The notes under the pieces are model-generated. The model made no database searches. It saw only the letters and a list, made by a program, of their open reading frames with translations, and was not told the DNA's origin. From Microbacterium limosum (lineage in GTDB: Bacteria; Actinomycetota; Actinomycetes; Actinomycetales; Microbacteriaceae): DNA of 64,000 nt. Positions 1-64,000 of the stretch are shown piece by piece (positions within the stretch are counted from its first letter, which is position 1; the number at the start of each line of letters is the position of its first letter). The position numbers and the translations under genes are program-made. The stretch spans positions 2,666,001 through 2,730,000 of the forward strand of contig NZ_CP137080.1 of assembly GCF_036324365.1 (NCBI RefSeq), in the 5' to 3' direction.

Positions 1-50
1 CGTCGCTCCCCCGCCCCTGCTCCCCTGTCACGAACCGCGCGCCGCCCCCG

Positions 51-111
51 GCTCGCCTGTCACGAACCGCGCGCCAGGGGCGCCACGCCGAGCGGTTCGT
101 GACAGGCGAGC
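51..111. repeat. 61-bp palindromic intergenic element (copy 1)
   Basis: A perfect 19-bp inverted repeat, GCTCGCCTGTCACGAACCG at 51-69 and its complement at 93-111, flanks a 23-bp spacer. An extra left half-copy lies at 19-37 with one change. A second element of exactly the same length and similar arms lies at 30185-30245. The transcript of either strand would fold into a strong hairpin, so a terminator role for the MarR gene ending at 170 is possible. A dispersed repeat family is the better explanation because the arm sequence recurs. Confidence 0.8.
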
Positions 112-174
112 GTCGCCCGGGGGTCAGGGGCGCGGCGCCCGGGCGGGACAGGCGAGCGTCGCCCGGGGGTCAGG
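101..174. repeat. 28-bp perfect direct repeat (101-128 and 147-174)
   Basis: Two identical 28-bp copies beginning GACAGGCGAGCGTCGC start 46 bp apart. The first copy overlaps the right arm of the 61-bp palindrome. The second contains the stop codon of the MarR gene (170-172), so the coding end has been extended or replaced by repeat sequence. This looks like local duplication of palindrome-derived DNA. Confidence 0.75.
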
Positions 175-634
175 ACCGCGGCCACGCGTTGGCGAAGCGC
201 GTGAGCAGCGTCGCCAGCTGGGCGCTCTCCTCCGGGGTGAAACCGCCCAGCGCCGCCTCGACGGCCGCGCGGCGCTCGGCGCGCACCCGCGCGACGAGTT
301 CCCGCCCGCCGTCGCCGAGCCCGATCAGCGTGCGGCGCGCATCGGCGGGGTCGGCCTGCCGCACCGCGTGGCCGAGGTCGATCGCCTGCTGCACGAGCCG
401 GCTCGCCCGCGGCTGATCCACGCCGATCGCGTCGGCGACCGCGCCGATCGTCAGCGGCGCAGACGCGGCGTCCAGCGCTTCCAGCACTCGCAGTCGCGCC
501 GCCCCCGCGAGCCGCTCCTCCGGCGAGCGGTGCCCGCCATCGCCCACCGGACGCCCCCGGCCGCCCCGTCGGCGCCGCACGCGGGAGAGCGCAGCGGCGA
601 TCGACTCAGCGGGATCGCGCGACGTATCGGACAC
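170..634 (-). CDS. MarR-family transcriptional regulator
   Basis: A 154-residue winged-helix regulator, predicted to be a cytoplasmic DNA-binding dimer. The central part matches the MarR fold: a first helix with RLRVLEALDAA, a DNA-recognition segment with IGVDQPRASRLVQQAIDLG, and a wing with DARRTLIGLGDGG, followed by a C-terminal dimerisation helix. I chose the GTG at 634 (VSDTSRDPAE) because upstream residues are Arg-rich and unlike the family. It is divergent from the sulfur operon starting at 868, so it may control it, but no ligand can be inferred. Tandem CGAATGTGTC repeats in the shared intergenic region could be its operator. Confidence 0.8.
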   Translation of the reverse strand: MSDTSRDPAESIAAALSRVRRRRGGRGRPVGDGGHRSPEERLAGAARLRVLEALDAASAPLTIGAVADAIGVDQPRASRLVQQAIDLGHAVRQADPADARRTLIGLGDGGRELVARVRAERRAAVEAALGGFTPEESAQLATLLTRFANAWPRS

Positions 635-725
635 GCGTCGAGAATACATGCCACCTGACATGCTTTTGCAGCAGCGCTCCCGCCACGCCCGGCTCCCCAC
701 GCCGGCCGCAGCGCGCGGCATCACC

Positions 726-747
726 CGAATGTGTCGGCGAATGTGTC
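726..747. promoter_or_regulatory. Tandem CGAATGTGTC repeats, possible operator
   Basis: The 10-mer CGAATGTGTC occurs at 726-735 and again at 738-747, a 12-bp period that would put two half-sites on nearly the same helix face. It lies between the divergent MarR gene and the sulfur operon, about 120 bp before the sulfite reductase start. A related GGACAC occurs at 629-634, on the MarR start. Regulation by the MarR protein is inferred only from position. Confidence 0.4.
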
Positions 748-867
748 CGATTGCTACGCCGCATAACGTCCCAGGTCGTCACGCGCTCGTCTCCCCCGGG
801 GGGCTTCACGTACCGTGCAGGGATCGCCACACCGCGACGACCTCAACGACTGCGCGAAGAGGATGCT

Positions 868-2619
868 GTGACTCCTGACACGACGGACACCCCGGCCGCC
901 CTGGCCGCGGCGACCCGGCCGCCCACCGAGGGCGCACGCGCGCGGCCGCCGCGCCCCTCGAGCAAGCCGAACGGCCAGTGGAAGATCGACGGCACGTCTC
1001 CCCTCAACGGCAACGAGGAGTGGAAGCAGGTCGACAACGGCCTGTCGGTGCGCGACCGCATCGAGAACATCTACGCAGCGGGCGGATTCTCCAGCATCGA
1101 CCCCACCGACCTGCACGGCCGTTTCCGGGTCTGGGGGCTGTACACCCAGCGCAAGCCCGGCATCGACGGCGGGCGCACCGCGACGCTCGAGCCTCACGAG
1201 CTCGAAGACGAGTACTTCATGCTGCGCGTGCGCATCGACGGCGGTCAGCTCACGACGGCTCAGCTGCGCATCATCGGGGGCATCTCGACCGAATTCGGTC
1301 GCGACACGGCGGATCTGACCGATCGGCAGAACATCCAGCTGCACTGGATCCAGGTCGAGGCGATGCCGGAGATCTGGCGCCGGCTCGAGGCCGTCGGCCT
1401 CGGGACCACCGAGGCGTGCGGGGACGTGCCGCGGGTGATCCTCGGCTCGCCCGTCGCGGGCATCGCCGCCGACGAGCTGATCGATCCCACCGCGCAGATC
1501 GACGAGATCACCTCCCGCTTCATCGGCGACGAGTCGCTGGCCAACCTGCCGCGCAAGTTCAAGTCCGCGATCACCGGCCACCCGAGCCAGGATGTCGTGC
1601 ACGAGATCAACGACGTCGCCTTCGTCGCGATCGACCACCCCGAGCACGGCATCGGCTACGACCTCTGGGTGGGCGGCGGGCTCTCGACCTCTCCGCGTCT
1701 CGGCGAGCGCCTGGGCGCTTTCGTCGCGCCGGAGCGGGTCGCCGAGGTGTGGCACGGCGTCGCCCAGATCTTCCGCGACTACGGCTACCGGCGCCTGCGC
1801 AACAAGGCGCGCCTGAAGTTCCTGCTGGCGGAATGGGGCCCCGCGAAGTTCCGTGAGGTGCTCGAGACCGAGTACCTCGGCGAGCCGCTGCCCGACGGCC
1901 CGGCGGCGCCGAAGCCCGCGACCCCCGGCGACCACGTGGGCATCCACCGGCAGAAGGACGGCCGGTTCTACATCGGCGTGACCCCGATCGTCGGCCGCGT
2001 GTCGGGTCCCGTGCTCACCGAGCTCGCCGACGTGCTCGAGGCCCACGGATCCGGGCGGCTGCGAACGACCCCCCACCAGAAGCTCGTCGTCCTCGACGTG
2101 CCCGAGGAGAACGTCGAGCCGCTCGTCGCCGAGCTCGACCGCCTGGGCCTGTCGGCCCGTCCGAGCCTGATCCGCCGCGGCACGATCGCCTGCACCGGCA
2201 TCGAGTTCTGCAAGCTCGCGATCGTCGAGACGAAGGGGTTCGCGACGCAGGCCGTGCTCGACCTCGAGAAGCGCCTCGAGGGCCTCGACCTGCCGCATCC
2301 GCTCTCCCTGCACGTCAACGGCTGCCCCAACTCGTGCGCCCGCATCCAGACGGCCGACATCGGCCTCAAGGGCCAGCTCGTGACGATCGACGGAGAGCAG
2401 GTGCCGGGGTACCAGGTGCACCTGGGCGGCGGTCTCGCGTCCCGGGACCGCGAGAACCCGGGCCTCGGGCGCACCGTGCGCGGCCTGAAGGTGGCCGCCG
2501 ACGGCATCGCCGACTACACCGAGCGGGTCGTGCGCCGCTTCATCGCCGATCGCGACGCGGCCTCCGACGAGACCTTCGCCCAGTGGGCCCACCGCGCCGA
2601 AGAGGAGGCTCTGCAGTGA
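868..2619 (+). CDS. sir: Ferredoxin-dependent sulfite (or nitrite) reductase
   Basis: A 583-residue siroheme/[4Fe-4S] reductase. It catalyses six-electron reduction, here predicted to be sulfite to sulfide because the next genes are cysH, cysD and cysN. Two duplicated ferrodoxin-like and reductase repeats are visible. The four cluster-ligating cysteines are in CTGIEFC (about residues 441-447) and GCPNSC (about 485-489). I start at the GTG at 868, which has GAAGAGGA just upstream and is close to the family length; the open frame continues upstream to 751 without homology. Ferredoxin reduced by FprA (8110-9507) is the likely electron donor; no ferredoxin gene is in the operon. A nitrite reductase cannot be excluded by sequence alone. 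Confidence 0.9.
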   Translation: MTPDTTDTPAALAAATRPPTEGARARPPRPSSKPNGQWKIDGTSPLNGNEEWKQVDNGLSVRDRIENIYAAGGFSSIDPTDLHGRFRVWGLYTQRKPGIDGGRTATLEPHELEDEYFMLRVRIDGGQLTTAQLRIIGGISTEFGRDTADLTDRQNIQLHWIQVEAMPEIWRRLEAVGLGTTEACGDVPRVILGSPVAGIAADELIDPTAQIDEITSRFIGDESLANLPRKFKSAITGHPSQDVVHEINDVAFVAIDHPEHGIGYDLWVGGGLSTSPRLGERLGAFVAPERVAEVWHGVAQIFRDYGYRRLRNKARLKFLLAEWGPAKFREVLETEYLGEPLPDGPAAPKPATPGDHVGIHRQKDGRFYIGVTPIVGRVSGPVLTELADVLEAHGSGRLRTTPHQKLVVLDVPEENVEPLVAELDRLGLSARPSLIRRGTIACTGIEFCKLAIVETKGFATQAVLDLEKRLEGLDLPHPLSLHVNGCPNSCARIQTADIGLKGQLVTIDGEQVPGYQVHLGGGLASRDRENPGLGRTVRGLKVAADGIADYTERVVRRFIADRDAASDETFAQWAHRAEEEALQ

Positions 2620-3359
2620 CCGTCTCACTCGCCCCTCGTGCCACCGCCCGCCGCGCCGCCGACGAGCTGCGCGCCCTCGCGGAGCGCGGCAACGTAGAGC
2701 TCGGCAGCCTGACCGACCGTGAGGCCTCGCCCGCCGAGGTCGTGCGCTGGGTCGCGGAGAACTTCGGGGTGGATGCCGCCGCCGTCGCCTGCTCGATGGC
2801 CGACGCCGCCCTGCCCCACCTCGTCGCCGAGCAGCTCCCCGGGGTCGACGTGCTGTTCCTCGACACCGGATATCACTTCGCCGAGACCCACGCGACGCGC
2901 GACGAGGTGCAGCGCGCGCTCGACGTGCGCATCGTCGACGTGCTGCCGACGCAGAGCGTCGCCGAGCAGGACGCCGAGTTCGGCGCGAGGCTCTTCGCCC
3001 GCGATCCCGCCCTGTGCTGCGCGCGCCGCAAGGTGGAGCCGCTGCACGAGGCCCTCGGCGGGTACGAGGTGTGGTTCACGGGCGTGCGCCGCGACGAGGC
3101 ACCCACCCGCACCCTCACGCCCCTCGTGACGTGGGACGAGCGCAACGGTCTCGTCAAGGTGAACCCCGTGGCGGCCTGGTCGTTCGACGACCTCCTCGAC
3201 TACGCCGGCGCGCACCGTGTGCCCGTGAACCTCCTCGTCACGAACGGATACCCCTCGATCGGGTGCGAGCCGTGCACCAAGCCGGTCGCCCCCGGCGAAG
3301 ACCCCCGGTCCGGCCGCTGGGCCGGGCTCGGAAAGACCGAATGCGGGCTCCACGTATGA
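2616..3359 (+). CDS. cysH: Assimilatory APS/PAPS reductase
   Basis: A 247-residue reductase of the PP-loop adenine-nucleotide hydrolase superfamily, converting activated sulfate to sulfite. The paired cysteines CCARRK and GCEPC are the [4Fe-4S] ligand pattern that marks the bacterial enzymes using adenylylsulfate, and the C-terminal KTECGLH carries the catalytic cysteine. No cysC kinase is seen, which agrees with APS as substrate. The GTG start overlaps the sir stop (GTGA), implying translational coupling. It feeds sulfite to the upstream reductase. Confidence 0.92.
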   Translation: MTVSLAPRATARRAADELRALAERGNVELGSLTDREASPAEVVRWVAENFGVDAAAVACSMADAALPHLVAEQLPGVDVLFLDTGYHFAETHATRDEVQRALDVRIVDVLPTQSVAEQDAEFGARLFARDPALCCARRKVEPLHEALGGYEVWFTGVRRDEAPTRTLTPLVTWDERNGLVKVNPVAAWSFDDLLDYAGAHRVPVNLLVTNGYPSIGCEPCTKPVAPGEDPRSGRWAGLGKTECGLHV

Positions 3360-4309
3360 CCGACACCTTCACGAGCGACGTCGCGTCCGTCCGCTCGGGA
3401 GACGCCTCATCCGCTCCGCGCCTCGACGCCCTCGACCTGCTCGAGGCCGAGGCGATCCACATCATCCGCGAGGTGGTCGCCGAGTTCGAGCGCCCCGTGC
3501 TGCTCTTCTCGGGCGGCAAGGACTCCGTGGTCGTCCTGCACCTGGCGGCGAAGGCGTTCTGGCCCGGGCGCGTGCCGTTCCCCGTGCTGCACGTCGACAC
3601 GGGCCACAACTTCCCCGAGGTCCTGGCGTTCCGCGACGAGACGGTGGCGCGCCTCGGCATCCGCCTCGAGGTCGCCCGCGTGCAGGACTACATCGACGAC
3701 GGGCGCCTGCACGAGCGCGCCGACGGCACCCGCAACCCGCTGCAGACCCTGCCGCTGCTCGACGCGATCGCCGCGGGCCGTCACGACGCCGTCTTCGGCG
3801 GCGCCCGCCGCGACGAGGACAAGGCCCGGGCCAAGGAGCGCATCATCTCGCTGCGCGACGAGTTCGGCCAGTGGGATCCGCGCAACCAGCGCCCCGAGCT
3901 GTGGAGCCTCTACAACGGCCGCCACACCCCGGGCCAGCACGTGCGCGCGTTCCCCATCTCCAACTGGACCGAGCTCGACGTCTGGCGCTACATCGAGCGC
4001 GAGGACATCCCCCTGCCCCCGCTGTACTTCGCCCACGAGCGCGACGTGTTCCGCCGCGACGGCATGTGGCGCGCGGTCGGCGAGGTGTCCGAGCCGCGGG
4101 CCGGCGAGGAGGTCGAGCGCCGCGTCGTGCGCTACCGCACCGTCGGCGACATGAGCTGCACGGGAGCGGTCGAGTCGGATGCGCTCGACACGGCATCCGT
4201 CGTCGCCGAGGTCGCCCGCTCGACCCTCACCGAGCGCGGCGCCACGCGCGCCGACGACCGGATATCGGAGGCCGCCATGGAGGACCGCAAGAAGGACGGG
4301 TACTTCTGA
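3356..4309 (+). CDS. cysD: Sulfate adenylyltransferase subunit 2
   Basis: A 317-residue catalytic subunit of the heterodimeric ATP sulfurylase, forming APS from ATP and sulfate. The PP-loop SGGKDSVV (about residues 50-57) binds ATP pyrophosphate; HVDTGHNFPE and the GGARRDEDKARAKER segment are family signatures, and the protein ends in the typical KKDGYF tail. The ATG overlaps the cysH stop (ATGA) and the TGA overlaps the cysN start, so it is translated as part of the same operon. CysN supplies the GTPase that drives the reaction. Confidence 0.95.
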   Translation: MTDTFTSDVASVRSGDASSAPRLDALDLLEAEAIHIIREVVAEFERPVLLFSGGKDSVVVLHLAAKAFWPGRVPFPVLHVDTGHNFPEVLAFRDETVARLGIRLEVARVQDYIDDGRLHERADGTRNPLQTLPLLDAIAAGRHDAVFGGARRDEDKARAKERIISLRDEFGQWDPRNQRPELWSLYNGRHTPGQHVRAFPISNWTELDVWRYIEREDIPLPPLYFAHERDVFRRDGMWRAVGEVSEPRAGEEVERRVVRYRTVGDMSCTGAVESDALDTASVVAEVARSTLTERGATRADDRISEAAMEDRKKDGYF

Positions 4310-5649
4310 TGACCGGGACAGTGCTCGCCCAGACATCCACGCTCTTCCGCTTCGCGACGGCCGGGTCGGTCGACGACGGCAAGTCCACGCTCGTCGGCCG
4401 CCTGCTGCACGATTCCAAGGCGATCCTCGCCGACCAGCTCGAGCAGGTGGCACGGACGTCGGCCGAGCGGGGATTCGCGCACGGCACCGGCTTCGATTTC
4501 GCGCTGCTCACCGATGGCCTCCGCGCCGAGCGCGAGCAAGGCATCACGATCGACGTCGCCTACCGCTACTTCTCGACCGGCACCCGCAGCTTCATCCTCG
4601 CCGACTGCCCGGGACACGTGCAGTACACACGCAACATGGTCACCGGCGCGACGACGGCGGATGCCGTGGTCGTGCTGATCGACGGGCGCAAGGGCGTGCT
4701 CGAGCAGACGCGTCGCCACCTCGCCGTGATCGCACTGCTTCGTGTGCCACACGTCGTCGTGGCGGTGAACAAGATCGATCTGCTCGACTTCGCGGAGGAC
4801 GCGTACGCCCCGGTCGAGGCCGACGTGCGCCGGGTCGCCGAGGGCCTGGGCATCGAGGACGTGCACGTGCTGCCGGTCTCGGCGCTCGAGGGCGACAACA
4901 TCGTCGAGCGTTCCGCCCGCACGCCGTGGTACGGGGGTCCGGCCCTGCTCGAACTGCTCGAGACCCTGCCGGCGCAGGGCGACCTCGAGAGCGCCGAGGA
5001 CGCCTTCCGCCTGCCCGTGCAGCTCGTGCTGCGGCCGCAGGGCGGGCTCAGCCCCGAGCTCGCCGCCGATCCCGCCCTCGCGGAGCGCTACCGCGACTAC
5101 CGTGCCGTCGCGGGACGCATCTCGTCGGGAGAGGTGCGCGTAGGCGACGCCGTCGAGATCTTCCCGAGCGGGGTGAGCACGACCGTGACGGGGATCGAGG
5201 TCGCCGGCGCAGAGGTCGAGGCCGCGATCGCCCCGACCTCGGTCGCGCTGCGCCTGGCCGACGACGTCGACGCCGCCCGCGGGTCCCTCGTCGTCACGCC
5301 GGGCTCACTGCCCGCGCCGCGCCGCTCGGTCGAGGCCGAGCTGTTCCAGCTCGACGCGCGTCCGCTCGCGACGGGCGCGCGAGTGCTCGTCAAGCACGGC
5401 ACCGCGACGGTGCAGGCCATCGTGCAGCAGATCACATCGCGGTACGACCTCGACGAGCTCGTACACGTGCCCGCCGACACCCTCGCGGTCAACGACATCG
5501 GGCGCGCGACGCTGCGCCTGGCGGCCGATCTGCCGCTCGAGTCCTACCGCCGCAGCCGCGACGGAGGCTCGTTCCTCGTCATCCACCCCGCCGACGGCGC
5601 CACGCTCGCCGCCGGGATCGCCCTCTCCGCAGACACGGCGGCGGCCTGA
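4309..5649 (+). CDS. cysN: Sulfate adenylyltransferase subunit 1 (GTPase)
   Basis: A 446-residue EF-Tu-like GTPase subunit of ATP sulfurylase, coupling GTP hydrolysis to APS synthesis with CysD. Visible G motifs are GSVDDGKST (P-loop, about residues 18-26), DCPGH (G3) and NKID (G4), followed by two beta-barrel domains. It is not fused to an APS kinase: it ends soon after the second barrel. The ATG overlaps the cysD stop. Confidence 0.95.
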   Translation: MTGTVLAQTSTLFRFATAGSVDDGKSTLVGRLLHDSKAILADQLEQVARTSAERGFAHGTGFDFALLTDGLRAEREQGITIDVAYRYFSTGTRSFILADCPGHVQYTRNMVTGATTADAVVVLIDGRKGVLEQTRRHLAVIALLRVPHVVVAVNKIDLLDFAEDAYAPVEADVRRVAEGLGIEDVHVLPVSALEGDNIVERSARTPWYGGPALLELLETLPAQGDLESAEDAFRLPVQLVLRPQGGLSPELAADPALAERYRDYRAVAGRISSGEVRVGDAVEIFPSGVSTTVTGIEVAGAEVEAAIAPTSVALRLADDVDAARGSLVVTPGSLPAPRRSVEAELFQLDARPLATGARVLVKHGTATVQAIVQQITSRYDLDELVHVPADTLAVNDIGRATLRLAADLPLESYRRSRDGGSFLVIHPADGATLAAGIALSADTAAA

Positions 5650-5665
5650 GGCCTCTCGGATCCCC

Positions 5666-6502
5666 ATGACCATCCGCCCCTCGCAGCCTGTCGCCACGAG
5701 CGCTCCGGCCGTGCGCCTCGGTCCGAGCTTCGACGAGGGCGTGCTGCTGCGGACGCCCGCGCCTCCCCGGCCCCCGGCCATCCGGCTGGAGAACGTCTCG
5801 CAGCGCTTCGGAGCCACCACCGTGCTCGAGGACATCTCGCTCGATGTCGCACCGGGTGAGTTCCTCTGCCTGCTCGGGGCCTCGGGCTGCGGCAAATCGA
5901 CCCTGCTGAACCTGATCGCGGGGCTCGACGCCCCCTCGGCCGGCCGGATCACCACCCCCGCGGCGGGTGCCGCCGTCATGTTCCAGGAGTCGGCGCTCAT
6001 GCCGTGGCTCAGCGCGCGCCGCAACGTCGAGCTCGCGCTCCGCCTGCGCGGCGTCGGCCGCGCCCAGCGCCGCGCGCGGGCTCTCGAACTGCTCGACATC
6101 GTCAACCTCGCGGATGCCGCGCACCGGCGCCCGCACGAGCTCTCGGGCGGCATGCGACAGCGCGTCGCGCTCGCGCGCTCGCTCGCGCAGGACCGCCCCG
6201 TCCTGCTCATGGACGAGCCGTTCGCGGCTCTCGATGCGATCACCCGCGACCTGCTGCACGAGGAACTGGAGCGGGTGTGGCGGGCGACGGGACGCACGAT
6301 CGTGTTCGTCACGCACAACGTGCGCGAGGCCACCCGTCTCGGGCAGCGCGTCGTGCTGCTCTCGAGCCGGCCGGGTCGGATCGCGCGCGAGTGGCGCATC
6401 GCGCGCACCGAGGGCCGCCGCATCGAGTCGCCCGAGGTCGGGGCCCTCGCGGTGGAGATCACCGACCAGTTGCGCACGGAGATCCGACGCAATGCAGCCT
6501 GA
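5666..6502 (+). CDS. ABC transporter ATP-binding protein, nitrate/sulfonate/taurine type
   Basis: A 278-residue ATPase of the SsuB/TauB/NrtD family. It shows Walker A GASGCGKST, the signature LSGGMRQR, Walker B VLLMDEPFAALD and an H-loop in VFVTHNVREA. It starts 17 bp after cysN and overlaps the permease, placing it inside the sulfur operon, so it probably energises uptake of sulfate or an organosulfur compound. The first 40 residues before the ABC core are longer than usual and could be trimmed to a later start. No substrate-binding protein gene accompanies it. Confidence 0.88.
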   Translation: MTIRPSQPVATSAPAVRLGPSFDEGVLLRTPAPPRPPAIRLENVSQRFGATTVLEDISLDVAPGEFLCLLGASGCGKSTLLNLIAGLDAPSAGRITTPAAGAAVMFQESALMPWLSARRNVELALRLRGVGRAQRRARALELLDIVNLADAAHRRPHELSGGMRQRVALARSLAQDRPVLLMDEPFAALDAITRDLLHEELERVWRATGRTIVFVTHNVREATRLGQRVVLLSSRPGRIAREWRIARTEGRRIESPEVGALAVEITDQLRTEIRRNAA

Positions 6503-7364
6503 TACCGATCTGCGCAGCCTCGAGGCCGGCAACGATCGGCTGCAGACGAATGCTCCGATCCCTGCCCGCCCGATCCGGCGCGTGCTCGGATCGGTGCTGC
6601 CGCCCGTGATCTTCGTCGTCGCGATGATCGCGGTGTGGCAGGTCGCCGTCACCATCACCGGCCCCTCACGCGACACGATGCCCTCCCCTGCACAGGTGGC
6701 CGCGGCGCTCGGTGAGGCGTGGGCGAGCGGCGCGCTGCCCGCCGCGGTGGCCACGAGCCTCGGCCGAGGCCTCATCGGATTCGCCGCGGCGATCGTCATC
6801 GGCACGGTCCTCGGCCTGATCCTCGCGGAGGTGCGGCCCCTGCGCCGCGCGATCGCCCCGATCGTGTCGGGGCTGATGGTGCTGCCCTCGGTCGCCTGGG
6901 TGCCGGCGGCGATCCTGTGGTTCGGACTGACCGACGCGCTCGTCTACTTCGTCGTGCTGATGGGCGGGGTGCCCTCCATCGTGAACGGCATGATCGCGGG
7001 CGTCGACCAGGTGCCCGTCCAGCTGCGGCGGGCGGGCACCGTCATGGGCGCGCGGGGCGCGCTCATGTCCCTGCTGATCGTGCTGCCCGGCGCGCTTCCC
7101 GGGTACATCGCCGGGCTCAAGCAGGGGTGGGCGTTCTCATGGCGCGGCGTCCTCGCCGCCGAGATCATCGCGGTGGGCGGCACCCTCGGAGCCGGGGTCG
7201 GCGCCCTGCTCCAGGACGGACGCGAGGCGGCGGACCTGGCGGCCGTGCTCGCGGCCATCCTCGTCATCCTCGTGATCGGCATCCTCGTCGAACTCGCCCT
7301 GCTCGCCCCGCTCGAGCGGCGCGTGCTGCGAGGGCGCGGCCTGCTGCAGGGAGGCGCCCGATGA
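6492..7364 (+). CDS. ABC transporter permease, SsuC/TauC type
   Basis: A 290-residue inner-membrane permease with about six hydrophobic segments, the first at roughly residues 35-55 (LPPVIFVVAMIAVWQVAV). The EAA loop region is visible as RRAGTVMGARG...LPGALPGYIAGLKQGWAFSWRG. It overlaps the ATPase by 11 bp and cobA by 4 bp. With the ATPase it forms a nitrate/sulfonate/taurine-type importer; in this operon sulfate or sulfonate is the likeliest substrate. The periplasmic-type binding protein normally encoded beside such pairs is absent. Confidence 0.88.
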   Translation: MQPDTDLRSLEAGNDRLQTNAPIPARPIRRVLGSVLPPVIFVVAMIAVWQVAVTITGPSRDTMPSPAQVAAALGEAWASGALPAAVATSLGRGLIGFAAAIVIGTVLGLILAEVRPLRRAIAPIVSGLMVLPSVAWVPAAILWFGLTDALVYFVVLMGGVPSIVNGMIAGVDQVPVQLRRAGTVMGARGALMSLLIVLPGALPGYIAGLKQGWAFSWRGVLAAEIIAVGGTLGAGVGALLQDGREAADLAAVLAAILVILVIGILVELALLAPLERRVLRGRGLLQGGAR

Positions 7365-8113
7365 CGACTCCGCTCGGACGCGTCACGCTCGTCGGCGCCG
7401 GCCCCGGCAGCGCCGACCTGCTCACGGTGCGCGGCCTGCGCGCGCTCGAGCGGGCCGACGTCATCGTCGCCGACCGCCTCGGCGCCCGCCCCGTGCTCGA
7501 CGAGCTGGGCCTGGACACCCCCGTCATCGATGTCGGCAAGCTCCCCGGCCACCACGCCGTGCCGCAGGAGCGCATCAATGCCCTCCTGGTCGAGCTGGCC
7601 CTCGAGGGCAAGCACGTCGTGCGCCTGAAGGGCGGCGACCCGTACGTGTTCGGCCGTGGCGGCGAAGAGCTCGCCGCCTGCCGGGATGCCGGCATCCCCG
7701 TCGACGTGGTCCCCGGAGTCACGAGCGCGGTCTCGGTGCCCGCGATCGCCGGCATCCCGCTCACGCACCGCGGGCTCGCGACGGCGTTCTCCGTCGTCTC
7801 CGGCCACGACCAGCTCGGCGAGGTCGGCGGCGGGCGCGACCACACCGTCGTGCTGCTCATGGGCGTGGGCACCCTCGGCCACTCCGCCCACGTGCTCGCG
7901 CGCGGCGCCCGGGGCGCCGACTGCCCCGTCGCCGTCATCGAGGACGGATACGGCGAGCACCAGCGCGTCACGATCGGCACGCTCGGCACCATCGTCGCCC
8001 AGGCCGCGCAGCGCCGCGTGCGCAATCCGGCGGTCATCGTCGTCGGCGACGTCGTCACCCTCAGTCCCTACGCCCCCGAAGAACTCTCCGCCAGAAAGGC
8101 CGAAGCACTGTGA
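7361..8113 (+). CDS. cobA: Uroporphyrinogen-III C-methyltransferase
   Basis: A 250-residue SAM-dependent tetrapyrrole methylase (SUMT) making precorrin-2, the siroheme precursor required by the operon's sulfite reductase. The signatures are GAGPGSADLLTVRG at the N terminus and KGGDPYVFGRGGEE in the middle. It is the monofunctional form: the dehydrogenase/ferrochelatase half of CysG is missing, so another protein must complete siroheme. ATGA overlap with the permease and GTGA overlap with the next gene. Confidence 0.93.
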   Translation: MTTPLGRVTLVGAGPGSADLLTVRGLRALERADVIVADRLGARPVLDELGLDTPVIDVGKLPGHHAVPQERINALLVELALEGKHVVRLKGGDPYVFGRGGEELAACRDAGIPVDVVPGVTSAVSVPAIAGIPLTHRGLATAFSVVSGHDQLGEVGGGRDHTVVLLMGVGTLGHSAHVLARGARGADCPVAVIEDGYGEHQRVTIGTLGTIVAQAAQRRVRNPAVIVVGDVVTLSPYAPEELSARKAEAL

Positions 8114-9507
8114 GCACCCTCAATCTCCGTGTCGCGATCGTCGGCGCCGGTCCCGCCGGCATCTACGCCGGCAACATCCTCTCCGTCCGCGTGGCCGACG
8201 CCGGCGGCACCGTCGAGATCGATCTGTTCGAGACCCTCCCCGCCCCCTACGGCCTCATCCGTTACGGGGTCGCGCCCGATCACCCGCGCATCAAGGGCAT
8301 CGTCACGTCGCTTCACGAGATGCTCGACTCGGGCGTCATCCGCTTCATCGGCAACGTGGAGGTCGGCCGCGACGTCGCCCTCGACGAGTTGCACGAGCGC
8401 TACGACGCCGTGATCCTCGCGACCGGGGCGATCCGCGACGTGCGGCTCGACATCCCGGGCATCGACCTGCCGGGCTCCTACGGCGCCGCCGACTTCGTCG
8501 CCTGGTTCGACGGACATCCCGACGTGTCGCGCGAGTGGCCGCTCGACGCGGCGGAGGTCGCGGTGATCGGCAACGGCAACGTCGCGCTCGACGTGGCCCG
8601 CGTGCTCGCCAAGCACGCGGTCGACCTGCGCTCGACCGAGATCCCCGACAACGTGCTCGCGGGGCTCGAGGCCTCGGCCGTGACCGACGTGCACGTCTTC
8701 GGCCGCCGCGGTCCCGCCGACATCAAGTTCACGCCCATCGAGCTGCGCGAGCTGGGCGAGGTGCCCGACGTCGACATCGTGCTCTACGACGAGGACTTCG
8801 AGGGCGTCGACCCCGCCGCGGCATCCAACAACCAGCTCAAGGTCATGCTGCGCACCCTTCAGTCCTGGCGCGGTCGCGAGGTGGGCACCGCCTCTCGTCG
8901 CCTGCACCTGCACTTCTTCCACTCGCCCGTAGAGGTGCTCGGGTCCGAGCGCGTCGAGGGCGTGCGGTTCGAGCGCACGACCCCGACCGGCGACGGCAGC
9001 GTCGTCGGCACGGGCGAGCTGCGCGACATCCCGGTGCAGGCCGTCTACCGCGCGGTCGGCTACTTCGGCACGCCCGTGCTCGATGCCCCGTTCGACGAGG
9101 TGCGCGGCGTCGTCCCGAACGTCGAGGGGCGGGTGACGGATGCCGCATCCGCACTCTCCGCGGAAGACGGCGGCACGGCGGTGCGCGGGCTCTACGCGAC
9201 GGGGTGGATCAAGCGCGGACCGGTCGGCCTCATCGGGCACACCAAGAGCGACGCGATGGAGACCGTCGCGCATCTCGTGGCCGACGCCGAGGCGGGCCTG
9301 CTCGCCGCCCCGACCGAGCGGGGCGACGTGCTCGAGCTGCTCGCCGACCGCGGCGTGGAGTACACGACCTGGCAGGGCTGGCTGGCCCTCGACGCGCACG
9401 AGCGCGACCTCGGCGCAAACCACGAGCACACGCGCGAGCGCGTGAAGGTCGTACCCCGCGACGAGCAGGTGCAGATCTCGCGCGCGGACGCGCTGACCCG
9501 GTCGTGA
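8110..9507 (+). CDS. fprA: Ferredoxin/flavodoxin--NADP reductase, adrenodoxin-reductase type
   Basis: A 465-residue flavoprotein moving electrons from NADPH to ferredoxin. The FAD Rossmann motif is IVGAGPAGIYAGN (about residues 10-22) and the NADPH-binding motif VIGNGNVALDVARVL. The order and length match mycobacterial FprA. Its presence in the operon fits a role in reducing the ferredoxin needed by the sulfite reductase. The GTG start overlaps cobA by 4 bp. Confidence 0.92.
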   Translation: MSTLNLRVAIVGAGPAGIYAGNILSVRVADAGGTVEIDLFETLPAPYGLIRYGVAPDHPRIKGIVTSLHEMLDSGVIRFIGNVEVGRDVALDELHERYDAVILATGAIRDVRLDIPGIDLPGSYGAADFVAWFDGHPDVSREWPLDAAEVAVIGNGNVALDVARVLAKHAVDLRSTEIPDNVLAGLEASAVTDVHVFGRRGPADIKFTPIELRELGEVPDVDIVLYDEDFEGVDPAAASNNQLKVMLRTLQSWRGREVGTASRRLHLHFFHSPVEVLGSERVEGVRFERTTPTGDGSVVGTGELRDIPVQAVYRAVGYFGTPVLDAPFDEVRGVVPNVEGRVTDAASALSAEDGGTAVRGLYATGWIKRGPVGLIGHTKSDAMETVAHLVADAEAGLLAAPTERGDVLELLADRGVEYTTWQGWLALDAHERDLGANHEHTRERVKVVPRDEQVQISRADALTRS

Positions 9508-10490
9508 ACGGATCGCCCGCGGCGGGCGGGGCCGAGGGGACGCCGCCTGTCGCGCCGACCGTCGTCGACGTTCTCGTCATCGGCGGCGGACCCGCGGGGC
9601 TCTCGTCAGCCCTCAACCTGGGACGGGCCCGCGCCGGCGTCGCGCTCGTCGACGCCGACCGCCCCCGCAACGCGGCGACGCTGCTCTCGCACGGGTTCCT
9701 CACCCGCGACGGCGTGCCCCCGCACGAGCTGCGACGCCTTGCACGCACGGAGCTCGAGGCGTATCCGGATGTCGTGGTGCACGGCCGCACGAAGGTCGTC
9801 GCGGTCGCGCGCGCCGACGGCCACCCCGACGGCGCGCGCTTCGTCGCGACGCTGGAGGGTCGGCGCGCGCCCGCCACGATCGCCGCGCGCGCCGTGATCG
9901 TCGCGACGGGCCTGCGCGAGACCCTGCCGGCGGTGCCCGACATCCGCGGCTTCTACGGCATGTCGCTCTTCAGCTGCGCCGCGTGCGACGGCTGGGAGCT
10001 GCGCGACCGCCCCCTCGCGCTCATCGGCGAGAGCGCCGACCTCGCCGACCGGGCTCGCCTCATCGCGCGGTGGACGAACGCCCTCACGGTCTTCACGAAC
10101 GGATCGGACGCGCTCGGGGTGGATGCCGAGGCCGAACTGACGGCATCCGGAATCCGTGTCGAGCGCGCCCGCATCGCCGAGCTTCAGGGTGAGCGCGGGA
10201 TGCTGTCGGCCATCGTGCTCGAGGGCGGCAGCCGGGTCGAGATCGCGGGCGGTTTCGTCCGCCCCGAATGGCATTCGGCGCTGGAGTTCCTCGCTCCCCT
10301 CGCGCCCGACCTCGACGACGACGGGCACCTCGTCACCGACCGCTCCGGCCGCTCCAGCGTGCCCGGGCTCTACGGCGCGGGCGATGCCGCGGCTCCCGGC
10401 GCTCAGCAGCTGATCGTCGCCGCCGGTGCCGGCGCCCGCGTCGCCGCGGTCGTCGTGCACGACGCCCTCGGGGTCACGCAGGCTCACTGA
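9504..10490 (+). CDS. Thioredoxin-reductase-like FAD disulfide oxidoreductase with degenerate NAD(P) site
   Basis: A 328-residue flavoprotein with an FAD motif VIGGGPAGLSSALNLGRA and a redox-active CAAC in SCAACDGWEL, in the position of the thioredoxin reductase CATC. The C-terminal FAD motif is GLYGAGDAA. Where NADPH-dependent reductases have GxGxxA, this protein reads LALIGESADLADRAR, so nicotinamide use is doubtful. Families with this pattern include ferredoxin- or flavin-linked disulfide oxidoreductases and GliT-like dithiol oxidases. It is the last gene of the operon, joined by a GTGA overlap, suggesting a redox role in sulfur assimilation. Confidence 0.8.
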   Translation: MNGSPAAGGAEGTPPVAPTVVDVLVIGGGPAGLSSALNLGRARAGVALVDADRPRNAATLLSHGFLTRDGVPPHELRRLARTELEAYPDVVVHGRTKVVAVARADGHPDGARFVATLEGRRAPATIAARAVIVATGLRETLPAVPDIRGFYGMSLFSCAACDGWELRDRPLALIGESADLADRARLIARWTNALTVFTNGSDALGVDAEAELTASGIRVERARIAELQGERGMLSAIVLEGGSRVEIAGGFVRPEWHSALEFLAPLAPDLDDDGHLVTDRSGRSSVPGLYGAGDAAAPGAQQLIVAAGAGARVAAVVVHDALGVTQAH

Positions 10491-10547
10491 CGGCTGGGCT
10501 CGAGCGGCGCGGTGACGGTGCTGTCGCCGCTCGCTCAGCGACCGTGA

Positions 10548-11153
10548 TCAGCCGCCGAGGGCCCCGGCATCCGACGTGCCGACATCGGTGCGGTGGAAGT
10601 TCTGGAACGAGCGGGATGCCGTGGGTCCGCGCTGGCCCTGATAGCGGTTGCCGTAGGGACCGGAGCCGTAGGGGTTCTCGGCCGGCGACGACAGCCGGAA
10701 GAAGCAGAGCTGGCCGATCTTCATGCCGGGCCACAGGGTGATCGGCAGGGTTGCGACGTTGGAGAGCTCGAGGGTGACGTGGCCCGAGAAGCCGGGGTCG
10801 ATGAAACCCGCAGTGGAGTGGGTGAGAAGGCCGAGGCGCCCGAGCGAGGACTTGCCCTCGAGACGAGCCGCGACGTCGTCCGGGAGGGAGACCTGCTCGA
10901 AGGTGGCGCCGAGGGCGAACTCGCCGGGGTGCAGCACGAACGGCTCCTGCGGGTCGACCTCGATGAGGCGGGTCAGCTCGGGCTGATCCTGGGCCGGGTC
11001 GATGAAGGGGTACTTGTGGTTGTCGAAGAGGCGGAAGTAGCGGTCGAGCCGCACATCGACGCTGGAGGGCTGCACCATCGCGGGGTCGTAGGGATCGAGG
11101 CCGATGCGGCCGCCGTCGAGTTCGAGCCTGATGTCGCGGTCGGAGAGCAGCAC
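10548..11153 (-). CDS. dcd: dCTP deaminase (probably bifunctional, dUMP-forming)
   Basis: A 201-residue trimeric nucleotide enzyme. The motif [23 protein letters not shown] contains the catalytic Ser/Arg/Glu region of the dCTP deaminase/dUTPase fold, and the C-terminal [11 protein letters not shown] closes over the active site. The [12 protein letters not shown] sequence resembles the actinobacterial enzymes that both deaminate and hydrolyse dCTP to dUMP; that is inferred. The GTG start lies 6 nt from a TAGGCT -10 (minus strand, 11160-11165), predicting a leaderless mRNA. It is convergent with the sulfur operon. Confidence 0.93.
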
Positions 11154-11210
11154 GGGCCCAGCCTACCGAGCGGGCGGGGGCGGATCGGGGCACGATCGGC
11201 GGCACCGCGC

Positions 11211-11292
11211 ACAACACTCCGGACGTTCGCACCGGAACCGGACCGGAAGGCGCCGGAGGCGACAGTTTCCGCGAATGTCTCCGGAGTGTTGT
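11211..11292. repeat. 82-bp inverted-repeat element (copy 1)
   Basis: The ends ACAACACTCCGGA (11211-11223) and TCCGGAGTGTTGT (11280-11292) are exact complements, and the homology extends a few bases inward with a small gap. An element of exactly the same length and ends lies at 31629-31710, aligning best in inverted orientation, with partly conserved cores around CTG.CG and CTTC.GG. CCGCGC flanks both sides here, but copy 2 shows no such duplication. It sits between dcd and tRNA-Gly. Confidence 0.8.
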
Positions 11293-11348
11293 CCGCGCGT
11301 GATCGGTCCCGCCGCGTTTGTTATGCTGGCCGGACGCCGAAAGGCTCC

Positions 11349-11422
11349 GGGGATGTAGTTCAATGGCAGAACTTCAGCTTCCCAAGCTGATAGCGCGGGT
11401 TCGATTCCCGTCATCCCCTCCA
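11349..11422 (+). tRNA. glyV: tRNA-Gly (CCC)
   Basis: A 74-nt cloverleaf: acceptor GGGGATG pairs with CATCCCC, the anticodon stem TCAGC/GCTGA encloses the loop TTCCCAA with anticodon CCC, and the T arm GCGGGTTCGATTCCCGT is canonical. The discriminator is T and CCA is encoded (11420-11422). The gene stands alone between dcd and the ribokinase gene. The gene symbol is provisional. Confidence 0.95.
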
Positions 11423-11532
11423 CTCGTCCCGCCACGTGGCCGCAGGCCGCAGGCAGAAGCCCGGACGCCTCCGCCGGCCGCCCGACACGAACGGGGCCCG
11501 AGGATCGTTCGTCTCCCGGCGCGTCCCCGCGG

Positions 11533-12393
11533 TTATCCCGCGGGGTGCGCCCAGCGGTACGACTCCAGCGGACGCAGGGGCGGCTGCGCCCCCTCGTGCG
11601 TGACGGCATCCGCCCCCACGGCGCACGCTGCGCGCAGCGCTTCCTCGCGGTCCCACCCGGCGGCCAACGCCACCGTGAGCGCCGCGCAGAACGCGTCCCC
11701 CGCCCCGACCGCGTTGACGGCCCGCACGCGCGGCGCGGGGACGCGCACGACCTCGGTGCCGTGCTCCCGCAGTGCCGCGCCCTCGGACCCGTAGGTGACG
11801 GCGACCAGGGCGGCTCGTTCGATCTCGGGCCGCAGCGACTCGTACTCGTGCTCGTTGACGATGACCAGATCTGCGCGCGCGAGCACCTCGGCCGGCAAGG
11901 CCGCGGCCGGCGCCGCGTTGACGGCGAGGTAGCCCGGCACCGCCTCCGCGAGCCGGGCGACGACGCCCATCGGGATCTCCAGCTGCGCGAGGACGACCTC
12001 GTCGGGCGCGAACCGCACCCCGTCGAGGCTCACGTCGGAATTGGCCCCGGAGCAGACGACGATCTGGTTCTCCCCCGACTCCTCCACCGTGATGAGCGCC
12101 GTGCCGGTGGGCTGCGCGCCGAGCCACACGTCGGCCGTCCCGACACCCGCCTCCTGGAGGTTCTCGAGCATCCGCTGTCCGTCGCCGTCGTCGCCCACCG
12201 CGCCGATCATGCGCACCGTCGCCCCGAGGCGCGCGGCCGCGACGGCCTGGTTCGCGCCCTTGCCTCCCGGATGCCGCGCGAGCGTTCCACCCAGCACCGT
12301 CTCGCCAGGACCGGGCAGCCGCCGCACGGCGGCGCTCACGTCGACGTTGATGCTGCCCACGACGGCGAGCGAGGGGAGGCGGGGAGAGCTCAT
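11533..12393 (-). CDS. rbsK: PfkB-family carbohydrate kinase, ribokinase-like
   Basis: A 286-residue sugar kinase phosphorylating ribose or a similar sugar with ATP. The N-terminal PfkB signature reads HPGGKGANQAVAAARLGA and the C-terminal one NAVGAGDAFCAALTVALA, which holds the catalytic Asp and anion hole. I use the ATG at 12393 (MSSPRLPSLAVVGSINVD) because the beta-strand SINVD is at its normal distance. It is divergent from a nucleoside hydrolase, which releases ribose, so the two enzymes plausibly form a nucleoside salvage step. Confidence 0.88.
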   Translation of the reverse strand: MSSPRLPSLAVVGSINVDVSAAVRRLPGPGETVLGGTLARHPGGKGANQAVAAARLGATVRMIGAVGDDGDGQRMLENLQEAGVGTADVWLGAQPTGTALITVEESGENQIVVCSGANSDVSLDGVRFAPDEVVLAQLEIPMGVVARLAEAVPGYLAVNAAPAAALPAEVLARADLVIVNEHEYESLRPEIERAALVAVTYGSEGAALREHGTEVVRVPAPRVRAVNAVGAGDAFCAALTVALAAGWDREEALRAACAVGADAVTHEGAQPPLRPLESYRWAHPAG

Positions 12394-12557
12394 CCGCCCA
12401 TTCCACCACGCCGCCCCCACCGCCGAGGATCCGCCCGCCCGCCGGCATGCACCCGGGGTCGCTTTGCCCCCACCCCCGCACGCGCGATATAACCCTGAGA
12501 GCGAACCGGCGCCGCCGGAGTACGACAGCGTGGTCGACGCCCTCACGAAAGGCCACC

Positions 12558-13523
12558 ATGTCTGCACCCGCTCGCCGCCCCGTCTTCCTCGACTGCGATA
12601 CGGGCATCGACGACGCCGTCGCCCTCGCCTACCTGCTCGCCTCTCCCTCGATCGAGCTGGTGGGAGTGGGCACCGTCAGCGGCAACATCGACTCGGCGAC
12701 CGCGGCCCGGAACACCCTCGACCTGCTCGCCCTCGCCGGGCGCACGGACATCCCCGTCGCTGTCGGCGCGCACGACCACCTCTCGCACGGCTACGGGGGC
12801 GGTGCAACCCACGTTCACGGAGAGAACGGCATCGGGGGCGTCACGCTGCCGACGGCCACGCGCGCACCGGAGGACGCCTCCGCGGTCGACCTGCTCCTCG
12901 AGCTCTCGCACCGTCACGCGGGCGACCTGCACCTGCTCACGATCGGTCCGGTGACCAACATCGCCCTCGCCCTGGCGGCCGACCCCTCGCTGCCCGAGCG
13001 GATCTCCGGCGTGACGGCGATGGGCGGAGCCGCGCTGTGCGCGGGCAACATCACCCCCGTCGCCGAGGCGAACATCGCCAACGACCCCGAGGCGGCCGCC
13101 ACGATGCTGGATGCCGCGTGGGACATCACGCTCGTGCCGCTCGACGTCACGATGGAGCACACGCTCGGGGAGGAGGACCGCGAAGCCCTGCTGGCATCGG
13201 CGAATCCCTTCACGCGTGCCGTCGGCGAGATGCTCGACCACTACTTCGACTTCTACCGACCCATCTACGGCGAGCGCGGCTGCGCGCTGCACGATCCCCT
13301 CGCGGCGGCCATCGCGGTGGGCGATGGCGTGACGGCGACGCGCGCGCCCCGGGTTCCCGTCATCGTCGACACGACGTCGGGCCCCGGGCGCGGTCAGACG
13401 ATCGCCGACCTGCGCGGTCAGCGCCCGCGCCCCCGCGATCACGATGGCGTCCGCACGAGGATCGTCCTGGAGGTGGACCGCCCCCTCGGGCCCCACCTCG
13501 TCGACACGCTCACGCGATTCTGA
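12558..13523 (+). CDS. Inosine-uridine-preferring nucleoside hydrolase
   Basis: A 321-residue N-ribohydrolase cleaving nucleosides to base and ribose. The calcium-binding DCDTGIDDAVAL at residues 12-23 is the family hallmark, and TIGPVTNIALAL and HDPLAAAIAV (C-terminal Ca-ligand Asp) are also present. An AAAGG ribosome site precedes the ATG at 12558. The divergent ribokinase could phosphorylate the ribose released. Base specificity cannot be read from the sequence. Confidence 0.9.
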   Translation: MSAPARRPVFLDCDTGIDDAVALAYLLASPSIELVGVGTVSGNIDSATAARNTLDLLALAGRTDIPVAVGAHDHLSHGYGGGATHVHGENGIGGVTLPTATRAPEDASAVDLLLELSHRHAGDLHLLTIGPVTNIALALAADPSLPERISGVTAMGGAALCAGNITPVAEANIANDPEAAATMLDAAWDITLVPLDVTMEHTLGEEDREALLASANPFTRAVGEMLDHYFDFYRPIYGERGCALHDPLAAAIAVGDGVTATRAPRVPVIVDTTSGPGRGQTIADLRGQRPRPRDHDGVRTRIVLEVDRPLGPHLVDTLTRF

Positions 13524-13550
13524 GGGCGCCCGCTCCGGCCGACCGCCGCG

Positions 13551-14423
13551 TCACGCGACGGGCTCGGCCGGTGGCGCCGCACGAGGCACGGTGCGCACCG
13601 CCCCGATGCTCGCGATCACGACGAGGGCGATCCCCGCGAGCTCGAGCGGTGTGAGCACCTGTCCCAGCAGGAGCAGCCCCGCACCGGTCGCGATGGCCGG
13701 AGCGAGGCTCATGAGGATCGCGAAGGCGGATGCCGCGAGCCGGCGCAGCGCCGACAGCTCGAGCGCGTAGGGGATCGCCGAGGAGAGCACCGCGACCGCG
13801 GCGCCGAGCGCGAGCGTGACCGGGTTCAGCAGCGCCGCGCCCGCGTCGGCCACGCCGAAGGGCAGCGACGCCACGGCCCCGATCACCATCGCGAGAGCGA
13901 GCCCCTCGAGCTTGGAGAAGGCCCGGCCCACCCGCTCCGAGGCGAGGATGTAGCCCGCCCAGCTCGCGGCGGCGCCGAGCGCGAACAGCACGCCCAGCAG
14001 GTCCAGATCCTGCCAACCGCCGCCGGCGAGGAGCACGACGCCGCCGAACGCGAGTGCCGCCCACAGCCAGGCCACGGGCCGTCGAGCGACGATCACCGAC
14101 AGCAGGAGCGGCCCCAGCACCTCGATCGTGACGGTGACTCCGAGATCGAGTCGCTCGAGCGCGAGGTAGAACAACCCGTTCATCACGGCGAGGACGAGGC
14201 CGAACAGGATGACGGCGTGCCAGTCCGCCCGGGAGCGGCCGCGCAGGGCCGGGCGCGCAATCGCCATGAGCAGCACCGCGGAGAAGACCAGCCGCAGCAT
14301 CACCATCCCGAGCGGCCCGGCCGCCGGGAACAGCAGCACCGCCACCGAGGCGCCGACCTCCTGGCAGGCGAGGCCGAGCACCACGAGGCCAGCGGCCGCC
14401 GATCCGCCGGAGCGCGGGGTCAC
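13551..14423 (-). CDS. EamA/RhtA-type drug/metabolite exporter
   Basis: A 290-residue integral membrane protein with about ten hydrophobic segments and two EamA repeats, as in the DMT superfamily. The organisation resembles RhtA-like amino-acid/metabolite exporters, for example MVMLRLVFSAVLLM in repeat 1 and ASWAGYILASERVG at the start of repeat 2. The GTG start at 14423 overlaps the stop of the upstream lipoprotein gene by 4 bp (GTGA), so the two are co-translated. The substrate is unknown. Confidence 0.82.
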   Translation of the reverse strand: MTPRSGGSAAAGLVVLGLACQEVGASVAVLLFPAAGPLGMVMLRLVFSAVLLMAIARPALRGRSRADWHAVILFGLVLAVMNGLFYLALERLDLGVTVTIEVLGPLLLSVIVARRPVAWLWAALAFGGVVLLAGGGWQDLDLLGVLFALGAAASWAGYILASERVGRAFSKLEGLALAMVIGAVASLPFGVADAGAALLNPVTLALGAAVAVLSSAIPYALELSALRRLAASAFAILMSLAPAIATGAGLLLLGQVLTPLELAGIALVVIASIGAVRTVPRAAPPAEPVA

Positions 14424-15688
14424 CGGCAGACGTTGATCTGCGCGACGGCGTCGCCGTACTGCTGCGCCGTCCAGGGCAGGCCCAGCTCCGGCGCGGTGAA
14501 GCCGGATGCCGCGGGGGCTCGCGACGCGATCGCGGCGAGCTGCCAGGCGAGGTGGCCCGCGACGGCCGCGCCGGCCGTGGAGTTGTTGAGCACCACGACG
14601 ACCGTCATTCCCGTGGCGGGGTCGGTGAAGCCGGCCGTGAGGTAGCCCGGCATCGCCCCCATCTGGCCGATGAGCGATCCTGCGATCAGGGCGCCGCCGG
14701 TGGCGGTGTACCACGCGGGAGCTCCCGAGTAGGCGGGCAGCGGCTCGGAGAAGCGCTCGCTCGCGGCCTCGCCGCCGATCGCCCCCGACGCCATCGCCTG
14801 CAGGTAGAGCCCGAGATCCTCGAGGGAGGAGACGACGCCCGCGTCAGTGAATCCCGCCGACGAAGACATCACCGAGACATCCCGCGGCTCGGCGCAGTTG
14901 AGAGTGCCGTCGGGGTTCGACGGGATCCAGGCGCCGTGCAGCGGCTGGGCGCCGGGCGCGGATGCCGCGGCCGGAGGCAGCGACGTCGCCGCCAGACCGA
15001 GGGGCTCGACGATGTAGCGCTCGTACATGGCAGCGGCGCTCAGGCCGGTCGCGCGCTCGAGAGCCATGCCCAGGAGCATGAATCCGGCGTCCGAGTCCCG
15101 GTACTCCGTGCCGACGGCGGAGCGCGGCTGACCGATCCCGAAGGCGGCGATCTCCAGCGGGTCCCAGACCCTCCCGGGGTTGCTGTACCACTGCGCACCG
15201 ATGACGGGTTCGAACGAACCGAGCCCCGCGGTCCCGTTGCACAGGTCGAGCAGGGTCGCATCCTGGAGATCGGGGTACCCGACGACGTAATCCGTCACGG
15301 GGTCCTGCAGCGACACGGTGCCTTCGCTCGTGACCGCGTAGAGCACGTCACAGGTCATCAGGCGCGTGAGGTCTGCGATGCGGAAGGTCATCGCGGGCGT
15401 GACGGTCGCGCCCGTCGCGTCGGTCCCCAGTCCCGCGACCCAGCTCCCGCTCCAGGGGGCCCACACGCCCACGAGCGCGCCGGTGGATGCCGTCGCCGCC
15501 ATCGCGCTCTGCACCGCGGCATCGAGCTCGGCCGCGACCTCGTCCGGGAAACCCCCCGACGCCTGCTCGACGAGGTCGAGCTCGAGGGCCTTGTCGGGCG
15601 CGCACCCCGCGGCCAGGAGAATCACCGAGAGCACCGCGCCCGCGATCGCCGCGCTTCGACGGCGAATGCCGCGTGCCGCCATACTCAC
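14420..15688 (-). CDS. Serine-hydrolase (class C beta-lactamase fold) lipoprotein, catalytically degenerate
   Basis: A 422-residue exported lipoprotein: a basic N terminus, a hydrophobic helix and the lipobox LAAGC near residue 29. The rest aligns with the D-Ala-D-Ala carboxypeptidase/beta-lactamase family. The SxxK motif, normally FRIGSVTK, is FRIADLTR here, so Ser and Lys are both lost. The YSN/YSD motif reads DSDAGFMLLG, and the KTG-equivalent HxG reads GQMGAMPG. A binding or regulatory pseudo-enzyme at the outer membrane face of the cell envelope is therefore likelier than a hydrolase. It is translationally coupled to the EamA exporter. Confidence 0.8.
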   Translation of the reverse strand: MSMAARGIRRRSAAIAGAVLSVILLAAGCAPDKALELDLVEQASGGFPDEVAAELDAAVQSAMAATASTGALVGVWAPWSGSWVAGLGTDATGATVTPAMTFRIADLTRLMTCDVLYAVTSEGTVSLQDPVTDYVVGYPDLQDATLLDLCNGTAGLGSFEPVIGAQWYSNPGRVWDPLEIAAFGIGQPRSAVGTEYRDSDAGFMLLGMALERATGLSAAAMYERYIVEPLGLAATSLPPAAASAPGAQPLHGAWIPSNPDGTLNCAEPRDVSVMSSSAGFTDAGVVSSLEDLGLYLQAMASGAIGGEAASERFSEPLPAYSGAPAWYTATGGALIAGSLIGQMGAMPGYLTAGFTDPATGMTVVVVLNNSTAGAAVAGHLAWQLAAIASRAPAASGFTAPELGLPWTAQQYGDAVAQINVCR

Positions 15689-15762
15689 CCCCCGGTTTAT
15701 CCTGGTCGAGTCTAACGAGCCGAGATCACCGTTCGATCACGCGCGCCGCCTACGGTAAGGGC

Positions 15763-16071
15763 GTGACCCATCTCTTCGACGAATCCGTCGTCTCGGCGGT
15801 GCTGCGGCACATGAACACCGATCACGCCGGCGACAATCTGCTGATCGTGCGGGCGTTCGGTCGTCCCGACGCCGTCACGGCCACGATGACGGGGTTCGAC
15901 GGGGCCGGGGGCGCCTGGAACGTCGAGGGTCCGGACAGCATCGCCGCGGTGGTGCGGGTGGACTGGCCCACGGGCCCGATCAGCGAGCGGGCCGAGGTGC
16001 GTCGAGAGGTCGTCGCCCTGTATGACGCGGCGTGCGCACGGCTCGGCGTCGAGCCGCGCCCGCACGGATGA
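15763..16071 (+). CDS. DUF2470 domain protein (heme-utilisation-like)
   Basis: A 102-residue stand-alone DUF2470 domain, the fold found at the C terminus of HugZ-type heme-degrading proteins. The motif HMNTDHAGDNLLIVRAFG near residues 15-32 is characteristic, and the following strands match FDGAGGAWNVEG. The GTG at 15763 gives a full domain. The downstream heme oxygenase gene, preceded by an iron box, supports a heme or iron-related role. The biochemical activity of solo DUF2470 proteins is unclear. Confidence 0.82.
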   Translation: MTHLFDESVVSAVLRHMNTDHAGDNLLIVRAFGRPDAVTATMTGFDGAGGAWNVEGPDSIAAVVRVDWPTGPISERAEVRREVVALYDAACARLGVEPRPHG

Positions 16072-16083
16072 GGAAAGAAGTAC

Positions 16084-16102
16084 TTAGGTAATCCTTACCA
16101 GG
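16084..16102. promoter_or_regulatory. DtxR/IdeR-like iron box
   Basis: The site TTAGGTAATCCTTACCAGG matches the consensus TTAGGTTAGCCTAACCTAA at about 13 of 19 positions and contains the exact dyad GGTAA-TCC-TTACC (16087-16099). It sits just before a TACACT -10 (16107-16112) that lies 6 nt from the heme oxygenase ATG. Occupation by an iron-bound DtxR/IdeR would block that promoter. Confidence 0.75.
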
Positions 16103-16118
16103 TCGCTACACTGGCGGC

Positions 16119-16772
16119 ATGTCGAACGTCGTGTCGTTCTCCGTCCTGCTTCGCGAGCGCTCCAGCCGCGCCCACTCCGCCAGCGAAGGCGAGGGCTTCA
16201 TGGCCGATCTGCTCGGGGGCGAGGGCACGCGCGAGGACTACATCTCGCTCGTCGCGCAGCACTACTTCATCTACGACGCCCTCGAATCCGCCGCTGCGGC
16301 GCTGCGCACCGACCCCGTCGTCGCCCCCTTCATCAGCGACAAGCTGACGCGGCTGCCGGCGCTCGAGGCCGACCTCGACTTCCTCGTCGGCCCGGACTGG
16401 CGCGAGCGCATCGCCCCGCTGCCCACGACGAAGCGGTACGTCGATCGCATTCGGAAGGTGGCGGCGACATGGCCGGGCGGCTTCGTCGCGCACCACTACA
16501 CCCGATACCTCGGCGACCTCTCCGGCGGCATCTTCATCGGACGCGTCATGCAGCGGCGATTCGGATTCGACACCAACGGGATCGGGTTCTACCTGTTCGC
16601 CGACATCGCCGACCCCCGCGCCTTCAAGGATGTCTACCGCGAGCAACTCGATCGGGCGCCGTGGGACGACGAGCGCGAGCGCGTGATCGACGAGGTGCTG
16701 GTCGCCTACCGGTTCAACACGGAGCTGTTCCAGGACCTGCAGCGGGCGCGCGTCCGCTCGTCCGTCGCCTGA
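16119..16772 (+). CDS. hmuO: Biliverdin-producing heme oxygenase
   Basis: A 217-residue all-helical enzyme opening heme to biliverdin, CO and ferrous iron. The proximal His segment is RERSSRAHSASEGEGFM, and the distal helix carries HHYTRYLGDLSGG, with the conserved Gly-rich kink. It fits the HmuO/PigA-type length. The DtxR-like box and the -10 immediately upstream predict iron repression and a leaderless transcript. Together with the DUF2470 gene it suggests heme iron acquisition. Confidence 0.94.
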   Translation: MSNVVSFSVLLRERSSRAHSASEGEGFMADLLGGEGTREDYISLVAQHYFIYDALESAAAALRTDPVVAPFISDKLTRLPALEADLDFLVGPDWRERIAPLPTTKRYVDRIRKVAATWPGGFVAHHYTRYLGDLSGGIFIGRVMQRRFGFDTNGIGFYLFADIADPRAFKDVYREQLDRAPWDDERERVIDEVLVAYRFNTELFQDLQRARVRSSVA

Positions 16773-16778
16773 GCGGCC

Positions 16779-18161
16779 TCACCCCGCCTGCGGCGCACGA
16801 CGCGAGGCGAGGAAGCGCTGCACGTCGGGATCCACGCGGATGTCGCTCGGGCGGAGCGGACGCGAGAGGTAGAGCCCGTCGAGCGAGGTGAGACGACTGA
16901 GCGCGACATAGGTCTGCCCGGGCGCGAACGCCCCCGAACCCAGGTCGATGACCGCGCGATCGTAGCTCTTGCCCTGCGACTTGTGGATCGTCACGGCCCA
17001 GGCCAGCCGAAGCGGGAACTGGTGGAACTCCGCCACCACCTCGCGCGTGATCTTCTTCGACAGCGGCGAGTAGCTGTAGCGGTACTTCTCCCACGCGGCG
17101 GGTTCGACGTCGTGCTCCTCGCCGTCGAGGTCCACGCGGACGCTGCCGCCCGCGATCCGGGTGACCGTGCCGATCGACCCGTTCACCCAGCGCGGCGGGT
17201 CGCCGTAGGCGCCGACGTCGTTTCGCAGGAACATCACCTGCGCGCCGACCTTCAGCCTCAGCTCGGCATCCGCCGGGTACGCACCCTCGCCGCGACCGAA
17301 GTCCCCCATGATCTCGGCGTTGGCGGTCTGGGCGGTGCCGGGGAGCGCGTCGAGGTGGCGCCGATTGATGGCGTTGACGATGTCGTTGCGCGTGGCCAGC
17401 GTGATGATGGGGGTCTCGGTCGGGCCCGGAGTCGGCGGTGTGCGCGATCCCATGTCGTTGAGCACGCCGGCGATGTCCGCCGTGACCCGCCCGTGTCTGA
17501 CCGCGTTGAGCATCGCCTTGAAGCCGTCATCCGACTGCCGGTGGATCGTCCTGAGCTCGTGGATGTGCAGCTGCGCACCGTAGCGGCCGAGCGCATCGAG
17601 GCCTCCGAGCGTGTCGCCCGCCGCCTCTCCCCCGTCGTGGCCCGCCCACACGTGCGCATCGAAGAACCAGAAGGAGCGGTAGTGGTCGCGGATGTACGCG
17701 AGCTCGTCTCCCCGGGGCGGCACCGGCGCCAGCTGGAAGGGGTCCCCGAACATGACGACCTGCACGCCGCCGAAGGGCTCGGCCCGTCGTCCCCTCGCCT
17801 GCCGGAGGGATCGATCGATGCCGTCCATGAGGTCGGCGTTGACCATCGACACCTCGTCGATCACGAGCGTGTCGATGGCGCCGAGGATCTTCCGCGTGGC
17901 CTCGGGCTGCTCCAGCTCCTGGTCGGCGATGAGCCCGATCGGGAGGCGGAACAGGGAGTGGATCGTCTGCCCCTCGACGTTGAGGGCGGCCACACCCGTC
18001 GGCGCGCACACGGCGATCTGCTTGGACGTGTGGGCCGACAGGTGCTGCAGCAGCGTCGACTTCCCGGTGCCGGCACGACCGGTGACGAAGATGTGATCCC
18101 GAGTGTCCTCGATACGACGGAAGAGCGCCTCCTGCTCGGCGGAGAGGGGCGGCGTGGTCAC
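16779..18161 (-). CDS. PIF1/RecD-like ATP-dependent DNA helicase
   Basis: A 460-residue superfamily 1B helicase. Walker A is GRAGTGKSTLL (about residues 27-37), motif II is LVIDEVSMVNADLMDGID, motif III is GDPFQLAPV, and the C-terminal VTIHKSQGKSYDRAVIDLG is motif V/VI. The similarity is to PIF1-like helicases that unwind 5' to 3', often involved in recombination or displacing bound proteins. It is convergent with the heme oxygenase gene. A TAACAT element lies 6 nt before the GTG, so the message could be leaderless. Confidence 0.85.
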   Translation of the reverse strand: MTTPPLSAEQEALFRRIEDTRDHIFVTGRAGTGKSTLLQHLSAHTSKQIAVCAPTGVAALNVEGQTIHSLFRLPIGLIADQELEQPEATRKILGAIDTLVIDEVSMVNADLMDGIDRSLRQARGRRAEPFGGVQVVMFGDPFQLAPVPPRGDELAYIRDHYRSFWFFDAHVWAGHDGGEAAGDTLGGLDALGRYGAQLHIHELRTIHRQSDDGFKAMLNAVRHGRVTADIAGVLNDMGSRTPPTPGPTETPIITLATRNDIVNAINRRHLDALPGTAQTANAEIMGDFGRGEGAYPADAELRLKVGAQVMFLRNDVGAYGDPPRWVNGSIGTVTRIAGGSVRVDLDGEEHDVEPAAWEKYRYSYSPLSKKITREVVAEFHQFPLRLAWAVTIHKSQGKSYDRAVIDLGSGAFAPGQTYVALSRLTSLDGLYLSRPLRPSDIRVDPDVQRFLASRRAPQAG

Positions 18162-18236
18162 CGCAACATGTTATGCGGGATGCCGCGCGCCCCGCGTTCT
18201 CGGCGGCGTGCACCCATGCCCGCTTAGACTTCCCGT

Positions 18237-19313
18237 GTGGATCAGGGGGCGGTGACCGGTGTGCGCGAGCGCCCCCGTGGGCGGCGTCACCGGTCCGGCC
18301 TGCGTCGCGATGTGGCCCTGATGGTCGTCATCGGGATGCTCCTGGTCGCCGCGCTCGTCGCGGCCGGGCTCTCGCTCTACCGCCATTTCTACGGACCGTC
18401 GGCGTTCGTCGAGCGCTACGTCTCGCTCCTCGCGGAGGGGTCGGCCGCCGACGCGCTCGCGGTGCCCGGCGTGCGCGTCTCGTCGGCCGCACTCGAAGAA
18501 GCGGGGATGAACCCGTTCGCCTCGCAGGCCCTCCTGCGCTCCGCGGCGCTCAGCTCGATCGACGACATCCACGCGATCTCGGAGAAGACGGTCCCGGAGG
18601 GCGTGGAGGTGACCGTCGGATACCGGACCGGCGACCACGCCGGCCGGTCGACGTTCCTCGTCGAGCAGGACGGGTGGATCGGCGTCGCCCCGCGGTGGCG
18701 CTTCGCTCAGAGCCCGCTCGCCGTGCTCGATCTGCAGGTGTCGGGCTCGATGAGCTTCACCGTCAACGGCTTCGAGATCGACAAGCGTCAGGTGGCCGCG
18801 GAGGGCGCGGATGTCGACCCCGCGGCGACCGTGTCCCTGCTGGTGTTCTCGCCGGGGCGCTACCGGGTGGGCGTGGACACCCCGATCGCACAGACCCCAG
18901 GCGTCGACGTCGTGGCCGACGTCCCCCTCGTCCAGGTGCCCGTCCAGGTCGCAGCGGAGCCGACCGAGGAGTTCATCCGGGTCGTGCAGGACGAGGTCGA
19001 CGCCTTCCTCGACGAGTGCGCGACGCAGCAGGTGCTCCAACCCACGGCGTGCCCGTTCGGCTACGTCGTCCAGAACCGCATCGTGACCCTTCCCGAGTGG
19101 TCGATCAGCGAGTACCCGACGGTCACGCTCGAGCCCTCGGGCGCCGACTGGGTGATGCCCCCGACGACCGCGGCCGCGCACTTGCTCGTCGACGTGCGAT
19201 CGCTGTTCGACGGCACGATCCGCGAGGTGGACGAGGACGTGCCGTTCACGTTGGATGCCGCGATCTCGCTCCAGCCCGACGGATCGGTGTCGATCCGGGT
19301 GGGCGCCGGCTGA
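18237..19313 (+). CDS. Membrane-anchored protein of unknown function
   Basis: A 358-residue protein with an Arg-rich cytoplasmic start, one membrane helix (about residues 30-50, LMVVIGMLLVAALVAAGLSL) and a long extracytoplasmic part. The sequence is beta-rich, with a central SMSFTVNGFEIDKR-like strand region, and has two cysteines (FLDECAT and TACPFG), which could form a disulfide. I do not recognise a family. The GTG start is 6 nt from TAGACT (18225-18230), predicting a leaderless message. It is convergent with the CopD-CtaG gene. Confidence 0.75.
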   Translation: MDQGAVTGVRERPRGRRHRSGLRRDVALMVVIGMLLVAALVAAGLSLYRHFYGPSAFVERYVSLLAEGSAADALAVPGVRVSSAALEEAGMNPFASQALLRSAALSSIDDIHAISEKTVPEGVEVTVGYRTGDHAGRSTFLVEQDGWIGVAPRWRFAQSPLAVLDLQVSGSMSFTVNGFEIDKRQVAAEGADVDPAATVSLLVFSPGRYRVGVDTPIAQTPGVDVVADVPLVQVPVQVAAEPTEEFIRVVQDEVDAFLDECATQQVLQPTACPFGYVVQNRIVTLPEWSISEYPTVTLEPSGADWVMPPTTAAAHLLVDVRSLFDGTIREVDEDVPFTLDAAISLQPDGSVSIRVGAG

Positions 19314-19347
19314 CCGCCGGCGCCCAACCGCGGCATCCGCTCGTCCC

Positions 19348-21333
19348 TCAGGGCGTGCGCTGGGCGGTGCGCGCGTCGCGCTCGGCCAGGGCCGCGAGCC
19401 GCGCGTTGTAGGCGTCGAGCTCGGAGTCGTTCGTGCGATCCGCCTGGCGGTCCTGGCGCTTCTGCGTGCGCTCGTCCGACCGGCTCCACTGGATCGCGAC
19501 GGTGATCGCGAGGATGAGGGTGGGGATCTCTCCGACCGACCATGCCACGCCGCCCCCGACGTACTGGTCCTCGAGGGGCGTCACCCCCCAGTCGCGGCCC
19601 ATCGACCCGAACCAGTCGGCGAGCATGAGCCCCGACTGCATCATGATCGAGATGCCGAAGAACGCGTGCATCGCCATGACGCCGATCAGGAGCACGAGCC
19701 GGAACGCGTAGGGAAGGCGGTACGGCACGGGGTCGATGCCGATCAGGGTCAGCACGAACAGGTATCCGGTGATGAGGAAGTGCAGCACCATCCAGATGTG
19801 ACCGGTGTGGTCGTAGAGCGACCAGCGGAACAGGTCGGTGTAGTAGAAGATCCACAGCGACCCGACGAAGAGCGCCGCCGCGATGAACGGGTTCGTCAGG
19901 ATGCGGGCCACGGGCGAGTGCACCGCCCAGAGGATCCACTCCCGCCCGCCGCGCGTGCCGTCGTCGCGCTTGCGGATGGCGCGCGCCGCCAGGGTGACGG
20001 GCGCCCCGGGCACGAGCAGGAGCGGGATGGCCATCGTGAGGAGCATGTGGCCGACCATGTGCGCACTGAAGAGGTACTGCTCGTAGATGGCGACCGAGCC
20101 GTTGGTCACCCAGAAGAGCGCGAGCACTCCCGCGACCCACGACACGGTGCGCGCCACCGGCCACTGGTCGCCGCGCCGACGCAGGCGCCTCACGCCCGCG
20201 AGGTAGAAGAACAGCAGGAAGCCGCACAGCAGCGACCAGAGTAGGTCGGGCTCCCACGCCGTGATCCATCGCGCGGCATCCAGAGGAGGCGGCAGCGGGG
20301 CGCCCGTGAGGTACTCCGCGGGGGTGGGATCGATGATCGGGTCCTCGCCGATGGGCGACGCGGTGCGGGCGAGCGCCGCGGCCGCACCGCTGGCGATGCC
20401 CATGAACGCCAACTCCAGCGCGATCAGCCCCCAGAAGAGCCGGGCGGCCCCGGCATCCGCGATGCGCGCGATGAGCCGTCCGCGGTAGGAGGCCGCGAGC
20501 ACGCCGATCGCCACCAGGGCCGCGACCTTCACGACGATCAGCACGCCGTAGGGCGTCGCGAGCTCGCTCCAGGTGCCCAGCGCGAGCGCGGCGCGGGTGT
20601 AGCCCGACAGGGCGACGACGATGAACGCGACGAGGGCGATCGACGAATAGCGGCGGAGCACCGCCGTGAAGGCGGGGCCCGGCATGACCGGCCGCAGCAC
20701 GACGAGCACGAGCAGCCCGCCGAGCCAGACGGCGGCGCCGATGATGTGCAGCGCGAGCGACGACACGGCGGCGTTGTGGTTCGCCGCGGCCCCGTCGTGG
20801 CTGGTCGTCGCCATCGGAACCAGCGCCGCGATCGCGAGGAGCGCGACGAGGAGCGTCGGCGTCCACGTGCGAACGGCGAACGCGAGAACCGTCACGACGG
20901 CGCCGGCGAGGGTCGTCAGCAGCCACGCGCGGCCGAATTCGAGGTCGAGGAGGTACCGGCCGAGCTGCTGCCCGAAGACGGCGTCGGCGCTCGGGGTCGC
21001 GTTGAACGCGTTGAGGAAGTTGAGGTAGGCGGTCGTCCCCGCGGCCACGGTGAAGACGGCCGCGCCGATCGAGGCCGCGTCGAGCGCGAGATCGAACTCC
21101 CGATGCCCCGCGCGGAGCGCGAAGAGGGCGAGCACGAGGGAACCGACCATCACGGCGGCGCCGAGGTTGACGAGGAGATCCGCCACCGGCAGCCCCCAGC
21201 GCACGACGGGCCCGGGATCGCCGATGTCGAGCGGGGCGGCGCCGCCGCCGTAGGCGAGCCCGAGGAGGAGCGTGGCGAGGGCGGAGACGACGAGGATCGC
21301 CGGGCCGGCCACGCGCAGGGATCGAGGACTCAC
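19348..21333 (-). CDS. CopD-CtaG fusion: copper-related membrane protein
   Basis: A 661-residue polytopic protein with about 14-16 hydrophobic segments. The N-terminal half resembles the CopD copper-resistance domain (HIIGAAVWLGGLLVLVVL), and the C-terminal half the CtaG/caa3 cytochrome oxidase assembly family (SAHMVGHMLLTMAIPLLLVPG and WMVLHFLITGYLFVLTLIGID). Such fusions are common in actinobacteria and are linked to copper delivery for cytochrome oxidase. The cytoplasmic C terminus is Arg/Glu/Asp-rich. The GTG start lies 6 nt from TAGGCT (21340-21345, minus strand). Confidence 0.85.
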   Translation of the reverse strand: MSPRSLRVAGPAILVVSALATLLLGLAYGGGAAPLDIGDPGPVVRWGLPVADLLVNLGAAVMVGSLVLALFALRAGHREFDLALDAASIGAAVFTVAAGTTAYLNFLNAFNATPSADAVFGQQLGRYLLDLEFGRAWLLTTLAGAVVTVLAFAVRTWTPTLLVALLAIAALVPMATTSHDGAAANHNAAVSSLALHIIGAAVWLGGLLVLVVLRPVMPGPAFTAVLRRYSSIALVAFIVVALSGYTRAALALGTWSELATPYGVLIVVKVAALVAIGVLAASYRGRLIARIADAGAARLFWGLIALELAFMGIASGAAAALARTASPIGEDPIIDPTPAEYLTGAPLPPPLDAARWITAWEPDLLWSLLCGFLLFFYLAGVRRLRRRGDQWPVARTVSWVAGVLALFWVTNGSVAIYEQYLFSAHMVGHMLLTMAIPLLLVPGAPVTLAARAIRKRDDGTRGGREWILWAVHSPVARILTNPFIAAALFVGSLWIFYYTDLFRWSLYDHTGHIWMVLHFLITGYLFVLTLIGIDPVPYRLPYAFRLVLLIGVMAMHAFFGISIMMQSGLMLADWFGSMGRDWGVTPLEDQYVGGGVAWSVGEIPTLILAITVAIQWSRSDERTQKRQDRQADRTNDSELDAYNARLAALAERDARTAQRTP

Positions 21334-21390
21334 CGCACCAGCCTAAGGCGGCCATCCGCGCGCGGGGCGTGGGAGCCGACCCGCACGCAG

Positions 21391-21422
21391 AAGGGGGACG
21401 CCGCGATCGCGGCATCCCCCTT
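21391..21422 (-). terminator. Stem-loop after the HU gene
   Basis: An inverted repeat of AAGGGGGAYGCCGCG and its complement with a 3-nt loop lies 17 bp after the hup stop. There is no following U-run on the minus strand, so it may act as a stabilising hairpin rather than a classical intrinsic terminator. Confidence 0.6.
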
Positions 21423-21438
21423 CGTGTGGCGTCGGCGA

Positions 21439-21726
21439 TTACTTCGCGGCGGCCTTCAGCTTCGAGCCGGCGGTGACCTTGACGCGCTTGCCGGCGGCGA
21501 TCTTGATCTCCTCGCCGGTCTGCGGGTTGCGGCCCGTGCGAGCGGCGGTGTCGACCTGCTCGAACGAGATCCAGCCGGGGATCGAGACCTTCGTGCCCTT
21601 GGCAACGGCCTCGGAGACGGTCGAGAACAGACCGTCGACGACGCGCGAGACCGTGGCCTGGCTCTCGCCGGTGGCGCTGGCGATGCTCGCGACGAGCTCG
21701 GTCTTGGTGATGGACTTGTCTGCCAT
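21439..21726 (-). CDS. hupB: HU-family DNA-binding protein
   Basis: A 95-residue histone-like protein that bends and compacts DNA. The signature GWISFEQVDTAARTGRNPQTGEEI is the HU DNA-binding arm, and the N-terminal helices begin KSITKTELVASIA. The C terminus is a short Lys/Ala-rich end (GSKLKAAAK), not the long mycobacterial tail. I chose the ATG at 21726 because GGAGGT precedes it; the frame stays open upstream to 21768. Confidence 0.95.
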   Translation of the reverse strand: MADKSITKTELVASIASATGESQATVSRVVDGLFSTVSEAVAKGTKVSIPGWISFEQVDTAARTGRNPQTGEEIKIAAGKRVKVTAGSKLKAAAK

Positions 21727-21949
21727 GGGGGTTACCTCCAGCGGCGGCTCGTCCGCCGCCTCGTTCACTGACCGGGCCCGAAGTGCCCGGCTGGTCGATC
21801 GACCGCGTCGAATCTACCCCGCACGTGTGATGTTCCGCGTATTTCCGCGGGTTTTCGGCATCCCCGCGCGTGTTGCATGTGACAGAAGTGGCGCAAGTGA
21901 TGCAAGTGAGGTCTGCTCCGCCCCGCGCGGCTGCGCGGCGCACGCAGAA

Positions 21950-21976
21950 GGGCGGGCCCCCGAAGGAGACCCGCCC
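21950..21976 (-). terminator. Hairpin after the ribosomal protein operon
   Basis: GGGCGGG at 21950-21956 pairs with CCCGCCC at 21970-21976, about 25 bp after the rpsN stop on the minus strand. The stem is strong but there is no U-tract. Confidence 0.5.
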
Positions 21977-22000
21977 GAGACTGCGTGGACGACGCGGTGC

Positions 22001-22306
22001 TTACCAGCTCGACTTGGTCACGCCGGGCAGCTCGCCACGGTGCGCCATGTCGCGGAAGCGCACGCGCGAGATGCCGAACTTCGTCAGCACACCGCGGGGG
22101 CGGCCGTCGATCACGTCGCGCGAGCGCAGACGCACCGGCGACGCGTTGCGGGGCAGCTTCTGCAGGCCGACACGGGCGGCCTCGCGCTGCTCGTCGGTCG
22201 AGGTCGGGTCGACCAGGGCCTTCTTCAGCTCGGCGCGCTTGGCGGCGTAGCGGTCGACGACGGCCTGACGCTGCTGGTTGCGCGCGATCTTGCTCTTCTT
22301 CGCCAT
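22001..22306 (-). CDS. rpsN: 30S ribosomal protein S14, zinc-free form
   Basis: A 101-residue S14 with the N-terminal [25 protein letters not shown] and the C-terminal [19 protein letters not shown] that binds 16S rRNA. The length and the absence of any cysteine identify the C-minus type, which lacks the zinc ribbon of the 61-residue form. It is the third gene of the rpmB-rpmG-rpsN operon, 4 bp after rpmG. Confidence 0.96.
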
Positions 22307-22310
22307 GGGA

Positions 22311-22481
22311 TCAGCGCTCCTCTCGGAATTCGACGTGCTTGCGGACCACCGGGTCGTACTTCTTGAGCACGATGCGGTCGGGGTTGTTGCGGCGGTTCTT
22401 GCGCGTCACGTAGGTGTACCCCGTGCCGGCGGTCGAACGCAGCTTGATGATCGGACGAACGTCCTGAGCCTTCTTCGCCAT
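22311..22481 (-). CDS. rpmG: 50S ribosomal protein L33, zinc-free form
   Basis: A 56-residue L33 ([20 protein letters not shown]...[17 protein letters not shown]). It has no CxxC pairs, so it is the C-minus type. The start codon overlaps the rpmB stop by one base (TAATG), which implies coupled translation. Confidence 0.96.
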
Positions 22482-22717
22482 TACAGCTTCACGCCCTTCG
22501 CGATCAGATCCTTCACGACCGACTCGATGCCGCGGACGTCGATCACCTTGATGCCCTTGGCGGACACGTTGAGCGTGATCTTGCGTCCCAGCGAAGGAAC
22601 GAAGTAGGTCTTCTTCTGCACGTTCGGGTCGAAGCGGCGCTTCGTCCGTCGGTGCGAGTGGCTGATGTTGTGACCGAAGCCGGGAACAGCACCGGTCACC
22701 TGGCACACTGCGGCCAT
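22481..22717 (-). CDS. rpmB: 50S ribosomal protein L28
   Basis: A 78-residue L28 ([20 protein letters not shown], then [17 protein letters not shown]). Only one cysteine remains of the ribbon, so this too is the zinc-independent type. AGGAGA precedes the ATG. In mycobacteria such C-minus sets are Zur-repressed, but I see no Zur-like dyad in 22718-22860. Confidence 0.96.
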
Positions 22718-22946
22718 GGTGTCTCCTTCTGTACCGTGAAGCCGGACGGCTCCACCCAAGATCCCTTGTCTGCGTCTCTCCCCGCACGCAGGACCCGCGC
22801 CCGGAGAACCGGTCGTGGAGCGAACGAGTGGAGTGAGACGCGAACTGCGCGCTGGAGTGCGCACAGACAATCGCCAATACTAGCACGCCGGGCGTGTCGC
22901 CCCGGCGGAGGCCGCGTGGCCGGCGCGACAGCCTTCTCGCCCGCAC

Positions 22947-23636
22947 TCAGACAGCGGTCGGCGCCGCACCGCGCCCCCACCGGAACGCGGACACCGTGGG
23001 GTCGCCCCCGATCCAGAACCGCCACGGGTACTCGGGCCCGCCCGCGACGCCCGCCACGCCCACCCTCGGTCCGGACACCACCGGCGCCGGCCGAGCCGCG
23101 GGAAGCAGCAACCGCGCGGTCGCACCCCCGAGCGGCACCCCCTCGATCGCATCGATCCCGTCGTGCAGGGCGTGCCGCAGTCCCACGGCATCCCCGAGCC
23201 GGCCGGGACCTCGCGCGAGATCCCGATCGGCGCGAACGACGCCGCGGAGGGTGCGGCGCCGCCGGGCGATGTCGGATCCCGCGATCACCTCGCCGGCGCG
23301 CAGCAGCACCCCGCCCGCCACCCCCGCGGGGCCGCAGACGACGTTCACGCAGGAATGGATGCCGTGGCTCAGGTAGACGTAGAGATGACCCGGCTCGCCC
23401 CACATCGTCGCGTTGCGGGCGGTCGGTCCCATCCGCGCGTGCGATCCGGGGTCGGGCACGGCCCCCGTTCCGAGCCCGTGATAGGCCTCGACCTCGGTCA
23501 CCCTCAGCGCCACCTCTCCGTCGGCGAGACTCGTGATCAGCACTGCTCCGAGCAGCGTCGGCGCGACCTCGAGGGCGCTCGCACGCAGGTCGGCGCGCTC
23601 GGCCGGTCGCGTCTGCGCTAGATCGCGACCTGGCAC
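22947..23636 (-). CDS. mpg: DNA-3-methyladenine glycosylase (AAG/MPG family)
   Basis: A 229-residue base-excision enzyme removing alkylated purines. The catalytic Glu lies in VTEVEAYHG (about residues 40-48); HARMGPTARNATMWGEPGHLYVYLSHGIH holds the base-flipping region, and DGIDAIEGVPL is also typical. The start is uncertain: GTG at 23636 or 23639, both inside the 3' end of the upstream gene (overlap about 19-22 bp). It is the last gene of the minus-strand block. Confidence 0.9.
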   Translation of the reverse strand: MPGRDLAQTRPAERADLRASALEVAPTLLGAVLITSLADGEVALRVTEVEAYHGLGTGAVPDPGSHARMGPTARNATMWGEPGHLYVYLSHGIHSCVNVVCGPAGVAGGVLLRAGEVIAGSDIARRRRTLRGVVRADRDLARGPGRLGDAVGLRHALHDGIDAIEGVPLGGATARLLLPAARPAPVVSGPRVGVAGVAGGPEYPWRFWIGGDPTVSAFRWGRGAAPTAV

Positions 23637-25039
23637 CACGAGATGTCCGTCCCCTCGATCACCGTGACGCCCTCGCCGTCGCGGGTGTCGATGATGTGGG
23701 TCTCGATGCGGGTGGGAAGGGGGCGCGTGTACGTGTCGTAGGCGTTGGACACGAGGTCGGGGGTGACGATGACCGCGGCATAGCGACCGCTCGGCGACGC
23801 ACAAGTCTGCATCACGGCATCCCCCGGACCGGCGAGTTCGAGCAGCGGCGTGACGGCTCCGTCGGCGTCGACCCTCACGACCGACTGGGCCGCGGGGAAC
23901 CCGTCCTCGCCCATGCGGGTGAAGGTGCGCAGGGTCGACCCCGCCACGGAGGGGGTGACCGGCCCGGGGATGCCGAGGGACTCGGCGCCGTCGGCCGCGA
24001 CGAGCGGCTCCTCGGAGAGATCGGTCAGATCGATCACGACCGTGCCCTCGTTGCGCTCGACGATCGCGCGGGCCGTGCCCCTCTCGATGCCCGACAGCGC
24101 GAGCGCACCCCCCAGCAGAACCGGCTCCGCATCGAGGTCCGCCGTGTCGACCAGACGGAGCTGTCCGTCGAAGGTCAGCACGATCAGGGCGGACGTCTCC
24201 GGCACGAACGCCCATTGCACGACGCGCGAATCCTCCCCCACGTCGATCGCGACGGGGTCCGCTCCGGGCTCGGAGAGCGACGCGATGAAGAGCGTGGACT
24301 CGATGCCGCCCGACGCCGAGATATCGAGATCGGTGTAGGTGTAGCCGACGAATCCGCCCTGATCGGCGACCTGGAGCCCCGCGATCGTGCCCTCCCCGGG
24401 CAGCGCCAGCTCGGTGGGCTCCGAGCCGTCCAGACCCGTCGTCACGAGCCGCGCGGCACCCGCGGCATCCGTCGTCTGGACCACGAGAGCGGTGCGCGAC
24501 GCGCGGTAGTCCTCGATCTGCTCGTCGGTGAAGACGGGGACCGCGCGGTCGCCGGCGAGGTTCGTCGAGAAGATCGCGTCGTCGGCGTCGTCTTGCCGCT
24601 GCAGCACGAACAGCGGCGGCGTCCCCGTCGTGAAGGTGTGCCGGAGCGTGGATGCGGGACCGCCGCTCGCGCCCGTGACGTCGTCGATCCGCACCGTGTA
24701 CTCGGTGTCGGGATCGAGCGCATAGGTGAACTGCACGGCGATGTTGCGTCCCGACGCGGCGATCGTGAACGGGGCATCGGGCTCGACCGACACCTGCTCC
24801 GCCGTCACCGGGGCGAGCGGCTGGTTCGTCGTGAACACGACGCGCTGGCCCGCGGCCGCCGCGACCGCCTGCGCATCGACCGCGGCGGCGCCCGCCCTCG
24901 GACCCTGCGTGAGGCTGACGGCGGCTCCGACGCCGCCGACGAGCACGAGGGCCGCGAGCACGACCGCGAGCGAGCGCCCGAACGTCGCCCCCGGGCGGCG
25001 GCCTCGCAGCGCGCGCCGGGTGGGGCGCTCAGTACTCAT
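23618..25039 (-). CDS. Membrane-anchored beta-propeller-like exported protein
   Basis: A 473-residue protein with an Arg-rich start and one helix (about 24-46, SLAVVLAALVLVGGVGAAVSL), then an Ig-like stretch (VVFTTNQPLAPVTAEQVSVEP) and repeated strand-turn units such as RLVTTGLDGSEPTELALPG and RLVDTADLDAEPVLL, suggesting a propeller outside the cell. I place the start at the ATG 25039 rather than 25072, reducing the overlap with the upstream gene to 11 bp. Function is unknown; the conserved neighbourhood suggests an envelope role. Confidence 0.7.
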   Translation of the reverse strand: MSTERPTRRALRGRRPGATFGRSLAVVLAALVLVGGVGAAVSLTQGPRAGAAAVDAQAVAAAAGQRVVFTTNQPLAPVTAEQVSVEPDAPFTIAASGRNIAVQFTYALDPDTEYTVRIDDVTGASGGPASTLRHTFTTGTPPLFVLQRQDDADDAIFSTNLAGDRAVPVFTDEQIEDYRASRTALVVQTTDAAGAARLVTTGLDGSEPTELALPGEGTIAGLQVADQGGFVGYTYTDLDISASGGIESTLFIASLSEPGADPVAIDVGEDSRVVQWAFVPETSALIVLTFDGQLRLVDTADLDAEPVLLGGALALSGIERGTARAIVERNEGTVVIDLTDLSEEPLVAADGAESLGIPGPVTPSVAGSTLRTFTRMGEDGFPAAQSVVRVDADGAVTPLLELAGPGDAVMQTCASPSGRYAAVIVTPDLVSNAYDTYTRPLPTRIETHIIDTRDGEGVTVIEGTDISWCQVAI

Positions 25040-25844
25040 ACGGGTCCTCCGGCTCGTCGACGGGCTCGACATCGACCGGCTCGAGCACCAGTCCGCCGCT
25101 CGCCGAACGGGAGAACGCGCCCCGCACCTCGACCCACTGCCCGTCCTCGAGGTCGTCTGTCCCCGCCGCCCCCGAGACGGGCACGCTCGCCGACTGGGCG
25201 TCGATGACGCAGTGCACGATGACCAGGCGCGTGAGCGAGAAGCCGTCGGTGTCGCCGGTCGAAGAGACGAAGCCCACGAGGCTCGCGGGCTCGCCGACGA
25301 AGCGCGTCGGGTCGGTCGTCGTCGCGATCACGGAGGCCCACTCCCCGATGCCGAAGTTCGACGTGTCGTCGGAGCTGGCCAGGGCGAGCGTGGCCGAGGT
25401 GGAGAGCACCGGCGCCGCTCCCGACGTGCGCGCGAGAGCGAGCTCGGACGAGAGGGATGCCGGGGGCGTCGCGATCGCGAGCAGCACGAACGCCGATGCG
25501 ATCACGCCGCCCGCGGCCGAGGCCACTGCGCCGAGGAGGGGGCGGGGCGCGGGGGACGCCGCGTCGCGGTGGCGCGAACGGCGGAGCGCGCCCGCCGGGG
25601 CGGCCTCCGCGGGGTCGGCGGGCGTCCGCCCGAGGTCGTCGCGCTCGTGCTCGTGCTCGTGCTCCGCGTCGTCCTCGACGCGCACGCCGCAGGAGGCGAC
25701 CGCGGCGACGAGGAGCACGACCGACATCGACACCGCCCACCATGCCGAGTCGGGATTGATGTACAGCCCGATGCGGCCGGTGACCCAGAGCCCCAGGGTC
25801 ACGACGGCGAGCGCCGCGGCGAGACCGACGCCGAGCCACCGCAT
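25029..25844 (-). CDS. TIGR03943/YcgQ-like membrane protein
   Basis: A 271-residue protein with two or three hydrophobic segments before an extracytoplasmic C-terminal domain. The linker is strikingly charged (DDAEHEHEHERDD), and the C-terminal domain has GEWASVIATTTDPTRFVGEPASLVGFV and FSLTRLVIVHCVIDAQ, the YcgQ/TIGR03943 pattern. It lies immediately after the YcgR-like permease, the usual pairing. A TTG at 25868 would add eight residues but has no Shine-Dalgarno sequence; I prefer the ATG at 25844. Zinc or another metal may be involved, since Zur is two genes upstream. Confidence 0.78.
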   Translation of the reverse strand: MRWLGVGLAAALAVVTLGLWVTGRIGLYINPDSAWWAVSMSVVLLVAAVASCGVRVEDDAEHEHEHERDDLGRTPADPAEAAPAGALRRSRHRDAASPAPRPLLGAVASAAGGVIASAFVLLAIATPPASLSSELALARTSGAAPVLSTSATLALASSDDTSNFGIGEWASVIATTTDPTRFVGEPASLVGFVSSTGDTDGFSLTRLVIVHCVIDAQSASVPVSGAAGTDDLEDGQWVEVRGAFSRSASGGLVLEPVDVEPVDEPEDPYEY

Positions 25845-25860
25845 GCCGAGCGCGCTTCCC

Positions 25861-26928
25861 CTAGGCAAGGAGGTTCACCCCCACGGCGATCGCGAACGCG
25901 GAGGCGATGACGACGGCGACGATCCCCGCCAGCGTGCGCGTCGTGAAGGTCGTGCGCAGCAGCGCCAGCATCTTCACGTCCACGAGCGGGCCCACCAGCA
26001 GGAACGCGACGATCGAGCCCGGGGTGAAGGTCGACGCGAAGGACAGCGCGAAGAAGGCGTCCACGTTGGAGCAGATCGCGACCGTGAGGCCGAGGAGGAT
26101 CATGGCCACGATCGACAGCACCGGGTTGGACCCGATGGCGATCAGCACGTCGCGGGGGATCAGCACCTGGATGGCCCCCGCGATCGCGGAGCCGATGACG
26201 AGCGCGGGCATGACGGCGCGCAGCTCGCGGACGAAGACCTCGAGGCTGCGCTGGACACGGTTGCCGTGGAGGTGGTGGTCGTGGGCGCACTCGGCGCGGA
26301 AGCGATCCGTGAGCATGCCGTCCGGGTCGGGGTGCCGGCTGTACAGCCATCCGATGAGGTTGGCGATCGCGTATCCGCCCAGCAGGCGCGCCACCAGGAT
26401 GCCGCCGTCCCAGCCGAAGGCCTGGTGGGTGGTGAGGATCACGATCGGGTTCACGATCGGCGCCGCGACGAGGAACGTCAGCGTCTCGGGCACCGAGAAG
26501 CCGCGGATGAGCAGTCCCCGCGCGAGGGGCACGTTGCCGCATTCGCAGACCGGGAGGAACATGCCCAGCAGCGAGAGCACCGCCCGACGAGCCCAGGCGC
26601 GCCGCGGCATCCACACCTCGATGAGCCCGGCGGGCACCCACACCTGCACGACGATCGAGAGGATCAGGCCCAGCGCGATGAACGGCAGCGACTCGATCAG
26701 GACGCTGAGCCCGAGGGTGAAGCCGTCCTGGGCACGTGTGGGCAGGGATGCCTGGAAGAGGCCCGGCGCCCAGGCGTCGATCGCGACGAGCACCGCGATC
26801 GTCGCGAGGCCGATCGCGCCGCCGATCACCGGAACGGTGGATCGCGCGTGGAGCCGGGCGGAGCGCGCCGGCGAGGCGGACGAGGAGTGGTCGGGGCGGC
26901 GCGTGCCCGTGCGCTCAGTCTGCGACAC
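25861..26928 (-). CDS. YcgR/DUF318-type permease
   Basis: A 355-residue membrane protein with eight or so helices. The signature MFLPVCECGNVPLARGLLIRG and LVAAPIVNPIVILTTHQAFGW in the first half, and AICSNVDAFFALSFAS in the second, identify the permease family (PF03773). The GTG at 26928 (VSQTERTG) overlaps the Zur stop by 14 bp; upstream sequence in this frame is Zur read out of frame. Its partner is the TIGR03943 protein. It is predicted to be co-transcribed with Zur and may be zinc-responsive, but the transported substrate is unknown. Confidence 0.85.
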   Translation of the reverse strand: MSQTERTGTRRPDHSSSASPARSARLHARSTVPVIGGAIGLATIAVLVAIDAWAPGLFQASLPTRAQDGFTLGLSVLIESLPFIALGLILSIVVQVWVPAGLIEVWMPRRAWARRAVLSLLGMFLPVCECGNVPLARGLLIRGFSVPETLTFLVAAPIVNPIVILTTHQAFGWDGGILVARLLGGYAIANLIGWLYSRHPDPDGMLTDRFRAECAHDHHLHGNRVQRSLEVFVRELRAVMPALVIGSAIAGAIQVLIPRDVLIAIGSNPVLSIVAMILLGLTVAICSNVDAFFALSFASTFTPGSIVAFLLVGPLVDVKMLALLRTTFTTRTLAGIVAVVIASAFAIAVGVNLLA

Positions 26929-27328
26929 GCTCGCGGGCCCGGGCGTCCGCGCAGGATGCGCAGGTGCCGAAGATGTCGACGATGTGCTCCGCGTCGGTGA
27001 AGCCGTGCTGGGCGGCCGTGCCCCGGGCCCACTGTTCGACGGCATCCGCCTCGATCTCGACGGTCGACCCGCAGGAGCGGCAGATGAGGTGGTGGTGGTG
27101 GGCCTGCATGCGGCACGCGCGATAGAGGCTCTCGCCCTCGGGGCTCTGCAGGCTGTCCGCCTCGCCGGTGGAGGCGAGGTCGGCCAGCGCCCGGTAGACG
27201 GTCGCGAGCCCGATGCCCGTCCCGCCCTCGCGGAGGGCGGCATGCAGCGACTGCGCGCTGACGAACCCACGGGAGCCGTCGAGCGCCGTGCGAACGGCGT
27301 CACGCTGCCACGTGTTGCGCTGGGCCAT
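26915..27328 (-). CDS. zur: Fur-family regulator, probably Zur
   Basis: A 137-residue Fur-type repressor. A winged helix (NTWQRDAVRTALDGSRGFVSAQSLH, ATVYRALADL) is followed by a metal/dimerisation domain with HHHHLICRSCG and FGTCASC, giving two CxxC pairs for the structural zinc. Its position between a ZnuABC operon with a Zur box and a metal-linked permease favours Zur over Fur or PerR. It is followed by the YcgR-like permease with a 14-bp overlap. Confidence 0.85.
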   Translation of the reverse strand: MAQRNTWQRDAVRTALDGSRGFVSAQSLHAALREGGTGIGLATVYRALADLASTGEADSLQSPEGESLYRACRMQAHHHHLICRSCGSTVEIEADAVEQWARGTAAQHGFTDAEHIVDIFGTCASCADARARERVAD

Positions 27329-27447
27329 CTGCCACCTCCGAGAGCCGACCGCGAACGCGATCGCTCCCAAGTCTAGGACGGCGCACCTTGGCGGCGGCTG
27401 GACCGCCCCGCCCGCCTGCGGCCCGGCGCCGCGGCATCCGAGGGCTC

Positions 27448-28296
27448 TCAGGGAGCGCCGCGCCGCGCGCCGACGAGCCGGCAGACCAGGTAGATCGCGA
27501 AGGAGATCGTCGTGATGTACGGACTGACCGGCAGCGTGCCGGCGATCGCGAGCAGGATGCCGCCGACCGCCGAGACGACGCCGAACACGGCAGCCAGCGC
27601 CGGCACAGCGATCGGTCCCGACGCGATCCGCATGGCCGCCGCGGCGGGCGTCACGAGCAGGGCCATCACCAGCAGCGCGCCGATGATGTGCACCGCGACC
27701 GCGACGATCAGCCCGAGCAGCAGCATGAACGCGAACGAGACGGCGGTCGTCGGCACTCCTCGCGCGGCAGCCGACTGCGGGTCGAGCGAATCGAACCGCA
27801 GCGGGCGCCAGATCATGACGAGCCCCACGAGCACGAAGGCCCCGATCCCGATCAGCCATCCCAGCTGGTCGGACTGCACCGAGACGATCTGCCCCGTGAG
27901 GAGGCTGAAGCGGTTGGCCGTGCGGCCGTTGTAGAGCGACAGGAACAGGATGCCCAGGCCCAGGCCGAACGGCATCAGCACGCCGATGATCGAGTTGCGA
28001 TCGCGGGCCCGGGCTCCGAGCCAGCCGATGATGCCCGCCGCGACGAGCGACCCGACGATCGAGCCCGTCACGACGTCCACGCCGATCAGCAGCGCGGCGG
28101 CCGCGCCCGCGAACGACAGCTCGCTGATGCCGTGCACGGCGAAGGCCATGTCCCGCTGCATGATGAAGACGCCGATGAGGCCGCCGACGAGACCGAGGAC
28201 CGCGCCCGCGACGACCGAGTTCGACACGAGCGCGAGGATCTCGCCGTAGTAGGGCAGCCCGCCGAACATCGCCTCCCACACGTCGGCCCAGCTCAT
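27448..28296 (-). CDS. znuB: Zinc ABC transporter permease
   Basis: A 282-residue ABC-3 family permease with about eight helices. The motif HGISELSFAGAAAALLIGVDVVTGSIVGSL is typical of ZnuB/MntB, and IVAVAVHIIGALLVMALLVTPAAAA carries the ABC-3 core. It overlaps the ATPase gene by 4 bp. Metal identity (Zn rather than Mn) rests on the Zur box and the His-rich binding protein. Confidence 0.92.
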   Translation of the reverse strand: MSWADVWEAMFGGLPYYGEILALVSNSVVAGAVLGLVGGLIGVFIMQRDMAFAVHGISELSFAGAAAALLIGVDVVTGSIVGSLVAAGIIGWLGARARDRNSIIGVLMPFGLGLGILFLSLYNGRTANRFSLLTGQIVSVQSDQLGWLIGIGAFVLVGLVMIWRPLRFDSLDPQSAAARGVPTTAVSFAFMLLLGLIVAVAVHIIGALLVMALLVTPAAAAMRIASGPIAVPALAAVFGVVSAVGGILLAIAGTLPVSPYITTISFAIYLVCRLVGARRGAP

Positions 28297-29114
28297 GCGT
28301 GGTCCCCGGCTTCGTGCTCGTGGTGATGGTGGGAGGCCTCGGCATCCGGGGCCCCGACCACGACGAGGCGGTCGCCCGCCCGGAGCACGAAGACGGGGGC
28401 GCCGTACAGATCGGTGAGCACGCGGGAGGTGAGCACCTCGTCGGGCCTGCCGAGCGTGAAGCGGCCGTTCGCGAGGTAGAGGATGCGGTCCACCTTGCCG
28501 AGCACGGGGTTGATGTCGTGCGTGACGAAGAGGACCGCGGCGTCCTTCTCCCGCCGGTGACGGTCGATGAGCGAGATGACCGACTGCTGGTTGGCGAGGT
28601 CGAGGCTCGTCAGCGGCTCGTCGCAGAGCAGCAGGCGCGGGTCGTCGGCGAGCGCCTGGCCCGCGCGGAGCCGCTGCTGCTCTCCGCCGGAGAGCTGGCC
28701 CACGGGCCGGTCGGCGAACCCCCGGGCATCGACGGCGCCGAGCAGGGCGTCCACGCGCTCGCGATCGGCGCGACGCGGGATGGGAGGCCCGAAGCGATGG
28801 CCGCTCACCCCGAGCGCGACGAGGTCACGGCCCCGCAGCGCCGCGTCGCGCGGGAGCGGCCGGGACTGCGGGATGTAGCCGATGCGGCGATTGCCCGGCC
28901 GGCGCACGGGTTCACCGAGGGCGGTGATGGCGCCCTCGGTGAGGCGCTCCAGGCCGAGGATCGCGCGCAGGAGCGTGGTCTTGCCGGAGCCGCTCGGGCC
29001 GAGCACGGCGACGAACTCGCCCGGCTCGACCGACAGATCGAGGCCCGACCATATCGTGCGCTCGCCGCGCTGCAGCGCGGCACCGGAGATCTCGAGGGGG
29101 CGCGCGGAGCTCAC
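28293..29114 (-). CDS. znuC: Zinc ABC transporter ATP-binding protein
   Basis: A 273-residue ATPase with Walker A GPSGSGKTTLL (about residues 36-46), signature QLSGGEQQRLRAGQAL, Walker B RLLLCDEPLTSLD and an H-loop FVTHDINPV. The C terminus is His-rich (SHHHHEHEAGDHA), which could bind metal. The GTG at 29114 overlaps the znuA stop by 4 bp. Confidence 0.93.
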   Translation of the reverse strand: MSSARPLEISGAALQRGERTIWSGLDLSVEPGEFVAVLGPSGSGKTTLLRAILGLERLTEGAITALGEPVRRPGNRRIGYIPQSRPLPRDAALRGRDLVALGVSGHRFGPPIPRRADRERVDALLGAVDARGFADRPVGQLSGGEQQRLRAGQALADDPRLLLCDEPLTSLDLANQQSVISLIDRHRREKDAAVLFVTHDINPVLGKVDRILYLANGRFTLGRPDEVLTSRVLTDLYGAPVFVLRAGDRLVVVGAPDAEASHHHHEHEAGDHA

Positions 29115-30127
29115 TCCGCCAGTGCGCCGGCGAGCGCCTCGATGTTCTCCTGCATCCACGAGATGTAAGTCTGGCCCTCGGGGAGCGTTTCCGTGAACTC
29201 GATCACCGGGATGCCGGCGGTCTCGGCGGCATCGATCACCTGCGTCGTCTCCGCCCCGCCCGTCTGCGCGTTGGCGATGACGACGCGGACGTCGCGGGAC
29301 TCGAGGAGGCCGAGCGCCTCGAGGAGCGTGGCCGGGGGCACGTCCTGGCCCTCTTCGACCGCCTCGCTGAAGGCCTCCGGGGTCACGTTCTCGAGCTCCG
29401 CAGCCGAGACGAGGTAGACCGGCACCGGCTCGGTCACGAACACCGCGGCCCCCGCGTTCTCGCTCGCGATGATCGCGAGCGACTCCTCGAGCCCCGCTAT
29501 CTCGGCGGCGAACTGCTCCGCGTTGGCCAGGAAGGTGTCGGCCTCGGCCGGCATCAGCTCGCCGAGCTCGTCGGCGATGTGCTCGGCGACGTGCTCGATC
29601 GTGTGCGGGTCGTACCAGACGTGCTCGTTGAAGCCCTCGATGTGGTCGTGACCGGAGTGGTCGTGCCCCTCCTCGGCCGCGTGTTCCTCCTCGGAGTGCT
29701 CGTCCTCGGAGTGGTCGTGCTCGTGGGAGTCGCCGTCCTCCCCGGGCCAGTCGTGCGAGGACTCCGCGGCCGTGATCACGTGCGCGTCGGTGCCGCTGGA
29801 GTCGATCAGGGCATCGATGAACGAGTCGTATCCGCCCCCGTTCTCGATGATGAGATCGGCGCGCGAGACGGTGAGCTGGTCCTGCGCACTCGGCTCGTAG
29901 TCGTGCGGGTCCTGCGCGCCGGAGGTGATGATCGACTCGACGTCGACGCCCTCCACGTCGCCGACGACCTGCTGGGCGATGTCGCCGTAGACGTTGGTCG
30001 AGGCGACGACCGTGATCGCGTCGTCGCCGGGGCCGGCGGCATCCGTCCCCCCGGCACAGCCCGCGAGGACGAGCGCCGACGCGGCGGGGAGAGCGAACAG
30101 GGGCAGGATGCGGCGGTATCGGGTCAC
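29111..30127 (-). CDS. znuA: Zinc ABC transporter substrate-binding lipoprotein
   Basis: A 338-residue lipoprotein (lipobox VLAGC near residue 24) of the cluster 9 metal-binding family. A long His/Asp/Glu-rich loop (about residues 130-165, HEHDHSEDEHSEEEHAAEEG) precedes HVWYDPHT, whose His is a metal ligand; a later VFVTEPVP is also typical. The GTG start lies 6 nt from TAGGCT (30134-30139, minus strand), and the Zur box lies just upstream of this -10, predicting tight zinc repression of a leaderless transcript. Confidence 0.93.
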   Translation of the reverse strand: MTRYRRILPLFALPAASALVLAGCAGGTDAAGPGDDAITVVASTNVYGDIAQQVVGDVEGVDVESIITSGAQDPHDYEPSAQDQLTVSRADLIIENGGGYDSFIDALIDSSGTDAHVITAAESSHDWPGEDGDSHEHDHSEDEHSEEEHAAEEGHDHSGHDHIEGFNEHVWYDPHTIEHVAEHIADELGELMPAEADTFLANAEQFAAEIAGLEESLAIIASENAGAAVFVTEPVPVYLVSAAELENVTPEAFSEAVEEGQDVPPATLLEALGLLESRDVRVVIANAQTGGAETTQVIDAAETAGIPVIEFTETLPEGQTYISWMQENIEALAGALAE

Positions 30128-30147
30128 GCCGTCAGCCTACCGTCTAG

Positions 30148-30162
30148 TGATTATCGTTCTCA
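30148..30162. promoter_or_regulatory. Zur box before znuA
   Basis: On the minus strand the site reads TGAGAACGATAATCA, a good match to actinobacterial Zur boxes of the type TGAAAATGATTTTCA, with TGA and TCA outer triplets. It is 8 bp upstream of the TAGGCT -10 for znuA, so it overlaps the -35/spacer region. Confidence 0.82.
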
Positions 30163-30184
30163 ACTTAACGGGCTTCCCGCACTC

Positions 30185-30245
30185 GCTCCCCTGTCACAAA
30201 ACGCTGCCCGCGCGGCGCCGCACCGTCGGAATGCGACAGGTGAGC
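30185..30245. repeat. 61-bp palindromic intergenic element (copy 2)
   Basis: GCTCCCCTGTCACAAAACG (30185-30203) faces CGGAATGCGACAGGTGAGC (30227-30245), an imperfect inverted repeat of the same length and arm sequence as the element at 51-111. It lies between the znuA promoter and the E2 gene's 3' end. Confidence 0.75.
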
Positions 30246-30270
30246 ACGAGGACGCGGGCCCGCGCGCGGG

Positions 30271-31602
30271 TCAGTCGAGCAGCAGCGCGGGTTCCTCGAG
30301 CACCGACGCGACGTCGGCGATGAAGCGCGAGATGCCGTCGCCGTCGACGACGCGGTGGTCGAACGAGCCCGACACCGTCGTGACCCAGCGCGGGCGCACC
30401 TCGCCGTCGACGACCCACGGCTTCTGACGGATCGCGCCGAGAGCGACGATCCCGACCTCACCCGGGTTGATGATCGGGGTTCCCGCGTCGACGCCGAACA
30501 CGCCGATGTTTGTGATCGTGATCGTGCCGCCGCGCTGGTCCTCGGGGCTCGTCTTGCCCTCGCGGGCCGTGAGGGTGAGCTTCTCGAGCGCGCGCGCGAG
30601 CTCGCGGGTGTTGAGCGCCTGCGCATCCTTGATGTTCGGCACGAGCAGGCCCCGGGGCGTCGCGGCCGCGATGCCGAGGTTGACGTAGTGGTGCACGCGG
30701 ATCTGCGCGCCCCCCTCCGCGTCGACCCAGGCCGCGTTGACCATCGGCGTGCGCCGCACCGCCCAGATCACGGCGCGAGCCATGATCAGCAGCGGCGAGA
30801 CCTTGGTGTCGGCGAAGTCCGGCGAGGCCTTCAGCCGCTTGACGAGCTCCATCGTCCGCGTGGCGTCGACGTCCACCCAGACCGAGACGTGCGGCGCCGT
30901 GTACGCGCTGCTGGTCATCGCCGTGGCGGTCGCCTTGCGCACGCCCTTGACGGGGATCGACTCCTCACGTGCGTCGTCCGTCGCGCGAGGAGCGGGGGCG
31001 GATGCCGCGGGCTCCGCCGCGGGAACGGCGATCGTCTCCTCGCGCACGGCCCCCCACTCGGGGGTCTCGATGTTGCGGAACACGCTCGCCTGCGAGGCGT
31101 GGCGAACGACGTCCTCGCGGGTGACCTCGCCGGCCGGGCCCGAGGGCTCGACGGACGAGAGCTCGACGCCGAGGTCCTTCGCGAGCTTGCGGATGGGGGG
31201 CTTCGCGACGACGCCCACCGACGCGGCGACGGGGCGCTCGGCCTTCTTGCGGCGGCGGGAGCTCACGTGTCCGCCCCCGCCGTAGCCGACGAGCACGGAG
31301 CCGCTCTCCTCCGCGGGATCGGGCGCAGCCGCGGAATCGTCCGGCGCGTCCGCCTCCCCTCGCGCTGCGCCGATCGTGATGATCGGCGCACCCACCTCGA
31401 CGGTGTCGCCCTCGGAGGCGAGGAGTTCGCCGACGACGCCGGCGAAGGGCGAGGGCAGCTCGACGATCGACTTGGCGGTCTCGATCTCCACGATCACGTC
31501 GTTGATCGCGACCTCGTCGCCGGGCGCGACGCGCCACGAGACGATCTCGGCCTCGGTCAGGCCCTCTCCGACGTCGGGGAGCAGGAACGTCTGCGTGCTC
31601 AT
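30271..31602 (-). CDS. Dihydrolipoamide acyltransferase (E2) of branched-chain 2-oxoacid dehydrogenase
   Basis: A 443-residue E2: one lipoyl domain (1-76) with the lipoylated Lys in [11 protein letters not shown], a linker, a peripheral subunit-binding domain ([21 protein letters not shown]), an Ala/Pro linker and a C-terminal acyltransferase with [10 protein letters not shown] and the catalytic [10 protein letters not shown]. With E1 alpha and beta just upstream, it forms a 2-oxoacid dehydrogenase complex. The type (branched-chain rather than pyruvate) is inferred from the E1 pair and the aminotransferase neighbour; E3 is not here. Confidence 0.92.
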
Positions 31603-31628
31603 CGGTGGATCCTCTCGGGGGTACGTGG

Positions 31629-31710
31629 ACAACATTCCGGAGACACGGGGCTCTGACGGCTGCCGCAGCGCTTCGGCGACGCCCGCAGCACCGTTCTTCC
31701 GGAGTGTTGT
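31629..31710. repeat. 82-bp inverted-repeat element (copy 2)
   Basis: The ends are ACAACATTCCGGA and TCCGGAGTGTTGT, with one mismatch between the arms. The length matches the element at 11211-11292. It is in the 136-bp gap between the E1 beta and E2 genes of one operon, so the hairpin would be in the mRNA and could set their expression ratio. Confidence 0.78.
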
Positions 31711-31738
31711 GCGGCGAGCGGAGTCATCGGTCGGTCTC

Positions 31739-32722
31739 TCAGTAAGCGAGCGTGCGGTCGACGGCCTCGAGGATGCGGTCGGCGTCGGGAAGGTACGCTC
31801 CCTCCAGCTTCGCCGCGGGGAAGGGTGTGTCGAACCCCGACACCCGCAGCACGGGCGCCTCGAGCGAGTAGAAGGCGCGCTCCATGACGGTCGCGGCGAC
31901 CTCGCTGCCGAGGCTCGTGAAGCCGGGTGCCTCCTGCGCGTAGACCATGCGGCCGGTCGAGCGCACCGAGTCGAGGATCGGGCCGTAGTCGACGGGCGAG
32001 AGCGAGCGCACGTCGACGACCTCGCAACTGACGCCCTCCGCCTCGGCGAGCGACGCGGCCTGCAGCAAAGTCGTGACGATGGCCCCGTGCCCGACGAGGG
32101 TGACGTCGGTGCCGCGGCGCACGATCCGGCTCGCGTGCAGCGGCAGCGCGCGGGCGCTCGTGTCGACCTCGCCCTTCTGCCAGTAGCGGCTCTTGGGCTC
32201 GAGGAAGACCACCGGGTCGTCGCTCGCGATCGCATCCTGGATCATCCAGTAGGCGTCGTTGGGCGTGGACGGGCTCACGACCCGCAGACCGGGCGTGTGC
32301 GTGAAGTACGCCTCGGGGCTCTCCTGGTGGTGCTCGACCGCACCGATGTGGCCCCCGTAGGGGATGCGAATCACGACGGGCATGCTCAGCGCGCCCTCGT
32401 GGCGGTTGGTCAACTTGGCCAGCTGGGAGGTGATCTGGTCGAAGGCGGGGAACACGAAGCCGTCGAACTGGATCTCGCAGACGGGCCGGAACCCGGCCAT
32501 CGCGAGGCCGATGGCGGTGCCGACGATCCCGGACTCCGCGAGCGGGGTGTCGATCACCCGGCGGTCGCCGAAGTCGGCCTGCAGGCCCTCCGTGACGCGG
32601 AAGACGCCACCCAGGGGGCCGATGTCCTCACCCATCAGCAGCACGCGGTCGTTGTCTTCGAGGGCGCGCCGCATGCCGGCGTTGAGGGCGCGGCTGAACG
32701 GCATCGTGGTGGGTGCGCTCAT
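31739..32722 (-). CDS. 2-oxoacid dehydrogenase E1 component, beta subunit
   Basis: A 327-residue TPP-enzyme beta subunit. The Glu-containing motif [20 protein letters not shown] binds TPP, and [15 protein letters not shown] and [20 protein letters not shown] are typical. It overlaps the E1 alpha stop by 4 bp (ATGA), so the heterotetramer subunits are coupled. Confidence 0.93.
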
Positions 32723-33849
32723 CGGCCCGCCTCCTCGAACGACGCCTCGTAGTCGCGCAGCCAGCGGCGCTGCTCGTCGATCAGCGGATGCGGCTCGCTG
32801 TACACGTGCGCGAACATCGCCTCGTGCGTGGGTACCCCCAGCTCGAGGGTGCGTACGCGGGCATCCTCCGCCACCGCGCGGGAGTGCTCCTCCACGCCGT
32901 CGAAGAAGGCGTCGGATGCCCCGCGGCCCCGCAGGTACGCCCGCATGCGCTCGATCGGGTCACGCAGCGCCCAGGCCTGCTCCTCCTCCGGAGTGCGGTA
33001 CTTCGTCGGGTCGTCGCTCGTGGTGTGCGCGCCGCGGCGATAGGTCACCGCCTCGATCGCCCGGGGGCCGGCGCCGCCTCGCGCCTCGTCGAGGCTCGCG
33101 CGGGTGACCGCGAAGCTCGCCAGCACGTCGTTGCCGTCGATCTGCACGCTCGGCATCCCGTACCCCCGCCCGCGATCGACCAGGGGGGCCTTCGACTGCG
33201 TCGAGACGGGGACGGAGATCGCCCATTGGTTGTTCTGCAGGAAGAACACCTGCGGGGCGTTGTAGCTGGCGGCGAACACCATCGCCTCGTGCACGTCGCC
33301 CTGGCTCGAGGCGCCATCGCCGTAGTAGACGATGACGGCTTCGTCGCGCTCGGGGTCTCCCGTGCCGCAACGCCCGTCGAACGCGAGCCCCATCCCGAAC
33401 CCCGCCGCGTGCAGCGTCTGCGACCCCAGCACGAGCGTGTAGATGTGGGTGTTCCCGTTCTTCGGGTCGGTGGGATCCCATCCCCCGTGGGTGAGGCCCT
33501 TCATGACGCGGATGATGTCGACGGGGTCCACGCCGCGGATCATGCACACGATGTGCTCGCGGTAGGAGGGGAAGAGGTGATCCTGCCGCCGCGCGGCGTA
33601 CGCCGACCCCACCTGGGCCGCCTCCTGCCCGAAGCTCGGCGGCCACAGGGCCAGCTGCCCCTGCCGCTGGAGGTTCGTCGCCTCCCTGTCGAAGGCGCGC
33701 ACGGTCGCCATGTCGCGGTAGAAGCCTTCGAGGTCGGCATCGGTCAGCGCCTCCACCAGCGGGAGGTACCGCTCCGCGGCGGCCGTGGGCGCGAGGGTTC
33801 CGTCGGGCGCGAGCACGCGCACGACATCCGGGGCTTCGAGCGGGATCAC
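32719..33849 (-). CDS. 2-oxoacid dehydrogenase E1 component, alpha subunit
   Basis: A 376-residue TPP-dependent subunit. The TPP motif begins GDGASSQGDVHEAMVFAASY and closes with FLQNNQWAISVP. The phosphorylation-loop-like RRGAHTTSDDPTKYR is also present. I use the GTG at 33849 (VIPLEAPDVVRVL), preceded by GTAGGG. It oxidatively decarboxylates a 2-oxoacid, probably branched-chain, and passes the acyl group to the downstream E2. Confidence 0.92.
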   Translation of the reverse strand: MIPLEAPDVVRVLAPDGTLAPTAAAERYLPLVEALTDADLEGFYRDMATVRAFDREATNLQRQGQLALWPPSFGQEAAQVGSAYAARRQDHLFPSYREHIVCMIRGVDPVDIIRVMKGLTHGGWDPTDPKNGNTHIYTLVLGSQTLHAAGFGMGLAFDGRCGTGDPERDEAVIVYYGDGASSQGDVHEAMVFAASYNAPQVFFLQNNQWAISVPVSTQSKAPLVDRGRGYGMPSVQIDGNDVLASFAVTRASLDEARGGAGPRAIEAVTYRRGAHTTSDDPTKYRTPEEEQAWALRDPIERMRAYLRGRGASDAFFDGVEEHSRAVAEDARVRTLELGVPTHEAMFAHVYSEPHPLIDEQRRWLRDYEASFEEAGR

Positions 33850-33854
33850 CTGCC

Positions 33855-34979
33855 CTACGCTAATGCCCTCGCCGGGTGACCCTCGGGTAGACCCTCCACA
33901 ACGGATGCCGCGATCCGTATGACGCTGTCGACAGATTCGTCCGCTCCGACCGAGATCCGCACCCCGTCGCCGGCGAACGGACGGACGATGAGACCGGCCT
34001 CGTCGAAGCGAGCCGCGACCTGCATCGTCTGCTCGCCCGTGGCGAGCCAGACGAAGTTCCCCTGCGCGTCGGGCACCCGCCATCCGGCCTCCCGCAGGCC
34101 CGCCACGAGCCGGTCCCGTCGCTCGACGAGCGCCGCGACGCGCTCACGCAGCGCGGGCTCCATCTCGAGGCTCGCGAGGGCCGCCCGCTCGGCCTGCGCC
34201 GTCACCGACAGCGGAATGGCCGTGGCCCGCGCCGCGTCGAGCACGCGGGGATGGCCGATCGCGTAGCCGATGCGCAGTCCCGCGAGTCCGAAGGCCTTGG
34301 AGAAGGTTCGCAGCACGACCACCTGCGGGCGGTCGCGATACCCCGCGGGCCCGAGACCGTCGACCGCCTCCGGATCGGTCACGAACTCCGCGTACGCCTC
34401 GTCGAGGACGACGAGCAGGTCGGAGGGCAGCGCGGCGAGGAAGGACTCGAACTCGGCGCGGCGCACGGCGGGCCCCGTCGGGTTGTTGGGGCTGCAGACC
34501 AGGACGACCCTGGTGCGCGGCGTCACCGCCGCCGCCATCGCCGCGAGGTCGTGCCGCCCGTCGGGCCCGACCGGGACGGTCACGCTCGTCGCGCCCGCGA
34601 CCGTCACCAGCAGGGGGTAGGCCTCGAACGAGCGCCACGCGTACAGCACCTCGTCGCCGGCGCCGGCCGTCGCGGCGATCAGCTGGGCCAGGATCGACAC
34701 CGATCCCGCTGCCACGTGGACCGCCTCGAGGTCGACGCCGTACCGCGCCGCGAGCCGGGCGCGAAGGGCCGCCGCGGTGGCGTCCGGGTACCGGTTGATC
34801 TCGGTCGCCGCGGCGAGCGCCTCGAGGACGCCGGGCAGCGGCTCGAAGGGGTTCTCGTTGCTGGAGAGCTTGTGGGCCGAGGCATCCGCCTGCCGGCCCT
34901 GCTTGTAGGTGGGCATCGCCGCGATCTCGGGGCGCACGCGCACCGGCGCGTCGGCGGGGGGCTCTGCGGGGGCGGTCAC
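33855..34979 (-). CDS. Histidinol-phosphate/aromatic aminotransferase family protein
   Basis: A 374-residue class I/II PLP aminotransferase. The [12 protein letters not shown] start, [10 protein letters not shown] and [17 protein letters not shown] (with the PLP Lys) define the HisC/Pat family. It lies 5 bp upstream of the E1 alpha gene and is transcribed in the same direction, so it may supply the 2-oxoacid substrate; a phenylalanine or branched-chain aminotransferase is likelier than HisC outside a his operon. The GTG start is 6 nt from TACACT (34986-34991, minus strand). Confidence 0.88.
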
Positions 34980-35077
34980 CCCTCGAGTGTACGAGCGCGG
35001 TTCGCCGCGCCGGGGCCGCTGCGCGGGGGCAGGATGCCTCGCGCCGCGCAGGCGCCCCGTGCCAGACTTGACGCACC

Positions 35078-35473
35078 ATGCGCTTCATCGTCCGAGTCGT
35101 CGTCAACGCGTTCGCGATCTGGGTCGTCACCCTCATCCCCGCGCTCCAGGTGACCGTCACGCCCTTCGCCCCCGGCGAGACGCTGCAGCTCGTGCTGACC
35201 CTGCTGCTCGTCGCGGCGATCTTCGCGATCGTCAACAGCGTGCTCGGCACGGTGATCCGCATCGTCGCGATCCCGCTCTACATCCTCACGCTCGGCCTGA
35301 TCTCGCTCGTCATCAACGGCTTCCTGCTGTGGTTCACGGCGTGGATCACGTCGTTCTTCGGCTTCGGCCTGAGCGTCGGCGACTTCTGGTGGGGCGTGCT
35401 CGCGGCGCTGATCATCTCGGTGATCAACTGGATCTTCGGCATCATCCTGCGGCCGAAGGAGAAGCGGGACTGA
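35078..35473 (+). CDS. Phage-holin-family / DUF360-like membrane protein
   Basis: A 131-residue hydrophobic protein with four membrane helices, matching the four-helix 'phage holin family' (superfamily IV) found chromosomally in actinobacteria; the helices start at [50 protein letters not shown] and [19 protein letters not shown], and it ends in basic KEKRD. Its role is not known and the family name does not imply lysis. The 3' end overlaps the convergent next gene by 32 bp. Confidence 0.78.
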
Positions 35474-36815
35474 GCGACCCCCTCGCGGCCGAGAAGTCGG
35501 TGCGGGTCACCCTCTCGGCATCGCCGAGCCTCTGCCAGAGACGTTCGATCTCGGCCAGCCGGGGGTCGGCGGATGCCTCGACGAGTCGCGCCGTCTCGAC
35601 GTAGGCCTCCATGTGGTGCGCCGGCAGCGTCGCGTCCCCGAGGTGCGGCAGGGGGTCGACGACCCGGCTCACCTGCACGCTGCCCGACGAGCCCTGGGCG
35701 GCGACCGGCGCCGGCCCGGCGAGCGCGGCGACCGGGTCGTCGGCGTGCCGGACGTCTATCGCGAGCACATCGGGCGCGACCTCCGCGGGGACCGGCGACC
35801 CGAAGGTGATGAGGGTGCGCACGTCGGGGTCGGCGCCGGCCAGCGCGACGCCGATCATGGCCCCCTGCGAGTGCGTCGCCAGGTGCACCGCCTCGCCCGG
35901 GGCGACGCCTGCGGCATCCATCGCGGCCCGGACCGCGTCGACCGACGCCGCGCCCTCACCGCTGTAGAGCTGCAGGTTCGAGCGCATGTCGAACGGGTCG
36001 GCGCCCCCCAGCTTCGCGCTCTGCGTGCCGGCGACGTACACCATCCACTCCCGGCGCCCTCCCGGCAGGTCGTAGCGCTCCACCCTCACGCGCGCCGCGT
36101 CGCCGCCCGGGATGCGGCGCGCGGCGGCGGCCAGGCCCGTGGGCGGCCGGGCCGGCGCCGTCCACGCGGGTGCGACGGTGGCGGCCCGCGGCGACGGCGG
36201 GACGGCGCGAGGCGCAGCCGTCCCGCGCGCGGACGTGTGGAGGGCGATCGCGCCCCGCAGCGCCGCCATCGCCGCCCCCGCCCACAGCGCGCCGCCGATC
36301 CCGCCCGCGAGCGCCGCGACGAACCCCACCTGCGCCTCCAGCGAGCGGGGCGTGCGCCCGGCGAGCTCGATGCGCGCGCGGGCCAGGGCATGCCACGCGG
36401 CATCTGCGTCGGCGATCTGCTCGTCGCCCAGCAGCCGGCGGGCGAGCACGACGATGCGTTCTTCGATGCCCTCCCGGGTTCGCGAGCCGTCACCCGCGTC
36501 TCCCGCCGAGAGCCACTGCGCCCGCAGCTCCGCCAGCTCGTACGTGTCGGCGGCCGTGCGCAGGTCGCCGCCGAGCTCGTCCAGCCGGTCGGCGGCGGTC
36601 GAGAGCCGACTCGCGGCGTCGCCGCACCGGTGGGCGAGACCGCGCGCCTCCGGCACGGCCCACGCGTCGAACAGCGCCTCCCCGGCGCGGGCGACCCGCT
36701 CGGCCGCGCCGCGGATCCCCTCCGCGTCGACGGCGACTCGCGCCGCCGCCCGGCGGAGGCTCGCCGTGTCCACCTGCACGACGGCGCCCGAGGTGATCGT
36801 GATCTCGTCGCCCAT
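35442..36815 (-). CDS. WXG100-like helical domain joined to an alpha/beta hydrolase-like domain
   Basis: A 457-residue protein. Residues 1-150 are Ala-rich helical, like ESX/WXG100 or LXG-type N-terminal regions (DTASLRRAAARVAVDAEGIR). A Gly/Ala hydrophobic patch near 165-190 may cross the membrane. The C-terminal half resembles a hydrolase: a nucleophile elbow in HLATHSQGAMIGVAL and an oxyanion-type YVAGTQSAKLGG. A small WXG-like gene lies 14 bp upstream, so an Esx-like secreted pair is possible. Catalytic His is not obvious to me. Confidence 0.62.
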   Translation of the reverse strand: MGDEITITSGAVVQVDTASLRRAAARVAVDAEGIRGAAERVARAGEALFDAWAVPEARGLAHRCGDAASRLSTAADRLDELGGDLRTAADTYELAELRAQWLSAGDAGDGSRTREGIEERIVVLARRLLGDEQIADADAAWHALARARIELAGRTPRSLEAQVGFVAALAGGIGGALWAGAAMAALRGAIALHTSARGTAAPRAVPPSPRAATVAPAWTAPARPPTGLAAAARRIPGGDAARVRVERYDLPGGRREWMVYVAGTQSAKLGGADPFDMRSNLQLYSGEGAASVDAVRAAMDAAGVAPGEAVHLATHSQGAMIGVALAGADPDVRTLITFGSPVPAEVAPDVLAIDVRHADDPVAALAGPAPVAAQGSSGSVQVSRVVDPLPHLGDATLPAHHMEAYVETARLVEASADPRLAEIERLWQRLGDAERVTRTDFSAARGSLSPASPSAAG

Positions 36816-36829
36816 GGACCGCGCGCCCG

Positions 36830-37123
36830 TCAGCGCACCGCGTCCACGGCGGCGGCCAGCCGTCGCCGCAGCATCCCGATGTCGGCGGCCACCTCATCCG
36901 CCACCGCGGCACCCGCCGCCATCCCCTCCTCCGCGCGCCGCGCGGCATCGACGAACGCCCGTCCGGCGGGGCTCTCCCACGCCACCTCGGCCGGGAGCCC
37001 GTGCACGGCGGCGACCAGCTCGCCGACGGTGGCCAGCGCGTCATCCGCCAGCCGTTCCGCCACGCCCAGCGCGGCGAGCGCGCGCTGCGCGGAGGCGGGA
37101 TCGAGGGGGTAGGAGGCGAGCAC
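36830..37123 (-). CDS. Small helical WXG100-like protein
   Basis: A 97-residue predicted helical hairpin (RALAALGVAERLADDALATVGELVAAVHGLPAEVAW, then a second helix with DAARRAEEGMAAG). The W-x-S around VAWESPAGRAF sits near the hairpin turn, as in WXG100 proteins. The start is uncertain: a GTG at 37123, or an ATG at 37252 that would run through the divergent promoter of the phosphatase. It is 14 bp upstream of the WXG/hydrolase gene, suggesting an operon. Confidence 0.55.
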   Translation of the reverse strand: MLASYPLDPASAQRALAALGVAERLADDALATVGELVAAVHGLPAEVAWESPAGRAFVDAARRAEEGMAAGAAVADEVAADIGMLRRRLAAAVDAVR

Positions 37124-37250
37124 GCTCCCAGCGTCCCGGAGCGTCGGAGCCGCACTCGCGTGCCGCCCCTCCGGGCGGGGTCGTGAAGCCGCGACGGGAT
37201 CTGGGGAGGAGGGATCGACCCGCGCCGCTGCCGTTGGCACAATGGGCGAC

Positions 37251-37796
37251 ATGTCGCGACCCGATGACTCTTCGGCGTTCCGCGTCGTCTTCGTCTGCAC
37301 CGGAAACATCTGCCGCTCGCCCATGGCCGATGTCGTCTTCCGGCAGATGGCGGATGCCGCGGGCCTGTCCTCGCGCGTCGCGTCGACCAGTGCGGCGACC
37401 GGCGACTGGCATGTGGGCGAGCAGGCGGACCACCGCACGCTCGCCGCACTGGAGCGCCAGGGCTACGACGGTCGCATCCATCGTGCGCGGCAGTTCACCC
37501 TCGAGTCGTTCGCCGCGAACGACCTCGTGGTGGCGCTCGACCGCAGCCACGAGCGGATCCTGCGCGGGTGGGCGCCCAGCGAGGAGGATGCCGGCAAGGT
37601 GGCGCTGCTGATGTCCTTCGAACCCCGGCCCCACACGCTCGACGTGCCCGACCCCTACTACGCGGGGCCCGCGATGTTCGACGACGTGCTCGGTATGATC
37701 GAGAGCGCGACCCGGTCTCTCTTCCGCCAGCTGGAGCCCGCGCTCCGTTCGGGGTCGCGATCCCCTTTCCTCACCCCGCCCGGAGCTCTGTCTTGA
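37251..37796 (+). CDS. Low-molecular-weight protein-tyrosine phosphatase
   Basis: A 181-residue phosphatase. The P-loop FVCTGNICRSPMAD holds the CX5R nucleophile motif (Cys16), and VPDPYYAG supplies the general-acid Asp. I prefer the ATG at 37251 to 37242 because CACAAT (37238-37243) lies 7 nt from it, fitting a leaderless mRNA. A Pro-containing tail follows the fold. The TTG start of purB overlaps its stop. Confidence 0.9.
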   Translation: MSRPDDSSAFRVVFVCTGNICRSPMADVVFRQMADAAGLSSRVASTSAATGDWHVGEQADHRTLAALERQGYDGRIHRARQFTLESFAANDLVVALDRSHERILRGWAPSEEDAGKVALLMSFEPRPHTLDVPDPYYAGPAMFDDVLGMIESATRSLFRQLEPALRSGSRSPFLTPPGALS

Positions 37797-39163
37797 CGTC
37801 GCTGCCCTTCCAGCCGCTCAGCCCCCTCGATGGCCGGTACCGCCCCGCGGTCGCCCCGCTGTCCGAACACCTCTCGGAGGCCGGCCTCAACCGCGCGCGG
37901 GTCGAGGTGGAGGTCGAGTGGATCATCGCTCTCACCGATCGCTCGCTGTTCGACACCTCACCGCTGCCCGAGGAAAGCAAGCTCGCGCTGCGCGCCCTCT
38001 ACCTCGCGTTCGGGCAGCAGGAGATCGACTGGCTCGCCGAGCGCGAAGCGGTCACCCGCCACGACGTGAAGGCCGTCGAGTACCTGGTCCGCGATCGCCT
38101 GTCCTCGCTCGGCCTCGACGCGATCGCCGAGCTGACGCACTTCGGCTGCACGAGCGAGGACATCAACTCACTCGCCTACGCGCTCACCGTCAAGCGGGCC
38201 GCGCTCGAGGTCTGGCTGCCGGCCCTCCGCGCCGTCATCGACCGCGTCGCCGCGCTCGCCGACGAGCACCGCGACGCCGCCATGCTCTCGCGCACCCACG
38301 GTCAGCCCGCGACCCCCACCACGATGGGCAAGGAGCTCGCGGTGTTCGCGGGGCGCCTCCGCCGCGTCGCCGACCAGGTCGCGGCATCCGAGTTCCTCGG
38401 CAAGTTCTCCGGCGCCACCGGCACGTGGTCGGCGCACGTCGCCGCGGCGCCCGAGGTGGCGTGGCCGACCGTCGCCCGGGAGTTCGTCGAGTCGCTGGGG
38501 CTCGGCTTCAACCCGCTCACGACGCAGATCGAGTCGCACGACTGGCAGGTGGAGCTGTACGACCGCATCCGTCACGCGGGCGGCATCCTCCACAACCTCG
38601 CCACCGACGTGTGGACCTACATCTCGCTCGGCTACTTCACGCAGATCCCCGTCGCGGGCGCCACCGGCTCGTCGACGATGCCGCACAAGATCAACCCGAT
38701 CCGGTTCGAGAACGCCGAGGCCAACCTCGAGATCGCGGGCGCCCTGCTCGCGTCGCTGTCGACGACGCTCGTCACGAGCCGCCTGCAGCGCGACCTCACC
38801 GACTCCTCGACGCAGCGGAACATCGGCGTCGCGTTCGGGCACTCGCTGCTCGCGCTCGACAACCTGCACCGCGGGCTCGGCGAGATCTCGCTCGCGGAGG
38901 ACGCGCTGCTGGCCGACCTCGACGCCAACTGGGAGGTGCTCGGCGAGGCGATCCAGACCGTCGTGCGCGCCGAGGTCGTCGCGGGCCGCTCGCGGATCAG
39001 CGACCCCTACGCCCTCCTGAAGGAGCTCACGCGCGGCCGCCGCGTCGGCGCGGAAGACCTCGCCGCGTTCGTGCAGACCCTCGAGATCGGCGACGACGCC
39101 AAGGCGCGCCTGCTCGCTCTCACCCCCGCGACCTACACGGGGCTGGCGACCGAGCTCTACTGA
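37793..39163 (+). CDS. purB: Adenylosuccinate lyase
   Basis: A 456-residue fumarase/aspartase-family enzyme acting twice in purine synthesis. The signature GSSTMPHKINPIRFENAE (with the catalytic Ser loop) is clear, as are SRTHGQPATPTTMGKE and LTHFGCTSEDINS. I accept the TTG at 37793 because it gives the conserved start TSLPFQPLSPLDGRY, overlaps the phosphatase stop (TTGA) and has GGAG upstream. The 3' end overlaps a convergent small gene by 7 bp. Confidence 0.95.
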   Translation: MTSLPFQPLSPLDGRYRPAVAPLSEHLSEAGLNRARVEVEVEWIIALTDRSLFDTSPLPEESKLALRALYLAFGQQEIDWLAEREAVTRHDVKAVEYLVRDRLSSLGLDAIAELTHFGCTSEDINSLAYALTVKRAALEVWLPALRAVIDRVAALADEHRDAAMLSRTHGQPATPTTMGKELAVFAGRLRRVADQVAASEFLGKFSGATGTWSAHVAAAPEVAWPTVAREFVESLGLGFNPLTTQIESHDWQVELYDRIRHAGGILHNLATDVWTYISLGYFTQIPVAGATGSSTMPHKINPIRFENAEANLEIAGALLASLSTTLVTSRLQRDLTDSSTQRNIGVAFGHSLLALDNLHRGLGEISLAEDALLADLDANWEVLGEAIQTVVRAEVVAGRSRISDPYALLKELTRGRRVGAEDLAAFVQTLEIGDDAKARLLALTPATYTGLATELY

Positions 39164-39480
39164 GCGCGGGGGGATGCCGCTGCATCCCCGTCGCCGGAGT
39201 CGTCCGCAGGCTCGTCCGGCAGCAGCACGGGGCGGTCGACGGGCCGCTCCACCTGCGCGGGGTCGACCGCGAGGAGCAGCAGCGAGAGCCCGAGCAGCAC
39301 GCCGATGAACGTCACGCCGGCGACGACGAGCGCGAGCGGAAGCACGCTCGTGCCGCCGCCGGTCTGGAAGCCGCCCGCGGAGAAGAACGTGACGACGCCC
39401 GCGAAGACGGCGCACGCGAAGGCGATGCCCAGCAGCTGAACGGGGCGCATCAGGGCGCGGCGGGTGGGTCGGTCGCTCAT
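39157..39480 (-). CDS. Two-helix membrane protein, unknown function
   Basis: A 107-residue protein with two hydrophobic segments (LLGIAFACAVFAGVVTFFSAG and LPLALVVAGVTFIGVLLGLS) and an acidic Asp/Ala-rich C terminus. It begins with a short basic stretch. Its start overlaps the upstream gene's stop (ATGA), so the two are coupled. No family recognised. Confidence 0.75.
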   Translation of the reverse strand: MSDRPTRRALMRPVQLLGIAFACAVFAGVVTFFSAGGFQTGGGTSVLPLALVVAGVTFIGVLLGLSLLLLAVDPAQVERPVDRPVLLPDEPADDSGDGDAAASPRAQ

Positions 39481-40130
39481 GCGGTGCCCTCCTCGGGCGC
39501 GGGGGCCACGGCATCCGCCTCACCGGCGGCCTTCGGGCGGGGGGAGAAGGCGGCGATCGCGAGGTAGACCGCCACGATGGCGGCGTACCCGCCGAACACG
39601 CCGACGGCGATCGTCGTCCCGGTCAGGGTGAAGGTGCCCGCTTCGTCGATCGTGTACTCGAGCACGTACTGCGCCGGGATCACGAGCATCGCGGCGCCCA
39701 GGACGAGGGTGAGGATGCCGACGGTCACGGCATCCCGTGCCTGTCCGCGCCGCGCGGCGTCGGCCCGGCGCTCGCGGAGCCCGGAGAGGAGCTCCACCGC
39801 GCCCGACACGAACGCCCACGCGATGACGAGGACGAAGAAGGTCGTGCTCGTGCGCCAGGGGCCGATCCCGGCGATCATTCCGGCGATGACCGCGACCGCC
39901 CCGAGCGAGAGCGGCGCCCACCGCCTGCCGGCGGGATAGGTCAGCCACGCCGCGAGGAAGAACACGATCGCCGTGAGGATGCCGAACCCGCTGAACACCG
40001 AGAGTCCGACCGCCGCGGAGTGATCGGGGGAGAACGTGATCATCAGCGCCGCGATCGCCGCGGCACCGGCGCGGGCCAGCTGCACGTGGTGCACGGCGAA
40101 GCGCTCGGCGGGGACGGACGGGCTTGACAC
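39477..40130 (-). CDS. HdeD/DUF308-like membrane protein
   Basis: A 217-residue protein with six or seven hydrophobic segments. The spacing of helices and the SGFGILTAIVFFLAAWLTYPAG and FVSGAVELLSGLRERR segments resemble the DUF308/HdeD family. It lies upstream of the two-helix protein and is coupled with it. Function is unknown. GTG start at 40130. Confidence 0.72.
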   Translation of the reverse strand: MSSPSVPAERFAVHHVQLARAGAAAIAALMITFSPDHSAAVGLSVFSGFGILTAIVFFLAAWLTYPAGRRWAPLSLGAVAVIAGMIAGIGPWRTSTTFFVLVIAWAFVSGAVELLSGLRERRADAARRGQARDAVTVGILTLVLGAAMLVIPAQYVLEYTIDEAGTFTLTGTTIAVGVFGGYAAIVAVYLAIAAFSPRPKAAGEADAVAPAPEEGTA

Positions 40131-40314
40131 GACGGAACCTTGCGTAGACGAGGGGATGCCTCCAGTCTAATGGGGGTGCATCGCGTGGCCCGGGGGGGAT
40201 GGCTCCGGCGGTGGGCGGCGAAGGCCGTCCCCCGGAGCAGTCGTGCGGGTGCGCGCGTGCCGCGACCTGCCGGGGAACCTCATCCGCGCGGGCGAGATCG
40301 CCCGAGCAGGAATC

Positions 40315-40782
40315 ATGGCGGGGAACGGATCGGCCCAGGACGGCTTCAGCGACGCCGAACGCGCCGCGATGAAGGAGAGGGCCGCCGAGCTGCGCGCCCA
40401 GCGCGGCGGAGCGAAGAAGGCCGATCAGGCGCAGGCGGTGCAGGACAAGATCGCCGAGATGCCGGACGAGGAGCGTGCGCTCGCGGAGAGGGTGCACGCG
40501 ATCGTGGTGATGAACGCGCCTCAGCTGGATCCCAAGCTCTGGTACGGCATGCCCGCGTATGCGAAGGACGGCGCGGTGGTGTGCTTCTTCCAGGCGGCCA
40601 CCAAGTTCGACAGCCGGTACTGCACCGTCGGTTTCAACGATGCCGCCGCGCTCGATGACGGCCCGATGTGGCCGACCGCGTTCGCGCTCACGGCGATGAC
40701 GCCGGAGACCGAGGCGCGGCTGGTCGAGCTCGTGCGCCGAGCGGTGGGCGCCCCCGCGCCGAGCGAGGAGCCGGGCACCTAG
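40315..40782 (+). CDS. DUF1801 domain protein
   Basis: A 155-residue soluble protein. The N-terminal half is a charged helical linker with a basic patch (RGGAKKADQAQAVQDK), and the C-terminal half matches the DUF1801/YdhG fold (KLWYGMPAYAKDGAVVCFFQAATKFDSRY, then FALTAMTPETEARL). I start at the ATG at 40315; an open frame to 40243 has no similarity. Some relatives are called iron chaperones, but function is not established. Confidence 0.78.
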   Translation: MAGNGSAQDGFSDAERAAMKERAAELRAQRGGAKKADQAQAVQDKIAEMPDEERALAERVHAIVVMNAPQLDPKLWYGMPAYAKDGAVVCFFQAATKFDSRYCTVGFNDAAALDDGPMWPTAFALTAMTPETEARLVELVRRAVGAPAPSEEPGT

Positions 40783-40792
40783 GCTCGGTGGA

Positions 40793-42055
40793 GTGGAGCA
40801 GCACGACGTCATCGTGATCGGCGCGGGGCTGGCGGGCCTGCGCGCCGCGACCCGGCTCGCGCTCGACGGGCTCGACGTGACGGTGCTCGAGGCCTCGGAT
40901 GCCGTGGGCGGGCGCCAGCGCACCGACCGCGTCGACGGCTTCCTGCTCGACCGCGGCTTCCACGTGCTGAACCCCGCCTACCCCGCCGTGCGACGGTGGG
41001 TCGACGTCGAACCGCTGCGCGTGCGCCGGTTTCCCGTGGCGGTACGGGTGCGCCGCGCCGGCGGGGTGCGCGAGCTCGCGCACCCCCTCCGTCATCCCTC
41101 GCACCTCGTCGCGACGCTGCGGAGCAGCCTCGTGACACCGCGGGATGCCGCGATCCTCGCCCGCTGGCTCGCTCCGGTGCTGCTGCGGCCGCAGGCCGTC
41201 GCCCGCGGCGACGACCGCGCCCTCGCCGAGGCCTGGACGGCGCTCGGCCTGCGCTCGTCCCTGCGCACCGAGGTGCTCGAACCGTTCCTCGCCGGTGTGC
41301 TGGCCGACGACTCGGGGGAGACCTCCGACGCGTTCGCCCGGCTGCTGCTGCGGTCGTTCGTGCTCGGCCGCCCGGGTGTGCCCGAGCACGGCATCGGGGC
41401 GGTGCCGCTGCAGCTCGCCGCGATCGCACGGGCGATCGGGGCACGCATCCGCGTCGACGCCCGCGTCACGGCGGTGCGGCGCACGGGCCGATCGACGGAG
41501 GTGGCGATCGCGGGAGCGCCCGCCCTCGAGGCGCGCGCGGTCGTCGTCGCCGTCGGCGGCGAGGCGCTGCCGGGCCTTGTCGACCTGCCCGCCGCGCCCA
41601 CGAAGGGCCTGCAGACGTGGTGGTTCGCGAGCGAACAGCCGCCCTCGGCATCCGCCTCGCTCTCGGTGGACGGCCGCCGACGGGGACCGATCGTGAACAC
41701 GGTCGTCATGTCGCACACGGCCCCCGGCTACGCGCCCGAGGGGATGCATCTGGTGCAGGCGACGTGTCTGCTGCCGGGAGGGGAACGGGCGGCGCCCGCG
41801 GAGGGCGACGTGCGGCGGCAGCTCACGGAGATCTGGGGTCGCGACGCCGGATCGTGGCGGCTGCTGCGACGGGACGACATCCCCCACGCCCTCCCCGCGC
41901 AGCCGGCGCCGCTGCGGCCCGCCAAGCCGGCCCGCCTGTCTCCGGGGCTGTACGTCGCGGGCGATCACCGCGACACCGCCTCGATCCAGGGCGCGCTCGT
42001 GTCGGGGGAACGCGTGGCCCGAGCGGTCGCGGGCGACCTGCGGCGGGGACGCTGA
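40793..42055 (+). CDS. FAD-dependent amine oxidase/desaturase-family protein
   Basis: A 420-residue flavoprotein. The N-terminal dinucleotide motif VIVIGAGLAGLRAATRLALDGLDVTVLEASDAVGGRQRT is the amine oxidase/phytoene desaturase pattern, and the C-terminal YVAGDHRDTASIQGALVSGE closes the FAD site. No carotenoid genes are nearby, so the substrate is unknown. The GTG at 40793 lies 7 nt from TAGGCT (40780-40785), predicting a leaderless mRNA. Confidence 0.86.
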   Translation: MEQHDVIVIGAGLAGLRAATRLALDGLDVTVLEASDAVGGRQRTDRVDGFLLDRGFHVLNPAYPAVRRWVDVEPLRVRRFPVAVRVRRAGGVRELAHPLRHPSHLVATLRSSLVTPRDAAILARWLAPVLLRPQAVARGDDRALAEAWTALGLRSSLRTEVLEPFLAGVLADDSGETSDAFARLLLRSFVLGRPGVPEHGIGAVPLQLAAIARAIGARIRVDARVTAVRRTGRSTEVAIAGAPALEARAVVVAVGGEALPGLVDLPAAPTKGLQTWWFASEQPPSASASLSVDGRRRGPIVNTVVMSHTAPGYAPEGMHLVQATCLLPGGERAAPAEGDVRRQLTEIWGRDAGSWRLLRRDDIPHALPAQPAPLRPAKPARLSPGLYVAGDHRDTASIQGALVSGERVARAVAGDLRRGR

Positions 42056-42061
42056 GCGCCC

Positions 42062-42853
42062 TCAGCGCAGGAAGAACTCCACCGCGGCACGGCGGAAGTC
42101 GCGCGAACCGGGGGTGTTGAAATGATGCCGGCCGGGGATCTCGACGAACTCCCCGCGGGGCGTCGCCTCGGCCAGCCCGCGTGAGCGCTCGAGGATGGCG
42201 TCTTCGCTGCCCGTGGCGAAGAGGATGGGCTGCTGAGGGGGATCGGCGGGGTCGGGATCGGAGTCTCCCAGGCGCATCCCCTCGGCGAGCGCGACGAGCG
42301 CCCGCAGGTCGTTTCCGCTGACCCGCTCGGCGAGGGTGACGTAGTTGCGCGTCACCGGGTCGGTCACCTCGGTGCCGTCCTCGACGAACGCGCGGGCCTG
42401 GTCGAGCTTCAGCCGGCCGAGCGGCGTGCCGTCCGGGATGCCGCCCAGCACCGCGCTCGAGACGCGGAGCGCGGCGTCGACGGCCAGCTGCCACCCGACG
42501 CGCGCGCCGAGCGAGTACCCGGCGTAGCGCGCTTCGTCGATGAGGTAGGTGTCGAGCACGACCTCGAGGTCGTCGATGAGGGCGGGCATCGAGTAGGCCG
42601 CGGGATCGTGGGGCTTCTCGCTGGCGCCGTGTCCCCGCTGGTCCACCCCGATCACCCGGAACCCCGCGCGAAGCAGCTCCCGCACCCACCCCGTGCTCAC
42701 CCAGTTGTCGCGGCAGCTGGAGGAGAAGCCGTGCACCACCAGCACGGGTTCGTCCCCGTCATCCCCCCACGTGTAGGTCGCGATGCGCAGGCCGTCGCCC
42801 GACATCACGAACCGCGGGTCGGGCATTTCGGTCAGGAGGGGAGCGGCATCCAT
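42062..42853 (-). CDS. Alpha/beta-hydrolase fold esterase/hydrolase
   Basis: A 263-residue hydrolase. The oxyanion motif VVHGFSSSCRDNW, the nucleophile elbow AGYSLGARVG (Ser near residue 116) and the C-terminal HHFNTPGSRDF with catalytic His are seen. The acid is probably in ATGSEDAILE. The start is ATG 42853 or 42871; neither has a clear ribosome site. It is divergent from the methyltransferase. The substrate is unknown. Confidence 0.86.
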   Translation of the reverse strand: MDAAPLLTEMPDPRFVMSGDGLRIATYTWGDDGDEPVLVVHGFSSSCRDNWVSTGWVRELLRAGFRVIGVDQRGHGASEKPHDPAAYSMPALIDDLEVVLDTYLIDEARYAGYSLGARVGWQLAVDAALRVSSAVLGGIPDGTPLGRLKLDQARAFVEDGTEVTDPVTRNYVTLAERVSGNDLRALVALAEGMRLGDSDPDPADPPQQPILFATGSEDAILERSRGLAEATPRGEFVEIPGRHHFNTPGSRDFRRAAVEFFLR

Positions 42854-42911
42854 CCCCCCAGCATTGCGCATCGGTTTGCGGTGCGAGCGCGCACGGAGCC
42901 ATGATCTCGGC

Positions 42912-43607
42912 ATGGACGACAACGGCGACGAGAGACTCCCCGCCGAGGATCTCGACGCCACCGAGCGCGCGGCGGCCGACCCCGCGGCGCACTGGGAGCA
43001 GCGTTACGCCTCGCGCGGCTCCGTCTGGTCGGGGCGCGTCAATCGCACCCTGGTCGATGTCGCGGGGAACCTGTCCCCCGGATCGGCCCTGGATCTCGGG
43101 TGCGGCGAGGGCGCGGACGCGATCTGGCTCGCCGAGCGGGGCTGGTCCGTGACCGGGGTGGACCTCTCTCCGACGGCCGCGCGGCGCGCGACCGACGCAG
43201 CGCGGGCCGCGGGAATCGGGGAGGACCGGGCGCGATTCGTCGCCGCCGATCTGACCGCATGGAGCCCGGAGAGGAGCGTAGACCTCGTCGCCGCCACCTT
43301 CCTGCACTCCATGGTCGAACTCCCGCGGGCGGCGATCCTCCGTCGTGCCGCGACATGGGTCGCGCCGGGCGGCCACCTGCTCGTCATCGCGCACGCCGCC
43401 GCGCCGCCCTGGGCGGCAGGTCTGCGCGAGCACGCCCACGAGCACCGGCAGGCGTTCCCGACCCCGGCGAGCGAGATCGCCGACCTCGACCTGGATGAGC
43501 GCGAGTGGGTGGTGCGCATCGCCGAGATCCGCACCCGCGCGGCGACCGGCCCCTCGGGCGAAGAGGCGGACCTCGAGGACTCCGTCCTGCTCGTGCAGCG
43601 CCGCTGA
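42912..43607 (+). CDS. SAM-dependent methyltransferase
   Basis: A 231-residue class I methyltransferase. The SAM-binding GSALDLGCGEGADAIWLAERG is motif I, GVDLSPTAARRA follows as motif II, and a VDLVAATFLHSM segment is motif IV. The substrate cannot be inferred. It is convergent with the MFS gene, 16 bp away. Confidence 0.87.
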   Translation: MDDNGDERLPAEDLDATERAAADPAAHWEQRYASRGSVWSGRVNRTLVDVAGNLSPGSALDLGCGEGADAIWLAERGWSVTGVDLSPTAARRATDAARAAGIGEDRARFVAADLTAWSPERSVDLVAATFLHSMVELPRAAILRRAATWVAPGGHLLVIAHAAAPPWAAGLREHAHEHRQAFPTPASEIADLDLDEREWVVRIAEIRTRAATGPSGEEADLEDSVLLVQRR

Positions 43608-43623
43608 GTCTCGGAAGCGCCGC

Positions 43624-44952
43624 TCAGCGCGGGCGGCGCGGCGGCTTGGGGCGGTCCAGGCCGATGTGGATGCGGGTGCGCTTGCGCTCCAGCGAGATGA
43701 AGAAACCCCCGACGAGCCACAGCGGCACCTGCGTCAGGAACGCGACGCGGAACGCCTCGAGCGAGTAGGTCTCCGGTGTCCCCGCTCCCTGCAGGTCGAG
43801 CGCGAGGCCGATGAGGAACACCGCGAGCAGGCCCGCGAGGAATCCTCCCGAGTTCGTGATGCCCGTGGCGGTGCTGAGGCGGTGGCTCGGGTTGTGCGTG
43901 CGCGCGTGGTCGAACGCGATCATGGATGCCGGGCCGCCCAGCGCCAGGGCGATGACCAGCGCGAACAGCAGCCACAGCGGCGCGGGGCCCGGCCACGCGA
44001 TCACGCACAGCCAGGCGATCGCCTGCGCCGCGACCGTCGGCAGCACCAGCGCCCGCGAGCGCACATTCGGCAGCCGGCTGGAGAGCTGGCCCATGAACGG
44101 GCCGATGACGATGCTGACGAGCACGAGGGTGGACATGAGGGCCGCCGCCTCGGCCTGGTCCAGTCCCTCGCCGGCGGTGAGGAACGGCATCCCCCACAGC
44201 ATGATGAACGCCGTGCCCGCGAACGGTGTCGTGAAGTGCGACCAGAACGCCAGCCGGGTCCCCGGGTGCGACCAGGCCGCGCGGATGCCGACGCGCGTGT
44301 CGACCGAGGAGGTCACCGTGGTGATCGCCCCCGTCGACGTGTCGACCGAGACATCCGCGGTGCGTTCGGGCGGGTGATTGCGGATGATCAGCGCCACGAG
44401 CACGGCGAACAGGATGCCGAGGCCCGCGACGCTTCCGAACGTGATCGACCAGCTCGTCGCGTGCAGGAGCGCCGCGAGCGGGATGATCGCGACGATCTGC
44501 CCCAGCTGTCCGAGGATGCCGGTCAGCTGCACCATGAGCGGGCCCCGCTGGGCCGGGAACCAGGTCGCGATCAGGCGGAGCACGCTGGGGAAGACCGCGG
44601 CGTCGCCCGCACCGAGGAGCAGGCGCGCGGCGATCGCGATGCCGACGTTGGGGGCGAACGCGATGGCGAGCTGGCCCGCCGCCATGAGCACCATGCCGAT
44701 CGTCATGATCGGCCTGGCCCCGTAGCGGTCGAGCAGGAGGCCCACGGGGATCTGCATCGCGCCGTAGATGCCGAGCTGGAGGACCGCGAACATCGACAGC
44801 GTCGAGGCATCCGCCTGGAAGCGCTCCGCCGTGTCGATCCCGACCGCCGCGAGCGAGGTGCGGTTGGTCACCGCGAGCATGTAGGCCGCGACCCCGACGC
44901 CCCAGATGGTCCACGCCCGCCACGAAGGCGTGGCGAGTGCGGTGTGCGACAC
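43624..44952 (-). CDS. MFS transporter
   Basis: A 442-residue transporter with about twelve hydrophobic segments. The motif A-like loop between helices 2 and 3 reads GLLLDRYGARPIMTIG, and a second conserved loop includes LLGAGDAAVFPSVLRLIATWFPAQRG, as in anion:cation symporter-type MFS proteins. The C terminus is basic (RIHIGLDRPKPPRRPR). The GTG at 44952 has GAAGAAG upstream. The substrate is unknown. Confidence 0.88.
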   Translation of the reverse strand: MSHTALATPSWRAWTIWGVGVAAYMLAVTNRTSLAAVGIDTAERFQADASTLSMFAVLQLGIYGAMQIPVGLLLDRYGARPIMTIGMVLMAAGQLAIAFAPNVGIAIAARLLLGAGDAAVFPSVLRLIATWFPAQRGPLMVQLTGILGQLGQIVAIIPLAALLHATSWSITFGSVAGLGILFAVLVALIIRNHPPERTADVSVDTSTGAITTVTSSVDTRVGIRAAWSHPGTRLAFWSHFTTPFAGTAFIMLWGMPFLTAGEGLDQAEAAALMSTLVLVSIVIGPFMGQLSSRLPNVRSRALVLPTVAAQAIAWLCVIAWPGPAPLWLLFALVIALALGGPASMIAFDHARTHNPSHRLSTATGITNSGGFLAGLLAVFLIGLALDLQGAGTPETYSLEAFRVAFLTQVPLWLVGGFFISLERKRTRIHIGLDRPKPPRRPR

Positions 44953-45008
44953 AGGGCTTCTTCGGTTCGGGGAGGGCTGTCCTCCCAGCCTAATCACGCC
45001 TCCGATGC

Positions 45009-45079
45009 GCGAAACACCATATCCGCGCCGAGACACCAGCAGCCGCACGCCGTCTCGCCGCAGATGTGGTGTCTCACGC
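45009..45079. repeat. About 71-bp palindromic element
   Basis: GCGAAACACCATATCCGCG at the left is an imperfect complement of CGCAGATGTGGTGTCTCACGC at the right, and an inner GAGAC/GTCTC can pair too. It lies between the MFS promoter and the decayed gene at 45074, whose stop codon (45074-45076) is inside the right arm. The overall design resembles the 61- and 82-bp elements but with different sequence. Confidence 0.65.
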
Positions 45080-45226
45080 GGCGGGGTGCATCACCACGGC
45101 GCGGCCCGCGATGCTCACCCACTGCGCGCCGGAGACCTGCGCGACCGTCGCGCGGGGGTCGCGCTCGATGTTGCGCACCTTCTGGGTGCCGTCGGAGGTG
45201 ATGATGCGCACGACCCCGTCGCGGCC
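45074..45226 (-). pseudogene. PPOX-class flavin/F420 oxidoreductase fragment
   Basis: About 50 residues (DGVVRIITSDGTQKVRNIER then DPRATVAQVSGAQWVSIAGR) match the middle of the pyridoxamine-phosphate-oxidase-like class, which normally has about 130 or more residues. The N-terminal third is missing, and the C terminus stops at MHPAA inside the palindromic repeat. It joins the GH43 fragment out of frame at about 45227. Confidence 0.7.
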
Positions 45227-45950
45227 GACGCCGCGAACAGCCCGACGAACGCACCGGTGAAGCCTCCGGCGAACTCGGTGCTCAGGAAGCGCGCCTCCAG
45301 AGGCGTCTCCTCGGTCCTCGACCCGTCGGCAGCGGTCGCGGAGAAAATGTACTCGTCTCCATCCCCGCGCACCTCGAGGACGACCGGCCCGAACGGAACC
45401 TCCTGGAGCACGGTCTCGAGGTCGATGCGACCGATGACCTGCCGCAGCGCCACCTCCGAGGCGTCGCCGGCCCGGCGCACGGCGAGGCTGAAGAAGTGCG
45501 ACTCGTTCATCCACACGACAAGGCCTGCCTCGTCGCCCGTCCCGTCGGGAGCGCTCTCGAGGAGCGCCCGGGAGACGAAGTAGTGGTGCTGCTGACGGCG
45601 TCCCACGAACGAGGGGAAGCGGTTGTCGCGCAACGGTGCCCCCGTGGGCAGGGTGAGCGACCCGGGGCGCGACAGCAGGACGTCGAGAGGAACGGGTCGG
45701 CGGAGGAACTGCCAGCTCGGGTGGAGCGTCTCCGCGTCGAAGTCGTCGCGCACCGGCGCGGGGCGAACCTCGTGCGCGGGCAGGGACGGGCGGGGCAGCG
45801 CGACGGCGACCTCGCTCTGCTCTCCCACGCGGGGCCAGCCGTCATCCGTCCAGCTCACGGGGGCGAGGAGCGTCTCGCGCCCCAGGACGTGGCGCGGCCA
45901 CTGGCCCCGAGGCCGCACGTCGAGGCAGACCCGAAGCGGCGGAATGACGC
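45227..45950 (-). pseudogene. C-terminal fragment of a GH43 beta-xylosidase/arabinosidase
   Basis: About 240 residues match the C-terminal beta-sandwich of GH43 enzymes: RGQWPRHVLGRETLLAPVSW, DDGWP, a LHPSWQFLRRP strand, and EFAGGFTGAFVGLFA at the end. The five-bladed catalytic propeller with its Asp/Asp/Glu residues is absent, as is a start codon at the right place. The fragment runs straight into the PPOX remnant in another frame, which indicates a deletion between two unrelated genes. Confidence 0.75.
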
Positions 45951-46006
45951 GGAGTGGTCGTTCCGGTTCTACAGGTCCGCGCCGTGAACGGTGAGGCCGG
46001 CCGACG

Positions 46007-46378
46007 TCACTGGACGATGGCAAGACCTGTGGCCTGTTCGGCCTCGGAGATCCCGCCCGCGTCCTGCACGTCGAGTCCCGCATCCTCCATCGCGGCGACC
46101 GCCTGCGCGGATCGGTTGCCGGTCTGGCAGTAGACGACGTACTCGTCGTCGGGGTCGAGCTCCGCGATGGCCGCGTCGAACTGCGGGGATTGAAAATCGA
46201 TGTTGATGGCGCCGTCAAGATGCCCGCCGGCGTACTCCGCGGGTGTGCGCACATCGACGACGACCGTGTCGTCGCCGATGACTATGGAGCCAGGCGCCGT
46301 GGCGGCGCAGCCGCTCATCACGACGGAGAGAGCGAGGGCCGCGCCGAGCGCGACGGCTCGCAGGCTACGCCGCGGCAT
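46007..46378 (-). CDS. Rhodanese-domain lipoprotein
   Basis: A 123-residue exported sulfurtransferase-like protein: lipobox VMSGC near residue 25, then a single rhodanese domain with VVDVRTPAEYAGGHLDGAINID and the active-site loop YCQTGNRSAQA (catalytic Cys). Domain length is standard. It is divergent from the DUF4395 gene and shares a perfect palindromic operator with it. A role in persulfide/sulfane sulfur handling at the cell surface is inferred. Upstream in-frame Mets at 46435 and 46477 look non-coding. Confidence 0.87.
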   Translation of the reverse strand: MPRRSLRAVALGAALALSVVMSGCAATAPGSIVIGDDTVVVDVRTPAEYAGGHLDGAINIDFQSPQFDAAIAELDPDDEYVVYCQTGNRSAQAVAAMEDAGLDVQDAGGISEAEQATGLAIVQ

Positions 46379-46526
46379 AAGGGTGACCCCCGCACCGCTG
46401 GTCAGCCGGAACTCCGTAGAGCGCCTCTTCCACATGCTGACCGCACCCTTCCCACGTTGCTTTGCCGCACTGCCCACACGTCATACGAGCACACATCTCC
46501 TGCGCCTTTCGTCGGGATCGGATTCA

Positions 46527-46558
46527 ATCCGAGTATACCCCCCTGGGTATACTCGGAT
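46527..46558. promoter_or_regulatory. CstR/CsoR-like palindromic operator overlapping two divergent promoters
   Basis: ATCCGAGTATACCC (46527-46540) and its exact complement (46545-46558) flank a 4-bp spacer CCCT. The core ATACCC...GGGTAT is the CsoR/CstR-type operator pattern. TATACT occurs on both strands: 46548-46553 on plus, 7 nt before the DUF4395 ATG, and 46532-46537 on minus for the rhodanese gene. Known CstR regulators sense persulfides and govern rhodanese genes. No regulator gene is in the window. Confidence 0.78.
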
Positions 46559-46560
46559 CT

Positions 46561-47127
46561 ATGCACTCATCTCGCTCGAGGAAGGAACCGCCTGTCGTCG
46601 GTCAGTGGGTCGCGGGGCTCGATGTCCCGGTCGTGAACGAACGCGCGGTGCGGGCGTCGGCGGGGATTCTGTTCCTGGGTGGGTTCTCGGCGTGGCTGTG
46701 GAGCGTGAGCACGGGGGATCTGCAGCCGATGCGGATCTTCGGAATGGCGTTCGCCATCGAGATGATGCTGCGGCTGTTCGTCGGAACGGCCTTCACGCCG
46801 ACACTCGTCCTGGGTACGTTGATCACGCGCCCGCAGCGCCCGGAGTGGGTGGAGTCGCGATCGAAGCTCCTCGCCTGGCGCCTGGGTTTCGGGATGTCCC
46901 TAGCGGGATGCTTCAGTCTGGGGTGGCTGGGCTTGCCGGCGATCATTGCTCAGGTGATCTGTGGGATGTGCCTCCTACTGCTGTACCTGGAGGCGGTCTT
47001 CGGGATCTGTGTGGGATGCGTCCTCGGGCAGCGCTTCGCACGTCGCAAGCCGCAGCTGTGCGCGGGGGACACCTGCACCTACACGCCCCCGGCGAAGGGT
47101 GAGCAGCATTCGATCCTCCGTGACTGA
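46561..47127 (+). CDS. DUF4395 membrane protein
   Basis: A 188-residue integral membrane protein with four hydrophobic segments. The family's conserved FGICVGC (CxxC) lies in the last helix, and the C terminus has further cysteines in QLCAGDTCTY. DUF4395 proteins often occur beside rhodaneses, thioredoxins and CsoR-like regulators, so a sulfur or redox function is likely. The ATG is 7 nt after TATACT and directly abuts the operator, giving a leaderless message. Confidence 0.87.
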   Translation: MHSSRSRKEPPVVGQWVAGLDVPVVNERAVRASAGILFLGGFSAWLWSVSTGDLQPMRIFGMAFAIEMMLRLFVGTAFTPTLVLGTLITRPQRPEWVESRSKLLAWRLGFGMSLAGCFSLGWLGLPAIIAQVICGMCLLLLYLEAVFGICVGCVLGQRFARRKPQLCAGDTCTYTPPAKGEQHSILRD

Positions 47128-47448
47128 GCCCGGGTCGCGACGGCTGGGCAACGGTATCCCGAAGCTCAGCTGGGTGGGGCCGGGTTGGCGGCCGCACCAT
47201 CCGGATGCCGGCGGCCACCACCAGAAGCCCGAAGGCTCCGCCGCACTTGTGCGGGGCGGATTGCGTCGAGCGCGCGGAGCCGATTGTGGGCACCGCCCGG
47301 AAGTGGATCGGCGGATCCGCTTGCGTGCGTCGCGCGTAGGAGGGAGCTTCTTGGGCACCTGGCTCGATGGAAGCCGCACGCGCTTGAGATCGATGCGGCG
47401 GCGGGCGAAGGGTCTATATACTGCTTTATATAAACCGGAGGAGGAGTC
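47128..47448. other. 321-bp intergenic stretch with no recognised gene
   Basis: I see no gene with recognisable homology here on either strand; all open frames are Arg/Pro/Ser-rich shadow-like translations. The last 35 bp hold the VapBC promoter and a GGAGGAGG ribosome site. Confidence 0.5.
47415..47432. promoter_or_regulatory. Candidate VapB operator/promoter
   Basis: Two TATATA boxes (47415-47420 and 47427-47432) flank CTGCTT in an otherwise GC-rich stretch, 17 bp before the vapB ATG. The layout suits an autoregulated toxin-antitoxin promoter with a symmetric operator. GGAGGAGG (47437-47444) is an unusually strong ribosome site for the antitoxin. Confidence 0.5.
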
Positions 47449-47670
47449 ATGACCGTCACGTCAATCGACATCGACCCGAACGAGCTGCGCCAAGCGAAGG
47501 AGCTCGCGGGCACGACCTCCAATCGCGAAACGGTGGATCTCGCCCTGCGCACTCTCATCGCCGTCCGTCGCCAGCCGGCAGCCGTCGAGCGGATCATCGC
47601 CCGTACGTTCGAGCCCGACCAGATCGACGCGCCGACGATCCCGCCGGCGACGGCGATTGCCGGCCAGTGA
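47449..47670 (+). CDS. vapB: VapB-type antitoxin
   Basis: A 73-residue antitoxin of the DUF2191/RHH-type VapB group (TVTSIDIDPNELRQAKELAG then SNRETVDLALRTLIAVRRQ). The N-terminal part is the DNA-binding ribbon-helix-helix; the Pro/Ile-rich tail would wrap the toxin. The gene overlaps vapC by 4 bp (GTGA), as usual for type II pairs. Confidence 0.88.
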   Translation: MTVTSIDIDPNELRQAKELAGTTSNRETVDLALRTLIAVRRQPAAVERIIARTFEPDQIDAPTIPPATAIAGQ

Positions 47671-48071
47671 CGACCTACCTCGTCGACAACAGCATCTGGC
47701 AGAAGGCCTCGACGAGCGAAGCGATTGCGACAAGGCTTCGGGAACTCTCGCCCACTCACCTGATCATCACCTGCCCGCCGCAAGTCCTCGAGTACTGCCA
47801 TTCGGCTCGGAGCCCGCAGGAGTACCAAGAACTCCGCGCGGACATGGAGCAGCTACTGTCGGCATGGGAACACCCCCACGAGCAGCAAGCCTTGGACGTT
47901 CAGCAGGCGCTGTGGGACACCGGGCTCATGCGAGCGGCAGCGGCGTTCGATTGCCTGATTGCGGCGTACGCGGTCGCCAACGACGCTGTCATCCTGAACT
48001 CCGACCACGACTTTGGGTTCATCGAGATCGCCACGCGGGGCGCGGTCCGGCAGGAGTACGTGGCGCCCTAG
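47667..48071 (+). CDS. vapC: VapC-type PIN-domain toxin
   Basis: A 134-residue PIN ribonuclease. The acidic residues are in place: Asp7 (YLVDNSIW), Glu42 (QVLEYC), Asp95 (FDCLIAAYA) and Asp113/Asp115 (NSDHDF). It is likely active and held by the overlapping VapB. It would cut tRNA or rRNA, but the target is unknown. It converges on a serine recombinase fragment, with a 4-bp overlap at the ends. Confidence 0.9.
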   Translation: MTTYLVDNSIWQKASTSEAIATRLRELSPTHLIITCPPQVLEYCHSARSPQEYQELRADMEQLLSAWEHPHEQQALDVQQALWDTGLMRAAAAFDCLIAAYAVANDAVILNSDHDFGFIEIATRGAVRQEYVAP

Positions 48072-48391
48072 GGGACTTCCGACCTGGTCAGTAGCACTGT
48101 GACGGATCGGACCGGGCCGCGGCCTCGGGCCGCCAGCTTGGGCTGCTTGCCCTTCAGATGACCCTTCGCCCGCGCCACCGCCATCCCTTCCTTCGTGCGC
48201 ATGCCGATCAGCTCGCGTTCGAACTCGGCGACCATGGCGAGCACGTCGAAAAGCAGCCTCCCCGCCGGGTCTGTGGGGTCATGCCTGCTCCCGCCGAGAC
48301 TGAGCGCGACGCCTTTCGCAGTCAGCTCGTCGGCGATGTCCCGTGCGTCCCTCACCGATCGGGCGAGCCGCCAATCAGTATTCCGTTTCAT
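48068..48391 (-). pseudogene. Serine recombinase (Pin/Hin-type) fragment
   Basis: About 80 residues match the second half of the resolvase/invertase catalytic domain: RLARSVRDARDIADEL, TAKGVALSLGGS, FDVLAMVAEFERELIGMRT and KEGMAVARAKGHLKGKQPKL. The N-terminal active-site Ser and Arg segment is lost, and the C-terminal DNA-binding helix-turn-helix is replaced by unrelated sequence. The fragment is non-functional. Its lost upstream side lies toward the IS21 insertion. Confidence 0.8.
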
Positions 48392-48563
48392 GCCGCCGAC
48401 GGTGCCACCGTCAGCGCAGAGGCGCACCCAAGTTAATCGACTTGCGGGCACCGCGCGCCTGGGGTGTGTGGCGAGCCGGGAGTTCCGCCTCGCAGGCGTG
48501 ACCGATCCTGACCGTGCGCGATCAATTCTGCATTGCCCGCTGCCACGGGCTCTGACGCTTGAG

Positions 48564-48611
48564 TGAGTATTTGCGCTTCTGAGGGCCACTGATATTGGGG
48601 TTCAGGGCCAC
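48564..48611. repeat. Left terminal inverted repeat of the IS21 element
   Basis: TGAGTATTTG, then GCCACTGATATTGGGGTTCAG, matches the reverse complement of the right end, with differences at only a few positions. A second, diverged copy of the motif lies at 48640-48670 (ACCGAATATTGGGGTTCGGGG). Confidence 0.9.
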
Positions 48612-48724
48612 TCGCTGATCGACGCGATGGCGTCGTTGAGCGCCACCGAATATTGGGGTTCGGGGCCATCTTCCTAGGCTCCTTCTGCCGCGTGGCCTAT
48701 CACGCGGCAGAAGGAGTGATTCGG

Positions 48725-50284
48725 ATGGTACGCAAGATCAAGGTGAAGCTCGTGCTTCGGTTGCGCGCGGAGGGGCTCACGGGTCGGCAGATCGCCGCGC
48801 AGGGCATGTCCCGCACCAGTGTGGCCCTGGTGCTCGACGCCGCCGACCGGGAGGGCATCGGCTGGGACGACATCGCCGAGCTCGACGAAGCGGACGTGTA
48901 TGCGCGGCTGTTCCCCGGGCGTGGTGAGCACGAGAGTGTTCACGCGCAGCCGGACTGGGACAAGGTGCATCGGGAACTCGCGAGGGTCGGGGTGACGTTG
49001 AAGCTGCTGCATGGCGAGTACGTCGATGCCTGCCGTGCCAAGGGCGAGACGGCGATGGGCTACGACCGGTTCTGCAAGACCTACCAGCGTCACGTGCTGG
49101 TGATCGGGGCGGCGTCGCGGGTCGGTCACAAGGCCGGGCAGACGGTCGAGGTCGACTGGTCGGGCAAGACGATGCAGCTGGTCGATCCGGTCACCGGCAC
49201 CACGACGAGGGTCTACCTGTTCGTCGCGAGCCTGCCGTTCTCCCGCTACTCGTTCGTCGAGCCGACGCTGGATATGAAGCAGGACACCTGGTTGCGCGCG
49301 AACACGGCGATGTTCGACTGGTTCGGCGGGTCCGTCCCGCGGATCGTTCCGGACAACCTGAAGGCGGGTGTGATCAAGCACCCTGCCGAGGGCGAGGTGG
49401 TGCTGAACGACGCGTATCGGGAGCTCGCGGCGCACTATTCGGCGGCGGTGCTGCCGGGACGGGTGAAGAAGCCGAAGGACAAGCCGAGTGTCGAGGGCAC
49501 GGTCGGGAACGTTGCGACGGTGGTGATCGCGGCTCTGCGCAACCAGCGGTTCGCGACGCTGCCGGAGTTGCGGGCCGCGGTCTACGAACGCGTCGCCGCT
49601 TACAACGCGAAGCCGTTCCAGAAGCGCGCCGGCTCCCGGCTGAGCGTGTTCGAGGGTGAGGAGAAGCCGCTGCTGCGGCCGCTGCCGCAGGTTCCGTTCG
49701 AGATCTCGCAGTGGCTCTACGGCCGCAAGGTTCAGAAGAACGGGCATGTGGTGTTCGAGCGGAACTTCTACTCCGTCCCTTACGAGAACATCGGTCGGTC
49801 TGTCGACCTGCGCATCACCGACACCATGTTGGAGGTGTTCGCCGGGGATCAGCGGCTCACCAGTCATCTGCTCGCCCCGGCCGGGGTGGTCAACGAGTAC
49901 CGGACGCATGACAGCGATCTGCCCGATGGGCCCCGCTACCAGCAGATGGACCCGCAACGGGCGCGGGAGTGGGCCGCTCGGGTCGGGGAGCACACCACGA
50001 CGATCGTGAACCGGATCTTCGAGTCCGTCCCGGTCGATGAGCAGGGGCTCGGGGCTGCGCTGGCAGTGCTGCGGATGACCCGACGCTACTCCGCCGCCCG
50101 TGTCGAAGCCGCCGCTGGCATCGCGCTCGAGTCCCGCGTCCGATCACCCAGGTATGCGCACCTGCGGCCGATCCTCGACTCGAATCAGGACCAACGCGGC
50201 AGAGGCCCATGGTTCGAACCCGCCGACGAGGAACCCGTCGGCTACGTCCGCGGCGCCGACTACTACGCAGGAGGCACCCGATGA
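48725..50284 (+). CDS. istA: IS21 transposase IstA
   Basis: A 519-residue DDE transposase: an N-terminal helix-turn-helix (LTGRQIAAQGMSRTSVALVLDAA), then the catalytic core with Asp near 144 (VEVDWSGKT), Asp near 209 (IVPDNLKAGV) and Glu near 257 (KPSVEGTVG). The C-terminal part (FERNFYSVPYENIGR) is also typical. All catalytic residues are present. The ATG at 48725 follows the left repeats; istB begins 4 bp before its stop. Confidence 0.94.
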   Translation: MVRKIKVKLVLRLRAEGLTGRQIAAQGMSRTSVALVLDAADREGIGWDDIAELDEADVYARLFPGRGEHESVHAQPDWDKVHRELARVGVTLKLLHGEYVDACRAKGETAMGYDRFCKTYQRHVLVIGAASRVGHKAGQTVEVDWSGKTMQLVDPVTGTTTRVYLFVASLPFSRYSFVEPTLDMKQDTWLRANTAMFDWFGGSVPRIVPDNLKAGVIKHPAEGEVVLNDAYRELAAHYSAAVLPGRVKKPKDKPSVEGTVGNVATVVIAALRNQRFATLPELRAAVYERVAAYNAKPFQKRAGSRLSVFEGEEKPLLRPLPQVPFEISQWLYGRKVQKNGHVVFERNFYSVPYENIGRSVDLRITDTMLEVFAGDQRLTSHLLAPAGVVNEYRTHDSDLPDGPRYQQMDPQRAREWAARVGEHTTTIVNRIFESVPVDEQGLGAALAVLRMTRRYSAARVEAAAGIALESRVRSPRYAHLRPILDSNQDQRGRGPWFEPADEEPVGYVRGADYYAGGTR

Positions 50285-51032
50285 GCCGGCTCGACTCCGA
50301 GACGAAGCGGAAGCTGCGGGAGATGGGCGTCCCCGCCCTCGTCGACGCGCGCTCGACATCCAGGACGAGGGCCTCACGATGGGGCTGGTGTTCGAGGAGA
50401 GGATCAAGCTCGCCGTCGACGACGCCCACGCCGCGTTCACCCACTCCAAAGTCGAAGGCCTCATCCGACGAGCGGGCCTGCGCTACCCGAACGCGGACCT
50501 CCGCCGCGTCGACATGCTCGAACAACGCGGCCTGGACCGGGGTGTGATCGCGCAGCTCGGGACCTGCCAGTTCATCACAAGGCACATGAACGTCGTGTTC
50601 CAAGGCTTCACCGGCTCCGGGAAGAGCTATCTCGGCTCGGCGTTGGCGAAGCAGGCGTGTCAGCACCGCTACCGGGCGCACTACATCCGCATGCCCGACC
50701 TCGAAGAGACCTGGGCCGCCGCGAAAGACAAGCCAGCGGGTCGGGAGAAGTGGTTGCGGAAGTACTCCACGTTCACCCTCCTCGTGATCGACGAATGGCT
50801 GCTCGATCCACCCACCGACGACGTCCGGTCCATGCTGCTCGAGCTCCTCGAACGCCGTTACGACGCGACCTCGACGGTGTTCTGCACCCAGTACGCGAAG
50901 AAGGACTGGCACCAGCGCCTCGGCGGAGGGGTCCACGCCGACGCGATCATGGACCGCATCGTCCACAACGCCCTCTGGATCGAGACCGGCGACGTCAACA
51001 TGCGCGAGCACACCGCCGCCGCGGCCAACTGA
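50281..51032 (+). pseudogene. istB: IS21 ATPase IstB, frameshifted near its start
   Basis: The ATG at 50281 begins MSRLDSETKRKLREMGVPAL, but the reading frame changes at about 50346-50352: the normal continuation ALDIQDEGLTMGLVFEERIK is in another frame. GACGCGCGCTC looks like GACGCGCTC with an extra CG, so a 2-bp insertion explains it. The rest is intact: Walker A GFTGSGKSYL and Walker B LVIDEWLLDPP. An internal ATG at 50380 could restart translation without the first 33 residues. Confidence 0.85.
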
Positions 51033-51105
51033 ACCCGGGCCGGTGAGCGTCGCACCTGCGGGGGTGGCGCTCACCGGCAATACCGGTGACCCGAGAGTGA
51101 ATACC

Positions 51106-51156
51106 GAGTGGCCCTGAACCGCAATAATCAGTGGCGCTCACGACTCCAAATACTCA
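51106..51156. repeat. Right terminal inverted repeat of the IS21 element
   Basis: GAGTGGCCCTGAACCGCAAT, then AATCAGTGGCGCTCACG and the tip CAAATACTCA. GTGGCGCTCAC also occurs at 51064-51074, marking the second internal site. Confidence 0.9.
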
Positions 51157-51193
51157 GCTTGAGTGTGATCATGCGCGGCACGGCGACCCGGAA

Positions 51194-51424
51194 TGTCCAC
51201 ATGGACATCGCATGACATTTCATCTGCGAAATGGACAACTTCAAAAAACCTACAACTGGTGTAGGAACCGCTCAGAAATGTCCATGTCGGAGGCGGAATC
51301 GTGCGACCCTCCGGAGCGATATGTCCACGTCGCGTCGTCGGCTACATCCAGCAACTTGTCCATCCGGATGGCTGAGACTGAGCGGCTACACGCACATTCC
51401 TACGTCTGGTGACCAGCATGGACA
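51194..51424. repeat. Cluster of seven TGTCCA/TGGACA half-sites
   Basis: TGTCCA occurs at 51194, 51279, 51322 and 51357; TGGACA at 51202, 51232 and 51419. Aligned copies give a consensus near ATGTCCAYGTCGG. The first two form a dyad, and CATTTC/GAAATG at 51216-51233 forms another. About 0.1 such hexamer would be expected by chance in this length. It may be a recombination, partition or regulator-binding site. No gene is recognised between the IS end and 51433. Confidence 0.6.
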
Positions 51425-51432
51425 TGGACGCG

Positions 51433-52110
51433 TCACTCGGCGGCAAGTCGAGCCTTAATCTCAACTCGCATCTGCCGCCGAACCCCGGCTCGCGTCTGAG
51501 GATCATCGAGCAACGTCTGTCGGTTGACGCCGGCGCCACCCTCGGCGCCCGCACGGATCCACTCGTGGAAGGCAGCCGACGTGGCTGAATCAGTTCCTTC
51601 GAGGTCCGTCATCCACTCGGCCTGCAAGTCTGCCTCCGCGAATGGCCCTGAGATCTGCTCGTTGAAGGTGATCGTCTTCACAACCACCCTGCTGTTGTGA
51701 TGAACCCATCGTTGGAGCAAGAGATTTACGCCCTGCTCACTCAGGACGGCGATGCGTTCACATCCATCGAGCAGATCGTCAGGGCCAAGCAGATCTAGCG
51801 CCAGAAAGTCGATCGAGTGCTTCTCGTGGCCTTCCTGCAACCCAGGCAAGGGCATTCGCCGATACGCCTCCTTCGACCAGCTCGACCTGTGGCCTTGAAC
51901 CTCCACCACCCGCGCTACCAGAATCTGCTCGAGCAGGTCCGAGCCCTCGCGGCGCAACGCACAAGGGTGCTGAAGAACGGCCCACATGGTCGAACCGTCC
52001 CGCCTACGAAACACGTCGCCCGTGAAGATCGGACGGGTCGGGTCGACCTCGGCTCCCTTCGCCATAAAGATCAGCTCAGGAACAGCAGGTGTCTCGAGAT
52101 CGACAGTCAC
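51433..52110 (-). CDS. Unknown protein, third gene of the TIGR04255/HTH operon
   Basis: A 225-residue soluble, mixed-charge protein. I recognise no family. Notable stretches are FTGDVFRRRDGSTMWAVLQHPCALR and a C-terminal Arg-rich helix (VRRQMRVEIKARLAAE). The FTGDVF...W.VLQHPC pattern is compatible with a small beta-barrel or nucleic-acid-related domain, but that is only a guess. The GTG start is 7 bp after the upstream HTH gene's stop. Three cysteines are scattered. It is read with two upstream genes. Confidence 0.75.
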   Translation of the reverse strand: MTVDLETPAVPELIFMAKGAEVDPTRPIFTGDVFRRRDGSTMWAVLQHPCALRREGSDLLEQILVARVVEVQGHRSSWSKEAYRRMPLPGLQEGHEKHSIDFLALDLLGPDDLLDGCERIAVLSEQGVNLLLQRWVHHNSRVVVKTITFNEQISGPFAEADLQAEWMTDLEGTDSATSAAFHEWIRAGAEGGAGVNRQTLLDDPQTRAGVRRQMRVEIKARLAAE

Positions 52111-52116
52111 CCCGGC

Positions 52117-52746
52117 TCAGTCCTTCGGCCGAATCGAAACCATCCCGTCGTTGGCGACAAAGGTTTCAAACGCAGGGTCTATGTATCGCTCACGCCAGTC
52201 GGGATCGAACGCGTCGAGCGCTTCATCGACTGCGCTGTGGTTACTCGCAAGGTCGAGCACAAGGTGCGCCTTACCGCTAGCGACGAGGTCGATCGGACTG
52301 ACCGCGACTCCACGCGCCACCGGCATCTCGAACCACGACGCGGGGTCGTTTACGAGCATCTCCTGCTCGATCTTCTCTACCACTGCCACGACGTAAGCAA
52401 GCTTCAGGCGATTCTCGCCCGTGATGTTCTCTCCCCGCCGCCACTTCTGAAGCGCGGGTACCGAAACTCCGGTGAGGCGTGCCACGTCGCGCCAGGCGAA
52501 TCCCCAGTCGTTAAGCCGCCCAAGCAGGTCGGCTGGGCGCTGCCGACCAAGCAACTGGCAACTCTGAGAAAGGTCGTCTTCCCACGCACGCCGATGCAGT
52601 TCCCGCGTATCGCCATCAAGGTGACGTACCTGCTGACGAATGGTTCCGACGTGCTGACTCAACGTTGTTCGTGTCTCACCGACCTCAGGAAGGCCGACGT
52701 ATCCACCCGTGGGGGCAAGCCTTTCTGTCGCTGACAACGATGTCAT
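52117..52746 (-). CDS. HTH-domain regulator, XRE/antitoxin-like
   Basis: A 209-residue protein. The middle holds a helix-turn-helix (FAWRDVARLTGVSVPALQKWRRGENITG). The C-terminal third has WFEMPVARGVAVSPIDLVASG and LVLDLASNHS, recalling the Xre-MbcA-ParS toxin-binding domain (sPidLl.sG). It may be an antitoxin or repressor for the neighbouring genes. It overlaps the TIGR04255 gene by 4 bp and precedes the unknown 225-residue gene. The assignment to the MbcA/Xre class is tentative. Confidence 0.7.
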   Translation of the reverse strand: MTSLSATERLAPTGGYVGLPEVGETRTTLSQHVGTIRQQVRHLDGDTRELHRRAWEDDLSQSCQLLGRQRPADLLGRLNDWGFAWRDVARLTGVSVPALQKWRRGENITGENRLKLAYVVAVVEKIEQEMLVNDPASWFEMPVARGVAVSPIDLVASGKAHLVLDLASNHSAVDEALDAFDPDWRERYIDPAFETFVANDGMVSIRPKD

Positions 52747-53525
52747 CGAAGAACCTCCTGTCTCAGTTTCTCAGTGATAAGGGACTCAAACACAGACCTA
52801 ATGGGGACATGTAGCGCGTCGAGCGTGTCCGTCACGAACAGAGGATCGAACTCCGGGACACCGCGACTGATGGGTTGCCACGCTCCATCCATGTCGATGA
52901 GGAAGAACGGCCCTGATCGTTCAGCGGGCCGAACCAGATTCGGTGAAGAGGCGACTGCCTGTCCATCGCCTATGCCGTATCGAACGGTATAGGACAAGCC
53001 GGGCTCAGTCTTGACGATCGTGACGCCTTGCGTCTCCTGAATCGGAGCGCCGAGAACATTTGACAATCCCTGCGGGCCGAGCAATTCCGGAGCAACCCAC
53101 TCCGACCAGTTGGTGGCCCCTGCTTCCGCGGGAACCCGAAGCTCATCGATGTATCTCAGACCGATGCGTTCGACTCCATCGAGAGGCGCGATGTCGTTCC
53201 GGGCGTGCAAGGCGGTCGCGACCAATGCGCTGAAAGCCTCCCAGCCCTCGTACCTCGTCGTCTCTACCGCCACGGCATCAGGTCGCAGAGTCACGCTTTG
53301 GTGAAGACTCCGTGAGACGAAGCGCGGATGATGCGAGACCTGCTGCTTGCCCGATGGCAGTTCAACATCGACGACTTGCTCCACCCGAAGAATGGGTAGC
53401 GCGTCGCGCAACACGGCACCTACCGCTTCTACCTCGGCGGCCGACAGTTTCCGGCGCACAGGATGTCGGATCTCCGCAACGACAAGAGCGATGGGCGCGT
53501 GAGGATAGATCTCCCGGTCGGCCAT
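52743..53525 (-). CDS. TIGR04255 family protein
   Basis: A 260-residue protein of the sporadically distributed TIGR04255 family. Matches include YPHAPIALVVAEIRHP at the start, RIGLRYIDELRVP in the middle and DTLDALHVPIRSVFESLITEKLR at the end. Its biochemistry is unknown. It is the first gene of a three-gene operon with an HTH gene and a novel gene, next to mobile DNA, as expected of a defence or toxin-antitoxin module. A palindromic operator candidate lies 36 bp upstream of the ATG. Confidence 0.82.
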   Translation of the reverse strand: MADREIYPHAPIALVVAEIRHPVRRKLSAAEVEAVGAVLRDALPILRVEQVVDVELPSGKQQVSHHPRFVSRSLHQSVTLRPDAVAVETTRYEGWEAFSALVATALHARNDIAPLDGVERIGLRYIDELRVPAEAGATNWSEWVAPELLGPQGLSNVLGAPIQETQGVTIVKTEPGLSYTVRYGIGDGQAVASSPNLVRPAERSGPFFLIDMDGAWQPISRGVPEFDPLFVTDTLDALHVPIRSVFESLITEKLRQEVLR

Positions 53526-53560
53526 GGCTCGATGCTACCGGAATAGAAACTGAAAGTGAT

Positions 53561-53575
53561 ACCAACAACGTTGGT
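53561..53575. promoter_or_regulatory. Palindromic operator candidate before the TIGR04255 operon
   Basis: ACCAACAACGTTGGT is a 6-bp inverted repeat with a 3-bp centre, 36 bp upstream of the TIGR04255 ATG at 53525. It is likely bound by the operon's HTH protein. The local sequence is AT-rich relative to the genes around it. Confidence 0.5.
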
Positions 53576-53666
53576 GATTCAGCAGCACTAGCGCCCCCAC
53601 GCCCGAAGGCCAACGTGGCTGCGACGCCAGGGAACACCTCCGTGGCGACGCCGCCCGGCGTCAACG

Positions 53667-55511
53667 TCAGCTCTCGTCATCCATGCGATCAACGTCATCA
53701 GTCGATTCTGCTCGAACGGCGTGATAGTAGGGCGTGAACGCGAGCAAGAACGCCATCCACCACGCGTACAGTGCCGCATCACCGCCCGACTCAGCCTCAT
53801 CCAGGAGACCGTGCGCAACGCGGTTGCGCAGGTTCGGGCCGGTCGGCCCGCAGAAGAGGGCTCGAATGTTCCACGCGAGGTCCTCACCGAGAACCTCATT
53901 CGCTTCCGGAAGCTCCATGAGCGCGCTCAGCCCTGGCTCCATCTCCGTGTCATTGGTTTTCAGGTTGCGCGTCTCAACTCCGCTCGCCTGCAGTGCGCCC
54001 CGCACGCAGGCTTCGATCGTGGGAGCAAGTATGAACAGTGACTCGGTCACCCGCCCGTAGTAGCCGTGATGGAGCCCGCGGGCATAAAGGCTCTTGCGGT
54101 CCGCCGGCACGAACCCTGAGGCGGAGACGATCACCTCGAAGTCCCGGATGTCGAGTCGGTAGTTCGTCGAGAATTGCATCACCGCTGGCCGGATGTGCGC
54201 GGTCGCGATCGCAGCAACGTGCAGTGAGTGGTTCTTCACCATCTGCGCCCATCGACTCGGATCGACGCCGGAGCGAAGCCTGTCTTCGTCTGTGCTGTGG
54301 ACTTTCCGCGCATCGTCCGTAATTGTCGAGCTCGGCACGATGTTCAAGAGCCCCGTCTGATTGGAGGACTGGAGCGCGTCTTCGAAGGTCTGGAGCGGGG
54401 CCGCCGAAAACCACCTAGCGAGACCTCGAATGAGGTCGGTGTCGTTCGCGATTGCTTCCGCCTGCTCGACGATCGGAGACAGGTCGATCGGACCGCTGCG
54501 GACCTTCTGCATCTCGCCAAGCGCGCGCTCGCCAGCCACCCGAATCAACCTCGGGAGCTTCCTGACACGCTTTCGTGTGCGCTCACTTCGGAGGTGCCGC
54601 GGAACCTCACGGTAGGAGCTGTAGGCATTGCCTAGGAAGTTTCGCGCGACGAGACTCGAGTCTCTCCGTCGCTTTGCTTCTTGCCACCACGTATCGCCGA
54701 TCGCCTCTCGACTCGGTGCCGCTAACGCGTCGGCGTCATTGCCCCGTCGCCACCGGATCGACTCTTCGAGGAGCTGAACCTTCGCATGGGCAGTGAGCTC
54801 GGCGCTCGCCAGCGCGTCGAGCCTGTCGGCGATCTCTGCGGAGTGGCCGTTGAAGTAGCGGGCGCGTCGCATCGCCTGCGCGACGTGCCACGCGGCGATG
54901 GGCTTGCCGCCTCGAAAGGCTTCGAGCGCCCGGGCTGTAAGTGCCTGAACGCCGTCATTGAGGCGGTAGCGACCCGCTATCTCAGCGGCGCGGATCCACA
55001 TCTGCATCAATTGGTCGTCGGGGTCGGGTAGCAGTGAAAGTGCCGCAACAATCTCGGCGTGCTGCTTGGCGAGTGAGAATCGCCGACCCCGATCGCTCTC
55101 TCGAACTAACAAGATGTCGCACATGCGCGCCGCGAGCACGGATGGAGGAACCTCTTCAAGAAGTAGGCCAAAGAACTCGAGCGCTTCATTGTCCAGGTCG
55201 TCGGGCAACGCCGTGCGCTTGCCTCCGAGTGACATCAGCGGCGTATACGGGCTATCCCAGTCAGACCCGTCGAGCATCATCCCGGCAATTGCCGAGAGGC
55301 TCCGATACGCGTGCGCCCCTGCGGACTCGCTGTCGAGGTCATCCGCGAGCGCCTGGAAGCGACTGTGCGCGTCGATTAGCGTGTCGTCGCCGACGATTGC
55401 ATCCACATCGATCGCAGCGAACATCTCTCGTGCCGTCTTCGTCACCGGCCGAGCGTATCGAGTCTGGCCGACTGCCGGCGACACGCCCGAGCAGCCGGTC
55501 ACGGCCGTCAT
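53667..55511 (-). CDS. Large DUF4209 family protein
   Basis: A 614-residue soluble, largely helical protein. The C terminus carries the DUF4209 signature: GPNLRNRVAHGLLDEAE holds the RNxxxHG motif and FILAPTIEACVRGALQASG precedes it. RN-x3-H resembles the catalytic motif of HEPN ribonucleases, which suggests, but does not show, RNase activity. The start is ATG 55511 (GGAG at -14) or GTG 55445. It sits alone between the TIGR04255 operon and the Tn7-like core, so it is probably transposon cargo. Confidence 0.75.
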   Translation of the reverse strand: MTAVTGCSGVSPAVGQTRYARPVTKTAREMFAAIDVDAIVGDDTLIDAHSRFQALADDLDSESAGAHAYRSLSAIAGMMLDGSDWDSPYTPLMSLGGKRTALPDDLDNEALEFFGLLLEEVPPSVLAARMCDILLVRESDRGRRFSLAKQHAEIVAALSLLPDPDDQLMQMWIRAAEIAGRYRLNDGVQALTARALEAFRGGKPIAAWHVAQAMRRARYFNGHSAEIADRLDALASAELTAHAKVQLLEESIRWRRGNDADALAAPSREAIGDTWWQEAKRRRDSSLVARNFLGNAYSSYREVPRHLRSERTRKRVRKLPRLIRVAGERALGEMQKVRSGPIDLSPIVEQAEAIANDTDLIRGLARWFSAAPLQTFEDALQSSNQTGLLNIVPSSTITDDARKVHSTDEDRLRSGVDPSRWAQMVKNHSLHVAAIATAHIRPAVMQFSTNYRLDIRDFEVIVSASGFVPADRKSLYARGLHHGYYGRVTESLFILAPTIEACVRGALQASGVETRNLKTNDTEMEPGLSALMELPEANEVLGEDLAWNIRALFCGPTGPNLRNRVAHGLLDEAESGGDAALYAWWMAFLLAFTPYYHAVRAESTDDVDRMDDES

Positions 55512-55589
55512 GGACTTAGATCTCCGCTACGCGAGGAATGCCATACCGATTAGGCCACACCGACGCCCGTCCGCGGAAACGCTGGATCA

Positions 55590-55874
55590 GTGTCGAAGCG
55601 AACCAGACCCGAGGATGCGGCCTGGAGCGACTACGCGGGCAAGCTCGCCACGAACCTTCAACGGCTCCGCCACGAGCGCGGGCTCAGCCAGGAGGACGTC
55701 GCATACCGGTCCGGCCTGACGCGCTACACGTACCAGAAGTACGAGAAGGGCGAGTCGAAGCCGGGAACGCCGGCGAATCCGACGATCCGCACGCTGCTCG
55801 CGATGTCGCAGGCGCTGGACGTCGATCTCACTGAGATTCTTCCGCCCGACGCGCCCGACCTTCGGCTTCGCTGA
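55590..55874 (+). CDS. Small XRE-family regulator
   Basis: A 94-residue protein with one Cro/C1-type helix-turn-helix (NLQRLRHERGLSQEDVAYRSGLTRYTYQKYEKGESK). It starts at a GTG and converges on tniQ, overlapping its 3' end by 47 bp. The position beside the transposition core suggests it regulates transposon or cargo genes. The ribosome site is weak. Confidence 0.8.
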   Translation: MSKRTRPEDAAWSDYAGKLATNLQRLRHERGLSQEDVAYRSGLTRYTYQKYEKGESKPGTPANPTIRTLLAMSQALDVDLTEILPPDAPDLRLR

Positions 55875-58221
55875 ACTCGAAGGCGCGCGACAACTCACGG
55901 TGCACGTCGGCGCCGAGCGCGGTGAGGGCGAGTGGCTGACCTCGGAACGCACGGTGGATCAGCGGGCCACCGGCATCCACCCCGATCCGTCTCATCTGGT
56001 TCGCGAGGATGCTCAGCGTCACTCCGAGCTCGGTCGCGGCGGCCGTCATCGTGCCGTGGCGGGCGACGACGAGGAATCGATCGGCGCGCTGTGTGGCGTC
56101 CTGTCCGACGAGGATCCGGCGCAGTAGCGGCGAGTCGCCGGCGCGTGGGTCAACCCGGATCGCGGTCGCTCGGCTCGCGCTGCCGCGGACTCGGCGCGGG
56201 ATCCCAGCGGCCTCGAGGTGGCGGTTGATCGTGGTCATCGTCACGCCCACCTCCGCGGCTATCTCAGGGATGGTGCGGCGCTCGTCGATGTAGCGGCGCC
56301 GCAGCCACTCCACATCGATGTCAGCCCTCCGTCGACCGATGCGAATCTCGACGCCGACCTCCTCGAGCACGCGGCTGACGGTCTGACGGGCGACCCCGTG
56401 TTCGAAGGCGATCTCTCTCACCGACTGCCCCGCGGAGTACGCCGCGACCGCGCGGGTCGGCTTCACTGCGGCCCGGGCGGGGCGAGCTTCCGGCCATTCG
56501 CCCCCGCCCGATGCGGCGACATCTACAATCACGCCGGCGAGGTCGAGGTCCGGCATCCATTCCACGGGCTCATCGATGTGCCGCGCCTTCAGGAATGCAG
56601 TCGCCGAGTCGTTGAGCTCACGGGAAACGACTTCCGGCAATCCGTCGCGAAACGAGCGAACTTCGGCGAACGAGGGGAAGCCGGCCTCTTGAGCGAAGGG
56701 CGCCCGCGCCACGCGATTGCCGCTCAGTAGGGCGTAGAGGTGCGCGCGGGCCGTCTGCCACCGCCGATCCCCACCGGGCAGGACGTTCGCCATCCGGCAG
56801 ATCTCGCGCCACTCGTCGCGGGGCAGGATGCCGGAGTAATCGATGACCCGCCGGCGTGCGAAGTCGATCGGCGTCGAGGTCTCATCGAGGAACGCGACAA
56901 GCCGAGCGATCGCGCGGATAGTGTCGGCCTCGGGTGCGTTGCGGCCGAGAGACCGCATGACGTGGCTGACCTGGCGTCCCTGTGCTGCGGGATCGAGGAG
57001 CTTGATGGCCGAGCCGTGAGTGAGGCGGGTGCCCACGAAGACCACGGCTGCCGCCAGCGCACCGCCGGCGATCTCCGCATCCAGGCGCCGTGGTGCGAGG
57101 CGTGAGGTCCATTCGGGCCACAGGACGGCGGGAAGCTTTGCGGCTCTCGCGGCCGGATCCACCACCGACATCGTCACCGCCTGAAGGGTCGCAGTAGGAC
57201 GCCTCATTCGACCGAGCGCACGGCTTACGTGGTCGCGCAGTGGCGGGGAGTAGTGGTCGAGCGCGGTGTGGACGCTGACGCGTCCGCGCAGCAGGTCAGT
57301 GACCCGGTCGCCCGACTGCAGCGCAACGAAGGCGATCGTGTTGCCGAGAGCAACTTCTCGGGCAGTGCTTGGCCGCAGATCCACCTTGCCGGTGCGCTTG
57401 TGAGACGCGATCGGTCTCACGTCAACCTGGCCCGCAGGCATCCACTCGAAATGCTCTCCGTCGACGAGCGCTTGTCGTGCCGCGCGTGACAGCAGCAGCA
57501 TGTCGGACAGCACCTGGACGGTGCTCGGTCGACCGCCGGCGTAGATGCCGAACTCGCCGACGCCGGTAGCGATGACCCTCAAGATCGCACGTTGCGCTTC
57601 GCGAGTCTCGGAGTCCGCCGCCACGAACTCCTCGCTCGAAGTGAGATCGACTCCGCAGCGCGCGCCTAACATCGGCGGCTCGGTCGGCGGTCTGTTGTGA
57701 CAGTGCCCGGGTTCCGGAACGATCGTGAGGGGATGGGCGAGGAGCCGGGGCGGTTGGCCGCAACCCGGGCACCGGTCGACGAGTAGACGCTTGTGGCGTT
57801 GGCAGGCGAAGCCGAACGGGAACTGCCAGGACAGGCGCCAGCGGCCTCCCGAGTCGGCGAGACACTCGGGGCAGTAGCGGGCGGCTACTCCCGTGGCCGG
57901 GCAGGACGCGCTGATGCGTCCCTGAGGCGTGAGGCGGATGGCGTTCGCGGCGAACGTGGTGCGGGTCATCGCGCGGAACTCGTCGCCCGACCGGCCGGTC
58001 GCCAGCTCGAGGTTGCTGAGCTGCTGAGGTTCGAGCGCAGTGGACCAGGCCCGTGAAGATTGGGATCCAGCGGCGGGAACCTCGTCGCTCCCGATCAGTC
58101 CGAGCGCTCGAGCCATCTCGCCGACAGTCGCCCCATAACTGTGGGCCATGAACTCGACCCAGGAATCGAAAGGTTCATCCGGGAGCGGCATCGCGACGTG
58201 GAGCAGGCGCCGGAGGCTCAT
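55828..58221 (-). CDS. tniQ: TniQ/TnsD-like target selector with three C-terminal HTH modules
   Basis: A 797-residue protein. The N terminus is TniQ-like: PLPDEPFDSWVEFMA at the start, then a zinc finger region YCPEC (about 116-120) and CQRHKRLLVDRCPGCG (about 141-157). A long middle region is unassigned. The C terminus has two HTH-like repeats (AGQSVREIAFEHGVARQTVS and RTIPEIAAEVGVTMTTINRH) and a LysR-like HTH (VARHGTMTAAATELGVTLS). Such an array suggests recognition of a specific DNA target. Confidence 0.85.
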   Translation of the reverse strand: MSLRRLLHVAMPLPDEPFDSWVEFMAHSYGATVGEMARALGLIGSDEVPAAGSQSSRAWSTALEPQQLSNLELATGRSGDEFRAMTRTTFAANAIRLTPQGRISASCPATGVAARYCPECLADSGGRWRLSWQFPFGFACQRHKRLLVDRCPGCGQPPRLLAHPLTIVPEPGHCHNRPPTEPPMLGARCGVDLTSSEEFVAADSETREAQRAILRVIATGVGEFGIYAGGRPSTVQVLSDMLLLSRAARQALVDGEHFEWMPAGQVDVRPIASHKRTGKVDLRPSTAREVALGNTIAFVALQSGDRVTDLLRGRVSVHTALDHYSPPLRDHVSRALGRMRRPTATLQAVTMSVVDPAARAAKLPAVLWPEWTSRLAPRRLDAEIAGGALAAAVVFVGTRLTHGSAIKLLDPAAQGRQVSHVMRSLGRNAPEADTIRAIARLVAFLDETSTPIDFARRRVIDYSGILPRDEWREICRMANVLPGGDRRWQTARAHLYALLSGNRVARAPFAQEAGFPSFAEVRSFRDGLPEVVSRELNDSATAFLKARHIDEPVEWMPDLDLAGVIVDVAASGGGEWPEARPARAAVKPTRAVAAYSAGQSVREIAFEHGVARQTVSRVLEEVGVEIRIGRRRADIDVEWLRRRYIDERRTIPEIAAEVGVTMTTINRHLEAAGIPRRVRGSASRATAIRVDPRAGDSPLLRRILVGQDATQRADRFLVVARHGTMTAAATELGVTLSILANQMRRIGVDAGGPLIHRAFRGQPLALTALGADVHRELSRAFEFSEAEGRARRAEESQ

Positions 58222-59336
58222 GCGACGGACCGAGGCTTGCTCCGCTTGGCCGCGAGCTTCTTCTCCTCGAGCTCCATTGCAACGACCTCCCGCGCATCCT
58301 CGGCTGCCACGTCGATGTCGATCTCGTCCAGCACCGCACGGGTCAGTTCCTCAGTGCCGTCACGCATGGCGTGCACAGCACCGAGGGTGATCAGCTTAAA
58401 GAGCGAGCCGATCATTCCGGTTGAGCGTTCGTAGAGGTAGTCCGCTTGCTCACGGAGCATGTGCGGTCGCGCGTTGGCCAGCACAAGGCGCGCGTCGATC
58501 GCGCCCAGCAAGGTCATCCAGGTCTTTCGGTGCTCACCGACCGGGTGCGCGAATGGCGGGAGGGTCAGGCGTGTCCAACGCCGCGCGATCTGCGACATCG
58601 CGAGCTTCTTGTCGGTCTTGCTTTCACTGAGCAGCCCTGTGCTGCTCATGTTGACGCCTGTGAAGAGGAAGGTCGCCGGGTACTCGTTGGCGAGCCACTT
58701 CAGCTCGTTGGCCAGCGCGACTCCCTCGTCGGTGTGGATCTTCAGGAAGTGCACGTCGTCGACGATGATCAACCGCGTGCCGTGACGGCGAACCGACTCG
58801 GCTGCCAGCGCAGCCAGGTTTCGGTTGCGCAGGTATCGGCTCCTCGAGGCGTCGGCGGAAGGATGGTTGTAGAAGTTCAGGATGGACTCGTTCAACGCAC
58901 GCGTCGTCGTGTTCCCGGAAAACGCCACCCTGCAGACGGGGATGTGGAGCGTCTGCCCGTCGTCGAAGTCACGTCCGTGCCGCAGGATCTGCCGTTGGTG
59001 AAACGCCCGCCCGAACGCGTCGACGGCGGTGGTCTTGCCGAGCCCGGGCGGCGAGTCGATGACCGCGGCGCCCTTCACCCGAGACGGGCCCTGTTGGTTC
59101 GCATCGAGCAGGTCCCAGAGGCGTCCGTTCAGCCTCACGACCTGCGGAGTCTTCACCAGGAAGTTCGCGTGATATCGCTCGCGGTGGTAGTCGTAGGCGA
59201 CACGCTCGTCCTCGCTGAGCTCCTCGATCTGTCTCGCCGACAGCCGCTCGGGCTGCTCAAGGGCTGGCGCTTCGGCGAAGTCCCGCCACCCCTCCCAGCG
59301 AGAGAGGAGTTCGTCGCGCTCGAGCGGAAGGATCAC
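58218..59336 (-). CDS. tnsC: TnsC/TniB-like AAA+ ATPase
   Basis: A 372-residue AAA+ regulator that links target selection to the transposase. Walker A SPPGLGKTTAV (about 96-106) and Walker B LIIVDDVHFLK (about 187-197) are intact, with sensor-type FLFTGVNMSS and an RRWTRLTLPPF arginine region. It overlaps tnsB and tniQ by 4 bp each. Confidence 0.92.
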   Translation of the reverse strand: MILPLERDELLSRWEGWRDFAEAPALEQPERLSARQIEELSEDERVAYDYHRERYHANFLVKTPQVVRLNGRLWDLLDANQQGPSRVKGAAVIDSPPGLGKTTAVDAFGRAFHQRQILRHGRDFDDGQTLHIPVCRVAFSGNTTTRALNESILNFYNHPSADASRSRYLRNRNLAALAAESVRRHGTRLIIVDDVHFLKIHTDEGVALANELKWLANEYPATFLFTGVNMSSTGLLSESKTDKKLAMSQIARRWTRLTLPPFAHPVGEHRKTWMTLLGAIDARLVLANARPHMLREQADYLYERSTGMIGSLFKLITLGAVHAMRDGTEELTRAVLDEIDIDVAAEDAREVVAMELEEKKLAAKRSKPRSVA

Positions 59337-61450
59337 AGGTCCTCCAGGAGGTCGATGTCGTCGAGGTCCTCTTCGATGAGCTCGTCGGCGGTGAGCGCGA
59401 GCGGATCGTCGTTTTCGCTCGCCTGTGCTGGTGAGAACGAGACCATGCCCAGCTCCTCGCTCAGATCCGGTCCAGCCGTCTGCTGCGCGATCTGCTTGGC
59501 GATGTGCGGGAAGAACGGGCTGTCTGGGCCGTCCGCGGTCTCGGCGAGCTGGGCAGCCAGTCGCGCGCTAATGCGCTTCTCGGCAGGCGTGCTCGCACGG
59601 CCGGCACCCCACCGTTCGAGGAGTTCACCGAGCACTTCGGACACATTCACACCGTTGCGACGGTCGAGAGCGATGCCCTTGGCGTACTCGAGGGCGTCGA
59701 AGCTGAACGGCACCGGGACCTTCGGCGCGTGCTCCCAGCGCAGCACGTGCCAGGAGTTGTCGTCGGGGTCGTTGAAGTAGATCTGCGAGAAGTCGTCGGG
59801 GTTCACCGAGAACTGCCACTTCCGCTTGCTCTTTGCCATCGCCCGTGATCGGTCGTAGTACTTCCCGACGATGTCGCCGTTGTAGCGGAGAGTGCCGACC
59901 TCGACGCCGTAGTGGTTGAACTTGCGCTTCACGACGGGGAGCATCTCGAGCAGCAGGTTCGGGTTCGATGGGACACGGATGCGGCCGGCCACCGCGATCC
60001 CCTGCTCGAACTTCTGAGCGGGGCTCATCTTGGCCGCCGGCAGCTGCGAGTCGACAAGTCCGTCGTGCGGGCGAACGTGGTAGATCGTCGCGATCCACTC
60101 CCGCAGGATCTGCTCCAGCTGCGGGATCGTGTAGACGGCTTCCACCTCGGGCGCCTCACCCCGCGAGGCGATGTCTGAGCCCTTGTAGCCGGGTAGCTCT
60201 TGCAGCACCTCGTTGATGGTGCGGAACCACCGTTCCACCCACGCCTTGTCGGTGCCGGTATAGACGTGCGCGGGCTGGATGGAGATCCCGAGTCGCTGGC
60301 ACACGCTCGCCACGTGGATCGACATGAATGGCTTACCGTGATCGATGATGATCGTGTCGGGAAGGATGCCGGGTCGGCGGAACCGCAGCGCCTTGAGGTT
60401 CTCGACGTCGATAACGATGTTCTCGGGTACGCCGTGGAACGGCCAGGTCGCTCGGTCGCCCCACTCCGCCGGCATCTCGCGCGGCATGAGCGCTTCCATC
60501 AGCACTCCCGCGACATCCACCGCCTTGGTCGAGACGGGCGCAAGGCGAAGCCCGAGGATCGACCGGTCGTAGAGGTCGAGGGCAACGGTCAGCTCGGCGC
60601 GTATCCACTTGCCGGTGACCGGCGCGACGCCGAAGACGTTGAGGGGTGTGGTGTCGAGGACGACGTACTCACCGGGTCTTGTCGCGACCAACCGTCCGTA
60701 CGGCACGGGCGGCCGTGTGTCGATGGATCGTTGCGCGCGCATGCTCGCGCCGAACGTCCCCTTGCCACGGGTGAGTTCGGCGACCGCGTCGCGAGCGGTC
60801 GAATCGGAGGGGATCCGCACATCGGCATCCGGGTATTCCCGGTTGACCCTTGCCAGCACGATCGCGAGCGTGGTCGTGACGCTGCGCTTGGCGCCGCGCA
60901 CGTTCTCCTCAACGACGCGCCGGCACATGTCAACCCAGCGCGGATCGAGGCCGGAGAGCGCCGGCGTCCACGATGTCTTCCGGAAGTCGAGCAGCGCGAG
61001 ATCTTCGCCCTCGTCGAACCGATCGTCCCAGCGCTTCAACGTCTTCGGACTGACTCCGAGCTCTGCAGCCTTGGTACGACGACGCTGGTGAATGGTTGTG
61101 AGCTTCGGGTTGTACTCCGGTCGAGGCTCGTGCGGCTGAGCGAGCGTCGGCAGCCCCGACGCAAAGCCCGTGCGCATCTCGCGGATGTGCGCGGCCTTTG
61201 TTCGCGCCTCATCGCGTTGCGCTTCCGTCGCGTCCGCCCAGATCAGCGCGAGCGGTGTGAGTGCGACCTCCTCCGACGGCAGTCCGAATGCGTCCATCGC
61301 GTCGCGAAGGAGCTCGACGAGTCGAACCCGTCGGGTTCTCTTGGCGCCGTCGACGAGGACGACGGCATCGCCGGCGATCTCGATGACGGTGCAGAGACAG
61401 CCGTCGTACGAGACGGTGCTGCCGACCCGGATTTCAAAGTTGTGGCTCAT
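59333..61450 (-). CDS. tnsB: TnsB/TniA-like DDE transposase
   Basis: A 705-residue rve-fold transposase of the Mu/Tn7 type. An N-terminal HTH (KAAELGVSPKTLKRWDDRF) is followed by the catalytic triad: Asp near 265 (YVVLDTTPLNV), Asp near 370 (IIIDHGKPF) and Glu near 404 (DKAWVERWFRTINE). The last two are about 34 residues apart, as in DDE(35)E enzymes. The C-terminal acidic tail (EEDLDDIDLLEDL) may bind TnsC. All key residues are present. Confidence 0.94.
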   Translation of the reverse strand: MSHNFEIRVGSTVSYDGCLCTVIEIAGDAVVLVDGAKRTRRVRLVELLRDAMDAFGLPSEEVALTPLALIWADATEAQRDEARTKAAHIREMRTGFASGLPTLAQPHEPRPEYNPKLTTIHQRRRTKAAELGVSPKTLKRWDDRFDEGEDLALLDFRKTSWTPALSGLDPRWVDMCRRVVEENVRGAKRSVTTTLAIVLARVNREYPDADVRIPSDSTARDAVAELTRGKGTFGASMRAQRSIDTRPPVPYGRLVATRPGEYVVLDTTPLNVFGVAPVTGKWIRAELTVALDLYDRSILGLRLAPVSTKAVDVAGVLMEALMPREMPAEWGDRATWPFHGVPENIVIDVENLKALRFRRPGILPDTIIIDHGKPFMSIHVASVCQRLGISIQPAHVYTGTDKAWVERWFRTINEVLQELPGYKGSDIASRGEAPEVEAVYTIPQLEQILREWIATIYHVRPHDGLVDSQLPAAKMSPAQKFEQGIAVAGRIRVPSNPNLLLEMLPVVKRKFNHYGVEVGTLRYNGDIVGKYYDRSRAMAKSKRKWQFSVNPDDFSQIYFNDPDDNSWHVLRWEHAPKVPVPFSFDALEYAKGIALDRRNGVNVSEVLGELLERWGAGRASTPAEKRISARLAAQLAETADGPDSPFFPHIAKQIAQQTAGPDLSEELGMVSFSPAQASENDDPLALTADELIEEDLDDIDLLEDL

Positions 61451-62169
61451 GGCATCTCCAATTGGGTGTGGTTGGCAAGGGCGGAGGTGAGGTCGCAGAG
61501 AATCAAGCGGCGCCAGAGCAGGTGCAGCACGACCGCTCGCGCATAGGGAGCGTCACTCAAGGCGGCGCCAGCACTCCGCAGACCCGCGCCGAGTGTGGGT
61601 GCCTCGCGAGTGGCTTCCTCGACCAGATCGACGTCTCGCTGAGGGAACTGCCAGCGACGCCTGTAGCCCGCGAGGAACCGGATGTTGGAGAGCAGTGCAG
61701 GGGCGGGTTCTGTGACGATCCGGTATGCCCACCCGCGCGACTGGATGATGTCGCCCGCCCACCGGAGAGCACCCGCGATGTCAGGATCCTCGAGCCGGCG
61801 CTTGGGCTTGACTTCGATGACCGTGAATCGGTGGTCGTCGTGCTCAATCAGGTAGTCGGGCACGTAGCTTCGCTCGACACCGTCGCGGTCGGCGATCAGC
61901 TCGAACGGCTGCGAGGCGATGCGAACGGCCCGGTGGTCGAAGTCCTCCAGGAGTAGCGCCGCGAGTTCGAGGCGGCTCTCGTACCCGACGAAGCCCTCCG
62001 TCGTTGCCGACCAGTAGCGCCCCGGGTAGTGGCGCTGTCCGCGATGCCAGCGGAACGTCCGCCGAGGCTCGGCCTCGAAGACATGGGGGGCGTCCAGGTC
62101 CGATAGCTCGCCCCGTTCGAGGTCATCCCGATCGAATCTCAGCGTGTAACCCGGCAATGACGTCGTCAT
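61447..62169 (-). CDS. tnsA: TnsA-like endonuclease
   Basis: A 240-residue restriction-fold nuclease. The active-site pattern Glu64 (VGYESRLE), Asp105 (YVPDYLIE) and Glu119-x-Lys121 (VIEVKPKR) matches TnsA E63/D114/K132. The N-terminal domain is catalytic, while the C-terminal part (WQFPQRDVDLVEEAT) is short. It would cut the 5' transposon ends so that movement is cut-and-paste. GGAGGT directly precedes the ATG at 62169; it overlaps tnsB by 4 bp. Confidence 0.9.
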   Translation of the reverse strand: MTTSLPGYTLRFDRDDLERGELSDLDAPHVFEAEPRRTFRWHRGQRHYPGRYWSATTEGFVGYESRLELAALLLEDFDHRAVRIASQPFELIADRDGVERSYVPDYLIEHDDHRFTVIEVKPKRRLEDPDIAGALRWAGDIIQSRGWAYRIVTEPAPALLSNIRFLAGYRRRWQFPQRDVDLVEEATREAPTLGAGLRSAGAALSDAPYARAVVLHLLWRRLILCDLTSALANHTQLEMP

Positions 62170-62234
62170 GGTGACCTCCTAAAAGTCACGAGCCTAGAGT
62201 CATAATTCTTGACTCTTAACGTACGGAGGTCACC
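62170..62234. promoter_or_regulatory. Nested dyads at the tnsA start, possible transposon end
   Basis: GGTGACCTCC (62170-62179) and GGAGGTCACC (62225-62234) form a perfect 10-bp inverted repeat around the inner dyad AGAGTCA/TGACTCT (62196-62202, 62210-62216). The centres are only about 4 bp apart. The left arm carries the tnsA ribosome site. It may be TnsB-binding sequence at the transposon end, a tnsA operator, or both. The remaining 62235-62428 shows no gene. Confidence 0.5.
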
Positions 62235-62428
62235 TACGTTCCGCAGCTTCGACACGCGGTCCGAGTCCTTCGTGTTTGAGGCTTCTCGCACGCCGAAGGA
62301 TGCGGGTAGTGAATGTGACATTTACGCTGGGGGCGTCAGCTACACAACACGCGCCACGCCGTTGGATTTCGCCCTGCGATGCTCCTCCTGCGCTGAGCGC
62401 CTCATGCGAAAATGAGGCGGTGGAGACC

Positions 62429-62773
62429 ATGCCGAGCGAACAGAGCGAGGAGCTCTCGAAGCTTGCCTTCGGCAGCAACCACATGCTCGCGCTCATGGCC
62501 GAGATCGCGCGTTCTCCCGACGGGAAGTTCTCCACGCCGTCCGTGGCAGATGCCACGGGGCTGTCGACCAGTACGATCCACGCCTTGCTGAAGCGCCTCA
62601 AGCAGCTGGGACTTGTCCGGCGGACCGACGAGGTCACTCCTGAGCGGATCAGGATCTACCAGCGTGCGGTGCACCCGACATGGGACTACGCACTGCGACT
62701 CGAGGCCGAGGCTGACGCGCGCGCGGCCGGAACCTTCACGATCCAGTGGGAGCCAACGACGGCGGGGCGGTAG
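62429..62773 (+). CDS. Winged-helix transcriptional regulator
   Basis: A 114-residue protein with a MarR/IclR-like winged helix: helix 2 and 3 in FSTPSVADATGLSTSTIHALLKRLKQLGLV and a wing RRTDEVTPERIRIYQ. A GTG at 62420 would add three residues. It is divergent from tnsA and upstream of the DISARM-like genes on the plus strand, so it may control either. The C-terminal helix (DYALRLEAEADARAAG) is typical of dimerising regulators. Confidence 0.8.
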   Translation: MPSEQSEELSKLAFGSNHMLALMAEIARSPDGKFSTPSVADATGLSTSTIHALLKRLKQLGLVRRTDEVTPERIRIYQRAVHPTWDYALRLEAEADARAAGTFTIQWEPTTAGR

Positions 62774-62826
62774 CTCGACCTGCTACCGAGCACCGGAATG
62801 CCTAATTGGTATGGCATCCTTCCTCT

Positions 62827-63178
62827 ATGGGCGTCGTTGAGGATCGCTACGAATCGTTCTCGACCGCCGCGGAGGACCCCTACCTGGGCGCGCTCCTGGG
62901 AACGATCGAAGAGCCGGCGGGCGCCTCGACCGCAAACAGAGCCGGCCTGCTCACTCTCGCGTGGTGGGACCAGCATGGCACTGGACCAACCCGCGCTGAA
63001 CTCATCGACGCCGTCTTCGAGATCGACGACTGGGATGCCGCGATCGCGGACCCGGCACGCACACTCCTCGAACGCCACGAGCAGGTCGACCTTCTCCAGC
63101 GCTGGCTCATCAGCTATTGGACCAGGCTCGGAACAATCTCGTTCATCCCCGGACACGACGACATCGTGGGAGCCGATC
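62827..63178 (+). CDS. Frame-disrupted 5' part or separate small protein before drmB
   Basis: From the ATG at 62827 about 115 residues look coding (EDPYLGALLGTIEEPAGAST, LTLAWWDQHGTGPTRAELID, HEQVDLLQRWLISYW). I know no family for it. After about 63170 the same frame becomes Arg/Pro-rich non-coding sequence, while the DrmB-like frame starts. Either it is the 5' end of the same gene and a base has been gained, or a distinct gene is fused by deletion. There is no clear ribosome site before the ATG. Confidence 0.5.
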
Positions 63179-64000
63179 TGGAAACGCCGCGAGGTCGTCC
63201 CGACGATCCTCGAACCGCGCTTGCTCAACGTCGTCCGTCTGCACCTGGGGCCGCAGGTCGACGCGCTGCGGCCGTTCCCGTGGCAGCCCAAGAAGGGCGC
63301 GATGTCGACCGAGGGCTCGGACCTCGGCCTTCCCGCGCGGGTGTTCCCACAGTGGTTCCGATGCACTGGCTGCGACTACCTCGGCCCACTCACGCGATTC
63401 ACTTACACGAACACCCATCCGTTCCGGCCCGACCTCGCCCAGTTCACTCACAAGCCCTGCCCTGGTCGCGGCGGTCGAGGACGCCGCGAGGGAAGCCCCG
63501 CCGTCCCTGCACAGCACCTGCTGACCTGCACCAACGGACATCTCGACGAGTTCCCCTACACGCTCTGGGTTCACCGGGGCCAGAGGTGCCCGAACGCTGA
63601 GAATCCCGACCTGAAGATGCGTGACGCCAACGTCGGCAAGAGCGTCGGCTCCACGATCATCTGCCAGTCGTGCAGCGCCACACGCGGCATGGCCGAGGCC
63701 CAAGGAGCGAAGGGGCGGCTCAAGCTGCCCCAGACGTGCCGGGGACGCCACCCTCACCTCGGCGCATTCTTCCCCGGCTGCAAGGCGCGGCCCGCGCTCA
63801 TCATGATGGGAGCCTCGAACCTGTGGTTCCCCTCGACGCAGAGCATCATCGTCATGCCGCGCTCCGACGCCGAACAGAAGGAAGCACTCGCCGACCACCT
63901 TCGTGTCGAACTCGGCATCGACCAAATTCGGCAGTTCGCCGACCAGATCCCGGTCATCCGCGCACTGGCGGGCGCGCGCAACATCGACGTCACCGGACTC
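63173..64000 (+). CDS. drmB: DISARM DrmB-like (DUF1998-type) protein, partial at window end
   Basis: An open frame of 276 codons runs off the window. It reads WKRREVVPTILEPRLLNVV, then FPQWFRCTGCDYLGPL, LTCTNGHLDEFPYTLWVHRG, STIICQSCSATRGMAEAQ, and FFPGCKARPALIMMGASNLW. The zinc CxxC pairs and the CTNGHLDEFPY segment are those of DrmB (DUF1998). There is no start in this frame near the usual N terminus, and coding potential continues upstream in another frame, so the gene is probably 5'-truncated or frameshifted. Other DISARM genes would lie to the right. Confidence 0.75.

Follow-up and report, generated by a model that had tools for sequence, protein, structure and literature searches.

In Tn7, the right end carries dense repeats and the left end carries spaced repeats, and the right end lies toward the target gene. 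Tn7 inserts downstream of the 3′ coding end of a conserved gene, as set out in the main text of PMC11406308. Long TnsD-like proteins with several C-terminal helix-turn-helix (HTH) domains are a known protein-guided kind according to the main text of PMC10293859, and in that of PMC8649781 no member of the actinobacterial Tn7-like clade of Benler et al. (2021) had been characterised yet. The element analysed here lies partly in a 64,000-nucleotide stretch of the Microbacterium limosum chromosome (the window) and is very probably a TnsD-type, protein-guided, cut-and-paste Tn7-like element that homes behind dnaB by means of its TniQ, at the 3′ coding end of that gene.

Core genes, ends and cargo

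The core genes are encoded on the minus strand in the order tnsA-tnsB-tnsC-tniQ, and in the list of open reading frames neighbours overlap by a few bases. These genes encode the TnsA endonuclease (61447-62169; Pfam Tn7_TnsA-like_N, 4e-09), the TnsB DDE transposase (59333-61450; Pfam rve, 5.4e-05, under the curated cut-off), the AAA+ regulator TnsC (58218-59336; Pfam AAA_22, 7.8e-11, and TniB, 3.5e-09) and the 797-aa TnsD-type target selector TniQ (55828-58221; Pfam TniQ, 1.5e-17). TnsB contains D266, D370 and E406, with 35 residues separating D370 and E406; TnsC has Walker A near residue 96 and Walker B near residue 190, and TnsA has an E-D-ExK motif at about residues 64-119. We take these motifs to have their generally accepted catalytic meaning. 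With every frame and motif in place, TnsA, TnsB and TnsC are predicted to be intact and catalytically complete, as was originally claimed. A TnsB DDE transposase, a TnsC ATPase and a TniQ/TnsD core occur together, as in Tn7-like elements, and the predicted activity of the TnsA endonuclease would make transposition cut-and-paste.

The source genome is a single contig of 2.79 Mb, and the ends were sought by comparing the close relative L008 with an extended chromosome made up of the window and adjoining stretches. This comparison revealed a repeat-bearing end directly after dnaB. The main element spans 51260 to window coordinate 89009, its right end lying about 25 kb past the window edge; the original prediction, which placed the element at 55828-62169, had the four genes right but missed the extent. 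The left end (51260-51369, + strand) consists of a TGTAGGAACCGCTCAGA terminus, present in nine of ten close genomes with the source genome counted, together with three GAAATGTCCA-type repeats spaced out at +16, +59 and +94. The right end reads TGTAGG, then a T-run, then dense GAAATGTCCA-type repeats, and in the main element an insertion-sequence gene encoding an integrase core interrupts it. A further Tn7-like feature is that the ends are TGT...ACA and bear arrays of repeats resembling transposase sites. The right end of a neighbouring older element (51190-51254, minus strand) is 5 bases from the main left end, which makes this a stacked array. The array is bordered on the left by an IS21-like gene pair (48653-51032, identified by eye, within 46000-51032 of the window), and a stretch of lower GC contains a VapBC-like pair (47449-48071). 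A tRNA-Gly at 11349 was rejected as the attachment site, being far from the element ends.

Four elements of 3087-3091 bases without tns genes stand between the main element and dnaB (window coordinates 101394-102764; DnaB_C, 1.2e-103). Their right ends have GAAATGTCCA-type repeats at +16, +36 and +47 plus inverted copies, each is flanked by CCGGG, and their pairwise alignments are free of mismatches and have 1 to 5 gap positions. These tandem 3.1-kb elements occupy window coordinates 89016-101386 (genome 2755016-2767386; L003/L004) and carry ArsR, P-type ATPase and signal peptidase II-like genes; it looks as if a metal-resistance unit has recently been amplified, or else as if the assembly produced the copies.

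The 5-bp target duplication is clean in the four short copies of the source genome (G000), in G503 and in G558, where a complete element of 16,545 bases has matching flank duplications. The 5-base flanks are mismatched in the main element (CGGGT/CCAGT) and in array members of G494 (GATGT/GTAGG), G676 (C157; GTAGG/TTTGG) and G489 (C26; ACAAT/GACAA); recombination within arrays is the explanation that we propose for these four. Ten close genomes contained 31 right-end matches (30 as loci); the broken right end of the main element is not one of these. By reading, nine adjoin dnaB or a dnaB fragment and 13 are stacked on another element's end, while six are elsewhere (L161, L164, L165, L169, L176 and L182) and three are ambiguous (L181, L184 and one without a locus). 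In the single-contig genome G503, about 183 kb downstream of dnaB (C1:299952-483007) with five right-end and four left-end matches is read as stacked elements. An exact right-end pattern matched one of 398 family genomes, the source genome only, and is not used as evidence because it is too strict for the variable T-run and those genomes held only eight others of the same genus; an earlier, badly specified pattern matched none of nine genomes. A tblastn search with TnsB for a close relative on plasmids gave 153 records, all with <60% identity.

The cargo includes a PDC-S39 candidate defence protein (DUF7380/DUF4209; 53667-55511, minus strand; 1.6e-125) and a DrmB-like gene (63221-64000, + strand; 2.3e-11) that continues past the window, as well as P-type ATPases, CopC, CopD and cytochrome-assembly proteins identified by Pfam. 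HmaA, HmaB, DrmD and type I methyltransferase-like proteins occur in relatives. At Rfam cut-offs neither a CRISPR repeat nor any other RNA family was found, there was no array-like repeat, and Pfam detected no Cas or TnsE family in 25 of the 26 predicted genes between 63221 and 88959 (79841-80860 left out). These scans agree with the earlier statement that no CRISPR effector is near, and in what they covered the element has neither the Cas effector nor the array of a CRISPR-associated transposon.

The attachment site at the 3′ end of dnaB

As had been proposed, relatives were found by TnsB and their ends and attachment site were defined; the site found was the 3′ end of dnaB. TnsB matched ten of 398 family genomes at 1e-50 and TniQ nine of the same genomes at 1e-10, and TniQ matched 33 of 366 genus genomes at 1e-10, the source genome being counted each time. 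Among 40 genomes having this TniQ family and dnaB data, TniQ is on the dnaB contig in 32, and in 32/32 it is downstream of dnaB on the same strand, although not all of these insertions are independent since many of the genomes are related. In 25 of the 33 tabulated genomes the nearest copy is 3.4 to 61 kb downstream; in seven further genomes compared by hand (six from two other genera, and G611) the distance is ~6 to 68 kb. The remaining eight (G676, G489, G615, G674, G679, G684, G586 and G642) have TniQ only on other contigs. Random insertion of related elements, against which the site-specific reading was to be judged, was not seen.

The motif TGTAGG or TGAAGG begins 21-26 bases past the last conserved dnaB codons (Asp-Met) in 29 of 31 carriers' tails (+21 in six genomes, +22 in 16, +23 in two, +25 in three and +26 in two), G642 and G639 having no dnaB tail in this count. 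In comparison genomes without this TniQ (27 genus genomes and five TnsB carriers) the motif was present at +15 to +30 in 4/32, and by chance it occurred in 1.0% of 11,386 windows of 26 bases. The two exceptions are G615, with an intact dnaB without an adjacent end, and G674, whose contig ends 23 bases after the conserved dnaB codons. G489 has a chance motif match at +10 and its real end at +21, and in G677 and G676, which have the motif at +22, a repeat-bearing right end comes after it at +32 and +28 respectively. This near-fixed distance and single orientation beside a conserved site are those of an element with a TnsD-type, protein-guided target selector.

Two TnsB carriers without a TniQ match were left out of the comparison set, G280 with the end-like TGTAGATTCC at +20 and G182 with the end-like TGTTGGAGGG at +17; within the 32 comparisons, L187, L189, L195 and L198 carry end-like sequence close to dnaB that escaped the motif count. 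End-like sequence in genomes without our TniQ means that other or decayed elements use the dnaB site there. Six outgroup genomes have candidate TGT-like ends at about +15 to +18 past dnaB.

A 73-aa ORF in G615 (C136; L175) is only the 3′ part of dnaB and has a right end 23 bases past its Asp-Met codons; this fragment is a detached attachment site. The dnaB matches of G586, G642, G739, G639, G409 and G296 are split in two, with one long open frame in five of the six, which suggests an intein in DnaB in these genomes.

Of 27 junctions with TGTAGG, 19 have the commonest offset (22, also 25), where the in-frame reading of the end is xTG TAG; G440 and G504, the two with TGAAGG, have offset 21, which puts TGA in frame. 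The transposon end supplies the dnaB stop codon in G684, G692 and G739, and in G504 the dnaB stop is the TGA of the element end. The ruler and the terminal sequence may be matched so that insertion at the stop codon of an essential gene is harmless, a possibility that we hold tentatively and with more doubt than belief. If so, a stop codon within the terminal repeat would be what makes homing at an essential gene's end safe, and the same dnaB hotspot would collect whole arrays.

Target selection by TniQ and other insertion sites

TniQ comprises a TniQ core, two zinc clusters, a middle helical region and three HTH units. The two zinc clusters are predicted because eight Cys/His ligands, C117/C120/C140/H143 and C151/C154/C174/C189, are invariant across 48 homologues. 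HTH unit 1 (residues 590-620) has a Pfam match over the cut-off, unit 2 (646-671) has Pfam matches only under it, and unit 3 (716-770) matches HTH_1/LysR at 1.9e-07. All three were modelled as helical by AlphaFold2 with block-mean pLDDT of 70-91, so the HTH regions passed the structural check that had been set for them; the whole model has a mean pLDDT of 85.5 but a pTM of 0.51, meaning that the domains are placed better internally than relative to each other. Pfam and the model agree with the original description of a 797-residue protein with a zinc finger and three C-terminal HTH units including a LysR-like one. A TniQ core, zinc cluster and long C-terminal HTH region are the parts of a TnsD-type selector.

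This architecture had been put forward as a possible new mode of site-specific targeting. Site specificity without CRISPR stands; novelty of mode does not, because multi-HTH TnsD-like proteins are already known from the main text of PMC10293859. A new targeting mode set by the three C-terminal HTH units, and chiefly by the LysR-like one, is very unlikely. The TniQs of ten genomes (G499, G591, G739, G390, G553, G588, G408, G729, G440 and G504) align up to residue 704 of ours at most; the distinct ones among them have no match to the LysR-like part, and the three that were Pfam-scanned no HTH_1, yet the end motif is kept at +21 to +26 past dnaB in 10/10. Because TniQs without the LysR-like unit use the same dnaB site, this unit is, judging from these alignments, dispensable for site use. 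Outgroup TniQs downstream of dnaB (alignment A2, six sequences) share the site too, and their profile aligns with residues 5-628 of ours at 100% probability, a limit that covers the first HTH only; the five scanned had no Pfam HTH match at 0.01. The three units were therefore not borne out as the cause of specificity. The LysR-like unit is present in 16 of 31 distinct TniQs of a tree in which three label changes are needed and parts are unsure, several branches being long. Among the 15 that lack it, the TniQ of G454 has an unusual 917-aa reading frame with the LysR-like part in a separate frame, and so was not counted as a true lack.

In both G302 and G049 (L065 and L066), the start of tnsA lies ~0.2 kb away from a clpB-like gene, on the side of its 5′ end, a distance that refers to the gene and not to an element end. 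G302 encodes a different TniQ of 539 aa that aligns with ours only over residues 6-227. As the outgroup aligns to 628 and G302, the one control sequence, only to 227, residues of about 230-628 are the putative dnaB reader. TnsB identity to ours is 43% for G302 versus 30% for G087; as far as these sequences go, the site goes with TniQ type and not with TnsB relatedness. The clpB-side TnsA/TnsB relatives are perhaps another site-specific family.

Elsewhere, in G674, an aspartase/fumarase-type lyase gene has an element end at its 3′ end (L161 and L134), with GATAT at the right end on one contig and at the left end on another. Ends in G489, G615 and G679 share one exact position beyond a class II aldolase-like gene, possibly a second homing site. 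The flanks at this site (L164, L165, L169 and L149) are CGGGG, and its right-end sequences are of two kinds at least.

That another element protein selects dnaB while TniQ bridges, comparable to TnsF in Tn6022, is highly improbable. The candidates would be the XRE-type HTH gene (55590-55874, + strand), which overlaps the tniQ 3′ end in antisense, and the divergent winged-HTH gene (62420-62773, + strand), both kept beside the core in most close loci: the first in eight of ten, the contigs of L011 and L015 ending before its place, and the second in nine of ten. However, the complete G558 element has no match to the winged-HTH gene and the G390 stretch none to the XRE gene (both at 1e-3), and both have ends at +22 past dnaB. 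A single old insertion behind dnaB, passed on vertically and remodelled into a false look of homing, is extremely unlikely, for although most carriers belong to one genus and some have near-identical ends and TniQs, 333 of 366 genus genomes have no TniQ match at 1e-10, cargo differs, stacked elements differ in their 5-base flanks and each have ends of their own, and a detached dnaB fragment is also used as a site.

Under homing by TniQ, the protein itself would read the DNA, most likely binding the conserved 3′ coding end of dnaB (codons for ...GHFSRFTDM), and would then load TnsC on the downstream side. TnsA and TnsB would insert the element ~22 bases beyond the conserved codons, its right end facing dnaB, and duplicate 5 bases, and repeated use of the site would stack elements into arrays.

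Comparison with described Tn7-like systems

The element is an ordinary kind of machine whose target site, dnaB, was not found in print within the literature searched. The gene is absent from the main text of PMC10293859, PMC8649781 and PMC11406308, and dnaB was not found as a Tn7-like attachment site in the literature searched, mostly open journals; an earlier report may exist. An essential replication gene is thereby added to the attachment sites named in the examined text of the Tn7 papers. The same dnaB site with TniQs of varying HTH-unit number, together with the clpB-side element of G302, whose related TnsB goes with another TniQ, forms a natural series in which the DNA-reading part of a TnsD is directly testable. 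Defence and metal-resistance cargo gathers at the dnaB site in Microbacterium, and TniQ/TnsD pairs of high-GC actinobacteria whose site is defined are possible insertion tools.

Tn6022 (TniQ and TnsF, comM) is likewise a protein-guided Tn7-like element, but the target gene of our element stays whole, and no TnsF-like partner was noticed in it on inspection alone. CRISPR-associated transposons with TnsD homing (types I-B and I-D) share a TnsD-like protein with several C-terminal HTH domains, whereas our element has no CRISPR-Cas genes or array in what was scanned. The clade of Benler et al. (2021) resembles it, by the description in the main text of PMC8649781, in combining a Tn7-like core with defence cargo. 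Tn7 itself (TnsABCD, glmS) differs in its target, glmS rather than dnaB, and in its C-terminal selector modules; insertion of our element is at, or a few bases from, the stop codon of its target, and the scanned proteins gave no TnsE match. With Tn7 it shares TnsA, TnsB, TnsC and a TniQ-core selector with a long C-terminus, insertion past the 3′ coding end of a conserved gene, the layout of the repeats and a right end toward that gene.
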